Shown here piece after piece: positions 1 to 64,000 of a stretch of DNA of 64,000 nucleotides. The stretch covers positions 5,629,802 to 5,693,801 of the forward strand of contig NW_023998455.1 in NCBI RefSeq assembly GCF_014805625.2, in the 5' to 3' direction. Source of the stretch: Glossina fuscipes (Eukaryota; Arthropoda; Insecta; Diptera; Glossinidae). The position numbers and the translations under genes were made by a program. The first letter of the stretch is position 1; each line of letters opens with the position of its first letter. Below the pieces are notes generated by a model. That model saw only the letters and a list, made by a program, of their open reading frames with translations, did not search any database and had not been told where the DNA came from.

Positions 1-3000
1 GGTTGGTAGTTTGACTGTTGAGTTGAGTTTATTCACTAAATGATTTTCTTATATAAATTTAAGTTTCACTATTAAGTTTTCTTCTTTTTTTTTCTCGTTT
101 CCATGCTTCAGTTGAAACGGTCAACGGTATAATCATATGGTAAAGCACCAGCAACAGCAGTAAATTTGACCATGATCGTGTTTCTGTTTCGTTTTCTTTT
201 TTTTTTGTATTTTTAAATTTTTATTGCGGCGACAAAATACTTGGTTTTCACAAAAGAAACATTAAAATATTTGTGTACGAAATAAAAATAAATTGAAACT
301 AAATTTGAATTTAAAAAATATTTTAAATCACTTAAGCGGAGTTAGTTAGATTTCTTCTTGTGCGGACAATCAATTTACAAAAGTTGAACGGTAACGTTTA
401 AAATTTAATCTCTAAATAAAGTCTTAACTTAAATGATATTTCTTCAAGGCCCAGTTAGAATCTGTACTAATTCTAAATATCAAAGAACTCTTCAAGTCTC
501 ATTACTCACGCATTGCTTTCTAATCAATGTTATTTAATGATAAACAACAAAGCTTTCTTCCACGAACAGCCTCACTTCGTAACCAAGCTTACGAGCGAGA
601 ACGTCTGTCTAACTGCGTTTATTAACATTCTGTTCCCGTTTTTCGATCAGGCACTCCTTTGAGATGGAAATGAATGAATGCTCGACTGCCCTTCACTCTT
701 TTTGCAAGAAGACAAATTGGGTAATCAAAAAGCAAGTATTGGGGAATGGAACAACAGGCTTCGATCTATGGTGTTTTTTTCAACTGCGTTCAACAAGGTA
801 AAAATCAATAAAACTTTTAGCCAAGAGTTAAAGGTGATGGCTGAAAACATTTCATAAACTTCTAATGCTCAGTGGGGGGAAATTTCAAACTTTTGAACGC
901 CAATTAAAAACTAGTAAACAAAGTAAAAAAAAACTTCCCTTTCTCTTACTACACTACTTACTAATACGAATCCAACAAGTTTACGGCTCCTTCATATCTT
1001 GCCCACTCTGTTCAAATTATAAAAGAAGCCTTCTCTTCTCAGAAGCGTAGATGTCTCTATTCGATGTCGACTGTGGAAATCGTTCAGCTTTAATTGGTTA
1101 GAAATCGCTTGCGTTGTACTAAAAGCGATCGAACTTTGAAGGCTTTTTCGCAGTAAAATGTAACTACGCAGGCATTACATGATACTCTCAGACGATTTGG
1201 AAGCGTTCAAGAAATATATTATTATTACTATTATAATTTACCTATCAGATGAAAACTGGCAGCGCGCACTATCGATTCATGATAAACATAAGAATACAAA
1301 TTGATTTGACATTTATTTAGTGCCTCTGTGGCATGAATTAGGAAAACTTTTAATCGATGTCTTTTAACAACAAGGATTAAGCGCACACTATGGGTTTTGT
1401 CAATATTATGTGAAAAACTGCTTTGACTGATGGAATTGATGATAATAGGGGTGCTTTTGGTTTTATCGCCCACTACTAAAAGGATTACACAATAAGTACT
1501 CTGCGAGCTCACCATTAACAGCATAGTAGTTATTGACATTATTTAAAACTCTCTCAAAGCAAAGCCAGCTTAGTTTTTGCCATTTATTTGTTAAGAAATT
1601 GAGTGAAGCGAGAAAAAAGTCATTAGAATACGATCAGGTTTTTCGGAAAGACTGACCATTTTTCTGCCTAATCTATGTCACATGTTCGTTTCGTTTCTAT
1701 TCATCATGCGTATTATTTACTTAATTAGTATTTTATAAATTACATTTTATATAAATGGCAAATATTTACACATAATTATCTGCGAAGGTCTCTTACCACA
1801 ATTGTAAATTATCATCTTTTCTCAATTCTTAAGTCATGCTGCCATTAGTTACGGTACGAACAATCAGTTAATGAACGTTGTGACTGCGATCATGCATATT
1901 ATTGCCTAAATAATTTTTCGTCTCATACATACTCTACGCTTCGCAGAGAATAATTTGAAGAATAGCTAAAGGCCGAATTATTGATATGCCCCTAAATATT
2001 TTATATAAAAGAACCAAAACACAAGAAAAAGTTCAACATATTTTTCAAAATTTATGAATAATTGCGGACAGGAGAGTGTACAATTCAAAAAAAAAAAAAA
2101 AAAAAAAAAAAACAATCAATCATAAGGAATCGAAAACTTTCTTCGGCTTAAGTACGACTTGTGTAATGTGTGTGTTATGTAAATATTTTTGAAATAAAAC
2201 TTTTAAAATCTATTACGTTGTTCAGCCTAGAATTCCTCGCGGGCACTTCACGTCCCATGCTCCCATGAACCCTTCTTTTTGTTACAAATTTAATAACAAA
2301 GTTAATATGCGTCCCAGGCTCAATAGGAAAAAAAAAAAAAAAAAAATTATAATCAAAGATTTTTAGCACATCTTCCCAAAAATTAAAAAAGAAAAAAAAA
2401 AAAAAAAAAACATAAAATGCAAACATATTTTCTATTAAAATAAGAAAGGAAGAGAGAAAGAAAAAAAAAAAAAGAAAAGAAAAGAAAAACCAAGACATGG
2501 TATTATGCGAGTGTTGTGCTAAAAGACTTTACCATAAGTGTCTCCTCTGAATTGTTCGATTAGAAGCAAGCCTCTTAAAAAATAGCTTAAATTACTTTCA
2601 TTACTGTTACAGGCTTTTAGGCCACAACCATCTAATCTAGCTGGAGACGTAAAATGCTTAGGGGAAGAGAAAAGACAAGGGGGGGTTGTCTTGTAAATAA
2701 GCGACATAAACGAGTGTTGTATTAATGTTCATAATGTGGTATCTCGACGTCAATAAACGTCGACGCTTTTCTGTAGACAGATACATGGTCTTCAATAAGA
2801 AAATGAAATGCAGAAGAAAGAAAACCAAAAAAAAAGAAAAAAAAAAAAGAAGAAAACAGAGAGAAAAAGCACATGAAGAAGATCCAAAAGAACTTTGGAT
2901 AATAACACGACAGCACCTTTAGAAGATGCAACATATACACATGTACATTATACATCGGCATCATCATCAATGCCATGCAAGGCAGCGTTGTAGCAGCAGT

Positions 3001-5990
3001 AGTTAGTAGAGAGTTTAATTTTTTTTTTTTTTTTTGTTTTCTCTTCGAGAAGACAACTTAAATCGCGCAGCATCATCGCTTAAATGGATAAATGGGTTGC
3101 TGGCATAAACGCTTTAACATCATATGAACATAGTGTATGCTTTTCGGCCACAACAGTTACACCAATTGTCGCGTCTGACTGACTGACTGACTGACTGGCT
3201 GACTAACAACGACTACTACTGCTCGCTGCTCATTTCTCCAGATAGCGGTAAATTAGTCAGTTACAAGAAATCAAATTCAATACCGGAAAAAAATAACCAA
3301 AAAAGTGAAATGTATCTTTAAAGAAAATTATAAAACAATAAATTTATTTTTTTATTTATTTTTTTTTTTTTGCTGGTTAATTTGTTAACAATTAAAATGT
3401 AAAAAAAAAAAAAATATTTGCTTTTATTTACAAAAAAAAAAAAAAAACAAAAATAAAAAAACATTATTAAAAAAACATTTATAACATGTACATATATAAA
3501 ATTTGAATAAATTTTGAATAAATTTCTCCCCCATAATAAAGCTTAAGATTTCATGCATTGATTGAAAGCCAAACCGATCCTTCTTACAAATCCTTTTAAC
3601 ATTTCCGTGGGCCCAGCCCATATGCAATGTGTGTCAATGTGTTGCAAGGTGCTTCATAACTGCTTTGCTGTTAAGGAATGAAGTAACTCATGTCTGGGTT
3701 GATGATGTTTGTGTTGCTGTTGTTTTTATTCTTGTTATTCTTGTTCTTGATGATGATGTGACTGTGTGTTTAACTGTTAATGTGCTGATTAATAATATGA
3801 CATATGAATGATTGTGATTTTCTTGTGAGTGAATGAATGAATGACTGAGTGAGTGAGTGAGTGAGTGAATGAGTATTTTTATGTTTGTGCACAAGCGTCT
3901 CCCATATAGAAAAAAAAATAAATAAAGAAAATTTCATAGATTAGCAATAAAAATTAACTTAAAGCATAAGCTTAAGAATTTGAATTATCTTCGAATTCAC
4001 AAAAATGTTTTAACGCAAACCAGTTTCTACGAAAGAAAGAGTTCGCAAAAAGCGCGCATACACTGATTCAAGCGTTCTATGAAAGCCTACAAATGATACG
4101 CAACCATAAGCTACTACTAAAGCAATAATTTTCTATTACGGAAATTAACTAAATTATATAAAACAGTCGAATCAGTATATATAGCTCAAGCTACAGCTAC
4201 CATTATTAAACAATTGTTGTGCAATTGTATCCAAAACCTTAACCAACTTAATGTAAGCACAACAAGGCGCACATATTTATTGCAAAATATTTAAATTTTA
4301 AATATATTTACTTTTCAAATAAATCCATAAACTCAAACAATCAAACAACAAAATAAATACAAATAAATGCACAAAGGCATGTATGCAGTAGTAGTAGTCT
4401 CTCGATTAGCTCTTCGGATCTCTTCAGTGAAAAGCATTTCGATATTTCTGCTATCAACTGGCTATTGATTACAATTAAGAAACATAACCAAATTTTGGGT
4501 AAACTTTGTTCATCGTACTATTAGTTGCACAAATATTTCACTTTTTGATCCATACAAGTCTTCGTGTAAGTGCTTTCCGTTATCGTCTTTATATAGAAGG
4601 CGCATAACTATGCGTATATAGTCGTTGAACCGTTTCGAACCATTTTCAATATCAAACATCTGCGTGCAAGGAACTTAAAAATAATTGCAATCAGACGAGA
4701 CAGACGGACATCGGTTCGGGGTTCTTTGAAGCTGTTTCTTGACTGTTAAAAAACATTTTGCATGACAAAATGAATACAATCACCATCCTTCGGCGGCGAG
4801 CACAAAAAAAACATCGCTTTTTCTCTCATTAGTCATCGAGTGCAACAGGCACAGTAACAAATATATATATGCATATGGTATGTGTGATCAGATAAAACTC
4901 TTAAAAATCATCCACACCTGCCAGCAGCGTATCGATATTAGTTTTCCCCTTTTTTTATGTACGGTTTTAAATTAAAGTTGTGTTGAAACCCACAATAGCG
5001 TACTCTGTCTATCTTATTTGCGCAGCCACCGTGTAAATGAGCTGACATAAGTCAGCAAAAGCTCAGGATAGGAGTCTTGTCTGACACAAAACATTTTTGG
5101 CATAAGGTGATTTTTCTTAAAGTTATTAATAGGCTGTGGATGCTTTGGTTTTTTTTTTTTTCTTTTTTTGGCAAGAGCACGAAAGCTAACGAACGGTAAC
5201 TGCAGCCGCATTTTATAAACTTTACCAAATCACATTTGTGTGGTGGTCGCCGCAAGCAGTACCCGCACAACGTTTGTAAAAAGACCAGCTTAGGTCCAGT
5301 TAAAAATGTATTTCATAAGACCATGAACGCTTAGGCCATTCCCCTGCACTTATGAAATTTCGTAACTTTCCCCAAATCTTGTTGGACAAGTAATAAATTG
5401 TATCTCATCGTCTTGGTTACGTAAATCCGTAAAGTTAGAAATTCAACTCTTTTTAGAGCTTTCTAATTTTTCTCTTTCTTTTATTTAGGTTTTTTACTCT
5501 ACACTAATTTTTATAGTATCTTTTCACCAGAATGTAGTTAGCAACATCGGATCAGATCGAATAACAGCCATGCTTTAACTATACTAAGATTTAACTAAAG
5601 ACCCGTTAAATTAAATAAATAAATAAATAAATGATAGTAGAAGAGTCTAATTAACCTAAAATCATAAAACTCACTACTGAAAGAGTCGCTTGCTTACATC
5701 TTAACAAGGCTTTTAAGAATAAGTCAAAATGTAGGTTTAAATTTAACTAAATGTTAAAAATTTCTTTGAAACGTATTTTAGTTAAAGTTAAAGCTAAATT
5801 TTCAAACACTTTCTTAAAAAAAAAAAAAAAAAAAAGGGGATTGCACTAATAGTTTTTACTTAAAAGTTAAGAAAGCGTTAAAATTAGTAAAAGCATGACA
5901 TGGCTGCTACGCCATGCCTTTGTATTTTATATTAAAACAAATTTTTTTGAGCGAGCGAGTTTGACCGAAAAATTTGATGAAATCTTCATC
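1..5990. other. non-coding AT-rich DNA downstream of the svp type 2 exon
   Basis: No coding region is supported; the short open frames here are low-complexity. The stretch holds poly-A and poly-T tracts (for example 2087-2112, 2330-2346, 2394-2410 and 5817-5835), a CTGACTGA-type tandem repeat at about 3175-3205 and a TGAG/TGAA repeat at about 3826-3870. I looked by eye on the minus strand for the svp type 1 terminal exon, which should encode a COUP-TF C-terminus ending in the AF-2 region, and did not find it. If that exon lies beyond position 1, this whole stretch is type 1 intron. Confidence 0.6.
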
Positions 5991-5995
5991 TCCCT

Positions 5996-6097
5996 GGGGA
6001 GATGAACTATGCTTTGATGAGAAGCATAGATGTGCCGAAACTCTCACCTCCCAGCGGTGATCCCCGGGCAACGGCTTCGGCCGGCTAAGAAGAGTTT
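5996..6097 (+). ncRNA. HDV-like self-cleaving ribozyme at the 5' end of a retroelement
   Basis: All elements of the HDV-family nested double pseudoknot can be placed in order. P1 is GGGGA (5996-6000) with TCCCC (6061-6065). J1/2 is an insert with its own 8-bp hairpin (6007-6014 with 6022-6029). P2 is AAACTCT (6038-6044) with AGAGTTT (6091-6097). P3 is CACC (6045-6048) with GGTG (6056-6059), loop L3 TCCCAGC. J1.1/4 is GGGCAA (6066-6071), as in genomic HDV. P4 is CGGC-TTCG-GCCG (6072-6083). J4/2 is GCTAAGA, with the expected catalytic C at 6085. Predicted cleavage is just 5' of G5996. P1 has only five clear pairs, shorter than the usual seven. Such ribozymes are known at the 5' ends of R2, RTE and other non-LTR retrotransposons, where they process the transcript 5' end. 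Cleavage activity is inferred, not shown. Confidence 0.85.
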
Positions 6098-6530
6098 AAG
6101 GTTTTGGGCTGCTAACTCGGCGACGAGTTTCTGAGAGATGGTGGAGGGGTTGGCTGGAAGAAGAGCTCTTACTCAATAAGCTAGTTACTACCGAGGAAAT
6201 ATATTGAATGGTATTTAAGTACAATGAAGGTAGTAATCTAGCGAGTGCATGGTAGAGTGCATTAGACTAGTCTACCATGTTCAGTGCAATACCCGAGACC
6301 TATATATCTTGAAGAAAAGTAGTTCACTTGGTGCTAGCAACCAGGAAAATATGGAGGATCCGAAGCAAGTACGGTTGTTTTTAACAACCGCCCAAAGTAT
6401 GCCATAAGGCTTTGCAAAATAAACTGGGAGCCACGGGGGTCAGGAAGCTCGCCTCACAAAGCCACGTATGCCTGCGGGTATATGATGGACTTTGTCCTTA
6501 AGTCGTAATAAATAAATAAATTAATTATAC
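5996..6530 (+). mobile_element. short ribozyme-headed retroelement, probable non-LTR or non-autonomous derivative
   Basis: The unit starts at the predicted ribozyme cleavage site and is richer in G and C than its surroundings. It contains further hairpins: AACTCG-GCGA-CGAGTT (6114-6129, a GNRA-type loop) and CATGGTAGA pairing with TCTACCATG (6248-6256 with 6271-6279). It ends in a TAAATAAATAAAT tail at about 6507-6522, like the short tandem tails of non-LTR retrotransposons and SINEs. No long ORF is present, so it may be an internally deleted copy carrying only 5' and 3' ends. The 3' boundary is uncertain, because the motif ATGCCTGCGGGTA just before the tail recurs at 6685-6697. Confidence 0.5.
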
Positions 6531-6659
6531 TATTAATGCAAAAAGGAATTGACGGACGGCCTTCCCTTTGGCCGATTGATAGAAAATGTCTGGTAAATTA
6601 ATTAACACATGCAAAAATGGAAAAGGGATATGACGAATAAGTTTTCCCCTTTTACCTAT

Positions 6660-7010
6660 TTTTACTTTTGAACACATGTCACGGATGCCTGCGGGTAATG
6701 GTGGTAATTGATCAACAGCGCAGTGGAAGCCTTATGGCGGAAGCAGTCAGTTGATCAACTTGTGAGTCCTGACTGCTTGGGTGCGGCCCCCCTAGCTAAA
6801 ATGGAACAATTGAGTGCAGCTAGGCCTCGCCATTCACCAGAGTGGGGTTTATTGTTCCATACACAATAAACTGTTCTGGACTCTGGTGCTGTTTAGGCCC
6901 CTACTCTGTGGGGATTGTCTAACTCGCCAGGGGGCGTAGTACGCTTAAAAGTGGCTTGGGCCACCGTGGGGTTAAGCCTTTCAGGCAGGAACCCACGTTA
7001 AACCCTTGCC
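6660..7010 (+). repeat. structured GC-rich segment with a chain of perfect hairpins
   Basis: This block shares ATGCCTGCGGGTA with the element just upstream and then forms several perfect inverted repeats: TTGATCAAC (6708-6716) with GTTGATCAA (6750-6758); AAGCAGTCAG (6741-6750) with CTGACTGCTT (6769-6778); CCTAGCT (6791-6797) with AGCTAGG (6818-6824); CACCAGAGT (6835-6843) with ACTCTGGTG (6880-6888); TTTATTGT (6848-6855) with ACAATAAA (6863-6870); CGTGGG (6965-6970) with CCCACG (6992-6997). Some alternatives overlap and exclude each other. There is no ORF of note. It could be another untranslated segment of the ribozyme-headed element or a second structured insertion; I do not recognise the family. 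Confidence 0.5.
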
Positions 7011-7039
7011 ACAAATTCTCCCTCTATTCGAAATCAGTC

Positions 7040-7926
7040 CTTGAATGAGCTATGAAGCAAAACTCACTTTAGATGTCTAGCTGTAGAGGCTTCAAAAAAG
7101 ATAAATTTTTTATTTCTTATTTTTTTTTTTTTTTTTTTTAAAATCATACTATAAAGAACAGAAAACTGAGACATTCAGGTCCGAGTTATGCTCATTCCAC
7201 CACTTAGGAACATTTATTAGCCGTAGCAGTTAATCTCGACGCTCCAATTAGTCGTTTCATATGAAGGTAAGTAGGACACTAATAGCGAGATTAGAGTTAA
7301 AAAAAAAAATATATCGCATTTCCGAAAAGCATACGAATTTTCTTGAAAGTCTTGAAAGCTGAAACTAACTGAAGTATTACTGCATTACTACTTTGCGGTT
7401 AAGGTTAAACGTTTATTTTCTCGAAATGCATAGGAATCTCTTCCAAAGAAAAAGACTCGTATTTACGAGAAAAATAACAGTAAAAAGCAATTTGAGCACA
7501 AAATTTCTCGTAGCGAAGAATTTCTGATAAATTAGCAAAAAATAAATAAATAAATAAGAAATTTTCTGCTAAATTAGCAGAAATTGTCAGAGTCAACAAC
7601 GACTTCATTAGCCATAAATGAAGTATTCTAAGGCTACCTTAAGTGTGGTGCTATGTAACCAAGCCATTGTTGTTAGATAGATGAGAAGAAGCAATTTTTA
7701 AAAGTTATTTTAAAAGTGAATTTCTCACTCATGTTAAATTTTAAATTAAAAGTTACTTCTATTCTTTGTTAAAATTGTTTAACTTTTTTTTTAAGAAATG
7801 TTCGCATCAGAAGTCTTAAAGAGAATGAAAGGAAAAGACAGAAGATTTTGTTTTTAATAGAAACATTTACAATATTTTTATATTTCATAAAGAGAATTTT
7901 TTTTTTTTGGTTTTTTAAATTTCGCT
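7040..7926. other. AT-rich spacer between the structured island and the svp 3' UTR
   Basis: It contains a poly-T tract (about 7120-7140), short A-runs and TAAA repeats. No gene or recognisable element is seen. Confidence 0.5.
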
Positions 7927-8283
7927 TTTATTTAAATTAAATAAATAAATACATAGGCACTAAAGATGTATTTTACTAAATTAAACCTAATGATATTTGG
8001 TCTATTGCTGAAATAAATTACTTAACAAGAAATACATGAAATACACTAATATTTAAAATACTGACGAATTATCAACAATTATAGACTCATATATATATAT
8101 ATACTGTTACGCATTATCTACACGCAAAACAAATGTCTCTTCAATACTTTAAACACTTAATTAAATAAGTTTGGTTCTCGACGCAGTAAAAAATTGCGCG
8201 CGCGGCTTATATACACAAAAGGGGAAAAGAAAGAAAGAGTAAGAGAGAGAGAGAGAGAGAGAAAGACGGGGGATAGATAGAAA
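7927..8283 (-). promoter_or_regulatory. svp: probable svp type 2 3' UTR with candidate poly(A) signal
   Basis: Downstream of the type 2 stop on the minus strand there is a GA-type microsatellite (8242-8263), a short TA run near 8093-8103, and an AATAAA hexamer (TTTATT on the plus strand at 7927-7932). Other AT-rich hexamers could serve instead, so the 3' end is a guess of about 350 nt. Confidence 0.35.
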
Positions 8284-9854
8284 TTATAATTGCCATCTAT
8301 TGCCGAAACTATAAGGCGAATAGCGGTAACTGGGGCTACCGAATGAAGCACCACTGCCAGAGTGAGCTGCAGCCGCCGCAGCGGCTGCTGCATGACTCAC
8401 CCCGAAAGGAGTGCTATGATGGAACATGTCAAACGCCGTACCGAAGGCAGCGCGTGGTGGAGTTTGATAGAACATAGCAGCAGCAGCCGCAGCGGCTTGT
8501 TGTTGTTGCTGTTGCTGTTGCTGCTGCTGCTGCTGCTGCTGACTGTGTTGGGCGGAAGAGGAAGACGGCGACGGATATGACGGATTAGCCATAACAGTGG
8601 GTGTGTTACATGACATTGAAGTAACCGCATGATTACTAGATTGAAGAGGAGAATTACTACCGTTAAGTGTTTGAGAATTCACGGAATTACCTAAGCCACT
8701 ACTATTATTGGTTAGATTATTATTTGCACTATTATTTGCACTGTTGTATAAAGCGGTAAGTAAGTCATCTTGATTTACATTTTTCGTATGTGAAGGAGCA
8801 CAAGTACTAAAAGCACTCGTAGCTGAATGCACGATACCACCGGCTGTGCTGGTATTAGCAGAAGTTCGCGAAGACGAGGCGGCGGAGGTACCCGTAGAAA
8901 TTGTGCTAACAGCACTAGAAGAATTAAAGTGATCTTTTCTGCTGTTGCTGTGACCAGAACAAATTTGTGCTACCGTCTCTACGCCAGCCACAGTTTTCAT
9001 AAAGGTGGCCAAATGCAAAGCAGCAGCAGAAAATTGTTGCTGTTGCTGCTCTGCTTCCAAACGATTAAATTCATCTAAATGTTCCTTAACCAACAACATA
9101 ATATCGTCGCTGCCTTCGCTAGAACGTTCAGAACTATCCGATGAATTGTGACTAGCATTAGTATTAGTAGTAGTAGTAGTAGTAGTAGTAGTACCAGTAG
9201 TAGTAGTGGCATTGTTACCACTTCCACTTAGAGTAGATACTTTTAGAGAGATTTTTGTTAGTAGTGCTGGCACGTCCTTAAAAAGGATATCCAGCAACTT
9301 ACCGGTAGTGAATAGCACTATAGCTTTCAAACACGAATACTCGGCCGAATCGACATGCAAAGCTTTCAGTTTCTCCACTTGCTCTTGAAAGATACGTATG
9401 TGATCCATGAAGGCCACTACCCGATCTGCCGCCATAGGTGAAGCATGCAGACCGGCTGCTGCTAGCAAAGGCGCCACATGCAGCGGCATTGAACATTGGC
9501 TGGCATTTAAAACGAACAACTCGGACCAAACTAGCCTTAACAGGGCTACTTGATCTGTTACTTGCAGTTCGGGAAAGAAAGGTATATTTTTGGCCCATTC
9601 AACGGCGGAGAACAATAAACGAGCCGCCAATTCGCAGATATTGTCAATGCCCATAATATTATTTGGTTGCATGCACTGACCGTAACGGGAGGTGGGATAT
9701 GGCTCGGCACGCAACAGCAACGAAATATAGGAACTCAGGTAAGAATGACCATTGAAGCCGGCCACACCCATAGGATCACCATTGGCTAATTGATATTGGC
9801 CATGCATACCCGCTAGGCCGGGTTGTGTGGGCGGCACGCGACCACGCTGAACAG
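8284..9854 (-). CDS. svp: seven-up, terminal coding exon of the type 2 isoform (ligand-binding domain and tail)
   Basis: Encodes residues 300-822 and a TAA stop. The acceptor is TTCTTTGCAG followed by CTGTTCAG, giving A300[12 protein letters not shown] in frame with exon 2. Residues 300-483 are the part shared with type 1: hinge, then the COUP-TF ligand-binding domain ([59 protein letters not shown]). At residue 484 the frame runs through a splice donor into the type 2 tail (484-822): [15 protein letters not shown], Thr, Ser and Asn tracts, [16 protein letters not shown], a 15-Gln run at about 738-752, Ala runs at 753-759 and later, and the end [17 protein letters not shown]. This tail matches the svp type 2 architecture known from Drosophila, in which the later ligand-binding-domain helices and AF-2 are missing. 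The reading frame stays open into the intron up to 9972, but that part is intronic poly-A and is not coding. Confidence 0.94.
9297..9303 (-). promoter_or_regulatory. svp: internal 5' splice site separating svp type 1 from type 2
   Basis: On the minus strand the exon reads TTC ACT ACC G followed by GTAAGT, a perfect donor inside an open frame. The exon side leaves a single G, which would start an aspartate codon (GAT or GAC), as expected for the type 1 sequence FTTDACG known from Drosophila. Use of this donor ends the shared exon at 9303; failure to use it yields type 2. Isoform choice is therefore likely a competition between this donor and polyadenylation of the type 2 3' UTR. The donor position and phase are seen directly; the isoform assignment rests on family knowledge. 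Confidence 0.85.
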
Positions 9855-11265
9855 CTGCAAAGAAAAAAAAATGAAATAAATAAAACCATTTAGTAAAAGT
9901 AGAGAAATTTAAAAAAAAAAAAAAAAAAAAGAAAAGAATCGCTATACAAATAAATTCTAAGATGCTAAGCAAATGTCGCCTAAGTTGCTATCCAATATTA
10001 GCATAAGAGAAAAATAGTTCAAAAAAGTCTCTTTTCAACATTTATTTTTATCTCGAACTATCACGCTCTCTTTCTCTTCTTCGTATGCATTCGTTGGATT
10101 TTCACGACAAATTTTCGTATTCCGTTTTCGATTAGTTACAAAAAAGATTTAAATATTTTGAAACTGAGGAATTTTTTCCTTCAGAGAAAGACACAATAAA
10201 CACAAAAGCGATTATTTTGACCACTACATCACACGCAATGCTTCAACAATAGTAACTTGTCTGTCAATCTGTGCTGGTTTGTTGTCTGTCTGCCTATGCA
10301 GCGAATATATTCTATGTCACTGCGCTTTACCAAGCCCATGTGTCTTCATGTACGTTTCCTTATGCTTTAAGAAATTTGCTTTTCAAATAATGCCACATCA
10401 GACAATAAAAGTTGAAATGAAATCAGACAACCTCAATCTCTTTAAGCAGAACATTACACAACACAACACAACACAACACACAGCACAACGAAAAAAAATG
10501 ATTTTATTGTTATGAAAATCTTTAGCGTAAACAACCCTCAGACTAACGATAAGCTGAAAACTGAAATAGAAGTACGAGAGCACAAGAGGAGAACAATGAA
10601 CGCACAACACTTCCTGATAATCGAGCATAAGCGCGTAAGTAGATACTTTATCTACGTTTACTCCATATAGACGGAGACAGTTGAAATCGTCGTCACCATT
10701 AGTTAGAGCAACGAAAGGTCTCTATCTATACGGGCGCAACCCTTTTGCTTTTTTTTTTTTTTTTTTTTTTTTTTTTTCGTAAAACGCGTCATAAAGTTTA
10801 CAATATATGAACGCGTGAATACAGACGTATTCTGTTATTCTTTTGTCACTGCTTAACAAAATTACAGTGTGTGCCTATGTGTGTAGTAATATTTCAACAC
10901 ATTGAAAACTGAATGCAGTTTTTTTTTTTTTAAACATTTGTTTGTCATTTTATATAAATTGACGATAACGAAAATTTACTTTTCATTAAAAATTTCCATT
11001 CATTAATATTTAAAATATACATAGATGTGTGTATGTGCGCATATAAGGTCTCAAAAATGAAGGAGAAATGTCAGAGAATAACTTTTTAAGAAGCAATACA
11101 TTATTGCACTACAACGCAGTATACAGTGGCAGTAGCACCAATACTTTAATTAGTCACAGGAAAGTCAATACTAATGACGTAAGCAGTGTTTTAAGGGCAT
11201 TACGTCGCCTATCTCGAGCCAGAACTTGAATATTCGCCATCTATCGGCAACACTTCAATCCAATA

Positions 11266-11577
11266 TCAATTCGATCTTAGACTATTAGGATCGAAATAAA
11301 GTACAATTTTTGATTTCCCAGTTGTCCTTTTAATATCCTGAGAGGAATGGTTTCTCCAAACTGCCGTTTGTATTATACGATTGATGACATTCTTGGCTTT
11401 AGTCCCAAAAATGCTGGCTAAGGATGAGCCTGAAAAACACGACTTGGAGGACATATGTTTCGAGGCTTACCCTTTTGACATGGGCAAAGGAATTACGGCT
11501 GATTCAACTTTTCCGGCGTAACTTAAGACAGGCGGCACGTCAGATGACATTAAAAGCTTCTTAACATCTTTGTTCAT
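11266..11577 (-). pseudogene. unrecognised ORF interrupted by one in-frame stop
   Basis: From ATG 11577, in the favourable context CAAAATG, the minus strand reads 36 codons starting MNKDVKKLLMSSDVPPVLSY, meets TAA at 11467-11469, then stays open for 67 more codons (from ASKHMSSKSCFSGSS to DPNSLRSN) to TGA at 11266-11268. The total is about 100 residues. A GTAAG overlaps the internal stop, so a splice donor there is also possible. Composition is less AT-biased than the flanks. I do not recognise the protein. It may be a decayed retrocopy or transposon piece, or chance; it lies inside the svp intron on the same strand. Confidence 0.25.
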
Positions 11578-14500
11578 TTTGAAAGAAGCTCACTGAATAT
11601 ACTTTCCAGTGAAAGAGAGATTGATCATATTTTCCTTTTTTCCTTGTGACCAATCAATCAGAGGATGTTCCCTATTCGTGTAGCACGACAATGAAGATGG
11701 GAAGACAGCGACAGCTCAGTGGGTTTGTGAGTGTGAGCACCCAATATAGCTATAGCGCAATGTAATCTCTAGCAGGCTTGAAAAGGTCGCAGAAAAAGTT
11801 TTCCTTACAGATACTAATTCCGCAGGTGCCTTACGTTACTAACAGAAGACTTTTACTAATCCTATCCGCCTGAAAGATTCATTTTAAACCGTTTAAAGAA
11901 CAACTCAGGCATTCAAAGCATTTTATTAGAAGAACTATCCGGACGTTATTATCGGTTATGCTTTACATAAACAAAATTAATTTCCAGATAATATTAGCTA
12001 GGGATTTAAACCGCACTTTCCTAAAGCCTGACATGATAATGTATGAGAACGAAGTGGAGAACTTACGTAGCATAATTGCTGAAGTAAATACTACCACTAC
12101 TTGTAAATTTCATCAAAAGATCATTTCGTCAATATGGATGATGGAAATTTTTAACGAATTTTTGCTTAAAAGCTGATAGCATTCGTTGTTATCATTGACT
12201 AACGTTTTATCAAAAACTGACTCAAAACACTTCCATAGAATATGTACTCATACACATGTATTACTGAGCTTGTGCATGGCTTTGCAGATTTAGTTTTGAA
12301 ATTTTGTAGTTGTCTCCTCGATTTTGGGAGGAAGTAGAATTCGTATTACCGTTCTGAGGGCATTTCACTTGCTGCACGACATTTTCTCTTTTTAAAGCGC
12401 TCTTCACTTAAATAAGTTAAGCCTTAGAAGGCTCTTACAGCACACGTGTTTAAGCACTTTTCGTTTAACACTTTGCTTAATTAATATGAAAAGGAAAGAG
12501 AGTAGAAGACTAAAACACTCGACTAAAAATATTTAAACTTAAGGTTAAGTTCACTTCCTCGAGGCTAAGATTTTTCGATTAGAGCACGTGTTGGTTAACT
12601 CTTCAACTTTCCCGATAAGGGTTAATAATGAAATTCCTTTTCGGTGGTTGATGAACGCATGATCTGCTTTGTAATTATGTTTTTGTTTTGTTTTGTTTCT
12701 TCTTTCTCTACTCATTTCGATTAGTATTTGGAAAACCACAAGCAGCTAAAGATCATAACATAAAGTGAAATGACCACAGCATCAACACTTAATACGCTAC
12801 ACTAACAATAGGGTATTAGGATAATTTTTTAATAAACGCACATAAACGCAACGGTTGTTGCTAAAATATTTCCTGGGAATTTTTTCTTTTCGTGAAAAAA
12901 GTAGTGGTCAGTTTATCCCGTACGGAACAACAAACTGGACATTATTTCCTTTATACCGGTTTTTGTGTTTTTTCTTTTTCGAATAATTTTATTAAATATG
13001 TTTGAACACTGACCCTTCGGACAGTTATTTATGGAGCACTAGAAGTAAAAAAAAAAAAAAAAAAAACTGGAAAAAAAAGGTTTAGGGTTTTTTTTTCGAG
13101 GATTTTGACTATTGTGTGAAATGTTGTCCAGACAAGGTCATGTGGAAAATTTATTTTAATTGCTATAAATAATGAGGGTTAATGGCAAAATTTCCAAAAA
13201 ATATTAAACTGCCCGGCAACGTGAAGAAGTGACGGCCAATGATGACCGCTGCATACCTTTCGACAAATTTTAGATAAATAAAAATCTTCAAGTTTTTTAT
13301 AAGGTTGTCACATAAAGGTAGACCGTAGACGGTAGGTTTTATATTTAAGAGCAATGGTTGCGTTGTTTTTTCTTCTGCTCCTTTTTACTTATTTCTTGAA
13401 TTGGTTTTATTTTAGGCTTTCTTTCCTTTCCCTTAAACATATATCCGTCGTTATCGTTTTCGTTGTTGTTGTTGTTGTTGTTATATTAAACTGTAAACTT
13501 AAGAATTCCAGGTGTGTTCGTTAAGAGTTTTAATGCCTGCGTTCTCTTGTATACATAATATGCGTTTAATATCACTTCAATTGATTGTTACGTTCGTTGT
13601 TGCGATACTCCTGCTCCTAAAGCTTTTTACAATGGTAACACTTGCGAAATATGCATCAGAGAAAATGTAAAAACAATGCTTTAATCTGTTCGATTTTCAG
13701 AAATAATACCCTACAATCCAATAACGACGATTTCATTGACATATTCCTTTAACTATGATCGGGAATTGCCTTCGTTCCCTCCCAAATTAATGTCAGAGCT
13801 CTTGATTAGGTAAGCAACAGCTTGTAAGTAAGGCTGAAAGTTGGAAGGTCTACAAAAAAAGTCTAGCCTCAGATGGATTACTTTCATTTCCGATATGAAG
13901 ATGCATGAAAGCGATATTTGTTAGCAAACTCAATTCCTTTTTCGTTTATTGATCCGTACCGCGGCGTTTAATTCTTTTTTCGAGGAAAAACAAACTCTGT
14001 AAGAGTAGTGGAAAACAACTGGACGAACGAGCATGTGCATGGCTCGCACAGTCAATTCAGTTCAAAGTCCACGCCCAGCTTCAGGAAAGAAAAGTTCTAT
14101 GATGTATTTATTATCAAGTGAGTTAAACGTGCTCCCATTACTGCTGTGTATACATAAATATCCGCACAATCTTTATTATAATCGCTAGTTAGTTACTAGC
14201 GTTTACCTAAAATTTCATTTATTTTCTAATGATCTAAAACAAAGGCAACATAAGAACATAAGAATATCGGACAAAGACTTGTGATAAATCAGGTTCGAGC
14301 GATTGGAACTCCTTGTACATCAAATGCTGATAAGTGTTTATACAAAAGTCCAGATCAATGTCTCCTCAAACTGATGACTAACTCAATTCCGTTTTTTTTT
14401 TTTTTGGTTTATGCAATCTCACGGAACCTTTCTAATGTCTAAGAATCTTTATTCCCGAAGACAGACATCGGGGTGTTACATTCGAAATGATCAAACTAGT

Positions 14501-14629
14501 AGACCCCTTAGGCCTTGGGTAACTAAAAACTGCTAAACAATTGTAAAAGTTTTTCTGTTTTATTTTCTTAACTGCTTTAAATATTTCTTCAATGTTTGTG
14601 TGTGTCTGTTTGTTTGCATTTTTTTTTTT

Positions 14630-14639
14630 NNNNNNNNNN
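14630..14639. other. 10-N assembly gap flanked by an exact 47-bp duplication
   Basis: Ten N bases separate two identical 47-base copies of the same sequence (14583-14629 and 14640-14686), each ending in eleven T. This is what results when two contigs overlap but are joined with a fixed gap instead of being merged. The duplication is probably not real. Confidence 0.85.
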
Positions 14640-14818
14640 ATTTCTTCAATGTTTGTGTGTGTCTGTTTGTTTGCATTTTTTTTTTTGCTCCTTTCTGTTA
14701 AGAATTGTTAATACATTTATGAGTTTTCCTTTAGGCATTATTTTATTTTATGTAAGCGGGAATTTCAACAACAAGAGATTTCTTTGAATGATAGCAACAG
14801 ATTTTTTATTCGCATATG

Positions 14819-14819
14819 A

Positions 14820-14851
<32 letters not shown>

Positions 14852-14880
14852 GTGTGTGTGTATATATTTATATATATATA
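14819..14880. repeat. AT/TG dinucleotide microsatellite
   Basis: An AT run is interrupted by a short TG stretch and then resumes. It lies within svp intron 2, close to the assembly gap. Confidence 0.9.
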
Positions 14881-16404
14881 GGTTTGAAAAATAAAAAGCC
14901 TTTACCATACACATAAAATATCACATTCATATCTGGAGTGTGGGCGTTCTCTGTTACATAGTAACGATGAAAAATAAAATATATTTTCGAAATGCTTTAA
15001 AAATCAAAAAATCGAAAGTCAGCAAAGGGAACGTTATATACTCTCTATTAATTTAATTAAGTGATCCTTAAATCAAAAAATCAAAATAAGATTGTTTCGA
15101 AAGCTTATATCTTTCATCTATGATAGGTGGTATACTCTGACGAAAGAGATGCCATATGTAAAATGAAGTATTTATGCCAAAAAAAAAAAAACCAAGCATT
15201 GCCTGTTTGTTTTTTTGGAAAATGTAAATTTTTACATATAAAATTTTTACATATTTTATTGATAAAAGAAATAGCAGACAAAGATATACTTTATACCGTA
15301 TATTTAAATCATAAAACCAAACTGTTTAGCTATGGGCAATGGATGCTCTTAAAAGAAAGGCGCTACAGATAATGTTGTTTTGCAAGTTGGCTCTGCTTGA
15401 ATGGATTCGGAATGTTTAGCTTAGGCAGATATACGGACGTACATGTACTCAGATATTCAATTGGATACACAATAGATATGGCAATAGGCATACCTATCGA
15501 CATGACCCAATAATCGGGAACTGAAACATTCCTTAATGAATTCAAAATTTGATGCTTGTGGAGCATACATATATAAGGCCAAACCATCTTCCTTCTGGAT
15601 GTTACAAACGTTTTGACAAAAGAATTCAATTTCGTTATTATTAGGTAGGCGTGGCTAAGTTTTTCCATTGTTATGATGTACATAAATACTTAATCAATGT
15701 TGTATACAAAATTCACCTAAACATGACCATCTATTTGCCTGTCCGTCTGTCCATCCGTCCATCTGTTCAATTGTCCATCTGCCCGTTTATGTAATGTTTG
15801 CGTTAAAAATTCTCGTATCCACAAAAAAAAAAAAAAATCAAGTTCCGATTTGACTCACTGAAAGCAGTCCAAATTGGTGAATGCACTATAAATAAACTAA
15901 AGCAAAAAGAAAGGCTAAGAACATCTCGGTTTTTTTGCTCATTACTCATTAGCTACAATAAAGACGCGAAAAAATCTTTTGCGTTTATTCTACAAGCATG
16001 GACATAATCAACCACGTCCACCCAATTTTATAAAGTAGGGAAGTTTTTTGTGTTCAACTTTTATTAAAATAAAGGTGGTGAGTGCAAAAAGATTCGAATT
16101 ATTTTCATTGTTCGTTGATTTCCGAACCAGATGCACTCTCACTGTACTTTGTACTGCAGGCGATTTAGCTGAACGGTGTATTCATTGAAAGGGCTTTCCT
16201 AGTTATTGTTTTTGTTTTTTTTTTTTTTTTTTTTTTGAAGAACAAAAAGAGAATTTTCCTTTGCGGATTTTTAATGCTAATACCGCTTTGGTTTATCGCT
16301 ATCGATATTACGCTTACGCATCGATCGTATTTACCGAAAAGGCAAGAAGAAAATTTAATCATATCTAAATGTTATTTATAATATATATTTTACCTTTAAT
16401 TGTA

Positions 16405-17316
16405 AAGGGTGATCAAATGAGAGATAGTTTTTTTTTAAACATTTCATGGTTTCCGTTAATTGACATTTATGCTTAGTACTCATCCAATACACGCAGTTGT
16501 ATATCGTTAAAGTTTATTACAAAAATAATGAATGTATTCGTACGAATTTAGGGTCAATGTAACCAGTATGTGGAGCTTACTGTTCGTAACGTAATTGAAA
16601 AATTCGAGTCAAATGTCAGTGTTTGCAAAGTTAGCCTGTCAAAAATATAAACGTATTGCTAAGAATATCGATACTGTGAGGCAAAGTGTGAGCGAACCAG
16701 CTGCCGTCAATGAAGACGGGCATAGAGATGTGATTATCCGTCTCTTGTAGCATAAGAGGTCTCAACGATATATGATTTGAAGAAAATAGTGCAACTTTCC
16801 ATGCATCTCGTGATACGATAATCATGTAATCTGCAAAAATGCCTGGGTGAGTCTACCATCAAAGCCATGCGATAGAACATAGCTCCGTTGGAATTTTTCT
16901 TTGGAATTGTGTTAAGTCATTAATATTTCAATAAAGTGTAAGCTTTCTATGACCAATATTGTTCATATCCGCAGGCGTAGCCAAATAGATAAGAATCAAG
17001 ACAAACAAATCAGTTTTCACGGGTTCAAATCCCCATGGAAGTAGAGTTTATTTGGGCTGTAGCTATAGTGCGCATTCAGTCGGTAAAAGCGTAACACTCC
17101 ACACTTGGACACACGCCCACTAGACTGCGGCCACTTCCCTTCCTTCACTTTTTTGTGACCATCATCCTATGACGTCTATAGGGGCCACCATCTGAGTGAT
17201 TGGTGGTAGCTAAGAATTGAACGAATTTTCACAGATATCTACAAGCGGACATTTACATGAAATCATTTTGTTTTTGTTAAAAATAAAAAAAAAAAAATCT
17301 CTTATTTCATCACCCT
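16405..17316 (+). mobile_element. decayed mariner-like element with matching terminal inverted repeats
   Basis: The left end AGGGTGATCAAATGAGAGAT (16406-16425) matches the reverse complement of the right end (17297-17316) at 18 of 20 positions; both ends are followed inwards by T-rich tracts, and TA dinucleotides flank both sides. Between them, the plus strand carries transposase-like remnants: QYVELTVRNVIEKFESN at about 16558-16608, then, after a frame change, KNIDTVRQSVSEP and DVIIRLL followed by a stop at about 16748. These resemble the helix-turn-helix part of insect Tc1/mariner transposases (NIAAV.ESV and similar). The element is about 0.9 kb, shorter than a full mariner of about 1.3 kb, with several stops and shifts, so it is inactive. 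It sits inside svp intron 2, opposite to the gene. Confidence 0.7.
16977..17032 (+). repeat. possible tRNA-like (SINE) promoter boxes
   Basis: GTAGCCAAATAG (16979 region) resembles an A box, and GGTTCAAATCC (17022-17032) is a good B box about 34 nt further on, the usual Pol III spacing. No tRNA cloverleaf could be drawn with confidence. It lies inside the mariner-like element and could be a SINE insertion or chance. Confidence 0.3.
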
Positions 17317-20300
17317 ACATATAATAATTAGTCAGTGTGTTAAAGTGTTTCTTCAACCGCGTGTATGAATATAATTTAGTTAGGCAAAAGAAAAAAAAAG
17401 AACGAATAAATATGATGAGAGAGAAATTTTTTTTTGTACGTACATTGTCCGTGAATCCGTGAGTCTGGTCCTGTTAGTCCCATTCGGATCACTAAATGCA
17501 TATAAAAACATATATATACGACTTTGTTTAGTAAAGCAAAATAAAATTTTTATTAAAAACAAAAAAATGTGTTAAATGTATATCTTTAGGCTACACATTG
17601 TCCTCTTGGGCAATATATTCTAATTCGAAATGAGAAATAAACCCTCTCTTCGATACCTTTCTCTACAAAACTTTCGCTTAAAACTTTGTGAAACTGTCGG
17701 CTTTTATTTACCTATTCATTCTTTTATTAAAACATTTTTTTATTAAGAACTTTATCTCAGTCCGGCAAAATATTAAGCAGACGCACAACAACAATGAAAC
17801 TTTTACTTTTTACTGAAAACGTATGAAAATATGCAGTACTTTTGAAACTCTCCACGAGATATTTAATAACCGATTCTACGGATCGTGCGAATCGCTATAT
17901 GTAAAATTTAATAAATCGTTAACTAAATAAGAAACAAGCATATCTCGTTTCCATCTATCCTATCTACCTCCTTCAAAAGTAATACAATTAGTTCAATGCT
18001 CCTCCAAGTACGCTTGAGTTCACGTAATGATTCCGCCCAATTTGCAAACAGATAATAGTCGTTGACGACTAGGTCTAGAAGACACGGAAGAATGGTGCAG
18101 CAATTCGAACTTTAGTTTACACAATCTCGTTGTTCTCGCTATCGACTTATGACCCGATGTTCTTATTGCCATTCGGAAAACAACCTTCACGCAACATAGT
18201 GAACCCACTTCACTTTACGATTATCGAGAATAATTTTCGGGAGTTTTTTGATATTTTCTGGTGTAGATGTCACTTGTGCGCCTTCATTGTGTTCGGCATT
18301 ATCGGCCCGAGAGAGCCGTTTTAGTCTTCTCGACATCGATCGAAATCGATCGTCATTTGAATAATTTATTCGACAGCAATTTTACGATCAAAAGATTTTT
18401 TTACTCAATAATAAGAAAAACGTGTGATTGGTCGAGAGCTGAAAACTCTCTTCTCGTTACAGCGAGTCCATAAGCCGCAGTCATTGAGATTGAGTCGTGG
18501 CATAACATGACAAGTATGTTTAATTATTTTGGATTTTACAGCAAAAGCACTGTTGACACCGAAGTCAATCAAATCGCACTTTTCAATACACTGGCTCCAC
18601 GAGTTCAATAATTTGGTTTGCTCTTCAACTTATCTTGAATACTTGAAAATGTATTGTTAATCGCTCGCGGAGCATTTATTAATTTTTATTTTTTTTAGCT
18701 GCAGAAAGCCAAGCCAATGTTGAGATTGAAAGATGTTTAAGCCAACTAAGAAACTTGGCAAGTGGTAAGTAAGCAAAAGATCGGAAAGAAATGAAATTTT
18801 AATAGACATTATTTTAGATTTGGCACTTTTTAATAACAAATCCCGAGAATTGTCAATCCATGTGTGATAAGCTGACATTTTCAGTTCTCGAATTCAGGCA
18901 ATAAAATGGATGTTGATAAACCAGTCAGCTGCTATTAGAAGGAAATAATTTTTTTACTTTTTTAGTTTTACCCAAAGTACAAAGCAAATAATTGAGGTCT
19001 TGTTATGACAAAAAAAGGTCTTTCAAGAATACATCATCAGCCATGCAAGAATTTCCGATTTTATTTCGTTTGGAAATCTTGCCCCAAACGATCAAAACAG
19101 TTGGAAGTTGAATAGAGAAAGAGGTGAGAGCTTCTTGAATATGCGTCAGATCCCATATCTAATAAATCCGTCCCTATATCTATCTTTCTGCAAAGTTCTG
19201 CCTCATTAAGCGATATAAGTTCCAATAACATATCAAAAATTTGCCACTTTTCACAGCCGCATTAGAGAAATTTGACAACCGAGCAATCTGTCTTGGAAGT
19301 GTAATGCTTTTCCGCAGAAATATTACTTCTCTTTTATTTTAAACGAAAACTCAATTTTAACCAGTTTTTCTGGATTTATTTTTTTTTTATTTTGATCTAA
19401 AATTCGCATAATTTAATTGTATTCACTTTCCGCTGTTTTATGGTAAATTTTATCGCATGTGTGCACATTAGTTTGCGAAGCCTATAACTATGTGGTGGTA
19501 TGCGAGCATATTAAAATGAAACTGTTGACCGACCAATGGCCTGAGGGTAAAAATTACTTGAACTTTATAGGATTTAGAATTTCATTTTCAAAAAAAAAAG
19601 GGAGACAAATGAATGAAAACTGAATTTTTTTAAAAAATTCCCACGTTTTTAAATGAAAAAATACAAACCAACAAGAAATATGTCACCAACTAAACTAAAC
19701 TAGTTTCTTGAACAATTTGTTTTTCTTTTCTTATTTAACTCAAAATTTTTCAAACAAAACGATGATGAGTACATTTGCTCTATAATTGAAATGAAAATAT
19801 CAGGTTTCTTAAGAAAATGTCATAATTCGCAAATAACAAGTGCCTTATTTGCGCTTTCCTGTATGTCCTTCAAAACAATCTCCTTTATGTGGAACAATAA
19901 TACGTTTACGTTTTGAAAAGTCCCATAACCAAAAGTTTGGATTATATTAAACTTGCTGTACATATAATCGCCCAGAAATAGACACAAGGTGCATTATATA
20001 GTTTCTTGGAGTGAGACGGGAATACGATTTTATCAAATTCCACTATTGGGTTCATAAGAAAAACTTAAAACTTTTAAGGAGGACCGCGTGAAATTTCAGA
20101 GCAAAAATAGTTGAGAAAGAGGTCCGTAAGAGTTTAAAATCGGTAAAGAAAATTGATTCAAAAGTTAGTGAATATACTTCACAGGCTATTTAGAAGAAAG
20201 ACGTGAGCAAAGTCAAACGTTTAACTAAAAAGTGAGCAATCAATAGAATATTTGTGGTACCCTATACTATTTGTGGTGTATTATGTTTGTGCGGATATGT

Positions 20301-21770
20301 ACAACACCCACCTTTTATTCTACAGATACGATCGATCGTACAGATAAAATTACTTTCTGAATCGATCTTAGCTTGTCTGTCTGTCCGCCCGTTCGTCTTG
20401 TTATGTTCAACTTAGAGATTGCATTTTCTGAGAATTTTTGGTATATCGTCGAGTGTTGACCCAAGGACAAACCCTATTGAAAATTGTTCAGATCGGAGCA
20501 CACTTTCGATCACATCCCATATAATGCCTAATTGCGAAAAGTCGTTAAGCGAATAACTGCACTCAAGGAAATAGTTTGAAGTTTTGATAGTTTCATCTAA
20601 ACGCTAGCAGCCATTCTATCGTGCGTGTATGTAATGCTCCCACTTATCTTACGACCTATTAGTTATTAAAAATTAAAAGTTTTTGATTTAAAAATGACAT
20701 AAACTTCCTTTATTCATGATTCTCAAAATTAAATAAGAAGAAGAAGTAATTACAAGTTCACTTTTAAGCCGTCCCACTAGTAAAACCAATAAATGTAACT
20801 CTTTACTAATATATCAGTCTACCATCGCTGATCTTTCCCAACATTCTAGACGTTTCCGCTTTGAAGTCGAACGTGCACATATGCTACTTCCTTTTTGTCT
20901 GTCTCTCTCTACCTAGAGTACTTCCTGGCTAACACCTATGTATAGCCGACATCCCCTATTAAAATAAGATTTCGGATATCGATGATTCACTTGAAAGTGA
21001 ATTTGGTTTTCCTATTTGCTTAAACATTCTATTCTTACTTTTTTTTTTATATTCATTGGTTTATAACAATTAAGTAACGAGGCTAGCATTGATTACCTAT
21101 CGATATGTGCTACTAAATCAACAACTGTATTAAATGATTAAGTAATTGGCTGTAAGCCTAACCTGTCAATTTCATTTCTATTAGTAAATTATTCATATGC
21201 TCTGATTATTAGCTTCTATTGTCATTCTCTTAAGTTCACAATCAATATTAAACAGTAGCTTAGTAGCTAAGTTGTTACAGGCCTTCTTAATAGCTGTTAT
21301 AATTGTTGTTGTTCCACTTTGAATTAATCGCATTTTTCTCGCTTTTAATTATTGTTTACATAAAAAAAAAAAAAAATTATATATACATGTATATACCAAT
21401 TGTCAACAGGTTTTTTTAACTCGGCTAAGTTTTTTGTTTTTTTTTTTTGTTTTTGTTTTTTTGCATTCGCCTTTTATTGAAAATTTGATCTTTATTATTT
21501 GTTTCTTCACCGTTTGCCGACGTCGTCATCGGCTACATTTTGTCAAGCGTTGACGTGTTAATTATCAGTGCAGGTAGGTTCCTTCGATGCAACTGTTTTT
21601 GTTTACCGTCTACATAAACAAGTTTATTAATATATTTTTAAGTACACATGTTTTTTTTATTTTTTTATTTTTTTTTTGTTTTCTTCATTTCGTTCGTTTT
21701 CTTTAACACTGGGGTCAGTAAAGGTGATTGAGAACAATAATCAAATGCACAACACAACTAAGAAATATTA

Positions 21771-21773
<3 letters not shown>

Positions 21774-21808
<35 letters not shown>
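21774..21808. repeat. AT dinucleotide microsatellite
   Basis: An uninterrupted AT run of about 35 bases in svp intron 2. Confidence 0.9.
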
Positions 21809-21814
<6 letters not shown>

Positions 21815-23313
21815 TATTTTGTTATTCAATTAATAACAACTGTATGTATAAATATACGTAAAAATGTATGTAGCTACGTCCGTACATGAATACTAATGGA
21901 TACACGCTCATGTATTGCGTAAATTAATTTTATTGTTCATTTTTTATTTAGTTTTTTTTTATTTTGTTTATTTTTTTTTTATTTTGTATTCATTCTTGAT
22001 GTACATATAATTGTTGTAGAACTTTTAATTAAAATAAATACATTTTTCATATATTTTACGGACTTTGCACGCATTAGAATTACAATGCATAAGTTTTTAA
22101 TTAACTTAACCCGAACTGTGACTGTCGCCATCACAGAATTGCAACCAAAATCGAATATCGATTAATGCTTGATATCTTTGAAAACAGAAATCAAATGACA
22201 AATAATTGACCTCCGCATGTATACATCAAGTTTTATTAACTCATTTTACGGATTAAGCTTTGGAATGTTCTAAAGCCACAGTTGCACGTCACAGATTGAG
22301 AGAATTTCCGAAAATCATTTAAAGGAATTTAAAGAAATTAATATGATTCTACGGCGAAAATTCCAAGGACAGGACTGCAAAGGATGCAAAAAACACAGAT
22401 ATTTTAACGTGAACACCTGCCGTGACAAGACATCTGGACTAATGGCGGAGGAGATTGACAAAAAGTCATTCATTGACGGCTACTGTGCAGCAAGAGGTGT
22501 TAGCCACTCTGGTTTCAATTTGATGTCATAGAGTGACGCAGCCGTCACTCATATATATCGTCCCCTTTGAGTATCAGAATAGGTTCTGTCAAGGGCGCTC
22601 GTCTTTCTTGAATTCAACGGTTTGACAGTCGGACAGTTTCTCTTATAATCTTTTTTTACAAACTTAGTGACAACGAATCAAGAACACTGTATAGATCACG
22701 TAGCTTCCCGAAGTGCAATTGTTAATGGGTAGCCACTAAGCTGGGTGGGCTTTTGCAATCTTACTATCAGGTTGTCTCTAGTGGAACGTCAACACCTTTT
22801 TGATGCCAAATCTGCAGTCGACCACGGATTTACCATTCATTGAGAAGGAAATATCGATACAATAGGAAATATTATCCTTTAAAGGCCGAGTAGCGTTACT
22901 CTGCTCGAAAAGTTTTCTGCGGATGAATTTCCGAGATTTCTCATATCAAATTGGAATAGATGAACGAATATGGCCAAATCTCCCAAACACATTGCATGCG
23001 GCTAGCAACACTGGTCATAAGAAAATTTACTTATAACTTGTTTGTCAAAATAAGGAAAAATCTATTAAAGTCCAATGATAGACCTAAACAGTTCTAAACA
23101 GTCTTTTTACATCAATTGTTTGACATATTATCGTGAGAGGAGTGACACAAGACTCGTGCTACTTCCGTTTAATTTTTAAGTATTCGAATAAAACTAAATG
23201 CCAATTCACTAGCAACAGCGTCAGACATATGCAACTAACATACATATGGTATATGTATGTATATACTTATATAGGTGTGTACATAAGACGTTTATATAAA
23301 TGATCAGCCTTTA

Positions 23314-23703
<390 letters not shown>

Positions 23704-24628
23704 TTACATTAATTAAATTATATAAATTAATAAACAATAAACAAGATTGCTGCAGTAATTTACTAAACACAACTTATTCACAAGTTTCTGAAACCGACCA
23801 TCAACCATCAATCTAAGTGGCTTAGATTCATTTTTACAGCGCGACAGGCTTACGTACAATGACATATGATAGCGATTGCAATGTAATGTAATGTGATGTT
23901 GCTGATGTTGTTCTTTTAGTTTTTTATGTCGATGTGGTTGAATATAAAAACACTGATATTGCGCAGACTTAACATGATGTCTGTGGCAAAAAATGTGTTA
24001 TCATGGAACTCACTTGAAAATGCTTCTTTTTTTTTTTCTAGAGGTAATAAAAATAAAACAATGAAAAGAAAACATTTATCTATAGCAATAACTACTAGAA
24101 AGACGACAACAACAAAAACAATAACAACGTTAACAGCAACGTTTCCTAAAACATTAAAGCGTAAGCTAGTGCAAGCAAACATCATTTGAAACAAATTCCA
24201 AACTGTGTAAAGCATGCTTGTTAGCAACAACACAATACAAGGAAAGAGGCAACAGCAACAGCAATGGCAACAACAAAACCTAATATAGCATTCACAGCTT
24301 AAACACTTCAACCGCAAAACATGTACATTTATATATATATATATATATGTATATCTTTACTAAGTATATAAATATGAAAGTTTGTATGTGTATCTGGTGT
24401 GTGTGGATTTTTTCAATGCATGTATTTTGACCCTATTTTAGTTTTAAAACAACAACAACAATAACAACAATAACCACCTATGTGAACTATAAACTGGTAA
24501 ATCACCGTCTCTATGCCATGAAATGAAAATCCGTTCAGTTTTTTATTTTTTTTTTTTTGTTTCATTTAATAGTTTATCCCTTTAAATAACAACAGCAACA
24601 ATAACGACAGAAATGACTTGCATTAACT

Positions 24629-24629
<1 letters not shown>

Positions 24630-24667
<38 letters not shown>

Positions 24668-24712
24668 ATGTACGTATGTATGTGTGTGTGTGTGTGTGTG
24701 TATGTGTGTTGT
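24630..24712. repeat. TA then TG dinucleotide microsatellite
   Basis: A TA run passes into TGTG repeats with TATG and TACG interruptions. Confidence 0.9.
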
Positions 24713-25140
24713 GTTTGGTTACTATCTCTTGTCATGCGGTTGCTGCTGATGCTGGTGCTGATGCTCAAGTTGCTTACATTGGTTGCGGTTACAGTTGCTG
24801 AGCTTGTGTCTTACTGATGATATTACTGTGCCGTACTGCCGTGTGTGTGTGCAGTGAGTGTTGTGGCTCCTCATGCTGCCATCATGTCAATGGCCATGTT
24901 ACACGTTTCATGGCTTAACGCCTCCCATAAAATTACCTTTAATGGGTTTCAATTAATGTAGAGGTTTTTCTTCGTCTTTTATACTTCTTTGTTTTTCACT
25001 TATTGCTAATGTTGTTGTTGACGTTGCTATTGCTGTTGCTTTTGCTGTTATTTTCATTGTAGATCATTACAAAATCTAAGTCTAAGTCTAAGCTTAACAA
25101 AACCTTCTTTTTTAAGGGTCTCCTTGAATTTCCAATCAAG

Positions 25141-25172
<32 letters not shown>

Positions 25173-26441
25173 TATAAATAAACAAAAGAAAAAGTAAAAT
25201 TTTACATAAATAGCCAAAGACGAAGCTTGAACTCGCTTCACTACGATATGAAATATTAATAAAACATATCAGGAAGCACTTGAGACCGTTTGAAATATAT
25301 AGACGCAGTCGTGACGTCGTACCAAATCCATTAATGATCTATTATTAGCTTGAAAATTATTTAAGAAAAGTTCTCTTTTCAGTTACGTCAGCAGGTGTGG
25401 CGCATAGGTTAAAATCTTTCTTACTTTACGTTGAAAGCCTCCCTCCAATCTCTTTATAGTATATTTAATTTTTTTTTTTTTTTTTTTTTTTCAAGTTGTT
25501 ACGAATCACTCAACAAACTTTACCTATCTCGTCCTCCACGAAAATAGTTGAGCTTGAGGTGGTGATTTTAACAAAGTAAACAAACAGTTTATTGTATGCA
25601 TATGTGTTTGTGCGTTTGTGTTTATATTGCTATGTATCGTTTAGCGAGCAACAATCTTAAGTGTGTTTAATTTTATGTCGCCACGTATCTAAACATGTGT
25701 ATCATGGAACTTTTGAGCTTTTTCATCGTGGCAGTGTTCCATATACCTGAGGTAGACTTTTTCTTCTTTGAAAAGGAAAAAATCGAAAAAAAAAAAATGT
25801 AAATAAAAAAAAAAAACTAAATCGTATTTACGTCATGACATGATTTTACATTAATGCTTAAGTTTCCATTAAATGGAATTAAGTACGAAAAACTCACCAT
25901 GAGTTTTAGGTAATGACATCGACAATAAGCTGGTAGCGACGAGAACACCGCATTGCAACTGGGCATCAATTTAACAAAGTGACGATGTTGTCTTGGCCGT
26001 CAAGACTTGAATTTAAGTAAGAAAAAGTTTCATTTTTAAAATCCAAAGGGCGTCTTAAGTGCTCCTTGCAATCCCGATCATGTTAGAATCGATCGTTTTT
26101 ACAAACAAATAACTTACTCTAAAGTATTTTTAGACTTTTACTCCAGCCGATGGGAATCAAAAATTTCCGCCTAACCTAATCTAACTGAAGGGATTTATAC
26201 TTTCGCTGCCGAGGCCTTAGATAAACTATATGGAGAAAAGTGTTAAGAGGTCATTAATCGTTCAGAAAATACATTTCAATTTTCTTTATTGAACAGTTAG
26301 GATTGCCTTGAGTGGCTACCGCTGTTGTAATGGTCTTCGACTGGTTGGCTGCTGTCAGCCAACATTACATATACAATTGGTATAAATAACGCGTAGTTCA
26401 AGAATTGTTAAGAAAAAATGCTTGATATTCTCTTCCTTTTT

Positions 26442-26443
<2 letters not shown>

Positions 26444-26491
<48 letters not shown>
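26444..26491. repeat. CT dinucleotide microsatellite
   Basis: A near-perfect CT run of 48 bases. On the minus strand it is GA, the type of motif bound by GAGA factor in flies; binding is not shown. Confidence 0.9.
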
Positions 26492-26493
<2 letters not shown>

Positions 26494-27110
26494 ATATCAT
26501 ATGGGAGAGAAAAATAGAGCGCAACAAAAAATTTTTTTCGTCCTGCTTTGAAGACGTAGCGCTCTCTGCTTGTCTCTGAAGTGATGGCCTAATAAACATC
26601 ATATTCATTGAGCTCCTAAGGCAAATAAATTTATTATGATTTTTACATCCACCGCCTAGGGATAGCGGTATATTTTCTTTGGGTCCACGTGCTTGCTTTT
26701 TGATCATCATTCCTGAATCGATTTACACATGTTCTCCTATCCGTTTGTGGGTCTGTCCGTCTGTCCGTCTCTCAATCTGTGTTTCTAGTCCTGTTTACTT
26801 TAAAGACGTGAGGTATGAAAGATACGGTTACAACCAAAACTAATTTTCTTACTTGTATATATATATATGTGAATAGGATAAATTAAATCCAAGCGAAATT
26901 CAAATCGGATCACTTTGCTTGGATATTCAATATAACATTCGTAACGTTTCCGGTACGAAGCGAGAAATCGTAAGCCGATGTAAAGTAAGTAATTTTATGT
27001 ATTACATTAGCGTAGAATATAGACCTTGGTTTTATTTTCTGTATTCTCCCCTTTTTCCATTCTCTTTAAATTATAATTTTTCCTTAACATCCTTATGGAT
27101 GTTAGGCATA

Positions 27111-27140
27111 TTTTACATAGGCATCATTGCCTATGTAAAA
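27111..27140. repeat. perfect 12-bp stem hairpin
   Basis: TTTTACATAGGC (27111-27122) is followed by loop ATCATT and the exact reverse complement GCCTATGTAAAA (27129-27140). Nothing else nearby identifies it as part of a transposon or RNA gene. Confidence 0.8.
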
Positions 27141-27600
27141 AGATCTTTTCCGGCTCTATTCTTCAACAATTAAACCATTATCGCCCATGCAAGTCATCTC
27201 AGTATGAGTCAGCGCTTTACCTTCTTCTTTGCCATCGCCCGTTCGTCTTCGAATAGAGAGCTATCGTAAATTATCCTCGGGTTCTCTGCTAGCTGTAACA
27301 TTCATTCGTTCTCTCCCTGAAAATCTTGCCCGGGCCCCATTCTTTAGATAAAATTATCAAACTAACTTCTTCCTTTGCACTACGTCTTACTTGGAACATG
27401 GAACATGGCAGCGTGGCACGGGACGAATCTGATTTATTAATAGTCATTGGCTATATCTTTAGCATCCTTCACTTCCAGTTTTCATAGGCATTCGTATGTA
27501 GAGATAAGTTAACACATTTGCATCAAGAAAATAGCAAACTAAAGAATACTTGACAGAAACTACTCAAAAAAAAAAGCTACGAAAGATATGACGGAGTAAA

Positions 27601-27615
27601 GGAGAGAAAGAGAGA

Positions 27616-27659
<44 letters not shown>

Positions 27660-27668
27660 GAGAGAGAT
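27601..27668. repeat. GA dinucleotide microsatellite
   Basis: A long GA run with a few GGG and ACA interruptions, inside svp intron 1. Confidence 0.9.
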
Positions 27669-29495
27669 CGATAAAAGCCCATTGAAATTGTTTTTTATCT
27701 TCTGCTAGGTTCTTGCCTTAAAAAACATTCAATAATTTTTCCTATAAATTATTAACTGATTTTTTTTTTTTATTTATTAACTAAAACAATATTCAAAATT
27801 TAAACCACGTGATTAAAAATTTCTCTGCAGGAACATAAATATACACACGCGCAAACAGAGAAACAGCAATAAAAAAAAAATGTATTACTACCAGAGGGAA
27901 TAATAAAAAGCATTTTCCCATGCTTTACTCGAGCATTAGCAAATCTATCAACCAGACAAACGGACAGACACACAAAAAGAACAGATATACAGAGCAATTG
28001 TTGTACAGCGCGCAGCAAACGATAGCAACAACAATATTACTGCCACCTTAACCAGTTTTCTGACCATACATATACGTAAGCAAACATATGAACATACACA
28101 CGAAAGCTACCTACAGAGTACGGTGTAAAGCAAAAGTTTGCTTTTCTTTTTCTTTTTCATTCAAATTTATAACAATATCGCACAATATTGAAATGCTGTA
28201 CAATATATATGTATATATATATGTGTGTGTCTATAGGTGTTCGTTTGCTTGATTGTGTGTGTATATAACACATTAATATATAAGTTTGTGTGTTGAGACA
28301 TACGGACAATTGTTATTAAACAATAACGTTAAACGAATTTGTGTTTCTGCAGCCGGTTAAACATGCGCGCTATTTAAAAGCACTTAAGCAGCAACAACAA
28401 CAACAATCATAATCTATAAGTGCGGGTGTTGTATTGCATGTTGTTGTGAAACAACAAAATAGCCACAACAGGGTATGGAGATGGCATACATAGTTGTAAA
28501 TTCCATAAAACAAAACAGGATTTGTTTGTTTTTGTTTTTGTTCTTGTTTTTTTTTTTTTTGTTGGTGAACGAACACCAACAACATAACACAAAAACGTGC
28601 AAAATTCATGGTAAGATTTTTTTTTTTTTGTTTTTCAAGTCTTTTTTTAGATTATAGTTTAGCTGAAGTTTGTTTGTGTGTACGTTTGAAAATTTTGAAG
28701 AGAATACATTTTCATTTGCGGAGATCCACCCTTTTTCGGTTATTGATATAACACAATATCTAAATATATCTGATGTCTGTATATGTTCGCCTATATGACC
28801 ACAGATTAATGTTTAGAATGTATGAACGAACGATCGAGAACGGACGGGCCGTTTGGTATGTATAGGAGAAAAATTTTAAGGCTTCATCAACAGCTCTTCA
28901 TTATCATGATCGTCATTATCGTCATCATCGGCATCATCGTCACAGTATCAGAAGTAAAACAATTGCACAGTTTAATGTTAACTCTCCATAGGAGTCAAAG
29001 CATTCAAATACAACAACTCAGATATAGAAAACATCATCGTCATCATCATCTACAACAACAATAACAATAACAATATGGGAAATACTCAAGTATCTTTCAA
29101 GATATATATACACACATATGTATATATATATATTTTTTTTAAGCTTCAGCTACAATCTGTTAAGCATCTGTTGCATCGTCTTCTTTAACTTATTTTTCTT
29201 CTTCTCTTAAAACATAAAAAGCGGTGGTGCACTCGCTATCTTCATCGATAGTTTTTCATAGTGCAGACGTTTTTTCGTCGGTATTTCCCTAAGCCCGCTT
29301 AACACACTTAGAAAGATTTCTCTATTTTTCTTTTCTTGATATTTTTTTTTTTGCTTTTTTTCTTTTTTGCTTTGTAACTTTTGCTAAAACTTGACTTAAG
29401 TTAAAGCTTAACTCTAAAAAACAGATTTGCTATCAGATACCGAACAAGTTAAGCATATGGGGGTATCGTCTCTTTTTCGTTTTTTCGCAAAAAAA

Positions 29496-29500
<5 letters not shown>

Positions 29501-29532
<32 letters not shown>

Positions 29533-29555
29533 TACACACACTGGAACATACATAC

Positions 29556-29586
<31 letters not shown>
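29501..29586. repeat. TA run followed by a CATA tetranucleotide repeat
   Basis: TA repeats (29501-29529) are followed after a short spacer by a CATA array (about 29565-29586). Confidence 0.9.
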
Positions 29587-30266
29587 GTCACGTAAACACA
29601 CACTCATTGAAAAGTATAACTTTAATTTAATGTGAACACACATACATGCACACATGCATATATACATGTAAGCCAAGTTTAACATATGTTGCACTCAGCT
29701 GTTGTTGTTGTTGTTGGTTGTTGTTGTTATTGTTGTTGCTATAGTGAAGGAGGCCAGACCTAAAACATTATAAACAGCTATAAAGTTAAAATCTGTGAAA
29801 AAAAATAATGTGAGGAAAAACTCTCTTCTAAATAGTCAAACACGTGTACATGAGTGTGTGTGTGCTCGCATGAGTATGCATTTACCTATTCTTGCATGTG
29901 TATGTGTGTATGTTTATAGTCAAAGATTCAACAAAAAATCGTGACTATGTAGTATAAAGTTATTGTTTTTGTTTTTGTTGTTTTTGTTGTTGTTGTTGGT
30001 AGTTTGTAGCGCACGTCGTATAATGTGTGCTATATGAGATCCGTACAAGTTTAGCTATTTCAGTTTTGCGATCATCATCATCGTCATCCAACCTCATACT
30101 CCCAGGGCCTTCATCCTGCTTTCCTCTTTTTCTTCATCCAATATATATATTTTTTTTTTTTTTTACTTTTCTTTTTGTAAAATCATATCTTTCTTCTTCA
30201 CTGTATAAAAAATACCGACATATTGTATATATGTGCATGCTGAAGCATGCTGATATGATAGAAAAC

Positions 30267-30267
<1 letters not shown>

Positions 30268-30298
<31 letters not shown>

Positions 30299-30357
30299 AT
30301 AAACAAAAACAAAAATAGAAACACTTTTCGTAACCAGTACACACACACACACACACA
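30268..30357. repeat. poly-A tract of 30 and AC microsatellite
   Basis: Thirty A bases (30268-30297) are followed about 40 bases later by an AC run (30339-30357). The poly-A could be a retrotransposition tail, but no element is recognisable next to it. Confidence 0.85.
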
Positions 30358-33300
30358 TGCGCGCGCGCCCGTACAAAAGAATAAACGTTGGTCTACCTTT
30401 AAGCTGAATCAAGTTTTGATGATGATTTTATAGCTTAAAAGGTATTTTATGAGCTTTTTAGTATTGTTTGAAATATTATGGGAAATTTTTGCCTATCACA
30501 GCATTATTGTATTATTTAGATGGTTAAAGAAAAGCAGAGATTTTCTTTCATATAGCATTCTCCGTCAAGTGACTGACTATTAAATAAATTCTTATTGATT
30601 TTAACTGAACTTATTTATTTATATTATTTTATATTATTTTATTTTTTTTTATATACACAGTAAGGGTATGTACGTGTGTTAATATGATAAAGCACAAAAA
30701 CACATACAACAAGTAAAAAATCTGCTATGCCATTTCAATGGATCATAGATACCCTTTCATTAAGGTATTGTAGGTCAAATGCACGCATCGCCTACACCGT
30801 TAGAACAATTATTTATACAATTTTGAAACTTTTCCAAATAAACTCATCGGATATGTGATTTTTCTAGACTTTTCTTTATGCTTTAAATTCAAACAAATTC
30901 AAATGCAGCTCACATTACTTAATCCTGGTTCTGCACAGATGGTTGCAGAGATTATGATAAGTGAGTCTTCTAAATATAAAGTTTTTCCATTTCTTCTCGA
31001 GCATGTTTGGTTATGTCATGATAGTGTTGAGAGAAGCTTTATTTGATGTGCTGCACGTTGTTGCAATAGCTTCTATATGCAGCCATAAAGCTACATTATG
31101 TTATTGTGAAAGGATAAGATGCTTATCCTTCCTTATGAGTGTATATTTATTTTCAAGACACTTGCTCTAACATGGCATGTTACGTTTAACTTGTCAAGTG
31201 CCTGTAAGCGCTTAAGATAATGTATGTCCTTTAGCCATGAAAAATATTTATTTAAAATGACACGAAAAACATTAACTAAAGTGAATGGCGGATATTAGAA
31301 GTTTCCTTAGCCTAAGCCTAACGTAATTATCTATTAATAAAAAATAAATCATAAGTATTCGTCTAAGAGGGCGTATGAAAGCCATAAAAATTTATGTGAA
31401 ACACGTGAAGAAATTATTAACTCGCCTTAGGTGTTAAATAGACACTATAGTTCCATCATTTTTTTTTTTTATGTTTTTTTTTCCTTTTTCTCTTATTGTC
31501 TTACCAACGATCATGTAAGAATTGAAAATGTGCCTTTGACGTGCAACCAGGTGGCACTGCTTTTCTCTTATGAAAATAGTTTCATCCTATAATTCTATTA
31601 AAAAAATACTTAATGACTGTCTTTATAGGATATTAATAGTTACTTAAAATTGCATAAAAAGACGGCAAGAAAGAAATGCAATGCGGAGTATAATGACTTT
31701 ATGTTATATTAATGGGATTCTTAAATTAGGCTACAATCAGGAAGACTTGCTTGCTTGCTTGCTTCCTCCTATGCTTATAGTGGGCATACATTGTGATCTT
31801 TAATTTTTACTAATGATTGTTAAAATTTTATTCGTGAACATCGCATTGAATTTTTAATGAAATTTTTTAGAAAATATATATATAAGGCGTACACTTTTCA
31901 TTAACGCAAAACATTACAAACTAATAAAAAGAAAATATTAATTACGAGAGAAAAAAAAAAAACAGACAGAAAACATTAAATAATTAAAAATCTAGCAACA
32001 AAAACAAATTCGGACATCATCGCTGACTCTACAAAAAGTAGACAACCTAACAATTGTTTAAGTCCATGGCTAGAGTTAGTGTAGTGTGTTACGAAATACA
32101 CGTGTATAGGTGTAGGAATTAAAAAAATTTACGATTTTCTTTACTGAAGACAGCATCCAACGTCGGGGATATACTTCGCCATCCCTTCCCCCTCCTCCCT
32201 CTTTACCCTTTATATCGCACTCAAAAATATCCCTGAGGGTCGTCCGTAAAGTGAAATTGTTGTCAGTGGAAGATTTTGGATTACTGTAACTCTTACCCTC
32301 CATCCTTTCCCCTCCGACAATCGATGCATTATCAACAGCAAAATGGTCCTTGCTCGCAAAAATTAGGATAGATAATGTGGAAGTCATCTACCTACATGTA
32401 CCCATCAAAGCCGATATTTTCAACCACCTCGTAAGCCTGTTAGCCGACTATCGTGTCAATGTACCTGTACTCGGTTTTCGGTGCCGCACACCTTACTTTA
32501 CTTATGATTGCGAACCTACTCGGCTAGCGCTGCTCCCTATCTCTCTCTCTCTCTCTCTTCGCCCCCACTATTTCTCATCCAATGAGAAGACGGTAGAGCA
32601 AATTAAAGCTTAACGACGTATACACCCCGCCCATAATCATGTTTACGAGACACAAAAACTATAAAAAAATAACCAGGCAATGTTGAGGGGGAACTGTCAG
32701 CATTATTTAAAAGGTGAATAATGAAGGGGCGCTACTCTACTAAAAAAAAAAAAAATGTCGAAACCTTCGGGGACACGCCTAATATCTTGCAGGCCGCTTG
32801 CTTTAACACGACTGTAAAATTTCGCCAGCCTGCGGCACTTAGAGTGATATGTCAAAGAACAAGTAAAATCTGTTAATAGGGTTTTGGGAGGTAGCAAACG
32901 CTTGTATTAATACTCTACACTGCTGGAAGAGCATTTGCTAATTTTTCTCACCTGCCCCAATATTTAGCATTGAGATGTAACGTTGGCGTTGGAGTCGTAA
33001 TTCATCAGTTCTGGCAGTCTTTTCTGTTTTTTTTTTTTTTTTTTTTGTTTCCCAATGAGACGATATTTACATTTTTTATTTATTAATTTATTTTTTCTTC
33101 TTATAATTAACTGTCTTCCCTTTAACAATGCAGTTATGTTTTCGCTCGCACTTCCCCACACAATTCATATGACATTTTCATGGTTTTCCAGCTAAACTTG
33201 TGTCATTTTATCGCCTCTCTGCGCCAATTTATCTCATAAACATGCAAACATAAACTATGCTTTACTCGCGTCCCCTCCCCCTTCCCCTTTTTTAATAAAT

Positions 33301-33509
33301 TATATTCATATATATATATATATATATGTATAATAAGAGGTGAAGTTTCGCGAGATATAGGTTGCGTTGTATTCTACGGTACCCACCATTCATTTCACTG
33401 TCAAATTGTTGATCACATCAACATAATTCAAAACATTTTACTAGTTCAGTACATACAATGCGATCTAGTCAACAACACCTTGCAGAGAGGTAGAAACTAC
33501 AAGACAGAT

Positions 33510-33513
<4 letters not shown>

Positions 33514-33554
<41 letters not shown>
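33514..33554. repeat. GA dinucleotide microsatellite
   Basis: An uninterrupted GA run in svp intron 1. Confidence 0.9.
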
Positions 33555-33558
<4 letters not shown>

Positions 33559-34097
33559 TAATTGACTAAGAAAATCCGAGCGATATATTAAAACTCACAT
33601 GGTTTGTTAGCCTCTAATGAAAATTAAGCAAAAGGTTATGCTCGTTCAAGTTCTTTAAAGTTTTGCTTTTCTTTTATTTGTTGTTCTTTTTTTTTTTTTT
33701 TTTCTTTTTATAGCCTATCCTATCATCATAATGATTGTGTTGCAATTTTTTAGAAACTGTTGTTTTTCTGCCTTCTTTTTTTTTTTTGTTCTTTTATTAA
33801 AAAAAACTAGTAAACTAATCTTTATAAAGTCAAGTTAGTCGTAAGACAGAGACTTTGGCTAACACAGTTTATTAAGCAAAAACAAAAACAATTAACAAAT
33901 AAACCCCGGTTATATAATACTCTACTCTATTTCATTAGGCCTCGATTTGTCTAGGTCCCTACTTTTTGGATAAATAATATCCATAAGTGAGGACGTGAGG
34001 TGAGGAAGGAAAATGTAAATACCTTAAATAAAATAAATATTCTATTGGAAGAACCTGCTCCAAATGCTAAGCTAACTCTATTTCGCTCGTGCACTCG

Positions 34098-34129
<32 letters not shown>

Positions 34130-34419
34130 GGCCGCTTCAGCTTGTTTGAAAGGTACAAAAGCAATAGATGAGACAAAAATTTGACTTTGTCAGAGATGCT
34201 TTACATATGGTCCGAGTGACTGACTTCCTATTTAAAAAAAAAAACAAACGTTCTTTTCTTTCCTAATCGTAATTGAAAACATGCTGAGCAAAGGTTAATA
34301 ATATATTATGCTCAAAGCCGCAGGTGGTGTAGGGTGTAAAAATTATAGAAAACTCAATATCTTGCCGTTGCGTTCTTTTTGCAATTAACTGCATAGTTGA
34401 GGTTCTAGACTATGACTGA

Positions 34420-34452
<33 letters not shown>
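34098..34452. repeat. TC microsatellite and CA microsatellite
   Basis: A TC run occupies about 34098-34123 and a CA run about 34422-34452, with ordinary AT-rich DNA between. Confidence 0.85.
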
Positions 34453-34453
<1 letters not shown>

Positions 34454-35148
34454 GCAATCACAGACAGTTAGCGTTATTCTAAGGTTATGTTCGCTATCTC
34501 TTTATATAAATTGATAAATGGTTTAGAAATTTTTTTTCAACAAAAATAACAATCATTAATATAAGCTTAAGTAAATAATTTTTATATACAATTAATTGTA
34601 AAAATTGCATTTATTTTTATTTATTAATAATTATTGCAAATAATTTTATATATCTTACGGCACTTAATCTAATTCCTAGAAGATTTTATTTTGAGAAAAA
34701 AAAAAAATCTATTAATTGTTTATCCATTTCTTTATTAATTTCGAGAAAATAATTTGGGTTACAGTCAGCCAGTCACTCGGTCAGTCAGTTAGTCAGCCCG
34801 CAATGGAATGCAATCAATGTTCAATTGTCGAGTCAACTAAATGTTTACTAATTGTTTGTTCGTTTTAGTTTTGTTCGTCTATGCTAAGCCTAGAACGGTC
34901 TGCGGTGTTTCAAAAATAACGAAAAACAAAAAGTTTGTTTTTGTTATATGTTCGTTTTTTGTTTTTGTCTTATTTATTTATTTTATTTTAATAATTTCAC
35001 GCTTTTAATTGCTTGACGATGCGCAACAAGTGCGCGTGCGCAAAACGTGCATTTAATATCATATGATTCGGTCGTTGTTGGTGTTGGTGTTGGTGTTGGT
35101 CTTGCACTTGTATTTAATCGTTCAAGTTTGTTTGATGATCACACACTG

Positions 35149-35174
35149 ACACACACACACACACACACACACAC
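35149..35174. repeat. AC dinucleotide microsatellite
   Basis: An AC run of about 26 bases in svp intron 1. Confidence 0.85.
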
Positions 35175-37815
35175 ATCTTTACAATGTACTTTTGCCTACC
35201 CGTTTAATTCTATGTTCTTTTTTCATAATTTTTTTGTTTGTTTTTGTTTTCAGGAAGTTCAATTAATTGCCGGCTGATGTTCAGTTAGCTTAATATTCAT
35301 TTTATATTGTTATTGTTGTTGGTGCCGGTGGCGTTAGATATTACTTCAATTTAACTGTTATTATTATTATTACTTTTTTTTTGCTCTTTTTTTTTTCTGC
35401 TTTGATAAGTGAAAAATTAATGTTAAATAAACGTAAGAAGAAAAAGAAGAAGAAACAACTTTTATATTCATTGCACGCTATCTTTTACTAGTAAGGAGGG
35501 TTCGCCGGCTGATTCATAGCAACTAATAAATCACTGTATGAATGAAATATAGAATCTTTAGCAGAAACTCCTTGGGGGCCACACTCTTGAATTAGTAAAA
35601 ATTAACTTAAACTAATAGTTACACTAAACCTATAAATGGCTCTAATACGAAGAACTTGCGTTTTTCAATTCAATAAACATTTTACAGGAGGTATATATGA
35701 AGAGAAAATGACAACAGAATAAAAGCCACGGGTCCCTATAGTATCGTCAAAGTTTTTTGAAATTTCAATGGACAAAGTAAAAATCATAATACATTTAAAT
35801 GTAATAATGGGCTTTCATATCACTTGCCTCTAGTATTCTCCCAACCTATGACAGTTTTACGAGAGATATCTGATGAAAACCATCAGAAAATAGAAACTAT
35901 AATTGAATCTAACACCAAGAGCTCATATTCCTCAAGTCAGTGGAGATTCCAGGGAACATCGAAAATTAAAAATATAATAAGTGGATCAACTTTTGCAATC
36001 GTGCCTAAGTTTAAGGTTTTGCCAAAAATCGATAGCCTACCGGGAAGAAGGAGACGACATTGCATGTACTTTGCACATTCATTGGCTACGTAGCAGAAAA
36101 GACAACAAATTTCAGTTTCTCGATGAAACGTTTTTGGCAAAAAGAAATACACTCTCTATCGAGAACCAGGAAGTGAACGACAAGTAATTGAAAAATGCAG
36201 CAATTAATCTGGAACCGAGTTGGGAAAAATAGATGTAGAACTGATATGATCATTGCATTTGTTGCGTCTATGTTCACAATCTTGTAAATATAAAGAACGA
36301 GATGTACGACGCATTCTCTAAAGTATTCCGCAAAATGTGACTCATAGGCCTCGTGACTCCGCTGAACTGTATTAATGCGAACAGCCTGGTATATAAACCT
36401 GTTAATCTGCCGGCCGCAACCGGGTTCGTTCGTAAGACCCTTTACCTATCCCTCTCGTAAAGCCATTTATCCATTTTTCCGTCCAAATGTCTCGTTATGT
36501 TATTCGTTGATATGCTCCATTGCTTGGGACTAGTCCATCAACTAATTGTCTCCAAACCCATTCGCGCTTTTCCTTAAACGCCCATTTACTTGTGCTTCTT
36601 TAGGCTCTTCAGGCTTAGTTGCCGACTTTGTTCAATCTGGTTAACTTTTCAATCTTGAGTCCGTCTGTACGTCTTCATGATCTTTTTTCATCATAGTGCC
36701 GAGATATATGCTTTACAAACCATTTAATTGTTTTTTCGCCAATCTTTCCCTCCCTTTTCCTATTTGTCGCGAATAATCCACGGCTAAGTTGTTCACTTAT
36801 CCTTTGCTAGTTTCGTTTACTTTCTTCTACTGTCTTTGAACTTTTTCCAATCATTTCTTTAACTTATCCATTCTACCCGTCGATTCGTCTGTCATTCTCA
36901 GCGTTCTCCTATTCATTATTAAATTTTGCCTTGGACAACACTCTTTCGTCACTTTACTATTATTGTATAGCAAAAATATCGATCCGCATCTAATATGTTT
37001 GCATCTAAGCGATGGGTATCTGAAATTCGTTCCAAGCTTTCCTTTACGTTTGTTTATTGTTTTTCTTTTGTTGTTGGCACCATTTCTCTGTTTCGTAAAT
37101 AATTAATTAAACCGTTACATTTTAGTTAAATAAAAATCTAGTAAACTAACAACAAATTTTGTAGTTCGTTCGTTCCCTCGTTTAAAACTGTAGCGAAATT
37201 TAACTAACACAAGCACTATGATCACGATCATGTACTATAACAAATCGTGTTTGTTTGCCAACTTGTATATGTTAAAAGACAAAAGAAAACAGATTTTAGG
37301 AAAATCAATTTTTAAGGGCTTCACGTGGTAAGAAAAATAAAAAACGAAAAAAAAAAAAAATTAAAAAACAAAAAAAGGAAAAAAAGAAGAAAAATACGTA
37401 AATAAATAAACATAGAAAAAAGTCATAATAATAAAAATTGAAGTTAATGAATGAGCAAACACTAAAATAAACTAAAAAAATTTAAGTGAATTGTGAGTAA
37501 AGCTCAGTTCGCTTTAAAGTAAAATAGCAATTAATGCAATACATAAAGTATTGCAATTTAATGTTGCTGTAGTATAACAGTAATTAAAGTTTTAAGGAAA
37601 ATGTTCAAAACGAAATGATTTATGATCGTGTTTTGAATCTTAAAAAAAAAAAAAATTATATACACACACACATATCATAATAAAATTTTATTTAATGAAA
37701 ATTTAAATTTATGCTGTTAACTGTAGGTTTCAAATTATGCACAACAATATAAGAACAGCGACAACAAAAACACAAATCACAAATTGTAATTTTAAAGGTT
37801 TAAAAAGCAAAAAAA

Positions 37816-37838
37816 ATAATAATAATAATAATAATAAT
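37816..37838. repeat. AAT trinucleotide microsatellite
   Basis: A short ATA/AAT array within AT-rich intron. Confidence 0.85.
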
Positions 37839-40588
37839 TAAATCAAAAAACAAATAAATAGATAAATAAAACGGCGGGAAAATTCAAAAGTCTTCAAAAA
37901 ACCCTCTCCGACAGCCCAAGCAGCCACGAAAGGCAGCCAACGAGTAGAAAAAATTGTCATCTTTTGCTACTGCGATATTCAGCAAAAGCCCGGCTTGTAA
38001 TATAATTAATTTCAGCTTGGCAAACTTATGCTCAAAAATGTATATACACATACACATATACACACATACCCATTGCACACGTTCTTTGACAACTGTGTGA
38101 CAACATTAACTTAACAATAGTTTTTTTTTTTACCATACTTGTTGTTGTTCTTGTTGTGTTTTCTTTCATTTAAAACGCTCTACACACAGACCCCAACACG
38201 TAAACAATCTTATTTAGGTTTGTCGCTCATGTCATAATATATATATATATATAACGAAAAAATGTTAAAGGAAATGTATGCAACATGTTAAAAATACAAG
38301 AACAACAACAATAACAAGAACAGTGATTGTAACGACAAGCAAAAACAACAACAACATGAGCAGACAATGTCACAAGAGAAATTCTTTTATGCAATTTCGT
38401 TGTTTGGTAAACACTAATAGAAGGCTTAGATGAAGAAAATTACACTAAAATTTTTAAATAACTTTAATATTAATAAGCAAGCAGCGAGGCAAACATAAAC
38501 ATGAAAAATTAAGCTTTAACGTCAAACTCACTAACATGTCAGTTAATCAAAAACATTATTTTATTTATTTATTTTTTCATTTTTTTTTTTTTTGTTTTTT
38601 ATGTAGCCTTTTTTTTATTCTTCTTGTTTTTTTTTTCGAATTAAAAATTACAAAAAAAAAAAAAATTAAGAAAACTTTAAGATTCCCACGTCAAACAATT
38701 AAACTGAATAATGTACAATGTTGTCGCTAATTCATTCAGTCTTTCATTTAGCTTTAAAGTCTCTCTTATATGTATATATATATATATATATATACATGGA
38801 CACACACAACCACAGAAACAATTTAATTTAATCATAATTTATCATATGTATAAGAAATTCATATTAAAGTAAAAAAAAAGCGACATACAAAAGAGTTGAG
38901 CCAAGTCTGTATAACAAAAACAATGACAACAAAAAGACCAAGGCAGCTAGTTAAAGAAACCTTATGAAGAAAACAATTATTGTGAGAGAATTGCGAGAAT
39001 CATTATTCAAGAGGAAGTTCCTCTTAGCTTTAGTTTATAACTTTGTAAGTTCTATTCTTAAATGAAAAGGAGAGAAATTAGATTAGGTATGAAAAACAGA
39101 TTACAGATCAAGAATCAGATCAAGGTCAAAATTTTAATACAAATTTAGTGAAGCAGAACAATTTCTAATGCAGCTTTTAAATCTCTCCCTTTGCCTCCCC
39201 ATCTCTATCTATACCTATCCACATACGAGGAAGTCAAAAATGTTGTCCTCTTGCTTACAAGGTCAGGTTAAGGTCAATTAGAAAAACGAAGAGGATATCT
39301 TAAGAAGCAATTTTTTATTGTTCTCTTTGAGTATTGAATGTTGGCGAAGACAATCAAGATCTGCTGCTAGTGTTGTCACCTTTGGGCGGCAGTTATAAAT
39401 AAGGGTCGCTTGAACTGTAATTGTTGAGCAGGCATAACTTTCTTCTCCGCCAGAAGGGTATCTTTATATGCGAACTCCACATAAATGCTTAGTGAAGTTT
39501 AGTTTGTGATCAGTACTTTGTTAAAGCAAAGCAAAGGTAAAGGCAAGAACATCCCAATGTCTTCCCGCTGTTAATATGCCAGCAATGCTTTGTTTATCAA
39601 GTGGAAGGCTGGTGGATTTTTTTTAATAAATTTTGTAAAAGCTATCAGCAACTAAAAGAATAGAAGCGTTAAGCCAGTAACTAGCATTTCTGTGTGCCTT
39701 TCCAAAAAATGTCAATATTCTTCACATTTCAATGGGCCAAGTATGGGAAAGCGACTGCCTTTACGCCACTAATATTACGCATATCATCATCTGCTTCACA
39801 ATTAAAGCAGATTAAAAGAGTAATAAAATTTTCTAAGCAAGAACTGAAAACTTTTCTTAAACAATTATTGAAATCATGGACTTGTCGAAGCCCTATTGAT
39901 AAACTAACCAAATTGAAGAGAGTCAGTCAGTTTATTTTTATGCGTCCATGTAATATTTGATCAAAAAACAAAAGCTCGCCTGAGATCTTGTCAAATGTTA
40001 CGATAGGAAAGTAACAAGGCTTAAATTTAAACTTTCACCCATCCCCACCCAAAAAATGGCTACATTTGCACTTGATTTGTCTAACGACAAGAGAGAGAAA
40101 GTAACAAATGACATAAAACAAAAGTCTTCCTTTGAAAAAGTTCACGCTAAGTAGTGCAAAGCAAACATATTTTTATAACGAATTAGCCAGTGACTTGCTC
40201 TGATTGATCCAAAGGTCACCAGCAAACATTTGGACAAAGGTCAACAGTTGCCATGATAGGATTCAGCTCGACAGTAAACTGCTTTGAAAGGAATCTTCAA
40301 TTTGCGTCATTGTGGACCTTTTACAATACATGTCTATAAACCTATAACATACAAGTATGGGATTTAAATCGGGCTGCACTTGGAATCTTTTTAAAAAAAA
40401 ATACATATGTATATATGTATAAAAGGACAATTATTTAAAAATTTTAATGAAAAATAATATATCTTTTATTTATTAGATAAGTTTTTATACCGATCACCAA
40501 AGAATGAGATGTATATTCATTTTGCCAAACACGTTTGCCACGCCCAGAAGTAAGCCTCAGAAATCCCATGAAGCATGTATATACATTC

Positions 40589-41085
40589 TTAAGCAGCAGC
40601 ATTCTGAATCGATTTAAGCATATCCGTCTGCTCGTCTGTGTAATGTCTCTTGTATGCCACTGGCTGCAAAAGTGAGGCTATCCTCTTGCAAATAAGGCAA
40701 AAAACTTTGGAAATTCTTGCAGGAAGGTTGGTTTTGAAAATGGCACAAATCGGCCGAACAACACGCTTATAGTACGACATAGAGTGGGACCATTTTTTGT
40801 CTTTTAAAAAGGAATAATTTCTCATTACTCGTAAACTACCGCAGATAAATCCATAAAAAGTTGAAAGTGTTTTCTACGGGCGATACCGTAGTACCTGTAC
40901 GAAAATTGGGACAATTGGATTACGCCTATTTTTTCCATATCTTTAGCAAGCAAAGAAGCAATCTTGAAAAGCGCCACATATATAAATAAATTCTTGGCCA
41001 GTTTCAAATTCGAAATGCAGTCAAGCATGACCGTCTGCTCCTCCTCCGTCCAACCGCCAAACCGTCTACGATCTGTGGGAAACAT
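40589..41085 (-). pseudogene. pair of abutting unrecognised ORFs, possible frameshifted gene fragment
   Basis: The first ORF starts at ATG 41085 (MFPTDRRRFGGWTEEEQTVM) and runs 86 codons to a stop at 40825. The second, 78 codons in another frame, starts at an ATG overlapping that stop (MRNYSFLKDKKWSHSMSYYK) and ends TDEQTDMLKSIQNAAA. The second frame is also open just upstream of its ATG (GSLRV), so one indel could join the two into a product of about 165 residues. GGWTEEEQ and HYTDEQTDML faintly recall SANT/Myb-like starts, but no family can be named. Local composition is richer in G and C than the flanks. It lies in svp intron 1 on the same strand and could be a decayed transposon or retrocopy. 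Confidence 0.3.
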
Positions 41086-44000
41086 TCTTTCGTTCGCAAA
41101 AATAAAGATTTCGCCTAAAAATTAAGAAAAGAATTTGAAAATGATTCGAACTTTTCAAAGCGGGTGCCTACAATGCCCACAAGCGGATACAACAGATACT
41201 GTGAATACCTTTGCTTTTCGTATTTTTTTGCTTGTCATTCCTGAAGTACAACACATGCATCATTTAAATTTTTTCGCTTTTTTTCTGAAAACGGAACAAA
41301 TCAGCCCCGGCCACCCGAATACAAACATTTAGTTCTTTTCCTTTTTCTAATTTCTCTTTTAAGATAATGATGGTGACTGTAAAGATGCGGTCACGGCCAA
41401 ATGAAATTTTGTTGCTTGTTTTTTTTTTTAATATCTATTTTTTTGATATAAAACTTTCTTCTTAAAAAAGGATGATGATATCCTCTTTTGGATTTATGTA
41501 ATAAATCATTAAACAAAGAGAAGGTACTCCGCAAAGTAATCGAGTATATATAGAGTTATGTTAACAGTTAAAAGTTATAAGAGAAAACTTTAACTGATTA
41601 TACGGTAAAAATGAGAAGCAGTTACGACCGTATATAGAATCGCAGTACCTCCTTCTCCCTATGTATTTGTCTTATTTTTTAAGCTCAGCTGCAAATTGTG
41701 TTTAGTTTACCCGGCGTGAGTACTGTGCCGCAAAGTTGACGAAGGACAAGCTCTTAACGGAATCGTATGAAAGGATAGTAACTGAAACCATGGAAGACAC
41801 TTTTACTTCCAGCACATCATAGACGTAAAACTATGAAAAAAATGTGCATCAAAAAGAAGAAAACATCGCGACGATATCATTAGAAAGTGATTAAAAGACT
41901 GCAATTGCTCAAGGTATTCCCGATTGACATTTTAACCGGTATAGAAAGAATAATGTAAAGCAAAGTTCTCTATACCTCCCAAAAACGATGGCGATCTATT
42001 AAGTAAGTTGGACGTACCTATGCCTCCTGCGCCAAGAGACGGAAAAGTTTCCATAAAATGCTAAAAACTTTATTTGAAATACTTTACAAATAGTCGAATA
42101 GTTTTCGAACTGTACATATATGCATACATATATATATATATGTACGTACGTATTTAATATTCTTAGGATAGTAAGCAAATCTCATTAAATGAATTGAAAT
42201 GAAAATCAGGTAAACACTTCTCGTGAACGATTAGTAAGTAAATTCTTGCCTGAATGACAAGCATACACACGCACAAACAGACAAAGGCCCACCTATTGCT
42301 CTAAGTGTGATTTTGATTGAAGTCGACAATTTTTCATTAGGTTAGTTAGGGAGAATTTTATGAAATAAAAAATATTTTTCGCTTCGCTTTCCAACAGCAT
42401 CAATATTTCAAGTTAATTTCGTTAAAACTAATGTTTGTATATTTAGGATTAATCACAATAAGCATTAAGCCGACGCAAGAAGGTAGTTAAGTGCGGATAA
42501 AAAACAGTCTTTCAGTTTATCGCCGAAAAGGAAATACATTAAGTTCATCATAGTACTTGTTGTTATGGTGAGAAATACGCGGTCTTTTAAGCACAATTCC
42601 GATTTTTAATTTCATAACAATTTTGGACAAAGCAGTTAACATACAAGAGGTGAAGAAAAGAAAGAAAAGCAAAATTTTCAGACATATTCGCTCCCGTGGA
42701 TGCGCTGATCGGGTACTTGAAAGTCATTCATTAGATCATAAATTTTTAAACAAAATTAATTTTGTAAATTTTTTTTGAAAATTTACTTTAAATTTTAATT
42801 TATTAATAATTTCGACTTTTTGAATAAGAAAAGAATATCTGAGCGATAGGCTTCCCATTTGCATATGCCTGTGAAAATATAGAATCAAATTATCGCAAGT
42901 GGATCTTCGACGGACTAAGGACCTATCCAATTCCCACAAACGATCACGATTGTTGCAATATTTCACCTAACGGTGTATATGTGAAAATGTTATTTGTTCA
43001 GCTTGTTTGTTCCACGCTGTCAACGGATCGCGTTTCCGAAAAATATTGAATAACTTTATCATTTTTTTTCTTTTTTACTGAAACCAATGTGTAGAACGTG
43101 GCCCACATTTATTTACTACACGTGAAATAACGGTCTTAGTAAGTTGTGGATTTAAAGTGATATCTCGGCCGAGCGACTCTTTTTTATGTACCATAGACGA
43201 CGTAGATTATAGAGACTTTGAAGCGTTCGTTCTTCCGGTTGTAACGAAAATTGTCAAAATTGTATGGTTTCTATGTCGGTATGGTATCCAACGTCGTCAT
43301 AATGAATCGCACGCAAGATATTAGCTACAATGTAAGCCTTTAACAACAACATAATTGCATTGAAATATGATTTCCCTGTAAACACCTCGGCCGGGCTAAT
43401 GCTGCTTTAAGTCAGCTTGTGGTAGGAATTCTTGGTAAGGATTTGCGGCATACCCATTTACACACACATTTAAATTGAATACAACGTAAACAGCTTATTA
43501 GCATTTCTCTCCCTTGATTTGAGGTCCCTGAACACCAATGTACATCTTTTTTCGTCCTCTTGTTAGCGGAAACTTCTAAGGAACAATTAGGAATGAAACA
43601 ACCCTTGGACAACAATTTTAGATATAAAATATCAGTTCAATATTTCTGCGGAGTATATCTATACAGTTACAACAAATTTTTTCAATAAACTTATCTTTGT
43701 ATGTCGATCCGAACATTTGAAGAGTTTTATGTGTAAAAAGAGTTACAGATGCATATAGATAGAGGGTGCCTAGGTTTCGCTTAAATACGAATGTAACTTT
43801 CTTAGCTATTATTGTGTTTTTATTATTATTTTTTTTTTTTTCTGCAAAGTAAGTCTAACTTGTTGTTACAAGCGCGCACTTAGGCATACACACACCGTGA
43901 TGGTAATTTAAAACACGATAGTAATCAATTTAACATGCTAGAGTACACCAACAACATGTTGTCAAAAGTTTTTCTAGCTCTTCGAAATATATTTTATAAC

Positions 44001-44638
44001 TATTCCACCCAGAAACAAAACGAAAATAAAATGAACAACTATACACACGTACATATGCATATATATATATATATGTATAAATGAAAATTTAGTGGAAGAG
44101 CAAAGAGAGATTATTTCTACCTTAAAGAATTCCTTCTATCTTTCATATCTAACGCACTTCTTACAATGAAATGAGTTTTTCTGAGGTTTTCTTTTTTTTT
44201 TTCTTTTTTGTATCTTTTTAGTTAATGAAACCATAAGCCACTCAGAACAATCACGTGCATGTTTAAAACTTACTTTATGCATGCATAGATACACATCCAT
44301 ATAAACGTACATTTAAAACATATTTCTTTAGATATTCACTCATATTCTTATGTGTGCTTAGAAAAGATCGTTTCTTCCCTGTACAATGCTATCGTATATA
44401 GAACTGCGACGGAAAGCTACGTCGTAAAGAAGAAAAAAAATAAATAAATGAAAAAAAAAGCGCGCGGCATTTGCTAAGCTTTAATGTTTATTGTTGATGA
44501 TCGTTTATAAGCAGAACGTCTATCTGGTTGTCTAGTTGACTGTCCGTCTTTCTAACTAACTGTCTGTCTCGTGTATATATATTGCTCTCCCTTGGAAATC
44601 TGGTCTGCTCTTTTGTTGTTTGTTCTGTTTCTCTTCCT

Positions 44639-44669
<31 letters not shown>

Positions 44670-44876
44670 ATATTCCTTTACCAACTTTAACAGAAGGGGA
44701 AACAAATTCTTTTTCGCTCGCTTGCTTATATATCTTTTCTTTTTTTTTTTTTTTTTGTTTTTTATCAACCTGGACATGATTATTGTTGTTGTAAGAAACT
44801 GTTGTACGTGCTCGCTTTACGGCTTCTACTCTAAGAACTTTACATAATAATGCATACTCCTTAGATCCGTATATAA

Positions 44877-44910
<34 letters not shown>

Positions 44911-45635
44911 GCGAAGGTATTTCGCTTGATACGGTAACGAAATAATGAAAAAGAGGCATAAGATATAGAAACGAAACTCCTTAAGTAATATTATGCCGCA
45001 CATGCATGAAAGATTAATTGTGTTATACCAGTATATGACAATATATTATGATTTTGCATATTTTTTTTTTTTTTTTTTTTTTTTGCCTCTTAGTTTTTAC
45101 TTATTTATTTATTTATTTTTTATTTTTTTTGTTTCCTCTTTCTTTCATAGAAGGAATTTTTTTTCTACAATTTTCTGTTACATGCTTATCATAACGGTAC
45201 TTGCAATATTCATCTGAAAATCACTTTAGTGGTATACCAAGAAATCTAAAATTTGTTCCTCTTCCCCAGCACCCACGTTTTCCCGGAATTCTTAGGGCGA
45301 ACAATTCTTTAAAAATAATAAATAAAAAAAAAAAATTACAGCGTCGTTGCTCTAGGCACACAAAGTTTGCAATTAATATCTGCCTAATCAATTAAATAAT
45401 AAAACAACTGACTAACATTCCATTTTATATAACGAAAATCTTTCTAAAAGTAACTAACCAGCCATAGATTAACGCAGCCGTAATCGAAATTCGTTTCGTT
45501 TTTTGCCAAAACTGGATTTATGTGTATGTTTCCACAGTCAACTTCACACTTAACTCACATTGTCATTATATACTTTGGCAGCTGATATGATCTGTGAAAA
45601 AGTTTGCTTGATTCGTGGCAATAGTCCTGTCGAAT

Positions 45636-45960
45636 ATGGAAAATAGAAAGCAGCATTTTCGGCACCGGAAATGTAAAACTACTGTTCAAGCAAGAAAAAA
45701 ATTATCTGATGTGTACGGTGAAAATGTATTGACAGAAGGCCAGGCTCAACGATGACGACAAAATTGATAAAAACCCGCAAATAACAACGAATAGCTGGTG
45801 CAATCGCTCAGAGGTGGAAATGATCGAATTCAATCATTCAAGATTACGTGCGAAGTCTTCACCATTCATTTTGGACAAAGTAAAAAGAACAACTCACTAT
45901 AGTTGCAAGCATTTAACAAAACCAGTAGAACTGTCCTCAAGCTGAAGACATAATTAATAA
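45636..45960 (+). mobile_element. mariner transposase N-terminal fragment, decayed
   Basis: From ATG 45636 the plus strand reads 39 codons: MENRKQHFRHRKC, then KKLSDVYGENVLTEGQAQR and a stop. This is the start and first helix-turn-helix of a mariner transposase (MEN.KEHFRH..., VYGE..LTER.CQ.W). The stretch that normally follows (WFAKFRSGDFSL and the GRPVE linker) is missing. The text resumes as DDDKIDKNPQITTNS at about 45753, in another frame, matching the next helix-turn-helix region. The catalytic domain is not recognisable. No terminal inverted repeat was found. It is a dead copy inside svp intron 1, opposite to the gene. Confidence 0.75.
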
Positions 45961-48040
45961 TTTAATTGGAATAAATCGACCGTACTTATCCTATGGCGTT
46001 ATTTACTTTGGCGAACAACTTTTACTGCAACACTTCACTATATGGTTTGAAACCAACATTTTATACATTCATCCATCAGTAACTCTGACAATGGAAGTGA
46101 CGACATTACCGCAGGTATTAGGAGTTACTCCATTTCCGATCCCAGCGGTATCAAAAACAAGTCATCTTACACTTTTTTTCCTTTTCGCTTACGTTTCCCT
46201 TTCTGTTCCTCTTTCCGCACCTCTTTCGAACACTCTTTTTTCTCCTTCTTCTCTCCTTACTCCCCATTCATTACGTGTGTTCTAATCTTGAAACTGTACG
46301 ATATATTCATGCCATGATCGATATATTCATACCTAAGCGGTAAGCATTTTCAATCTCATGAAGTAATTAAACTAGAAGATTAAAATAAAATGAAATGAAG
46401 AAGCGCTCGAAGAGTGTTTTATAAACGTCGTTCAAACCGGCCAAAATGCTAATAATTACGCAGCAAAGTTATGTACGCGAATAGTCCTGCCGTTCATCCA
46501 CTACATTGAAAAAAGAAAGAAAGACTACCCGCGACTGTTATATGGCATTTTTGATGCGATTGAAGGAAGCAAGCAGGGAAGATGAAATTCTCTCTCCGAT
46601 GATTAGTACAGCGATGTTGTTTGCTATCGTGTTTTACAGATCTAGCCCCCGACATCTATTAGTTGTTTGCAAATTTTAAAAGATGGCTCCAAAGTACAAA
46701 TTCACAAAATTGAAGTGTATTTTGTGGGTCTTGATAAAATTTGACTTCTTTGCTTAGTCCCTGGAAACATAGACGAAAAACAAGAAGAACAGCATTTCGA
46801 CCCATTCGTTTACAATGTTTCGTTAGCAAGTTGCGAAATTTCTCAATGATCACGACCAAGTAATCCAGTAGCTACAGCAACAACGCGGTTGAGAGGCAAG
46901 CATAAAATATTAATAAATAAAATCCAAAGTTCGTTTATAATGAATGCCACAGCTTGGAGCAACATTAAGACTTGATTGTCTTACCTTTAGCAATAATGGG
47001 AAGTAATTAAATTTAAATGAATTGCTTAAGACCGTCATATGTTCTTTACGTTTGGAGTTTTCAATTTCTATGAAAGAACTCACATGAAAGAAAACATTTT
47101 AAGATTTAATCAGTTTAGCAACATATACAGACAGCACGAGAATAACCAACCGACTGGCAAAGTGATGACTGACTTAATTCCCTTTTTTTGTTACTGTTCT
47201 TGATATCTTGACATCGAGTAAAAAGTACTAAGAGATTTTTTGTCAATTTCTTATGCGTCCAAAATGAATTTTCTACAAAAGAAATTTTTCTTCAGCACAT
47301 AATGGCCATCATTCTAGGATCTTTAACCATTTTTCCAAAACTTCCACTATTTGATTGGTGTAGAGCATCGATGGGTTATCGACGGAATACTTGCTCAAGT
47401 CATTCTCACAATCTTCTTTTGAAGTCAAGCTGAGATCTTTATGGCAATGCTGCAAAGAGTTCTACAAAGGGTGAAGTAAATACTACTTAAACACGGCAAG
47501 CTCCCGACTATATTATCAATGCATCAAATCATCCCGGCCCCCGCTGAAAGTTTCCTCAATCGTTAAGAATTTCTGCGGTTCGGTATGATGGAAGACAACG
47601 TGTTCTTTACTTATCAACTCTGGTCGCTTTCCTCATACTCTTGCACACAATACTCTTAATCACAAAACATAAACATTATCTTAGGCGGAACCAAATCAGG
47701 CTTTGTCACTTTTTGTTCCGCCTCATCACCTTTTTCGCGCATTATTGTCGTAACATGCATGTTGTTTTACATGAATTACATAAGAATATTATTTCAAAAA
47801 GATATAAAAGATTTCTTAGCACTGGTTGGCTCAAAAGTTAGTTGCAGTCGTAGTAAGTTTCAATTGCATCGAAAAATCTTCTTCTTTACAATGGTAGCAT
47901 ACTTGAAAAGTTAAACTAATCCTTCAATATAGTTTTTCAACATATCATACTGCAACACCTGCTGGGTGTAGTCATTACTTTAAAATTTAATCCATCTCTT
48001 CTTCTCTCATATGAAAAACTTCAAATTATAGGCAAGAAGG

Positions 48041-48110
48041 AGGCTATCGTGTTGTCTAGTGGTTAAGAAGTCCGGCAGATACGCGGGCGAGTTCGATCCT
48101 TATCCAGGGC
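48041..48110 (+). repeat. tRNA-like Pol III boxes, possible SINE head
   Basis: TGTCTAGTGGTTAAGA (from 48053) is very like a tRNA D-arm A box, and GAGTTCGATCC (48089-48099) is close to the B-box consensus, with 26 nt between them. A full tRNA cannot be folded convincingly, which points to a tRNA-derived SINE or tRNA pseudogene. The following 130 bases contain a GC-rich patch (48170-48200), but no clear tail. Confidence 0.4.
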
Positions 48111-49809
48111 AGACCAGTGAATATTGTATTTTACATACTTTTTTGACAAAACCCGTCAATTTATACGGAACCGGAAGCGCGGGGATTACGTCCCGGATTT
48201 TCCAATTTATCGCTTCTTCAACATCTTCTTTACTATAATTTTTCTTCCACTGTGGTGTTTGCGAATACTATTAAAATATTATTGACTTTTCGGAAGACAG
48301 ATATTGTCGTCAAATAAGGTAGACAGTTACATTATTTTGCTTCGCATCTTCTAATTTCGTATCTTTGACAGAATTCATTATAAAGAAGCTTTGAGGAACT
48401 GTGCAAAACATATCGGAATAGTGGAGGTAGGAATATGTCATCATTTTCATTATCTCGAGAACTGCAATAGATCGGAAAAACTCAATCTATACTCTATGTG
48501 ATGACGAGCTTGTTCTACTTATGGTTTTACTGCTCTACAGATTAATTTGGTCAATGTGGTTGTGAGCAAAAGGATTCTCTTTACCCGTTCATAAAATTTG
48601 AGTGTTCCACACATGAATTGTTAGTTAAATTTTACAATCTGTCGGTTTTTACTTTCATACCCTGCTTCAACATTGCTGCCAGATCGAGTATTTTTTTGCA
48701 TTAAAAGTATCGCATATGCTCTGCTGTCCGGATAAATGGAAATGTTTGCCAACATATTGTAATTCAGTTTTTATATCATCGCTTCGCTAAATCATATTGT
48801 GATATAAATGAAAATCCGATATAAGAATGGAAAGAGAAAGGGATGTCCGATCAAAGAGTAACGCAATACAGTCATGCCGCAAATACGATAAACTTTATTG
48901 GTGCCCAGGGATACGACGATTTTGTGATTAACCCTCCATTGTTGGTAGACTTTAATCAGTTCAGTAGAAAATCATCATCATACACACACACTACTTGAGT
49001 TTTCAAGGCATAAGTTGCCATCATAGCTTGTAATTGGAAGACGTCACGCATTCGGACGCATTATAAGTATAGTGTTTAGAGGTCCAGAGTTCAAATGAAT
49101 ACATTTGACGTATGCGCTTGTGCTAGCATTAATGAACGTAAGAATCGTTGGTAATAATTAATTGCAAGTGACTTTTTTTTTTGCATATTAATAAAAAATT
49201 TATTTTTCACATCCAACAATGCAGCAACAGAATTGCTCGGCTAGAAACAAGTTTTACGAAACCTGCACGGCAATAATGGCCTAAACTATGTCTCGCATAT
49301 TTACTTTAGGTGTAGAAGGCTTAAGTGAATTAACTTTTTACATCCTTTTCTATGGGTTAAACGAAATATAGTAGAGGTTTTACGAAGTTATTTGGGCAGA
49401 TGAACAGCCCCAGGAAATTTGGGAAATGCTTGCTACGGCGGCATATGGAGTGGAAGACCGCGTTTCTGTTCGATTTTAGTTATTTTTTATTTATCCTCAA
49501 TTGTTATTAGAAAAATATTTTTACCGTTATTTTTGCTTTGAATAAACGAAAAAAAGAAGACAATTAAAGTAGCAATAGAATGCAAGCTACAGAAAGTATT
49601 GCATAATTCATCCACTATTAAGCTCTGGTGCAAAAACAAGTTAAAGAATATTTTGAATCTTTTGGATTTCGCGGATAAAACATTTGGAAAATGATGTGAT
49701 TTTAGTACTGGTTGGAACTGAAGGCGAAAAAAAACTATGGTGACGCTACTCAATTAGTTCGTAGGATGACGTACAACTCTGTTGGTTATGACGTCGACAT
49801 TTTGGGGTG

Positions 49810-50210
49810 CGCATGATGTAATAGTCAACAAATATATGTTACGAAAAGGCAAAGGATCAACAATGAATGAATGACATAGCATGATTAATGCGCTGGAATG
49901 GCAATGCTGCAGGAAAAGAAAACGAGCCCAAAAGGAGAAGAAATAAACGCCCTTTCACCAAAACCATGCGTCATGCCACAAATTGATCACCACAGTTGTA
50001 AAATTGCATGAATTGCCTTTAAATCTACTCCTATGTCCACCATGTTAGCCCTAAGCAAGTAATTACTTGTTCCCTAATCTCAAAAAAATCCTGGCTGGAA
50101 GGAGATATGTTTTCAACAAAAAAAAGGGATTGCCGAAATTCGAGCGTACTTTGACAGGGCCGGACAATTCGTTCGATAAGAAAGGGTTCGCATAAAGGAA
50201 ATTATGTTCA
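49810..50210 (+). mobile_element. mariner transposase C-terminal fragment, decayed
   Basis: The plus strand carries VNKYML near 49827, FHQNHASCHKLITTVVKLHE from 49953, then, after two stops, NYLFPNLKKILAGRRYVF, then IAEIRAYFDRAGQF in a shifted frame, and KGNYV near 50200. These line up with mariner transposase FHQDNAPCHKS, SPDLAPSDYFLFPNLKK.LAG, IAE...YF and ALKGNYV. The catalytic aspartate of HQDN is changed to asparagine and that of the SPDLAPSDY block is lost, so it is inactive. It lies about 4 kb from the N-terminal fragment and is likely a separate insertion. Confidence 0.8.
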
Positions 50211-53200
50211 CGTATAAGTCGAACATTGTCTGTCGAAACATAAATCTTTGCTTTAATAATTCTTTAACTTTTTATTCATGCATCAAACAGCAAAATTAGT
50301 CTTATGAGATAAGCAAAAAAAAAAGAAAAAAAAAAATAAAGACAAAATAAATTAAATTAATTTTTTTGTTTTTCTTACTTTCATTAATAATAAAACGCGA
50401 GCCACGTACAGTCGCATACATATGGCAAATTATCGTTTTTGCATACAACATGAATGCACTTTTTTGCATATGCCAGCACTTTATTAAACTGAAATATTGC
50501 TTGATTCGCTTACTATTAAAGCCATAAAAAATTGTATAAAAACTAAGTTAAAAAAAAAAGTAAAAAAAAGACTACACGCATGTACGCACATATATATATA
50601 AATATATGCTTAGTTTTATATTAATGATAATCATTTTGAAGATTTCTAAAACTCTATTAGTATTGTGTGCTATATGCGATGTGCGATTGTGCGGACGAGC
50701 GAAACAAAGGCGAAATAATATAAAATTTTATAATAAATGCGTTTAATAAAATTATTATCATTTAACATTAATATTTTATAATGCAAAAGTAATAAACAAA
50801 TTGCATTTAAAAACAACATATAAATGCGCATATATTTGTGAAGGTATAGGCAAAGAAACTTGTTTTACCTAAAGTCCACTCTATCTCTCTCTCTCTCTCT
50901 CGCCCTCACACGTTCCCTTCTCTTCTATAACCTAAAGAGACGTAACGTCAAATATATATATATATATGAGTGTTTAGATATTTAAATGGATTTATTAAAG
51001 CTATAGATGTAGTCTTGTACTCTGTTCAGTTTTGGTATGGTTTGGATCCTCCTTTGACCTTCTGCGTGTTTATTATTGTTGTTGTTCATTATTATTATTA
51101 TTATTATTGCGTTTTTTTTTTTTTCAAAAATAAAAAATAAAAAAATAAAAGTTGTTCTAAGATAAATTAAACACACAACCAGAAATGACAGGTTTTTCTG
51201 TTTTTTCATTCACAGAATAATACTTGTGCTGATGCGTCTGTTGATTGTTGTTATTGTTGATTGTTGTTGTTGTTGTTGCTTGTAGCATACTACAGTTTAT
51301 GGTTTTTGTTTTATGAAATTATCAAAAGAGGGTTCATTTAACTTTTTAACAAAACAGCAAAGGCATCGGCAATCGGCAAGAACAACAACAGCAGCAACAA
51401 TTACAGAAAAAGTGAGTGAAAAAAAAAAAAACAGAAAATGCGAGTAAAGAAATCTTTTAAAAAAATCTTTTTAAACTCATAAATTTTTTTTCAAAATAGA
51501 AAAAAAATTCACTTTGTTTTCTTCTTCTTTTTTTTTTCATATACGATGCATTTTCTCCTCCTCAAGATCTTTATGGTGAAGTAGGCGTGTTATTAATTCT
51601 TTCCTTTCTTTGTATTTATCGTTTAATGTTTGTTTACCAACTCACACCACATCGGTATGCGCGCCTCTTTATGCTTGTTTGTTTTTCGTAAATTGATTTA
51701 TTAATAAATAGCATGAAAAAAAAAAAAAAAAAACCAAAAGTCCAACACCGAGAGGAGGAGAATGAATGAAAGATTTTATGAAAACCAAAAAAAAAAATAA
51801 AAATAAATAAATAAATATATAAAAAAAAATAAAACGAGAAATTATTGCCAATTGAAAGGAAAAAAATGTAGCCACAGAATTGAGTTTAAATTTTTATTAA
51901 TTAAAACATAATTTTTCTGGTTAACATTCATTAAATAATATTTTGATTGTATCCTCTTTATAGCAGCAAAGCAAAGAAACAATTTATGCTTTATTTTTCT
52001 TAATAATTCTTTCTTTACATTGCAACCGAATTTATGCTCAACACAGAAACAATTAAAAATAAAAATTGACTTCTTGTCTGAGGTGCCTCCTATAAGAAAC
52101 TCTATAATAATTTCAAGTTCCTCTCCAAAGAACAAAAACTGGAAAAATAGGAATAGAAAATTGCTTAATAGTTAAAGCTTTCCGTTTCGTCTCAAGGAAA
52201 GTTTAGAAAATTAGGAAAAGTGTCTTTGCTACAATTTGCGGCGGATGGGCGTCAGCGAATAGAAGCTTCTAGGAAGTATTTGAATCAAAGTTTTGATCAA
52301 ATATTTTAATATTATTATCACTACATCTCGTCTTACTTTGCATTTTCTAAATTCACTATGCTTTTAATACGGTTTTCTATTTTTTTGCTTTGTTACTTTC
52401 AGCGCTTTTTCCAATATTGTGTTGCTCTCCAAAGTTGTTTATTATCCTTTTGTTTTGACCATTCAAGGCATGCGAGTTACACATTGCAGATCGAAAAGAA
52501 AGAGGTAGGTAAAGGGAGATTGGTTCCATTCGCTCAAGTGTGAATGTCGCCGTAAGTTTCTAGGAAATCTCTTTAATGCCTTAATACATACTTTAAACTT
52601 TCTTACTGCTGGAGATGGATGGAGAAAATTCATTATCCAAAGGAAATGTTGCAGACCTAATGTCTTACCTTTAGAATATGTTTATGTTCAGTTTCATCAA
52701 GATAATCATTCAACTGATATGACACTAATCTAAGACTAACACTGTTAAGCAAGCGTAATTTCCAATATCCCATGTTTGAGTAGACCTCTTGAATCTTATG
52801 TTGAGTGAACATCTCTAACGCATAAAATATTTATGCCCGTTTTCGATCATTATAAAATCTGAGATCGACCTGAATACCTGTTCCACGCAACTTTCTACTA
52901 CTGAATTGAGCATCGATTGGTTCGTCTATTTTAAAAAGAAGGAGTAACTCTCCGTGTTTTATAAAATGCCAACCTTTCGTTCGCAACACTCAAGCGAAAG
53001 AATTTGGGTTAGAACTTTGTCGTGGCCATCTCTGAATCACAGAAATAGGCACAAAAAAAAAGAAGGGCATTTTGCGTCTGTGTAGCCTTAAGTAAGCTTC
53101 AAATTTTCCATTTAGATTTGATATCTATGACTATTTGATAACTTGAGATTAATTAATGTAATCCAAACATGTATGTTAAACTGTCAAGTTAATTAAAGTA

Positions 53201-54360
53201 AGCGCTAGAGTTAACTTAGGGTCGTTTGTTCAGCTCAGCGAGTAGGAACCTACTTCCACGTGAGGGGAATTTGAAGTAGTGAAAATAAATCCGCTTTCGT
53301 CCAAACAATGATTTTGAAGCTCAAGTCATTTGTTCAGAAAAATTTTTAGTTAATTGCTCTAACCGCAAAGTTGTAGTCTTCAGCGGTGAGGCAAAGGAAC
53401 TTAAACCAAATTGTTTGTGAAAGAGGTCACGCCTTGAATAAACAATGTCCTATGCGTTTTACTAGTTAAGTAGCTCCTAGCAAATCGACCAGAGTTGAGC
53501 TCTTACTTAGTCTGAGTCAATCTTTATCTCAGAGCTTAAAGCGATTGCTGCTACAAATCAAAAATTTGTCATAAAAATGTTGTATGCATTTTTCGGATCT
53601 TCTTAAGAAGCGCATCAGTCGAAAAGAGCAACTAAGAGCAACTAAGAGCAACTGATTGTTTATTTCGTGATATGATTGCCGCAATACAATCAATTACGCT
53701 ACACAGCACCCAAAGGTGCCAAATGCAACTTGTAACCGAATTCCGCTTGTAAACAAAAAGTCCCGTCGGGTAAGCACTGCTGGAGACTGCACTTTCGCTA
53801 CATAGTTTTTAAAAACCCAAAAGCACTTATTATTAATAATCAATGGAAAGGTTGTTCATTAAAAGTGTTTCTAAAGCAAAAAATTGCTTTTTAACTTAAG
53901 ACGTCTCCTCTTTCTTCTGACTTCAACCGGAGATTGATTTCAGATTCCATTTTTTACAGTCCTGTGAATGAGAAAGCCGCAGAAAAACTATGCCTTAAGA
54001 TAATATTGTTTATCGCTTAAAGTGAGATACTTATAGGATGTTTAGCCAGAGATAATTAAGAGTCTTTTTAGGTGAAAGCAAACAAAGCTCAGCGATTTCA
54101 AAGGAGTAAACACATGTTTTGACAACCGATACCCGATACGGATTTATCTATTTCGCACGTGTTCCGACTAGCATCTGCGTATACTGTTATCATACATTTA
54201 AACAGATTTCTGAACCTAATAAAGTTTTCATCAATCACACAAACATTATCCACACTTTCATTGCCACTTTGCCGTGATATTTTTAATGTCATTTAAAAAA
54301 TTCCGACCACCATCGAAAAGAGGAAAGAAAACAAAAGACAAAAGATGCTCTCACACTTAC

Positions 54361-55108
54361 CTTCGCAGGTAAATTGCCCGTAATGCTTGCCGGAACTCTT
54401 ATCACCGCACACGACACATTCGATATTCTGTTTGGGATCGATTTGTGAGCCACTATTACTACTTTGTGAATGGGAACTGTTCGCTTGTGAGCTGGGCGTC
54501 GAACTACCACCACCGCCTCCACCGCCGCCACCCGCACCACTTGTCCCCGCACCCGAACCGCTACCGCCCGCATTACTACTTCCTACCAGACAATTCGTTT
54601 GTGTGTTTTTTAGCATACCACCTAAATCCTGACCGTGTGAACTTTGATGGGCACCCGATGTTGACGTATGATGACCGCCGGCATTCGCATTTGACATACT
54701 TGAGAGATCCTCTTTGATCGTATGATGTTGAGCGTTTTGTTGCAGGTTCGTTTGTTGATTATTGGAAGCCGTAAGGCCGGAAAGATCTTGCTTAATGCCC
54801 ACCGATTGATGGCTGGTTACGCTAGACGGCGTTGTGCCGCCACCTGTCCCCACAGATCCGTTATTTGTATTCTGCGTGCTCGTTAAAGATCCAGGCCCAG
54901 CTGAGGCATGTAAATGTCCGCCCAAATTAGGATCATGCCAAGCGGTGGGCGGTGGCACACCCAAAGCCATAGAGCGCGGCAAGCCCAGCTCAAAAGCGGA
55001 CAATTCCGCACCCGATTGCGGGCGAGGATTGAAAAAACCCGGTGCTGTCGAGGGCGAAGCACACATAACGCCGCCACCGTACACGCTTAAAGAGTTGTGC
55101 GTTATCAT
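54361..55108 (-). CDS. svp: seven-up (COUP-TF nuclear receptor), coding exon 1
   Basis: First coding exon of the fly COUP-TF orphan nuclear receptor, a nuclear transcription factor. It encodes residues 1-249 plus the first base of codon 250. The N-terminal part (1-228) is low-complexity and Gly/Ser/Thr/Asn-rich, with a run of nine glycines near 193-201 and the svp-like stretch [18 protein letters not shown]. The DNA-binding domain starts at about residue 229 ([18 protein letters not shown]), giving zinc ligands C231, C234 and C248; the P-box CEG is completed by exon 2. The exon ends at a GTAAGT donor after the G of codon 250. The start was taken at 55108, the first ATG after an in-frame TAA at 55166-55168, with an AAA context just before it. 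The reading frame is open further upstream only from a GTG, which is unlikely to start translation. A second ATG at 55066 begins MCASPST, which is where the Drosophila protein, as I recall it, starts; that is the alternative start. Confidence 0.93.
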
Positions 55109-56067
55109 TTTGGCGGCCGTCGTTGTTTCGGCACAATTATAAGTAGAATGATGCACTTTTTCGTATTAGATGCCGCAGCCTCTAAGGGACAACGGTCTTG
55201 TTTTTTCCTTTCAAATTTGATACGAAACCCGAAAAATTATTCAGAGAAAATTTATTATATTTTTCTTTTCTTTTTCTCCTTTTTTTTTCAATATTTTAAA
55301 ATTCCATTTGATCACTTTTTCAATGAAAAGAAAATAAGAAAAAATTTGAAAAAAAAATTAAGACATTTTTTCTTCACATCATAGAATTTTTTACTTCTTT
55401 TTTTTTATTTTTTAATTTTATTTATTTATTTATTTTTTATTTTTTTAACTTTGCAATATATTTGTTAAAATTTTCTCATACTTTCATTATATGGGAATAA
55501 TTTATTTCTTTTCTTATTTAAATTTTTTTTTCACTTTATTTATCTATTTATGCAATTTTCCCTTTTTTTTTCTTTTTTAATATAACATATTCCAAAAGGA
55601 AAAAAAAAAAAAAAAAAAAAAACACAAACAAACTCACTTCTTTTCTTTATTTTCGTTTAAACTCTTGAGCTCTTTGTAGTGTCGATTTTAGATAGAATTT
55701 ACGTATTCATTGAATTGAACCTTTTGATCTTCGAGAATTGAAAAAAATTATATGTAATTTTTTTAAAATTATTTATTATTATTATTATTTTTTGTTTCTC
55801 TATTTTCAGCGTTTGCAACTAATTATAAAAAATTAAATATACATATAAGTAATGTTTTAAAGTTTTAAAGAAATGCGCGTCGTCATGCGAGCAGCGAAAA
55901 TCTCAGCTGTTTTCGTAAGGCCTCTTAGAGCCTGACTGGCAAAACATTCGTGGCAAAAGGTACACGACCCGACCCGACTCGACCAATTCGACCTAACGAC
56001 ATAACACACAAATCTCTCTCATTCCACCACTCAAATCCTACAGATACATTGATACCTTGAAAGCCAT

Positions 56068-56098
<31 letters not shown>

Positions 56099-57200
56099 AC
56101 AAACATTGCACTCTGTACAATATACAACTACACAACTGACAACGCTACCAATCTAACTAATGGTGTAGTTGTGTTAGTGTTTGTTTGTATGTAGCTCAAT
56201 ATAAGCTATAATACTCTAATATACGATTAACCACCCCGTTATATGACAACAGTACAGCACAATGTTCTCTACTCTACTCTCTATTTCTCTCTCTCTCACC
56301 AACCGCATAGAGCAGCTGTTCTTTTCTAACTCGCCTGTGTGTAGCATCATTTGTGCTCACGATGATGAAAATGAAAAATACTCATATTCATTGACTCGGT
56401 GTGTGCTCTCTATTGTAAGCGGGGCAAGACCTTCGATGTATTTTCCGTGCACTTTTGAGTCACACTCTACTTAACATGCTGCCGCTGTTTATGTTGCTGT
56501 TTTCTACTGCTGCTGCTGCTGCTGCTTCTGCTGTTGTTGTTGTTGTTGGTGCTGGTGGCTTCTTAACACCATATACATACTAATTTATATACATACGTAT
56601 ATTCTCTCCTATATGCATGCAATCCTAACTAACTATACTCATAGCTCTTTTGCTTCGTTGAATCGTTTTTCGTTCGTTCATTTTGCATTTTTCTCATTCA
56701 ATTGGACTTTTTTATTCCTATTTTTATATATATTATACGTACTTTTTATGTATTTTTTTATTATTTTTTTTTTTTTTTGCTTTTGCTATTCAACCCAGTC
56801 GGTTAGCTCGGTTAGCTAACTAGCTACCAGGCAGTCAGTCAGTTAGTTGATTTTGTTGTTGTCGTGTTCATTTTCTTATTAGTTCAGTTAGTGTTACTGT
56901 CGGTTACCTCAAGTATGTTTCAATTTTTTCTTCTTTTTTTCTTTCTCTCTCTCTCTCTCTTTGACTTTATGCTTTTTAGGTTATTTTTTTAAATTTATTT
57001 CGATTTCAATCTTTTTTCTTTTTTTTATTTTGGTTCAAGAAAAATCTCCACCCAAAAATCAATTTGTGGTTTATTTCGTTTTCTAACTTAAAGTCTTTTC
57101 AAGCATTGTAAGTCTTTTGGTTGGCTAGTTGGAAAAGTGCGTTGGTTGCTTTGTTTGCACCTTTTTAAACATTAATGTGACTTGATTAATACGAGCGTCA
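55109..57200 (-). promoter_or_regulatory. svp: svp 5' UTR and likely promoter region
   Basis: Upstream of the svp start on the minus strand lie an in-frame TAA (55166-55168), T-rich DNA, a poly-A run (about 55600-55622), a CCAG tandem array (about 56067-56098), CT runs and a CTG/TTG array (about 56507-56550). No transcription start, TATA box or initiator could be assigned, and 5' UTR introns cannot be excluded. Confidence 0.35.
56067..56098. repeat. CCAG tetranucleotide array
   Basis: About eight tandem CCAG units upstream of the svp coding start. Confidence 0.9.
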
Positions 57201-60200
57201 ACTGCCTGTTTGCTTATAAAAATTTAGTACAAAATTTAAGCTAAATATTGGCTAACAACTTACCGACGGTCTTCTGTACTTGTAAACTTTTTCTTAAAAA
57301 CTGAATAAATCTCGGAAGAAATTATCAAATTCACTTAACTATCTCAACGAAGGTGAACTTTTCCGCAAACTACTATGGGGTTTCATTTTCAAACAGGAGA
57401 AGAATAATAAAAAAATCTCTCTAAATAACTCTTTAAAGTACACTCGAATCCGAACATTGCAGGAAATTGTTTCGAAAATAAATCAAGTTTAGCAAAATTT
57501 TAGTACGCATTGCACAGTATAAAGTTTGCTAACCGAGTGCATGTCCTTTTCATGCGAAAATAAGGTTGACAATTAAGTTTTCTTCTCTTAATTAATTTTA
57601 TATATATATATATGTATATATGTGTATATCTATATAAGTATATATTTTTTTTTTTTTTATAAAATATGCAGGATCTCAGAATTTCTTATCACGCCGATAA
57701 AAAGTATTATTTCTCTTATTATGGAGCCATAATTTCTGGAAAGTGCTATTATATCCTCCTCTCCTATTATCAAGTGCTTGTACCCGAAACTACTTTCCCC
57801 GTATAAAACTAACAGTAATTTTCAGTGAAAAATTTTCATTCAGCAAAAAATATAGAATAAGTTTACAAAAAAAAAAAAAAAAAAATCTATCTGGTTTTAT
57901 GTGATCAACTAATATCGATGGCTCTGTTGACGCTTAATTGCCATTGAGAAAAGAAGGCGAAATCCTTTCAAATAATTATTTTTGTCCAATCTCGAGATTT
58001 CCAGATTTTATATATATTTTTGTGCGAAGGTCATTTGTCAAAGTTGAGGTAAAAATTAGAGAATTATGATATGTAAACATTATTTTCGGACGGCAATCTT
58101 TTATATAATTTTTAATAAATTGCCGTAAACTCTGTTGTCGGCAATTTTCCTGTCAATGTCTGGCTTCTGAACACATACTTCCGTATTCAAGTTGAAGCTT
58201 ATCAATTTTGCAGCATGTCTCTATTTTAGTTAGATAAAAGTGGCATACAAACTGTCTCCGACGATTTTAGCCATATTTCTTGTAGACAAAGGAACTAATT
58301 TATTTATTTATTACGATCTGAAAACCTTCAGGATTAAGTTCGGTACATTATATGTGAGATTTTCTATTAAGAAGTTTACTTGGATAATTTAGCATAGTTT
58401 AGCGCACAAAAATCTGCCTACTATATCCTGTCTTCTATAGGAAATATAACTTTTAAATCTTCTATGCTGCAACGTAAGCACTTTTCGTAATATAAATCAC
58501 ATGAACGCTTCCCTTCAGCGAGAGAAGTGAACCAGAGACGTGCACATATTATTCCAAAACTATTTCGCAATTAATTTTACATACTATGGAAGAAGCTTTC
58601 GCTGAGAGAAACATGGACCATTTTTTGTAAGTTTTAATTGAAAGATGAGATGTCATCCAAATCAAGAAGGAGATCAAGAATAATTAGTTTATAGCCGCAA
58701 CCTCGCGTAGCCTTCGTTTCCTCATATATTAAGTCTTCAGGCAAAAAAAATTATTTCATGGGAGTCCATGTGAATACTTTCAATATCTACTTCAAAATAG
58801 AACGAATTGGCCGCGGAAAAGCATTCAATTTTTGTCGAAGTTAGTGCAACATAAAGATCGCAAATCCTTGCTTTGCTGGTTAATGATTTTGCAAACAAAA
58901 TCCTATTTCAGGTAGTAGACAAGCCGTTCTTACACCCACCTTCATGGAACAGTGATTCAAAAGAAAAAATTTTAGGGCGCATGATTCTGCACACATGCCC
59001 TTAAATCATTGACACTAAAAACCAAAAGCTTAAGAAATATTCTATTAATTTTTCTTTAACAAAATATACGTTCAAAGAGTTTCTAAGTTTCGATGCCTCC
59101 ACCTGTCTTGGAGGCGTAATAAGACGAACGATTGCCGGCACCATCCAGTTTGCAAGATAGTCCGACAAGTGAGTGGGCTGGAGTATCAGATATGAACGTT
59201 TGATTAGGGTCTAAACAATCTCCTCTGGGTAGGACGAAGCATTCCTAATTATTTAACGTCATCCAAATGAGATAACCACACCCATCAGTCCGACTCGCCA
59301 CGTACTCTTTCTCTGTACCAAAGCCCTATCGCTTTTCCTTAGGTTTTCCGCCAAAAGTGCATGACTGGGCATATGTGATTTACTTGTGAGTGGACGCTCA
59401 TGACACCTGGTGATCCAGTAGTTTTAGTCTGTAAAGCGTTAGGATGGATTAGATACTACTTTTTGGATCCATACTTATTGGATGCCTTCTAGAAAATTCT
59501 CTCTTGGACTTTCATGTATAAGGGATAAAGACATCCACTCAACATAGTCGGGCATCAAATCACATCACTACTTCTAGCAGGCCTGCATGTTAAAACTTGA
59601 GTCACTATAGTAGATGATTTCCTAGTAAAGGGGTCTGCAAGCCCTTGTTGATGACTTCTCCAAGATGTGATAGTCAGAAAGAAGCGGGAAACAAAACGCT
59701 AAAGAATGAGTGAATTGTTTATTAATTTTGAAAATGTATTGAACCGAACCTTTCTTAAGCCGAACGAATGTCGCCAAATCTTGTCGATAATATTATATAT
59801 AACTTTAAGCAGATTTTGATTTGATATTGGATGAGCTAAAGAATATTTGCCTAAGAATTAATCTTATTTGCTTCAATCTTTATGTCTCTCTAAAAGAATT
59901 TTATCGATGGTTAATAATATTTCCTTTTCATACTGATATAAAATCAAATTGGAAAAATGAGAATATGAACGAAATAGGTTTCAGACCTTCTGATAATCTT
60001 TTGTTTATAAAATTTCTGCTTTATAACGACGCAAACTGTAATTTAAATAATTGAGTCCTTGTAGAATTTGCGATAATCTCCGACTTACAACACCGCTAGT
60101 AATATTTTATATTAAGTTTTTAATTAATTTGAAAACAATTTCTTCAGATTTTTGTTGCTCTCGTATAAAGGAAAGGAAAGTGTTTTCTTTAATATTTTCC

Positions 60201-60847
60201 TTTTCTTTTTTTTTTTTTTACTTTTTCAAAATTATGATATCATTTTTCGTGTTTTTGGTTTTTAAGTACAGAAATGGCATTTCAAAGGTTTCACTCTACG
60301 TACGATATTTATAATCTCTAACAAATACATGCTCATCTTAATGCTATTAAGTACGAAGTTTTCGAATGACTTGTGTTTAAAGTATTAAAATCTGACATTT
60401 GTTAATTAGATTAGACGTGTGATGAAATTGAATACATTTCACATTTTCACAATAAACAACAGCAGCAATAGTATCTTATCAGCTTAATAACAATTATCAA
60501 ATATTTCAAAATATGTACATTAAAAAAAAATTATCATTTTTTTTCATATTTTTTTTAATACCAAATTCCGACAGAAAACAAGCTGATAACTGGACAATGA
60601 TAGAGAAATATGTATATTTGAAAACCGCATCACAGCAAGTAACGTAACGGAACTTTATGACAACAATTTAAAATTCAAATAAGTTTTTATTAAAGTGCAT
60701 ACACACACACAAACATGTGCGGTAACGCATTGACACAAACATGAAACTGCTAACTGTTTTGGCAGAGTATAGTTCTGTCATATCCGTGTCTATCTGCGTA
60801 TGCATGCGTTTGTGCGAGAAAATGTATTCAAGAGTCCTTTCGATATG

Positions 60848-60888
<41 letters not shown>

Positions 60889-61374
60889 GCATACAAGATA
60901 TACATACCAACTAGAACGAGCAAACAAACGAACTCTTGTATATAAGGGCAAATAGTGTTATGGTACTTTGCACTGCATTGCACACAACTGAATCAGACCA
61001 TAAACACCCCAGCCATTGCATACGTACTTATATAAGCACAATTTAAGTAGAAGTGTATTGTGTAAGAAGCAGCATATACATACTATACTATATGCACTTT
61101 TTTCTTCTTCTTTTCCTTTTACGTTTTCGAAAGCAAAGTTTACGCCATTTGGAGCAAACGTACAATTGGATGATGAACGAGTAAGAGTTCGCCTAGGACG
61201 CATGGGGTTGGCCTAATATATTTTATTAAACTTAACCAACGTATATATGTATATATACATATATATAAATATATATATATATATATGAGTATGCATGTTT
61301 ATATATATATATATATATATATATGGGTGTGTGTGTGTGTGCGTATGTAGGTGTGAGTGTGCTTGTGTGGTTGC

Positions 61375-61396
61375 AGAGGTGGTATTCACCACCTCT
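61375..61396. repeat. GC-rich perfect hairpin at the end of a TG repeat
   Basis: AGAGGTGGT (61375-61383), loop ATTC, then the exact complement ACCACCTCT (61388-61396), directly after a TA/TG microsatellite. Confidence 0.7.
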
Positions 61397-63066
61397 ATAA
61401 ATGGCTGTAGCACACATTTACTGAGACGCCCCCTTTGACTTTAAACAACTTGTTCATGTTGGGCTTCTTCTTCTGTTTTTGACGATTTGCGCTTATTTTC
61501 TCCTTTTTTTTTTTCTTCTATAATATTCGGTGGGAGCCCGAGTTCAAGAAAACACTCAAGACTTTAATGAAGATTAGTTTAAAAAAAAAATCACTTCTAC
61601 TAACCCTTGCTTTTAATTGTAAAAACCTTGAGAAAAAGTAAATAATCGAATAGGTTAGCTTTGCCCTCTTATTGGAATCTCTTCTGAGTAATCAACTCAT
61701 ATTTATTCGTTAAGTTTCTCTTTTCTCTCTCATTTCGTTTAACTCATAAAATTTGCTCATTTTTTCCCTCTTTTTTTTTTTTTTGTTTTTTTCATTCCTA
61801 TATCTATTTGCAATAGAGTTAGGTAACGCCTTCCGTTTACTTTTGCTTATAGTTGTATCCCTTTCTATCTTTTTTTTTGTTCAATGCTGAGAGCATGTAT
61901 GGCCTTTTCTAACCTCAATATAAGACCCATATGCTTATCATTAACTGTATCGGAATTTCTGAAACTGTCGCTTTTTAAATGAAATAAATTACGTTCGCTC
62001 ACCATATCACGTATATATATATATATATACATATATCTGCGACAGCAAAGGAAAATATATTAAAAACAAAAGTAACAACAATTTTGTTGCCATTGAGTGC
62101 CGCTAGATGTCTCGATTTAGTTTCGAGAGCATTTGCAATGCAATGGCCTGCTACCCCAAAAACGAATACATATTCATATTACAATACTTTGACTCATATA
62201 GGTAAACAGAAAGAATCCTTAGCTTATTTACTATTAACAATTTATCTCTAAGAGCTAAGCTCCGTACCTCTTCTCGGTCGAATGCAACCATTTTTCTTCT
62301 CTTACAATTATGTTTTTCTTTTAGTTATTATTGAGGCACTTTTTAGGTTATGGTTGGTTGCCAAAGTCAGAGTTTTGCCGTTGCTCCTTTTTAACTCAAT
62401 TCGTATAAAAGTTCGCGCATCCGTGCAGCACCTCCACCTTTTTAGGTTAAATACTGACACCTACACAGACACACATATATATATATATATTTTAGCGACT
62501 ACACAATAAGGTTCAGGTTGTAACAAATGCTGCCGCTGGTGTTGTCTAGTGGATACTTTTAGCTTTTTATTTACTTGATTTTTCTTTTTTCCTTTATGGC
62601 ATCCTAAGCGTTTTCTCTTCTTCTACTTCTTTTGCACTTCTCTTGCGTGGGTGTATGTACGAAGTTTGTTTCAAGTTTGTAGATAGACTTTTCTGGTTTA
62701 ATATATATTTTAAGGTGAACTGTAAGAATAGAAGAACTTCAACTGTGTGACTTTTCCGATTCGGTTTTTGTGCTCTCTTTATACACTACTTGTGGTTGTT
62801 TTAAAGCTGCTCTTTCTGTATATATATGTACCTGGAAGATATTTAAGGCAATTTTGTTTTCTTTAATAAATCAATCTTTACCGCAGTGGGAATTATCAGC
62901 ATATAAACTAAAGTAAAATGCTCAGCAATTTCGATGAAGGGGTCAGCGAATGGACTAACGGTGTATTTATCACTTTTTAAGAACTTAAGTTTGAATTGCT
63001 TAAATGGGCATCTTTTTCGAAAATTTTATTAAAATATTAAAATAAAACCCAAAAACGATACAATTA

Positions 63067-63090
63067 GGTTGGCAAAAAAGAAATTTCGCT
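63067..63090 (+). repeat. solitary mariner-type inverted-repeat-like sequence
   Basis: TTAGGTTGGCAAAAAAGAAA resembles the terminal repeat of mellifera-type mariners (TTGGGTTGGCAAC.AAGTAA). No partner end and no transposase remnant were found near it, so it may be chance or a broken copy. Confidence 0.3.
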
Positions 63091-64000
63091 GATAAATGTG
63101 TTGATATATGACGCTTTTAGGGGACAGCACATAAGGAAATTTGTCAAATTTTTTCTTGCTATCGCTTTTAGGTAGGTTTGCTACGATATCTATGCTCGCA
63201 TTCCGTGTTGCAAGCGTAAACAATCCGTTCCTTTGACTGCAAAGTAAACATTATCTCATTTTGCAAGCCATATCAGCAGGATTACAACTTATTTAGTAAA
63301 ATTAGTCCGACCATATATTCCAAAAAACCAGTCGGTTAATGTAAAGATTTCTACGGATTAGATAACCAACTTTCAAGCTAATGTTCTTTCCAAACTTATA
63401 TAATAAATTTCCGCATACAAATCGACGAGAGTCCTCTAGACTAAGACTCTTGCCATAAATAAAGTTGTAAAATGATAGGTGGGTTATCACCATTTGGGAG
63501 GAAGGGGCGCTGTACAAGCAGTGAATGCTGTAACGTGACGTGTTAAGCATCATTTATCGAAATGTTCTACTAGGTGTTTCGTTTCAGTACACCTGCTCAT
63601 ACAAAAGATTGCGCCATTTAAAATGAATTGTTGGGGAAAACATAACCTCACAAACAACTTCAGGATATAGCCCTTAACTAGGAAAAACTTAATTAATTAA
63701 AAAATTGTATTAGTAATTTTGTTAAGATTCAAGCCAAGAACTTCTTGTTTACACTGAATCTTTTCTACACAACTCAGCGAACCTTCGGTTGTTGATTTGC
63801 TCAATTGGAGAACAAGACGAAGCACAATCCAATTACTTAATCAGTTTTGTCTTTAAGAGGAACATAAAAAGAGCAAAAAATTGGGAGCGTCGAGAGAAGT
63901 ACTTGCTTGCTTTTATGCTAAAACAGGACAAATTTGTTCACACGCACAGTTCTCTGCTTTCAGTTTTGATTTTATGGCGAACTAACTCATGTGCGTGTGA

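Follow-up and report, generated by a model that had tools for sequence, protein, structure and literature searches.

The fold and the element at the locus

The window analysed here is a stretch of 64,000 nucleotides from Glossina fuscipes (contig NW_023998455.1, positions 5,629,802 to 5,693,801), and on its forward strand a non-coding repeated element opens with a predicted self-cleaving ribozyme of the HDV-like type (Table 1). As judged from sequence comparison, the fold at the head of this element is real and marks its exact 5′ end, because copies begin at G5996 and diverged copies keep the fold with compensatory changes. The original prediction had placed P1 to P4, L3, J1.1/4 and J4/2 in order here, and each of these parts was found where it had been named, including the 7-bp P2, the UUCG-capped P4 and the proposed catalytic C at 6085. 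The extra hairpin described in J1/2 as 8 bp long is likewise present, with eight Watson-Crick pairs and one additional G-U pair. P1 to P4 form a nested double pseudoknot in which P2 crosses P1, the arrangement by which HDV-like ribozymes are recognised, and C6085 fits the active-site position of known HDV-like ribozymes, the C after P4. P1 in the window copy is short, with five Watson-Crick pairs that could be extended only via a tandem G-A mismatch.

Table 1. Positions of the features discussed, in window coordinates unless a locus is named
Feature	Position	Strand	Remarks
Host flank TTCATCTCCC	5985..5994	+	reverse complement of 5997-6006
Whole non-coding element (SIDE)	5996..7018	+	both ends common to 21 copies; target-site duplications in 31/39 copies
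HDV-like ribozyme	5996..6097	+	predicted cut between T5995 and G5996; fold match, descriptor, pairing counts
P1 5′ strand GGGGA	5996..6000	+	partner 6061-6065
Extra J1/2 hairpin	6007..6029	+	9 pairs: 8 Watson-Crick and 1 G-U
P2 5′ strand AAACTCT	6038..6044	+	partner AGAGTTT 6091-6097
P3 CACC / GGTG	6045-6048 / 6056-6059	+
L3 TCCCAGC	6049-6055	+	inside P3
P1 3′ strand TCCCC	6061..6065	+	pairs with 5996-6000
J1.1/4 GGGCAA	6066-6071	+
P4 CGGC-TTCG-GCCG	6072-6083	+	UUCG loop
J4/2 GCTAAGA	6084-6090	+	proposed catalytic C6085
P2 3′ strand AGAGTTT	6091-6097	+
3′ region with R1-like 3′ UTR blocks	6818..7006	+	unit 859-886, 992-1047
R1-like blocks in locus L067	1656-1699 (82%), 1783-1809 (86%), 1942-1998 (79%)		comparison with unit

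In the covariance search that had been proposed as a check, Rfam returned no match in the window at the gathering threshold. The nearest model, RF02682 (HDV, F. prausnitzii), matches 6029–6097 over its full length but scores 31.9 bits (E 2.3e-4 in 301 bp), short of the 44 bits set for gathering. The match begins past the true 5′ strand of P1 because J1/2 is long. Among six other heads of the family, three scored 25.6–29.6 bits and three gave no match. A descriptor of the core, run on both strands, finds a single site in the window, the fold at 5996, and none in 200 first-order random 64-kb sequences scanned on one strand, a weak control since the descriptor was composed after the site had been seen. 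Folding energy is unremarkable (z −1.14, with 27 of 200 shuffles equally low), and nested folding energy says little about a pseudoknot.

The genome (366 Mb in 709 contigs) was searched with 5996–6500, which yielded 533 first-look candidates, and the best 40 were scored at 98–100% identity. As anticipated from the proposed search for copies starting at the ribozyme, 34 of these best 40 align from the first base and the other six from base 2, 3 or 4; being the best-scoring copies, they under-represent 5′-truncated ones. A G stands at the position of G5996 in 35 of the 40. In the 21 copies with long flanks (the window copy and 20 others), both ends are fixed, and the printed flanks differ in each copy. 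Nineteen of the 21 start with GGGG at G5996, where the 5′ end of a retroelement had been predicted, and two (L011 and L026) align only from the third base. The window copy measures 1,024 bp and the others 1,056–1,067 bp (~1,060). No poly(A) or simple-repeat tail was found at the 3′ end in these 21 copies, and their majority sequence, read by eye in six frames, has a longest stop-free stretch of ~68 amino acids, so that coding capacity is absent. Two simple patterns for a Pol III B-box had no match in 5996–7019 of the window copy, which lacks ~36 bp, and we rejected a Pol III SINE on this ground. An end of the element at the AT-rich tract near 6520 was also rejected, as copies continue to 7018.

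Target-site duplications (TSDs) were assessed in 39 of the 40 copies, with L041, which has no tail in its stretch, left out and L012 taken by its second tail. Under a threshold that tolerates small mismatches, 31 of the 39 pass, 17 of them with 12–13 bp and the rest with 7–15 bp, and mismatched flank pairs pass in 4 of 1,482 cases. Eight copies, the window copy included, have no TSD above threshold. In 29 of the 31 TSD copies a T precedes the duplication, and the unit also ends in T; this terminal T may belong to the target, making the duplication one base longer, and T7019 in the window is probably target-derived. Some copies carry additional tails: in L014 a full copy follows a truncated one, starting 13 bp after the latter's 3′ end, L012 has a second tail fragment beside it, and these extra 3′ tail fragments resemble the tandem arrays described for R1. 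Within the unit, ATGCCTGCGGGTA occurs twice, at 6468–6480 at the end of the leader and at 6685–6697 before the R1-like part, a repetition that may mark an old fusion point.

The window copy has features of its own. An internal deletion of ~36 bp near 6789 falls inside the R1-like region, and the duplication, read by eye, is at most 5 bp (TCCCT). The host flank TTCATCTCCC creates a ten-base inverted repeat spanning the 5′ junction (5985–6006). Among the 21 copies with printed flanks this flank occurs in the window copy alone, and we therefore rejected the upstream inverted repeat as a part of the element. By complementarity, the flank can compete with P1 in this copy and could block it, which makes a construct of about 5960–6110, as proposed for a cleavage assay, a poor test. 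The window copy is probably a poor substrate for R1-clade machinery as well, because most of one R1-like block is lost to the internal deletion, and the deletion, the duplication of at most 5 bp and the flank complementary to the first bases make it a poor choice for the bench. Further along the window, an open frame on the reverse strand (8284–9987) encodes a COUP-TF-type ligand-binding domain, resembles seven-up of flies, and leaves the domain early, possibly at an alternative end.

Conservation and covariation of the ribozyme

Diverged relatives were collected by a search with a half element at locus L067, which lies behind an R1-like 3′ UTR and is a 73% identical copy of unit 34–493 with a recognisable ribozyme; similarity stops beyond unit 493. 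This search gave 512 candidates, of which the best 40 were scored (73–100% identity). Twenty-nine heads were fetched and, with L067 and the window copy, make up an alignment of 31 sequences (A3), fitted to a fold model that leaves out P2 and is based on the window copy and nine other young copies. The model detects the fold in all 31 sources, the window included. Over these sequences 91.0% of cells are paired, with 95.2% in P4, 94.0% in P2, 91.1% in P3 and 77.7% in P1, and 94.3% in the J1/2 hairpin. The fifth pair of P1 is unpaired in 19 of the 29 diverged-set sequences.

Changes on both sides of a pair occur in 16 cells, where shuffles give 5.2 and slid controls no more than 4; the slid controls weigh more, because related sequences inflate the counts of double changes. 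Further pair types show no excess (24 observed, 24.6 in shuffles). At two adjoining pairs of P2, C-G stands in 23 and 20 sequences respectively, and U-A in five at either pair; P2 of L067 has one double change and one broken pair. Compensatory changes in P1–P4 had been expected if the fold was genuine; they were found in the diverged copies and are clearest in P2, so that the fold persists in the diverged subfamily while both strands of P2 change together.

The 40 young copies vary unevenly along the ribozyme. The 3′ portion, 6061–6097, is nearly unchanged (one change in 37 sites versus 42 in 193 downstream), and C6085 is the same in all 40 and is C in 29 of the 31 aligned sequences. The 5′ strand of P1 (11 changes in 7 sites), J1/2 (20 in 35) and P2-P3-L3 (9 in 23) have more changes per site than is seen downstream. 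Nested folding gave P1 a probability below 0.5 in 31 of the 40 copies when 30 or 60 nt of upstream flank were included, a number that fell to 14 when the flank was left off; such folding cannot represent P2 and decides nothing for the pseudoknot, and one copy with an indel (L025) was indexed wrongly.

These observations bear on two readings that would strip the fold of its role. That it is a chance match has a negligible probability: folding energy alone is not significant, but the fold is conserved with covariation, starts exactly at the first base of the element and has a post hoc descriptor that no random sequence matched, and the 5′ ends of the copies and the covariation are in the main what refute this reading. 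A fold that was inherited and has become inactive, with the exact 5′ ends set by where a promoter starts transcription or by reverse transcription running up to the RNA cap, is also improbable, if less remote. The weakness of P1, the Rfam score below threshold, the mutation of L3 in several young copies and the greater change per site in the 5′ ribozyme parts would suit it, but it fits poorly with the near-invariance of 6061–6097 in the same 40 copies, with compensatory P2 changes across the diverged family and with a predicted cut position that coincides with the start of the element.

R1-like sequences and the choice of target

The original prediction held that the family could not be recognised from this copy. 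That applies to the copy by itself; with the other copies, the family can be recognised as a Short Internally Deleted Element (SIDE) that is non-autonomous and, it would seem, R1-dependent. The 28S search recovered three fragments, each starting at the R2 junction, and these are not intact rDNA. In L052 the fragment ends with GTCCCTATCTACT and is followed by sequence with ORF1-like frames, which by its position and features we take to be the 5′ end of an R1. Outside intact rDNA, at L051 (7327–8694) and L052 (1–1165), an R2-like 3′ part, a stretch of 28S and the 5′ end of an R1-like sequence follow one another, and in L053 the stretch beside the 28S fragment is mostly N. Two R2-like copies were examined for a 5′ ribozyme, and none was found in either; these copies owe their name to similarity, to motifs and to where they lie, at the R2 junction, and one frame had no Pfam match.

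A search with the R1-like 5′ region of L052 gave a 78% match on contig C273, and ~4 kb downstream lies L067, with a decayed frame containing RVT_1 (E 2.6e-19); its R1 name comes from linkage to that match rather than from a family model. Frames of this R1-like element are broken, and an intact 3′ end of R1 did not come to light. Downstream of the RVT_1 domain, the 3′ UTR of the element contains collinear matches to unit 783–826, 859–886 and 992–1047 (82%, 86% and 79%), with E 6e-9 and 2e-6 for the 3′ end of the unit and only E 0.005 for the middle block, 859–886. The block at unit 783–826 is the one mostly lost in the window copy through its internal deletion. At L067 1942–2485, the half element with its ribozyme begins within ~25 bases of the R1-like 3′ end, and the spacer may represent either a duplication of 14 bp or the 5′ strand of the ribozyme itself. 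Further R1-like sequences that are not part of intact rDNA lie at L058–L062 and L065.

A further link comes from L056, in which a 28S fragment has its R1 site occupied by an insert of ~690 bp, with TGTCACTACTTAT on one side and TGTTCCTATCTACT on the other. Similarity to the unit is found in the 3′ half of the insert (80% over 41 bp with E 5e-6, and 65% over 113 columns with E 3e-5) and is weak in the 5′ part (E 0.09 and 0.25). P2-like strands, AAACCCT and AGGGTTT, can be read there, and the ribozyme model had no match on the insert. By this similarity the insert appears to be an old relative of the element in the 28S R1 site.

The dispersed insertion sites have T at −7, C or T at −2 and T at −1, followed by G and T. 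In a matrix built from the 31 sites, the R1 site of 28S in its known form, which was then located in the 28S fragments of the genome, scores 13.54, above every one of the 31. The R1 sites in L051 (12.57) and L053 (11.38) have scores reached by none of 127,920 window positions, and the decayed site in L056 (9.54) by 16; with two sites dropped, these counts are 0, 2 and 18. The dispersed sites match 28S at a mean of 7.9 of 16 bases (30 sites) versus 4.3 in the background. A matrix of 29 sites was then applied to 22 further 5′ ends, 21 of them diverged; the other nine sources (the window, L067 and seven in which the 5′ end is truncated or unclear) were left out of the 31. The best offset was 12–13 bp in 17 of the 22, and the median best score was 4.4 versus −0.3 and −1.6 in the next stretches upstream (p 4.7e-7), a few ends being weak. 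Young and diverged insertion sites thus share the target preference of the R1 site in 28S rDNA. Only the relative in L056 was seen in the 28S R1 site itself; the 21 copies with printed flanks all lie elsewhere.

A proposed life cycle and its known relatives

From these comparisons we consider it likely that the element is a non-autonomous, non-coding, ribozyme-headed SIDE moved by R1-clade machinery. Its architecture would consist of the HDV-like ribozyme with a leader of ~400 nt, a linker, and a 3′ end recognised by that machinery. In the proposed cycle, a dispersed copy would be transcribed within a longer host RNA, and the ribozyme would cut this RNA just before G5996, releasing the element with the fixed 5′ end seen in the copies. 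An R1-clade protein acting in trans would then bind the 3′ end, whose homology to the R1-like 3′ UTR is evident, and start nick-primed reverse transcription at sites like ...TTCTTTCT followed by GTCCCTAT, in line with the target preference of the insertions. Insertion would leave the duplication that the copies carry, mostly 11–14 bp.

As the helper, a dispersed R1-clade LINE with the target preference of R1 and a similar 3′ UTR, in place of the R1 resident in 28S, is rather unlikely but deserves the most weight among the alternatives. It would agree with the dispersal of the copies, with sites that match 28S only in part (7.9 of 16 bases, 4.3 by background) and with the R1-like sequences at L058–L062 and L065. 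Yet the 28S R1 site outscores all 31 sites, a relative sits in that site in L056, and Drosophila R1 itself inserts off-target with 4–9 bp of identity and TSDs of 3–14 bp (PMC2718515). Derivation from another LINE clade with HDV-like ribozymes, such as RTE, Baggins or R4/Dong, which would have given both ends, is very unlikely. Such ribozymes are attributed to R4, Dong, baggins, L1Tc and RTE (PMC3774820), and other reverse transcriptases are abundant in the genome (4,189 first-look candidates, the best 150 scored), but the 3′ UTR homology is to an R1-like element, the target is R1-like, and copies with printed 3′ ends have no simple-repeat or poly(A) tail, so that this reading was already weakened.

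A SIDE mobilised by R1-clade machinery has its closest known counterpart in the R2/R1 hybrid SIDEs of Drosophila rDNA (PMC3414825). Both are non-coding with an HDV-like ribozyme at the 5′ end, a 3′ end with conserved R1 3′ UTR blocks and an R1-type target (theirs with a TSD of ~14 bp), and their tandem arrangement with R1 copies may be compared with L014 and L067 (PMC3414825). The hybrids were described as rare, in a few species of Drosophila, where they occupy 28S genes and rely on being transcribed together with 28S (PMC3414825). Unlike those hybrids, which sit in the 28S R1 site (PMC3414825), the Glossina copies were seen spread outside rDNA, and the element is ~1,060 bp long with an extra J1/2 hairpin and a long leader. 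The Glossina family thus appears to share the design of the R2/R1 hybrid SIDE but not its home. We found no dispersed hybrid SIDE in the literature searched, with most subscription journals lying outside it.

Retrozymes carry a hammerhead ribozyme in terminal repeats; in the window copy the fold is HDV-like and there is no long direct repeat. Like retrozymes, the Glossina element is a non-autonomous retroelement with a self-cleaving ribozyme, here a predicted one, and unlike these plant elements it has TPRT-type flanks and no long terminal direct repeats (compare PMC4918200). With the R2 retrotransposon it has in common an HDV-like fold at the 5′ end and a variable J1/2, the R2 ribozyme of Drosophila being located at the exact element end, but it has no R2 protein and is not at the R2 site (PMC3774820). 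R1 insertions outside 28S share the partial 28S-target identity at the nick and TSDs up to 14 bp (PMC2718515), but they are R1 copies themselves, and the Glossina element is a non-coding passenger with a ribozyme. Persaeus of Lepidoptera is likewise a SIDE family in insects; unlike the Glossina element it derives from CR1, and the abstract part of its description mentions no ribozyme (PMC6740152).

A dispersed family with hundreds of candidate copies, scored members that are nearly identical and exact 5′ ends set by a ribozyme would suggest that R1 machinery is able to act in trans genome-wide. It would also offer many natural sites for measuring the target choice of R1, and a set of natural variants on which HDV-like ribozymes with a large J1/2 could be tested. 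We regard as plausible, at slightly less than an even chance, that a parasite of rDNA has left rDNA, bringing its own self-cleaving 5′ end, which would spare it a promoter and free it from any host RNA into which it has inserted, and being copied genome-wide by the R1 protein at loosely matching sites. If this is true, it is the ribozyme that would allow a passenger of a site-specific retrotransposon to spread without a promoter and give rise to an abundant dispersed family.
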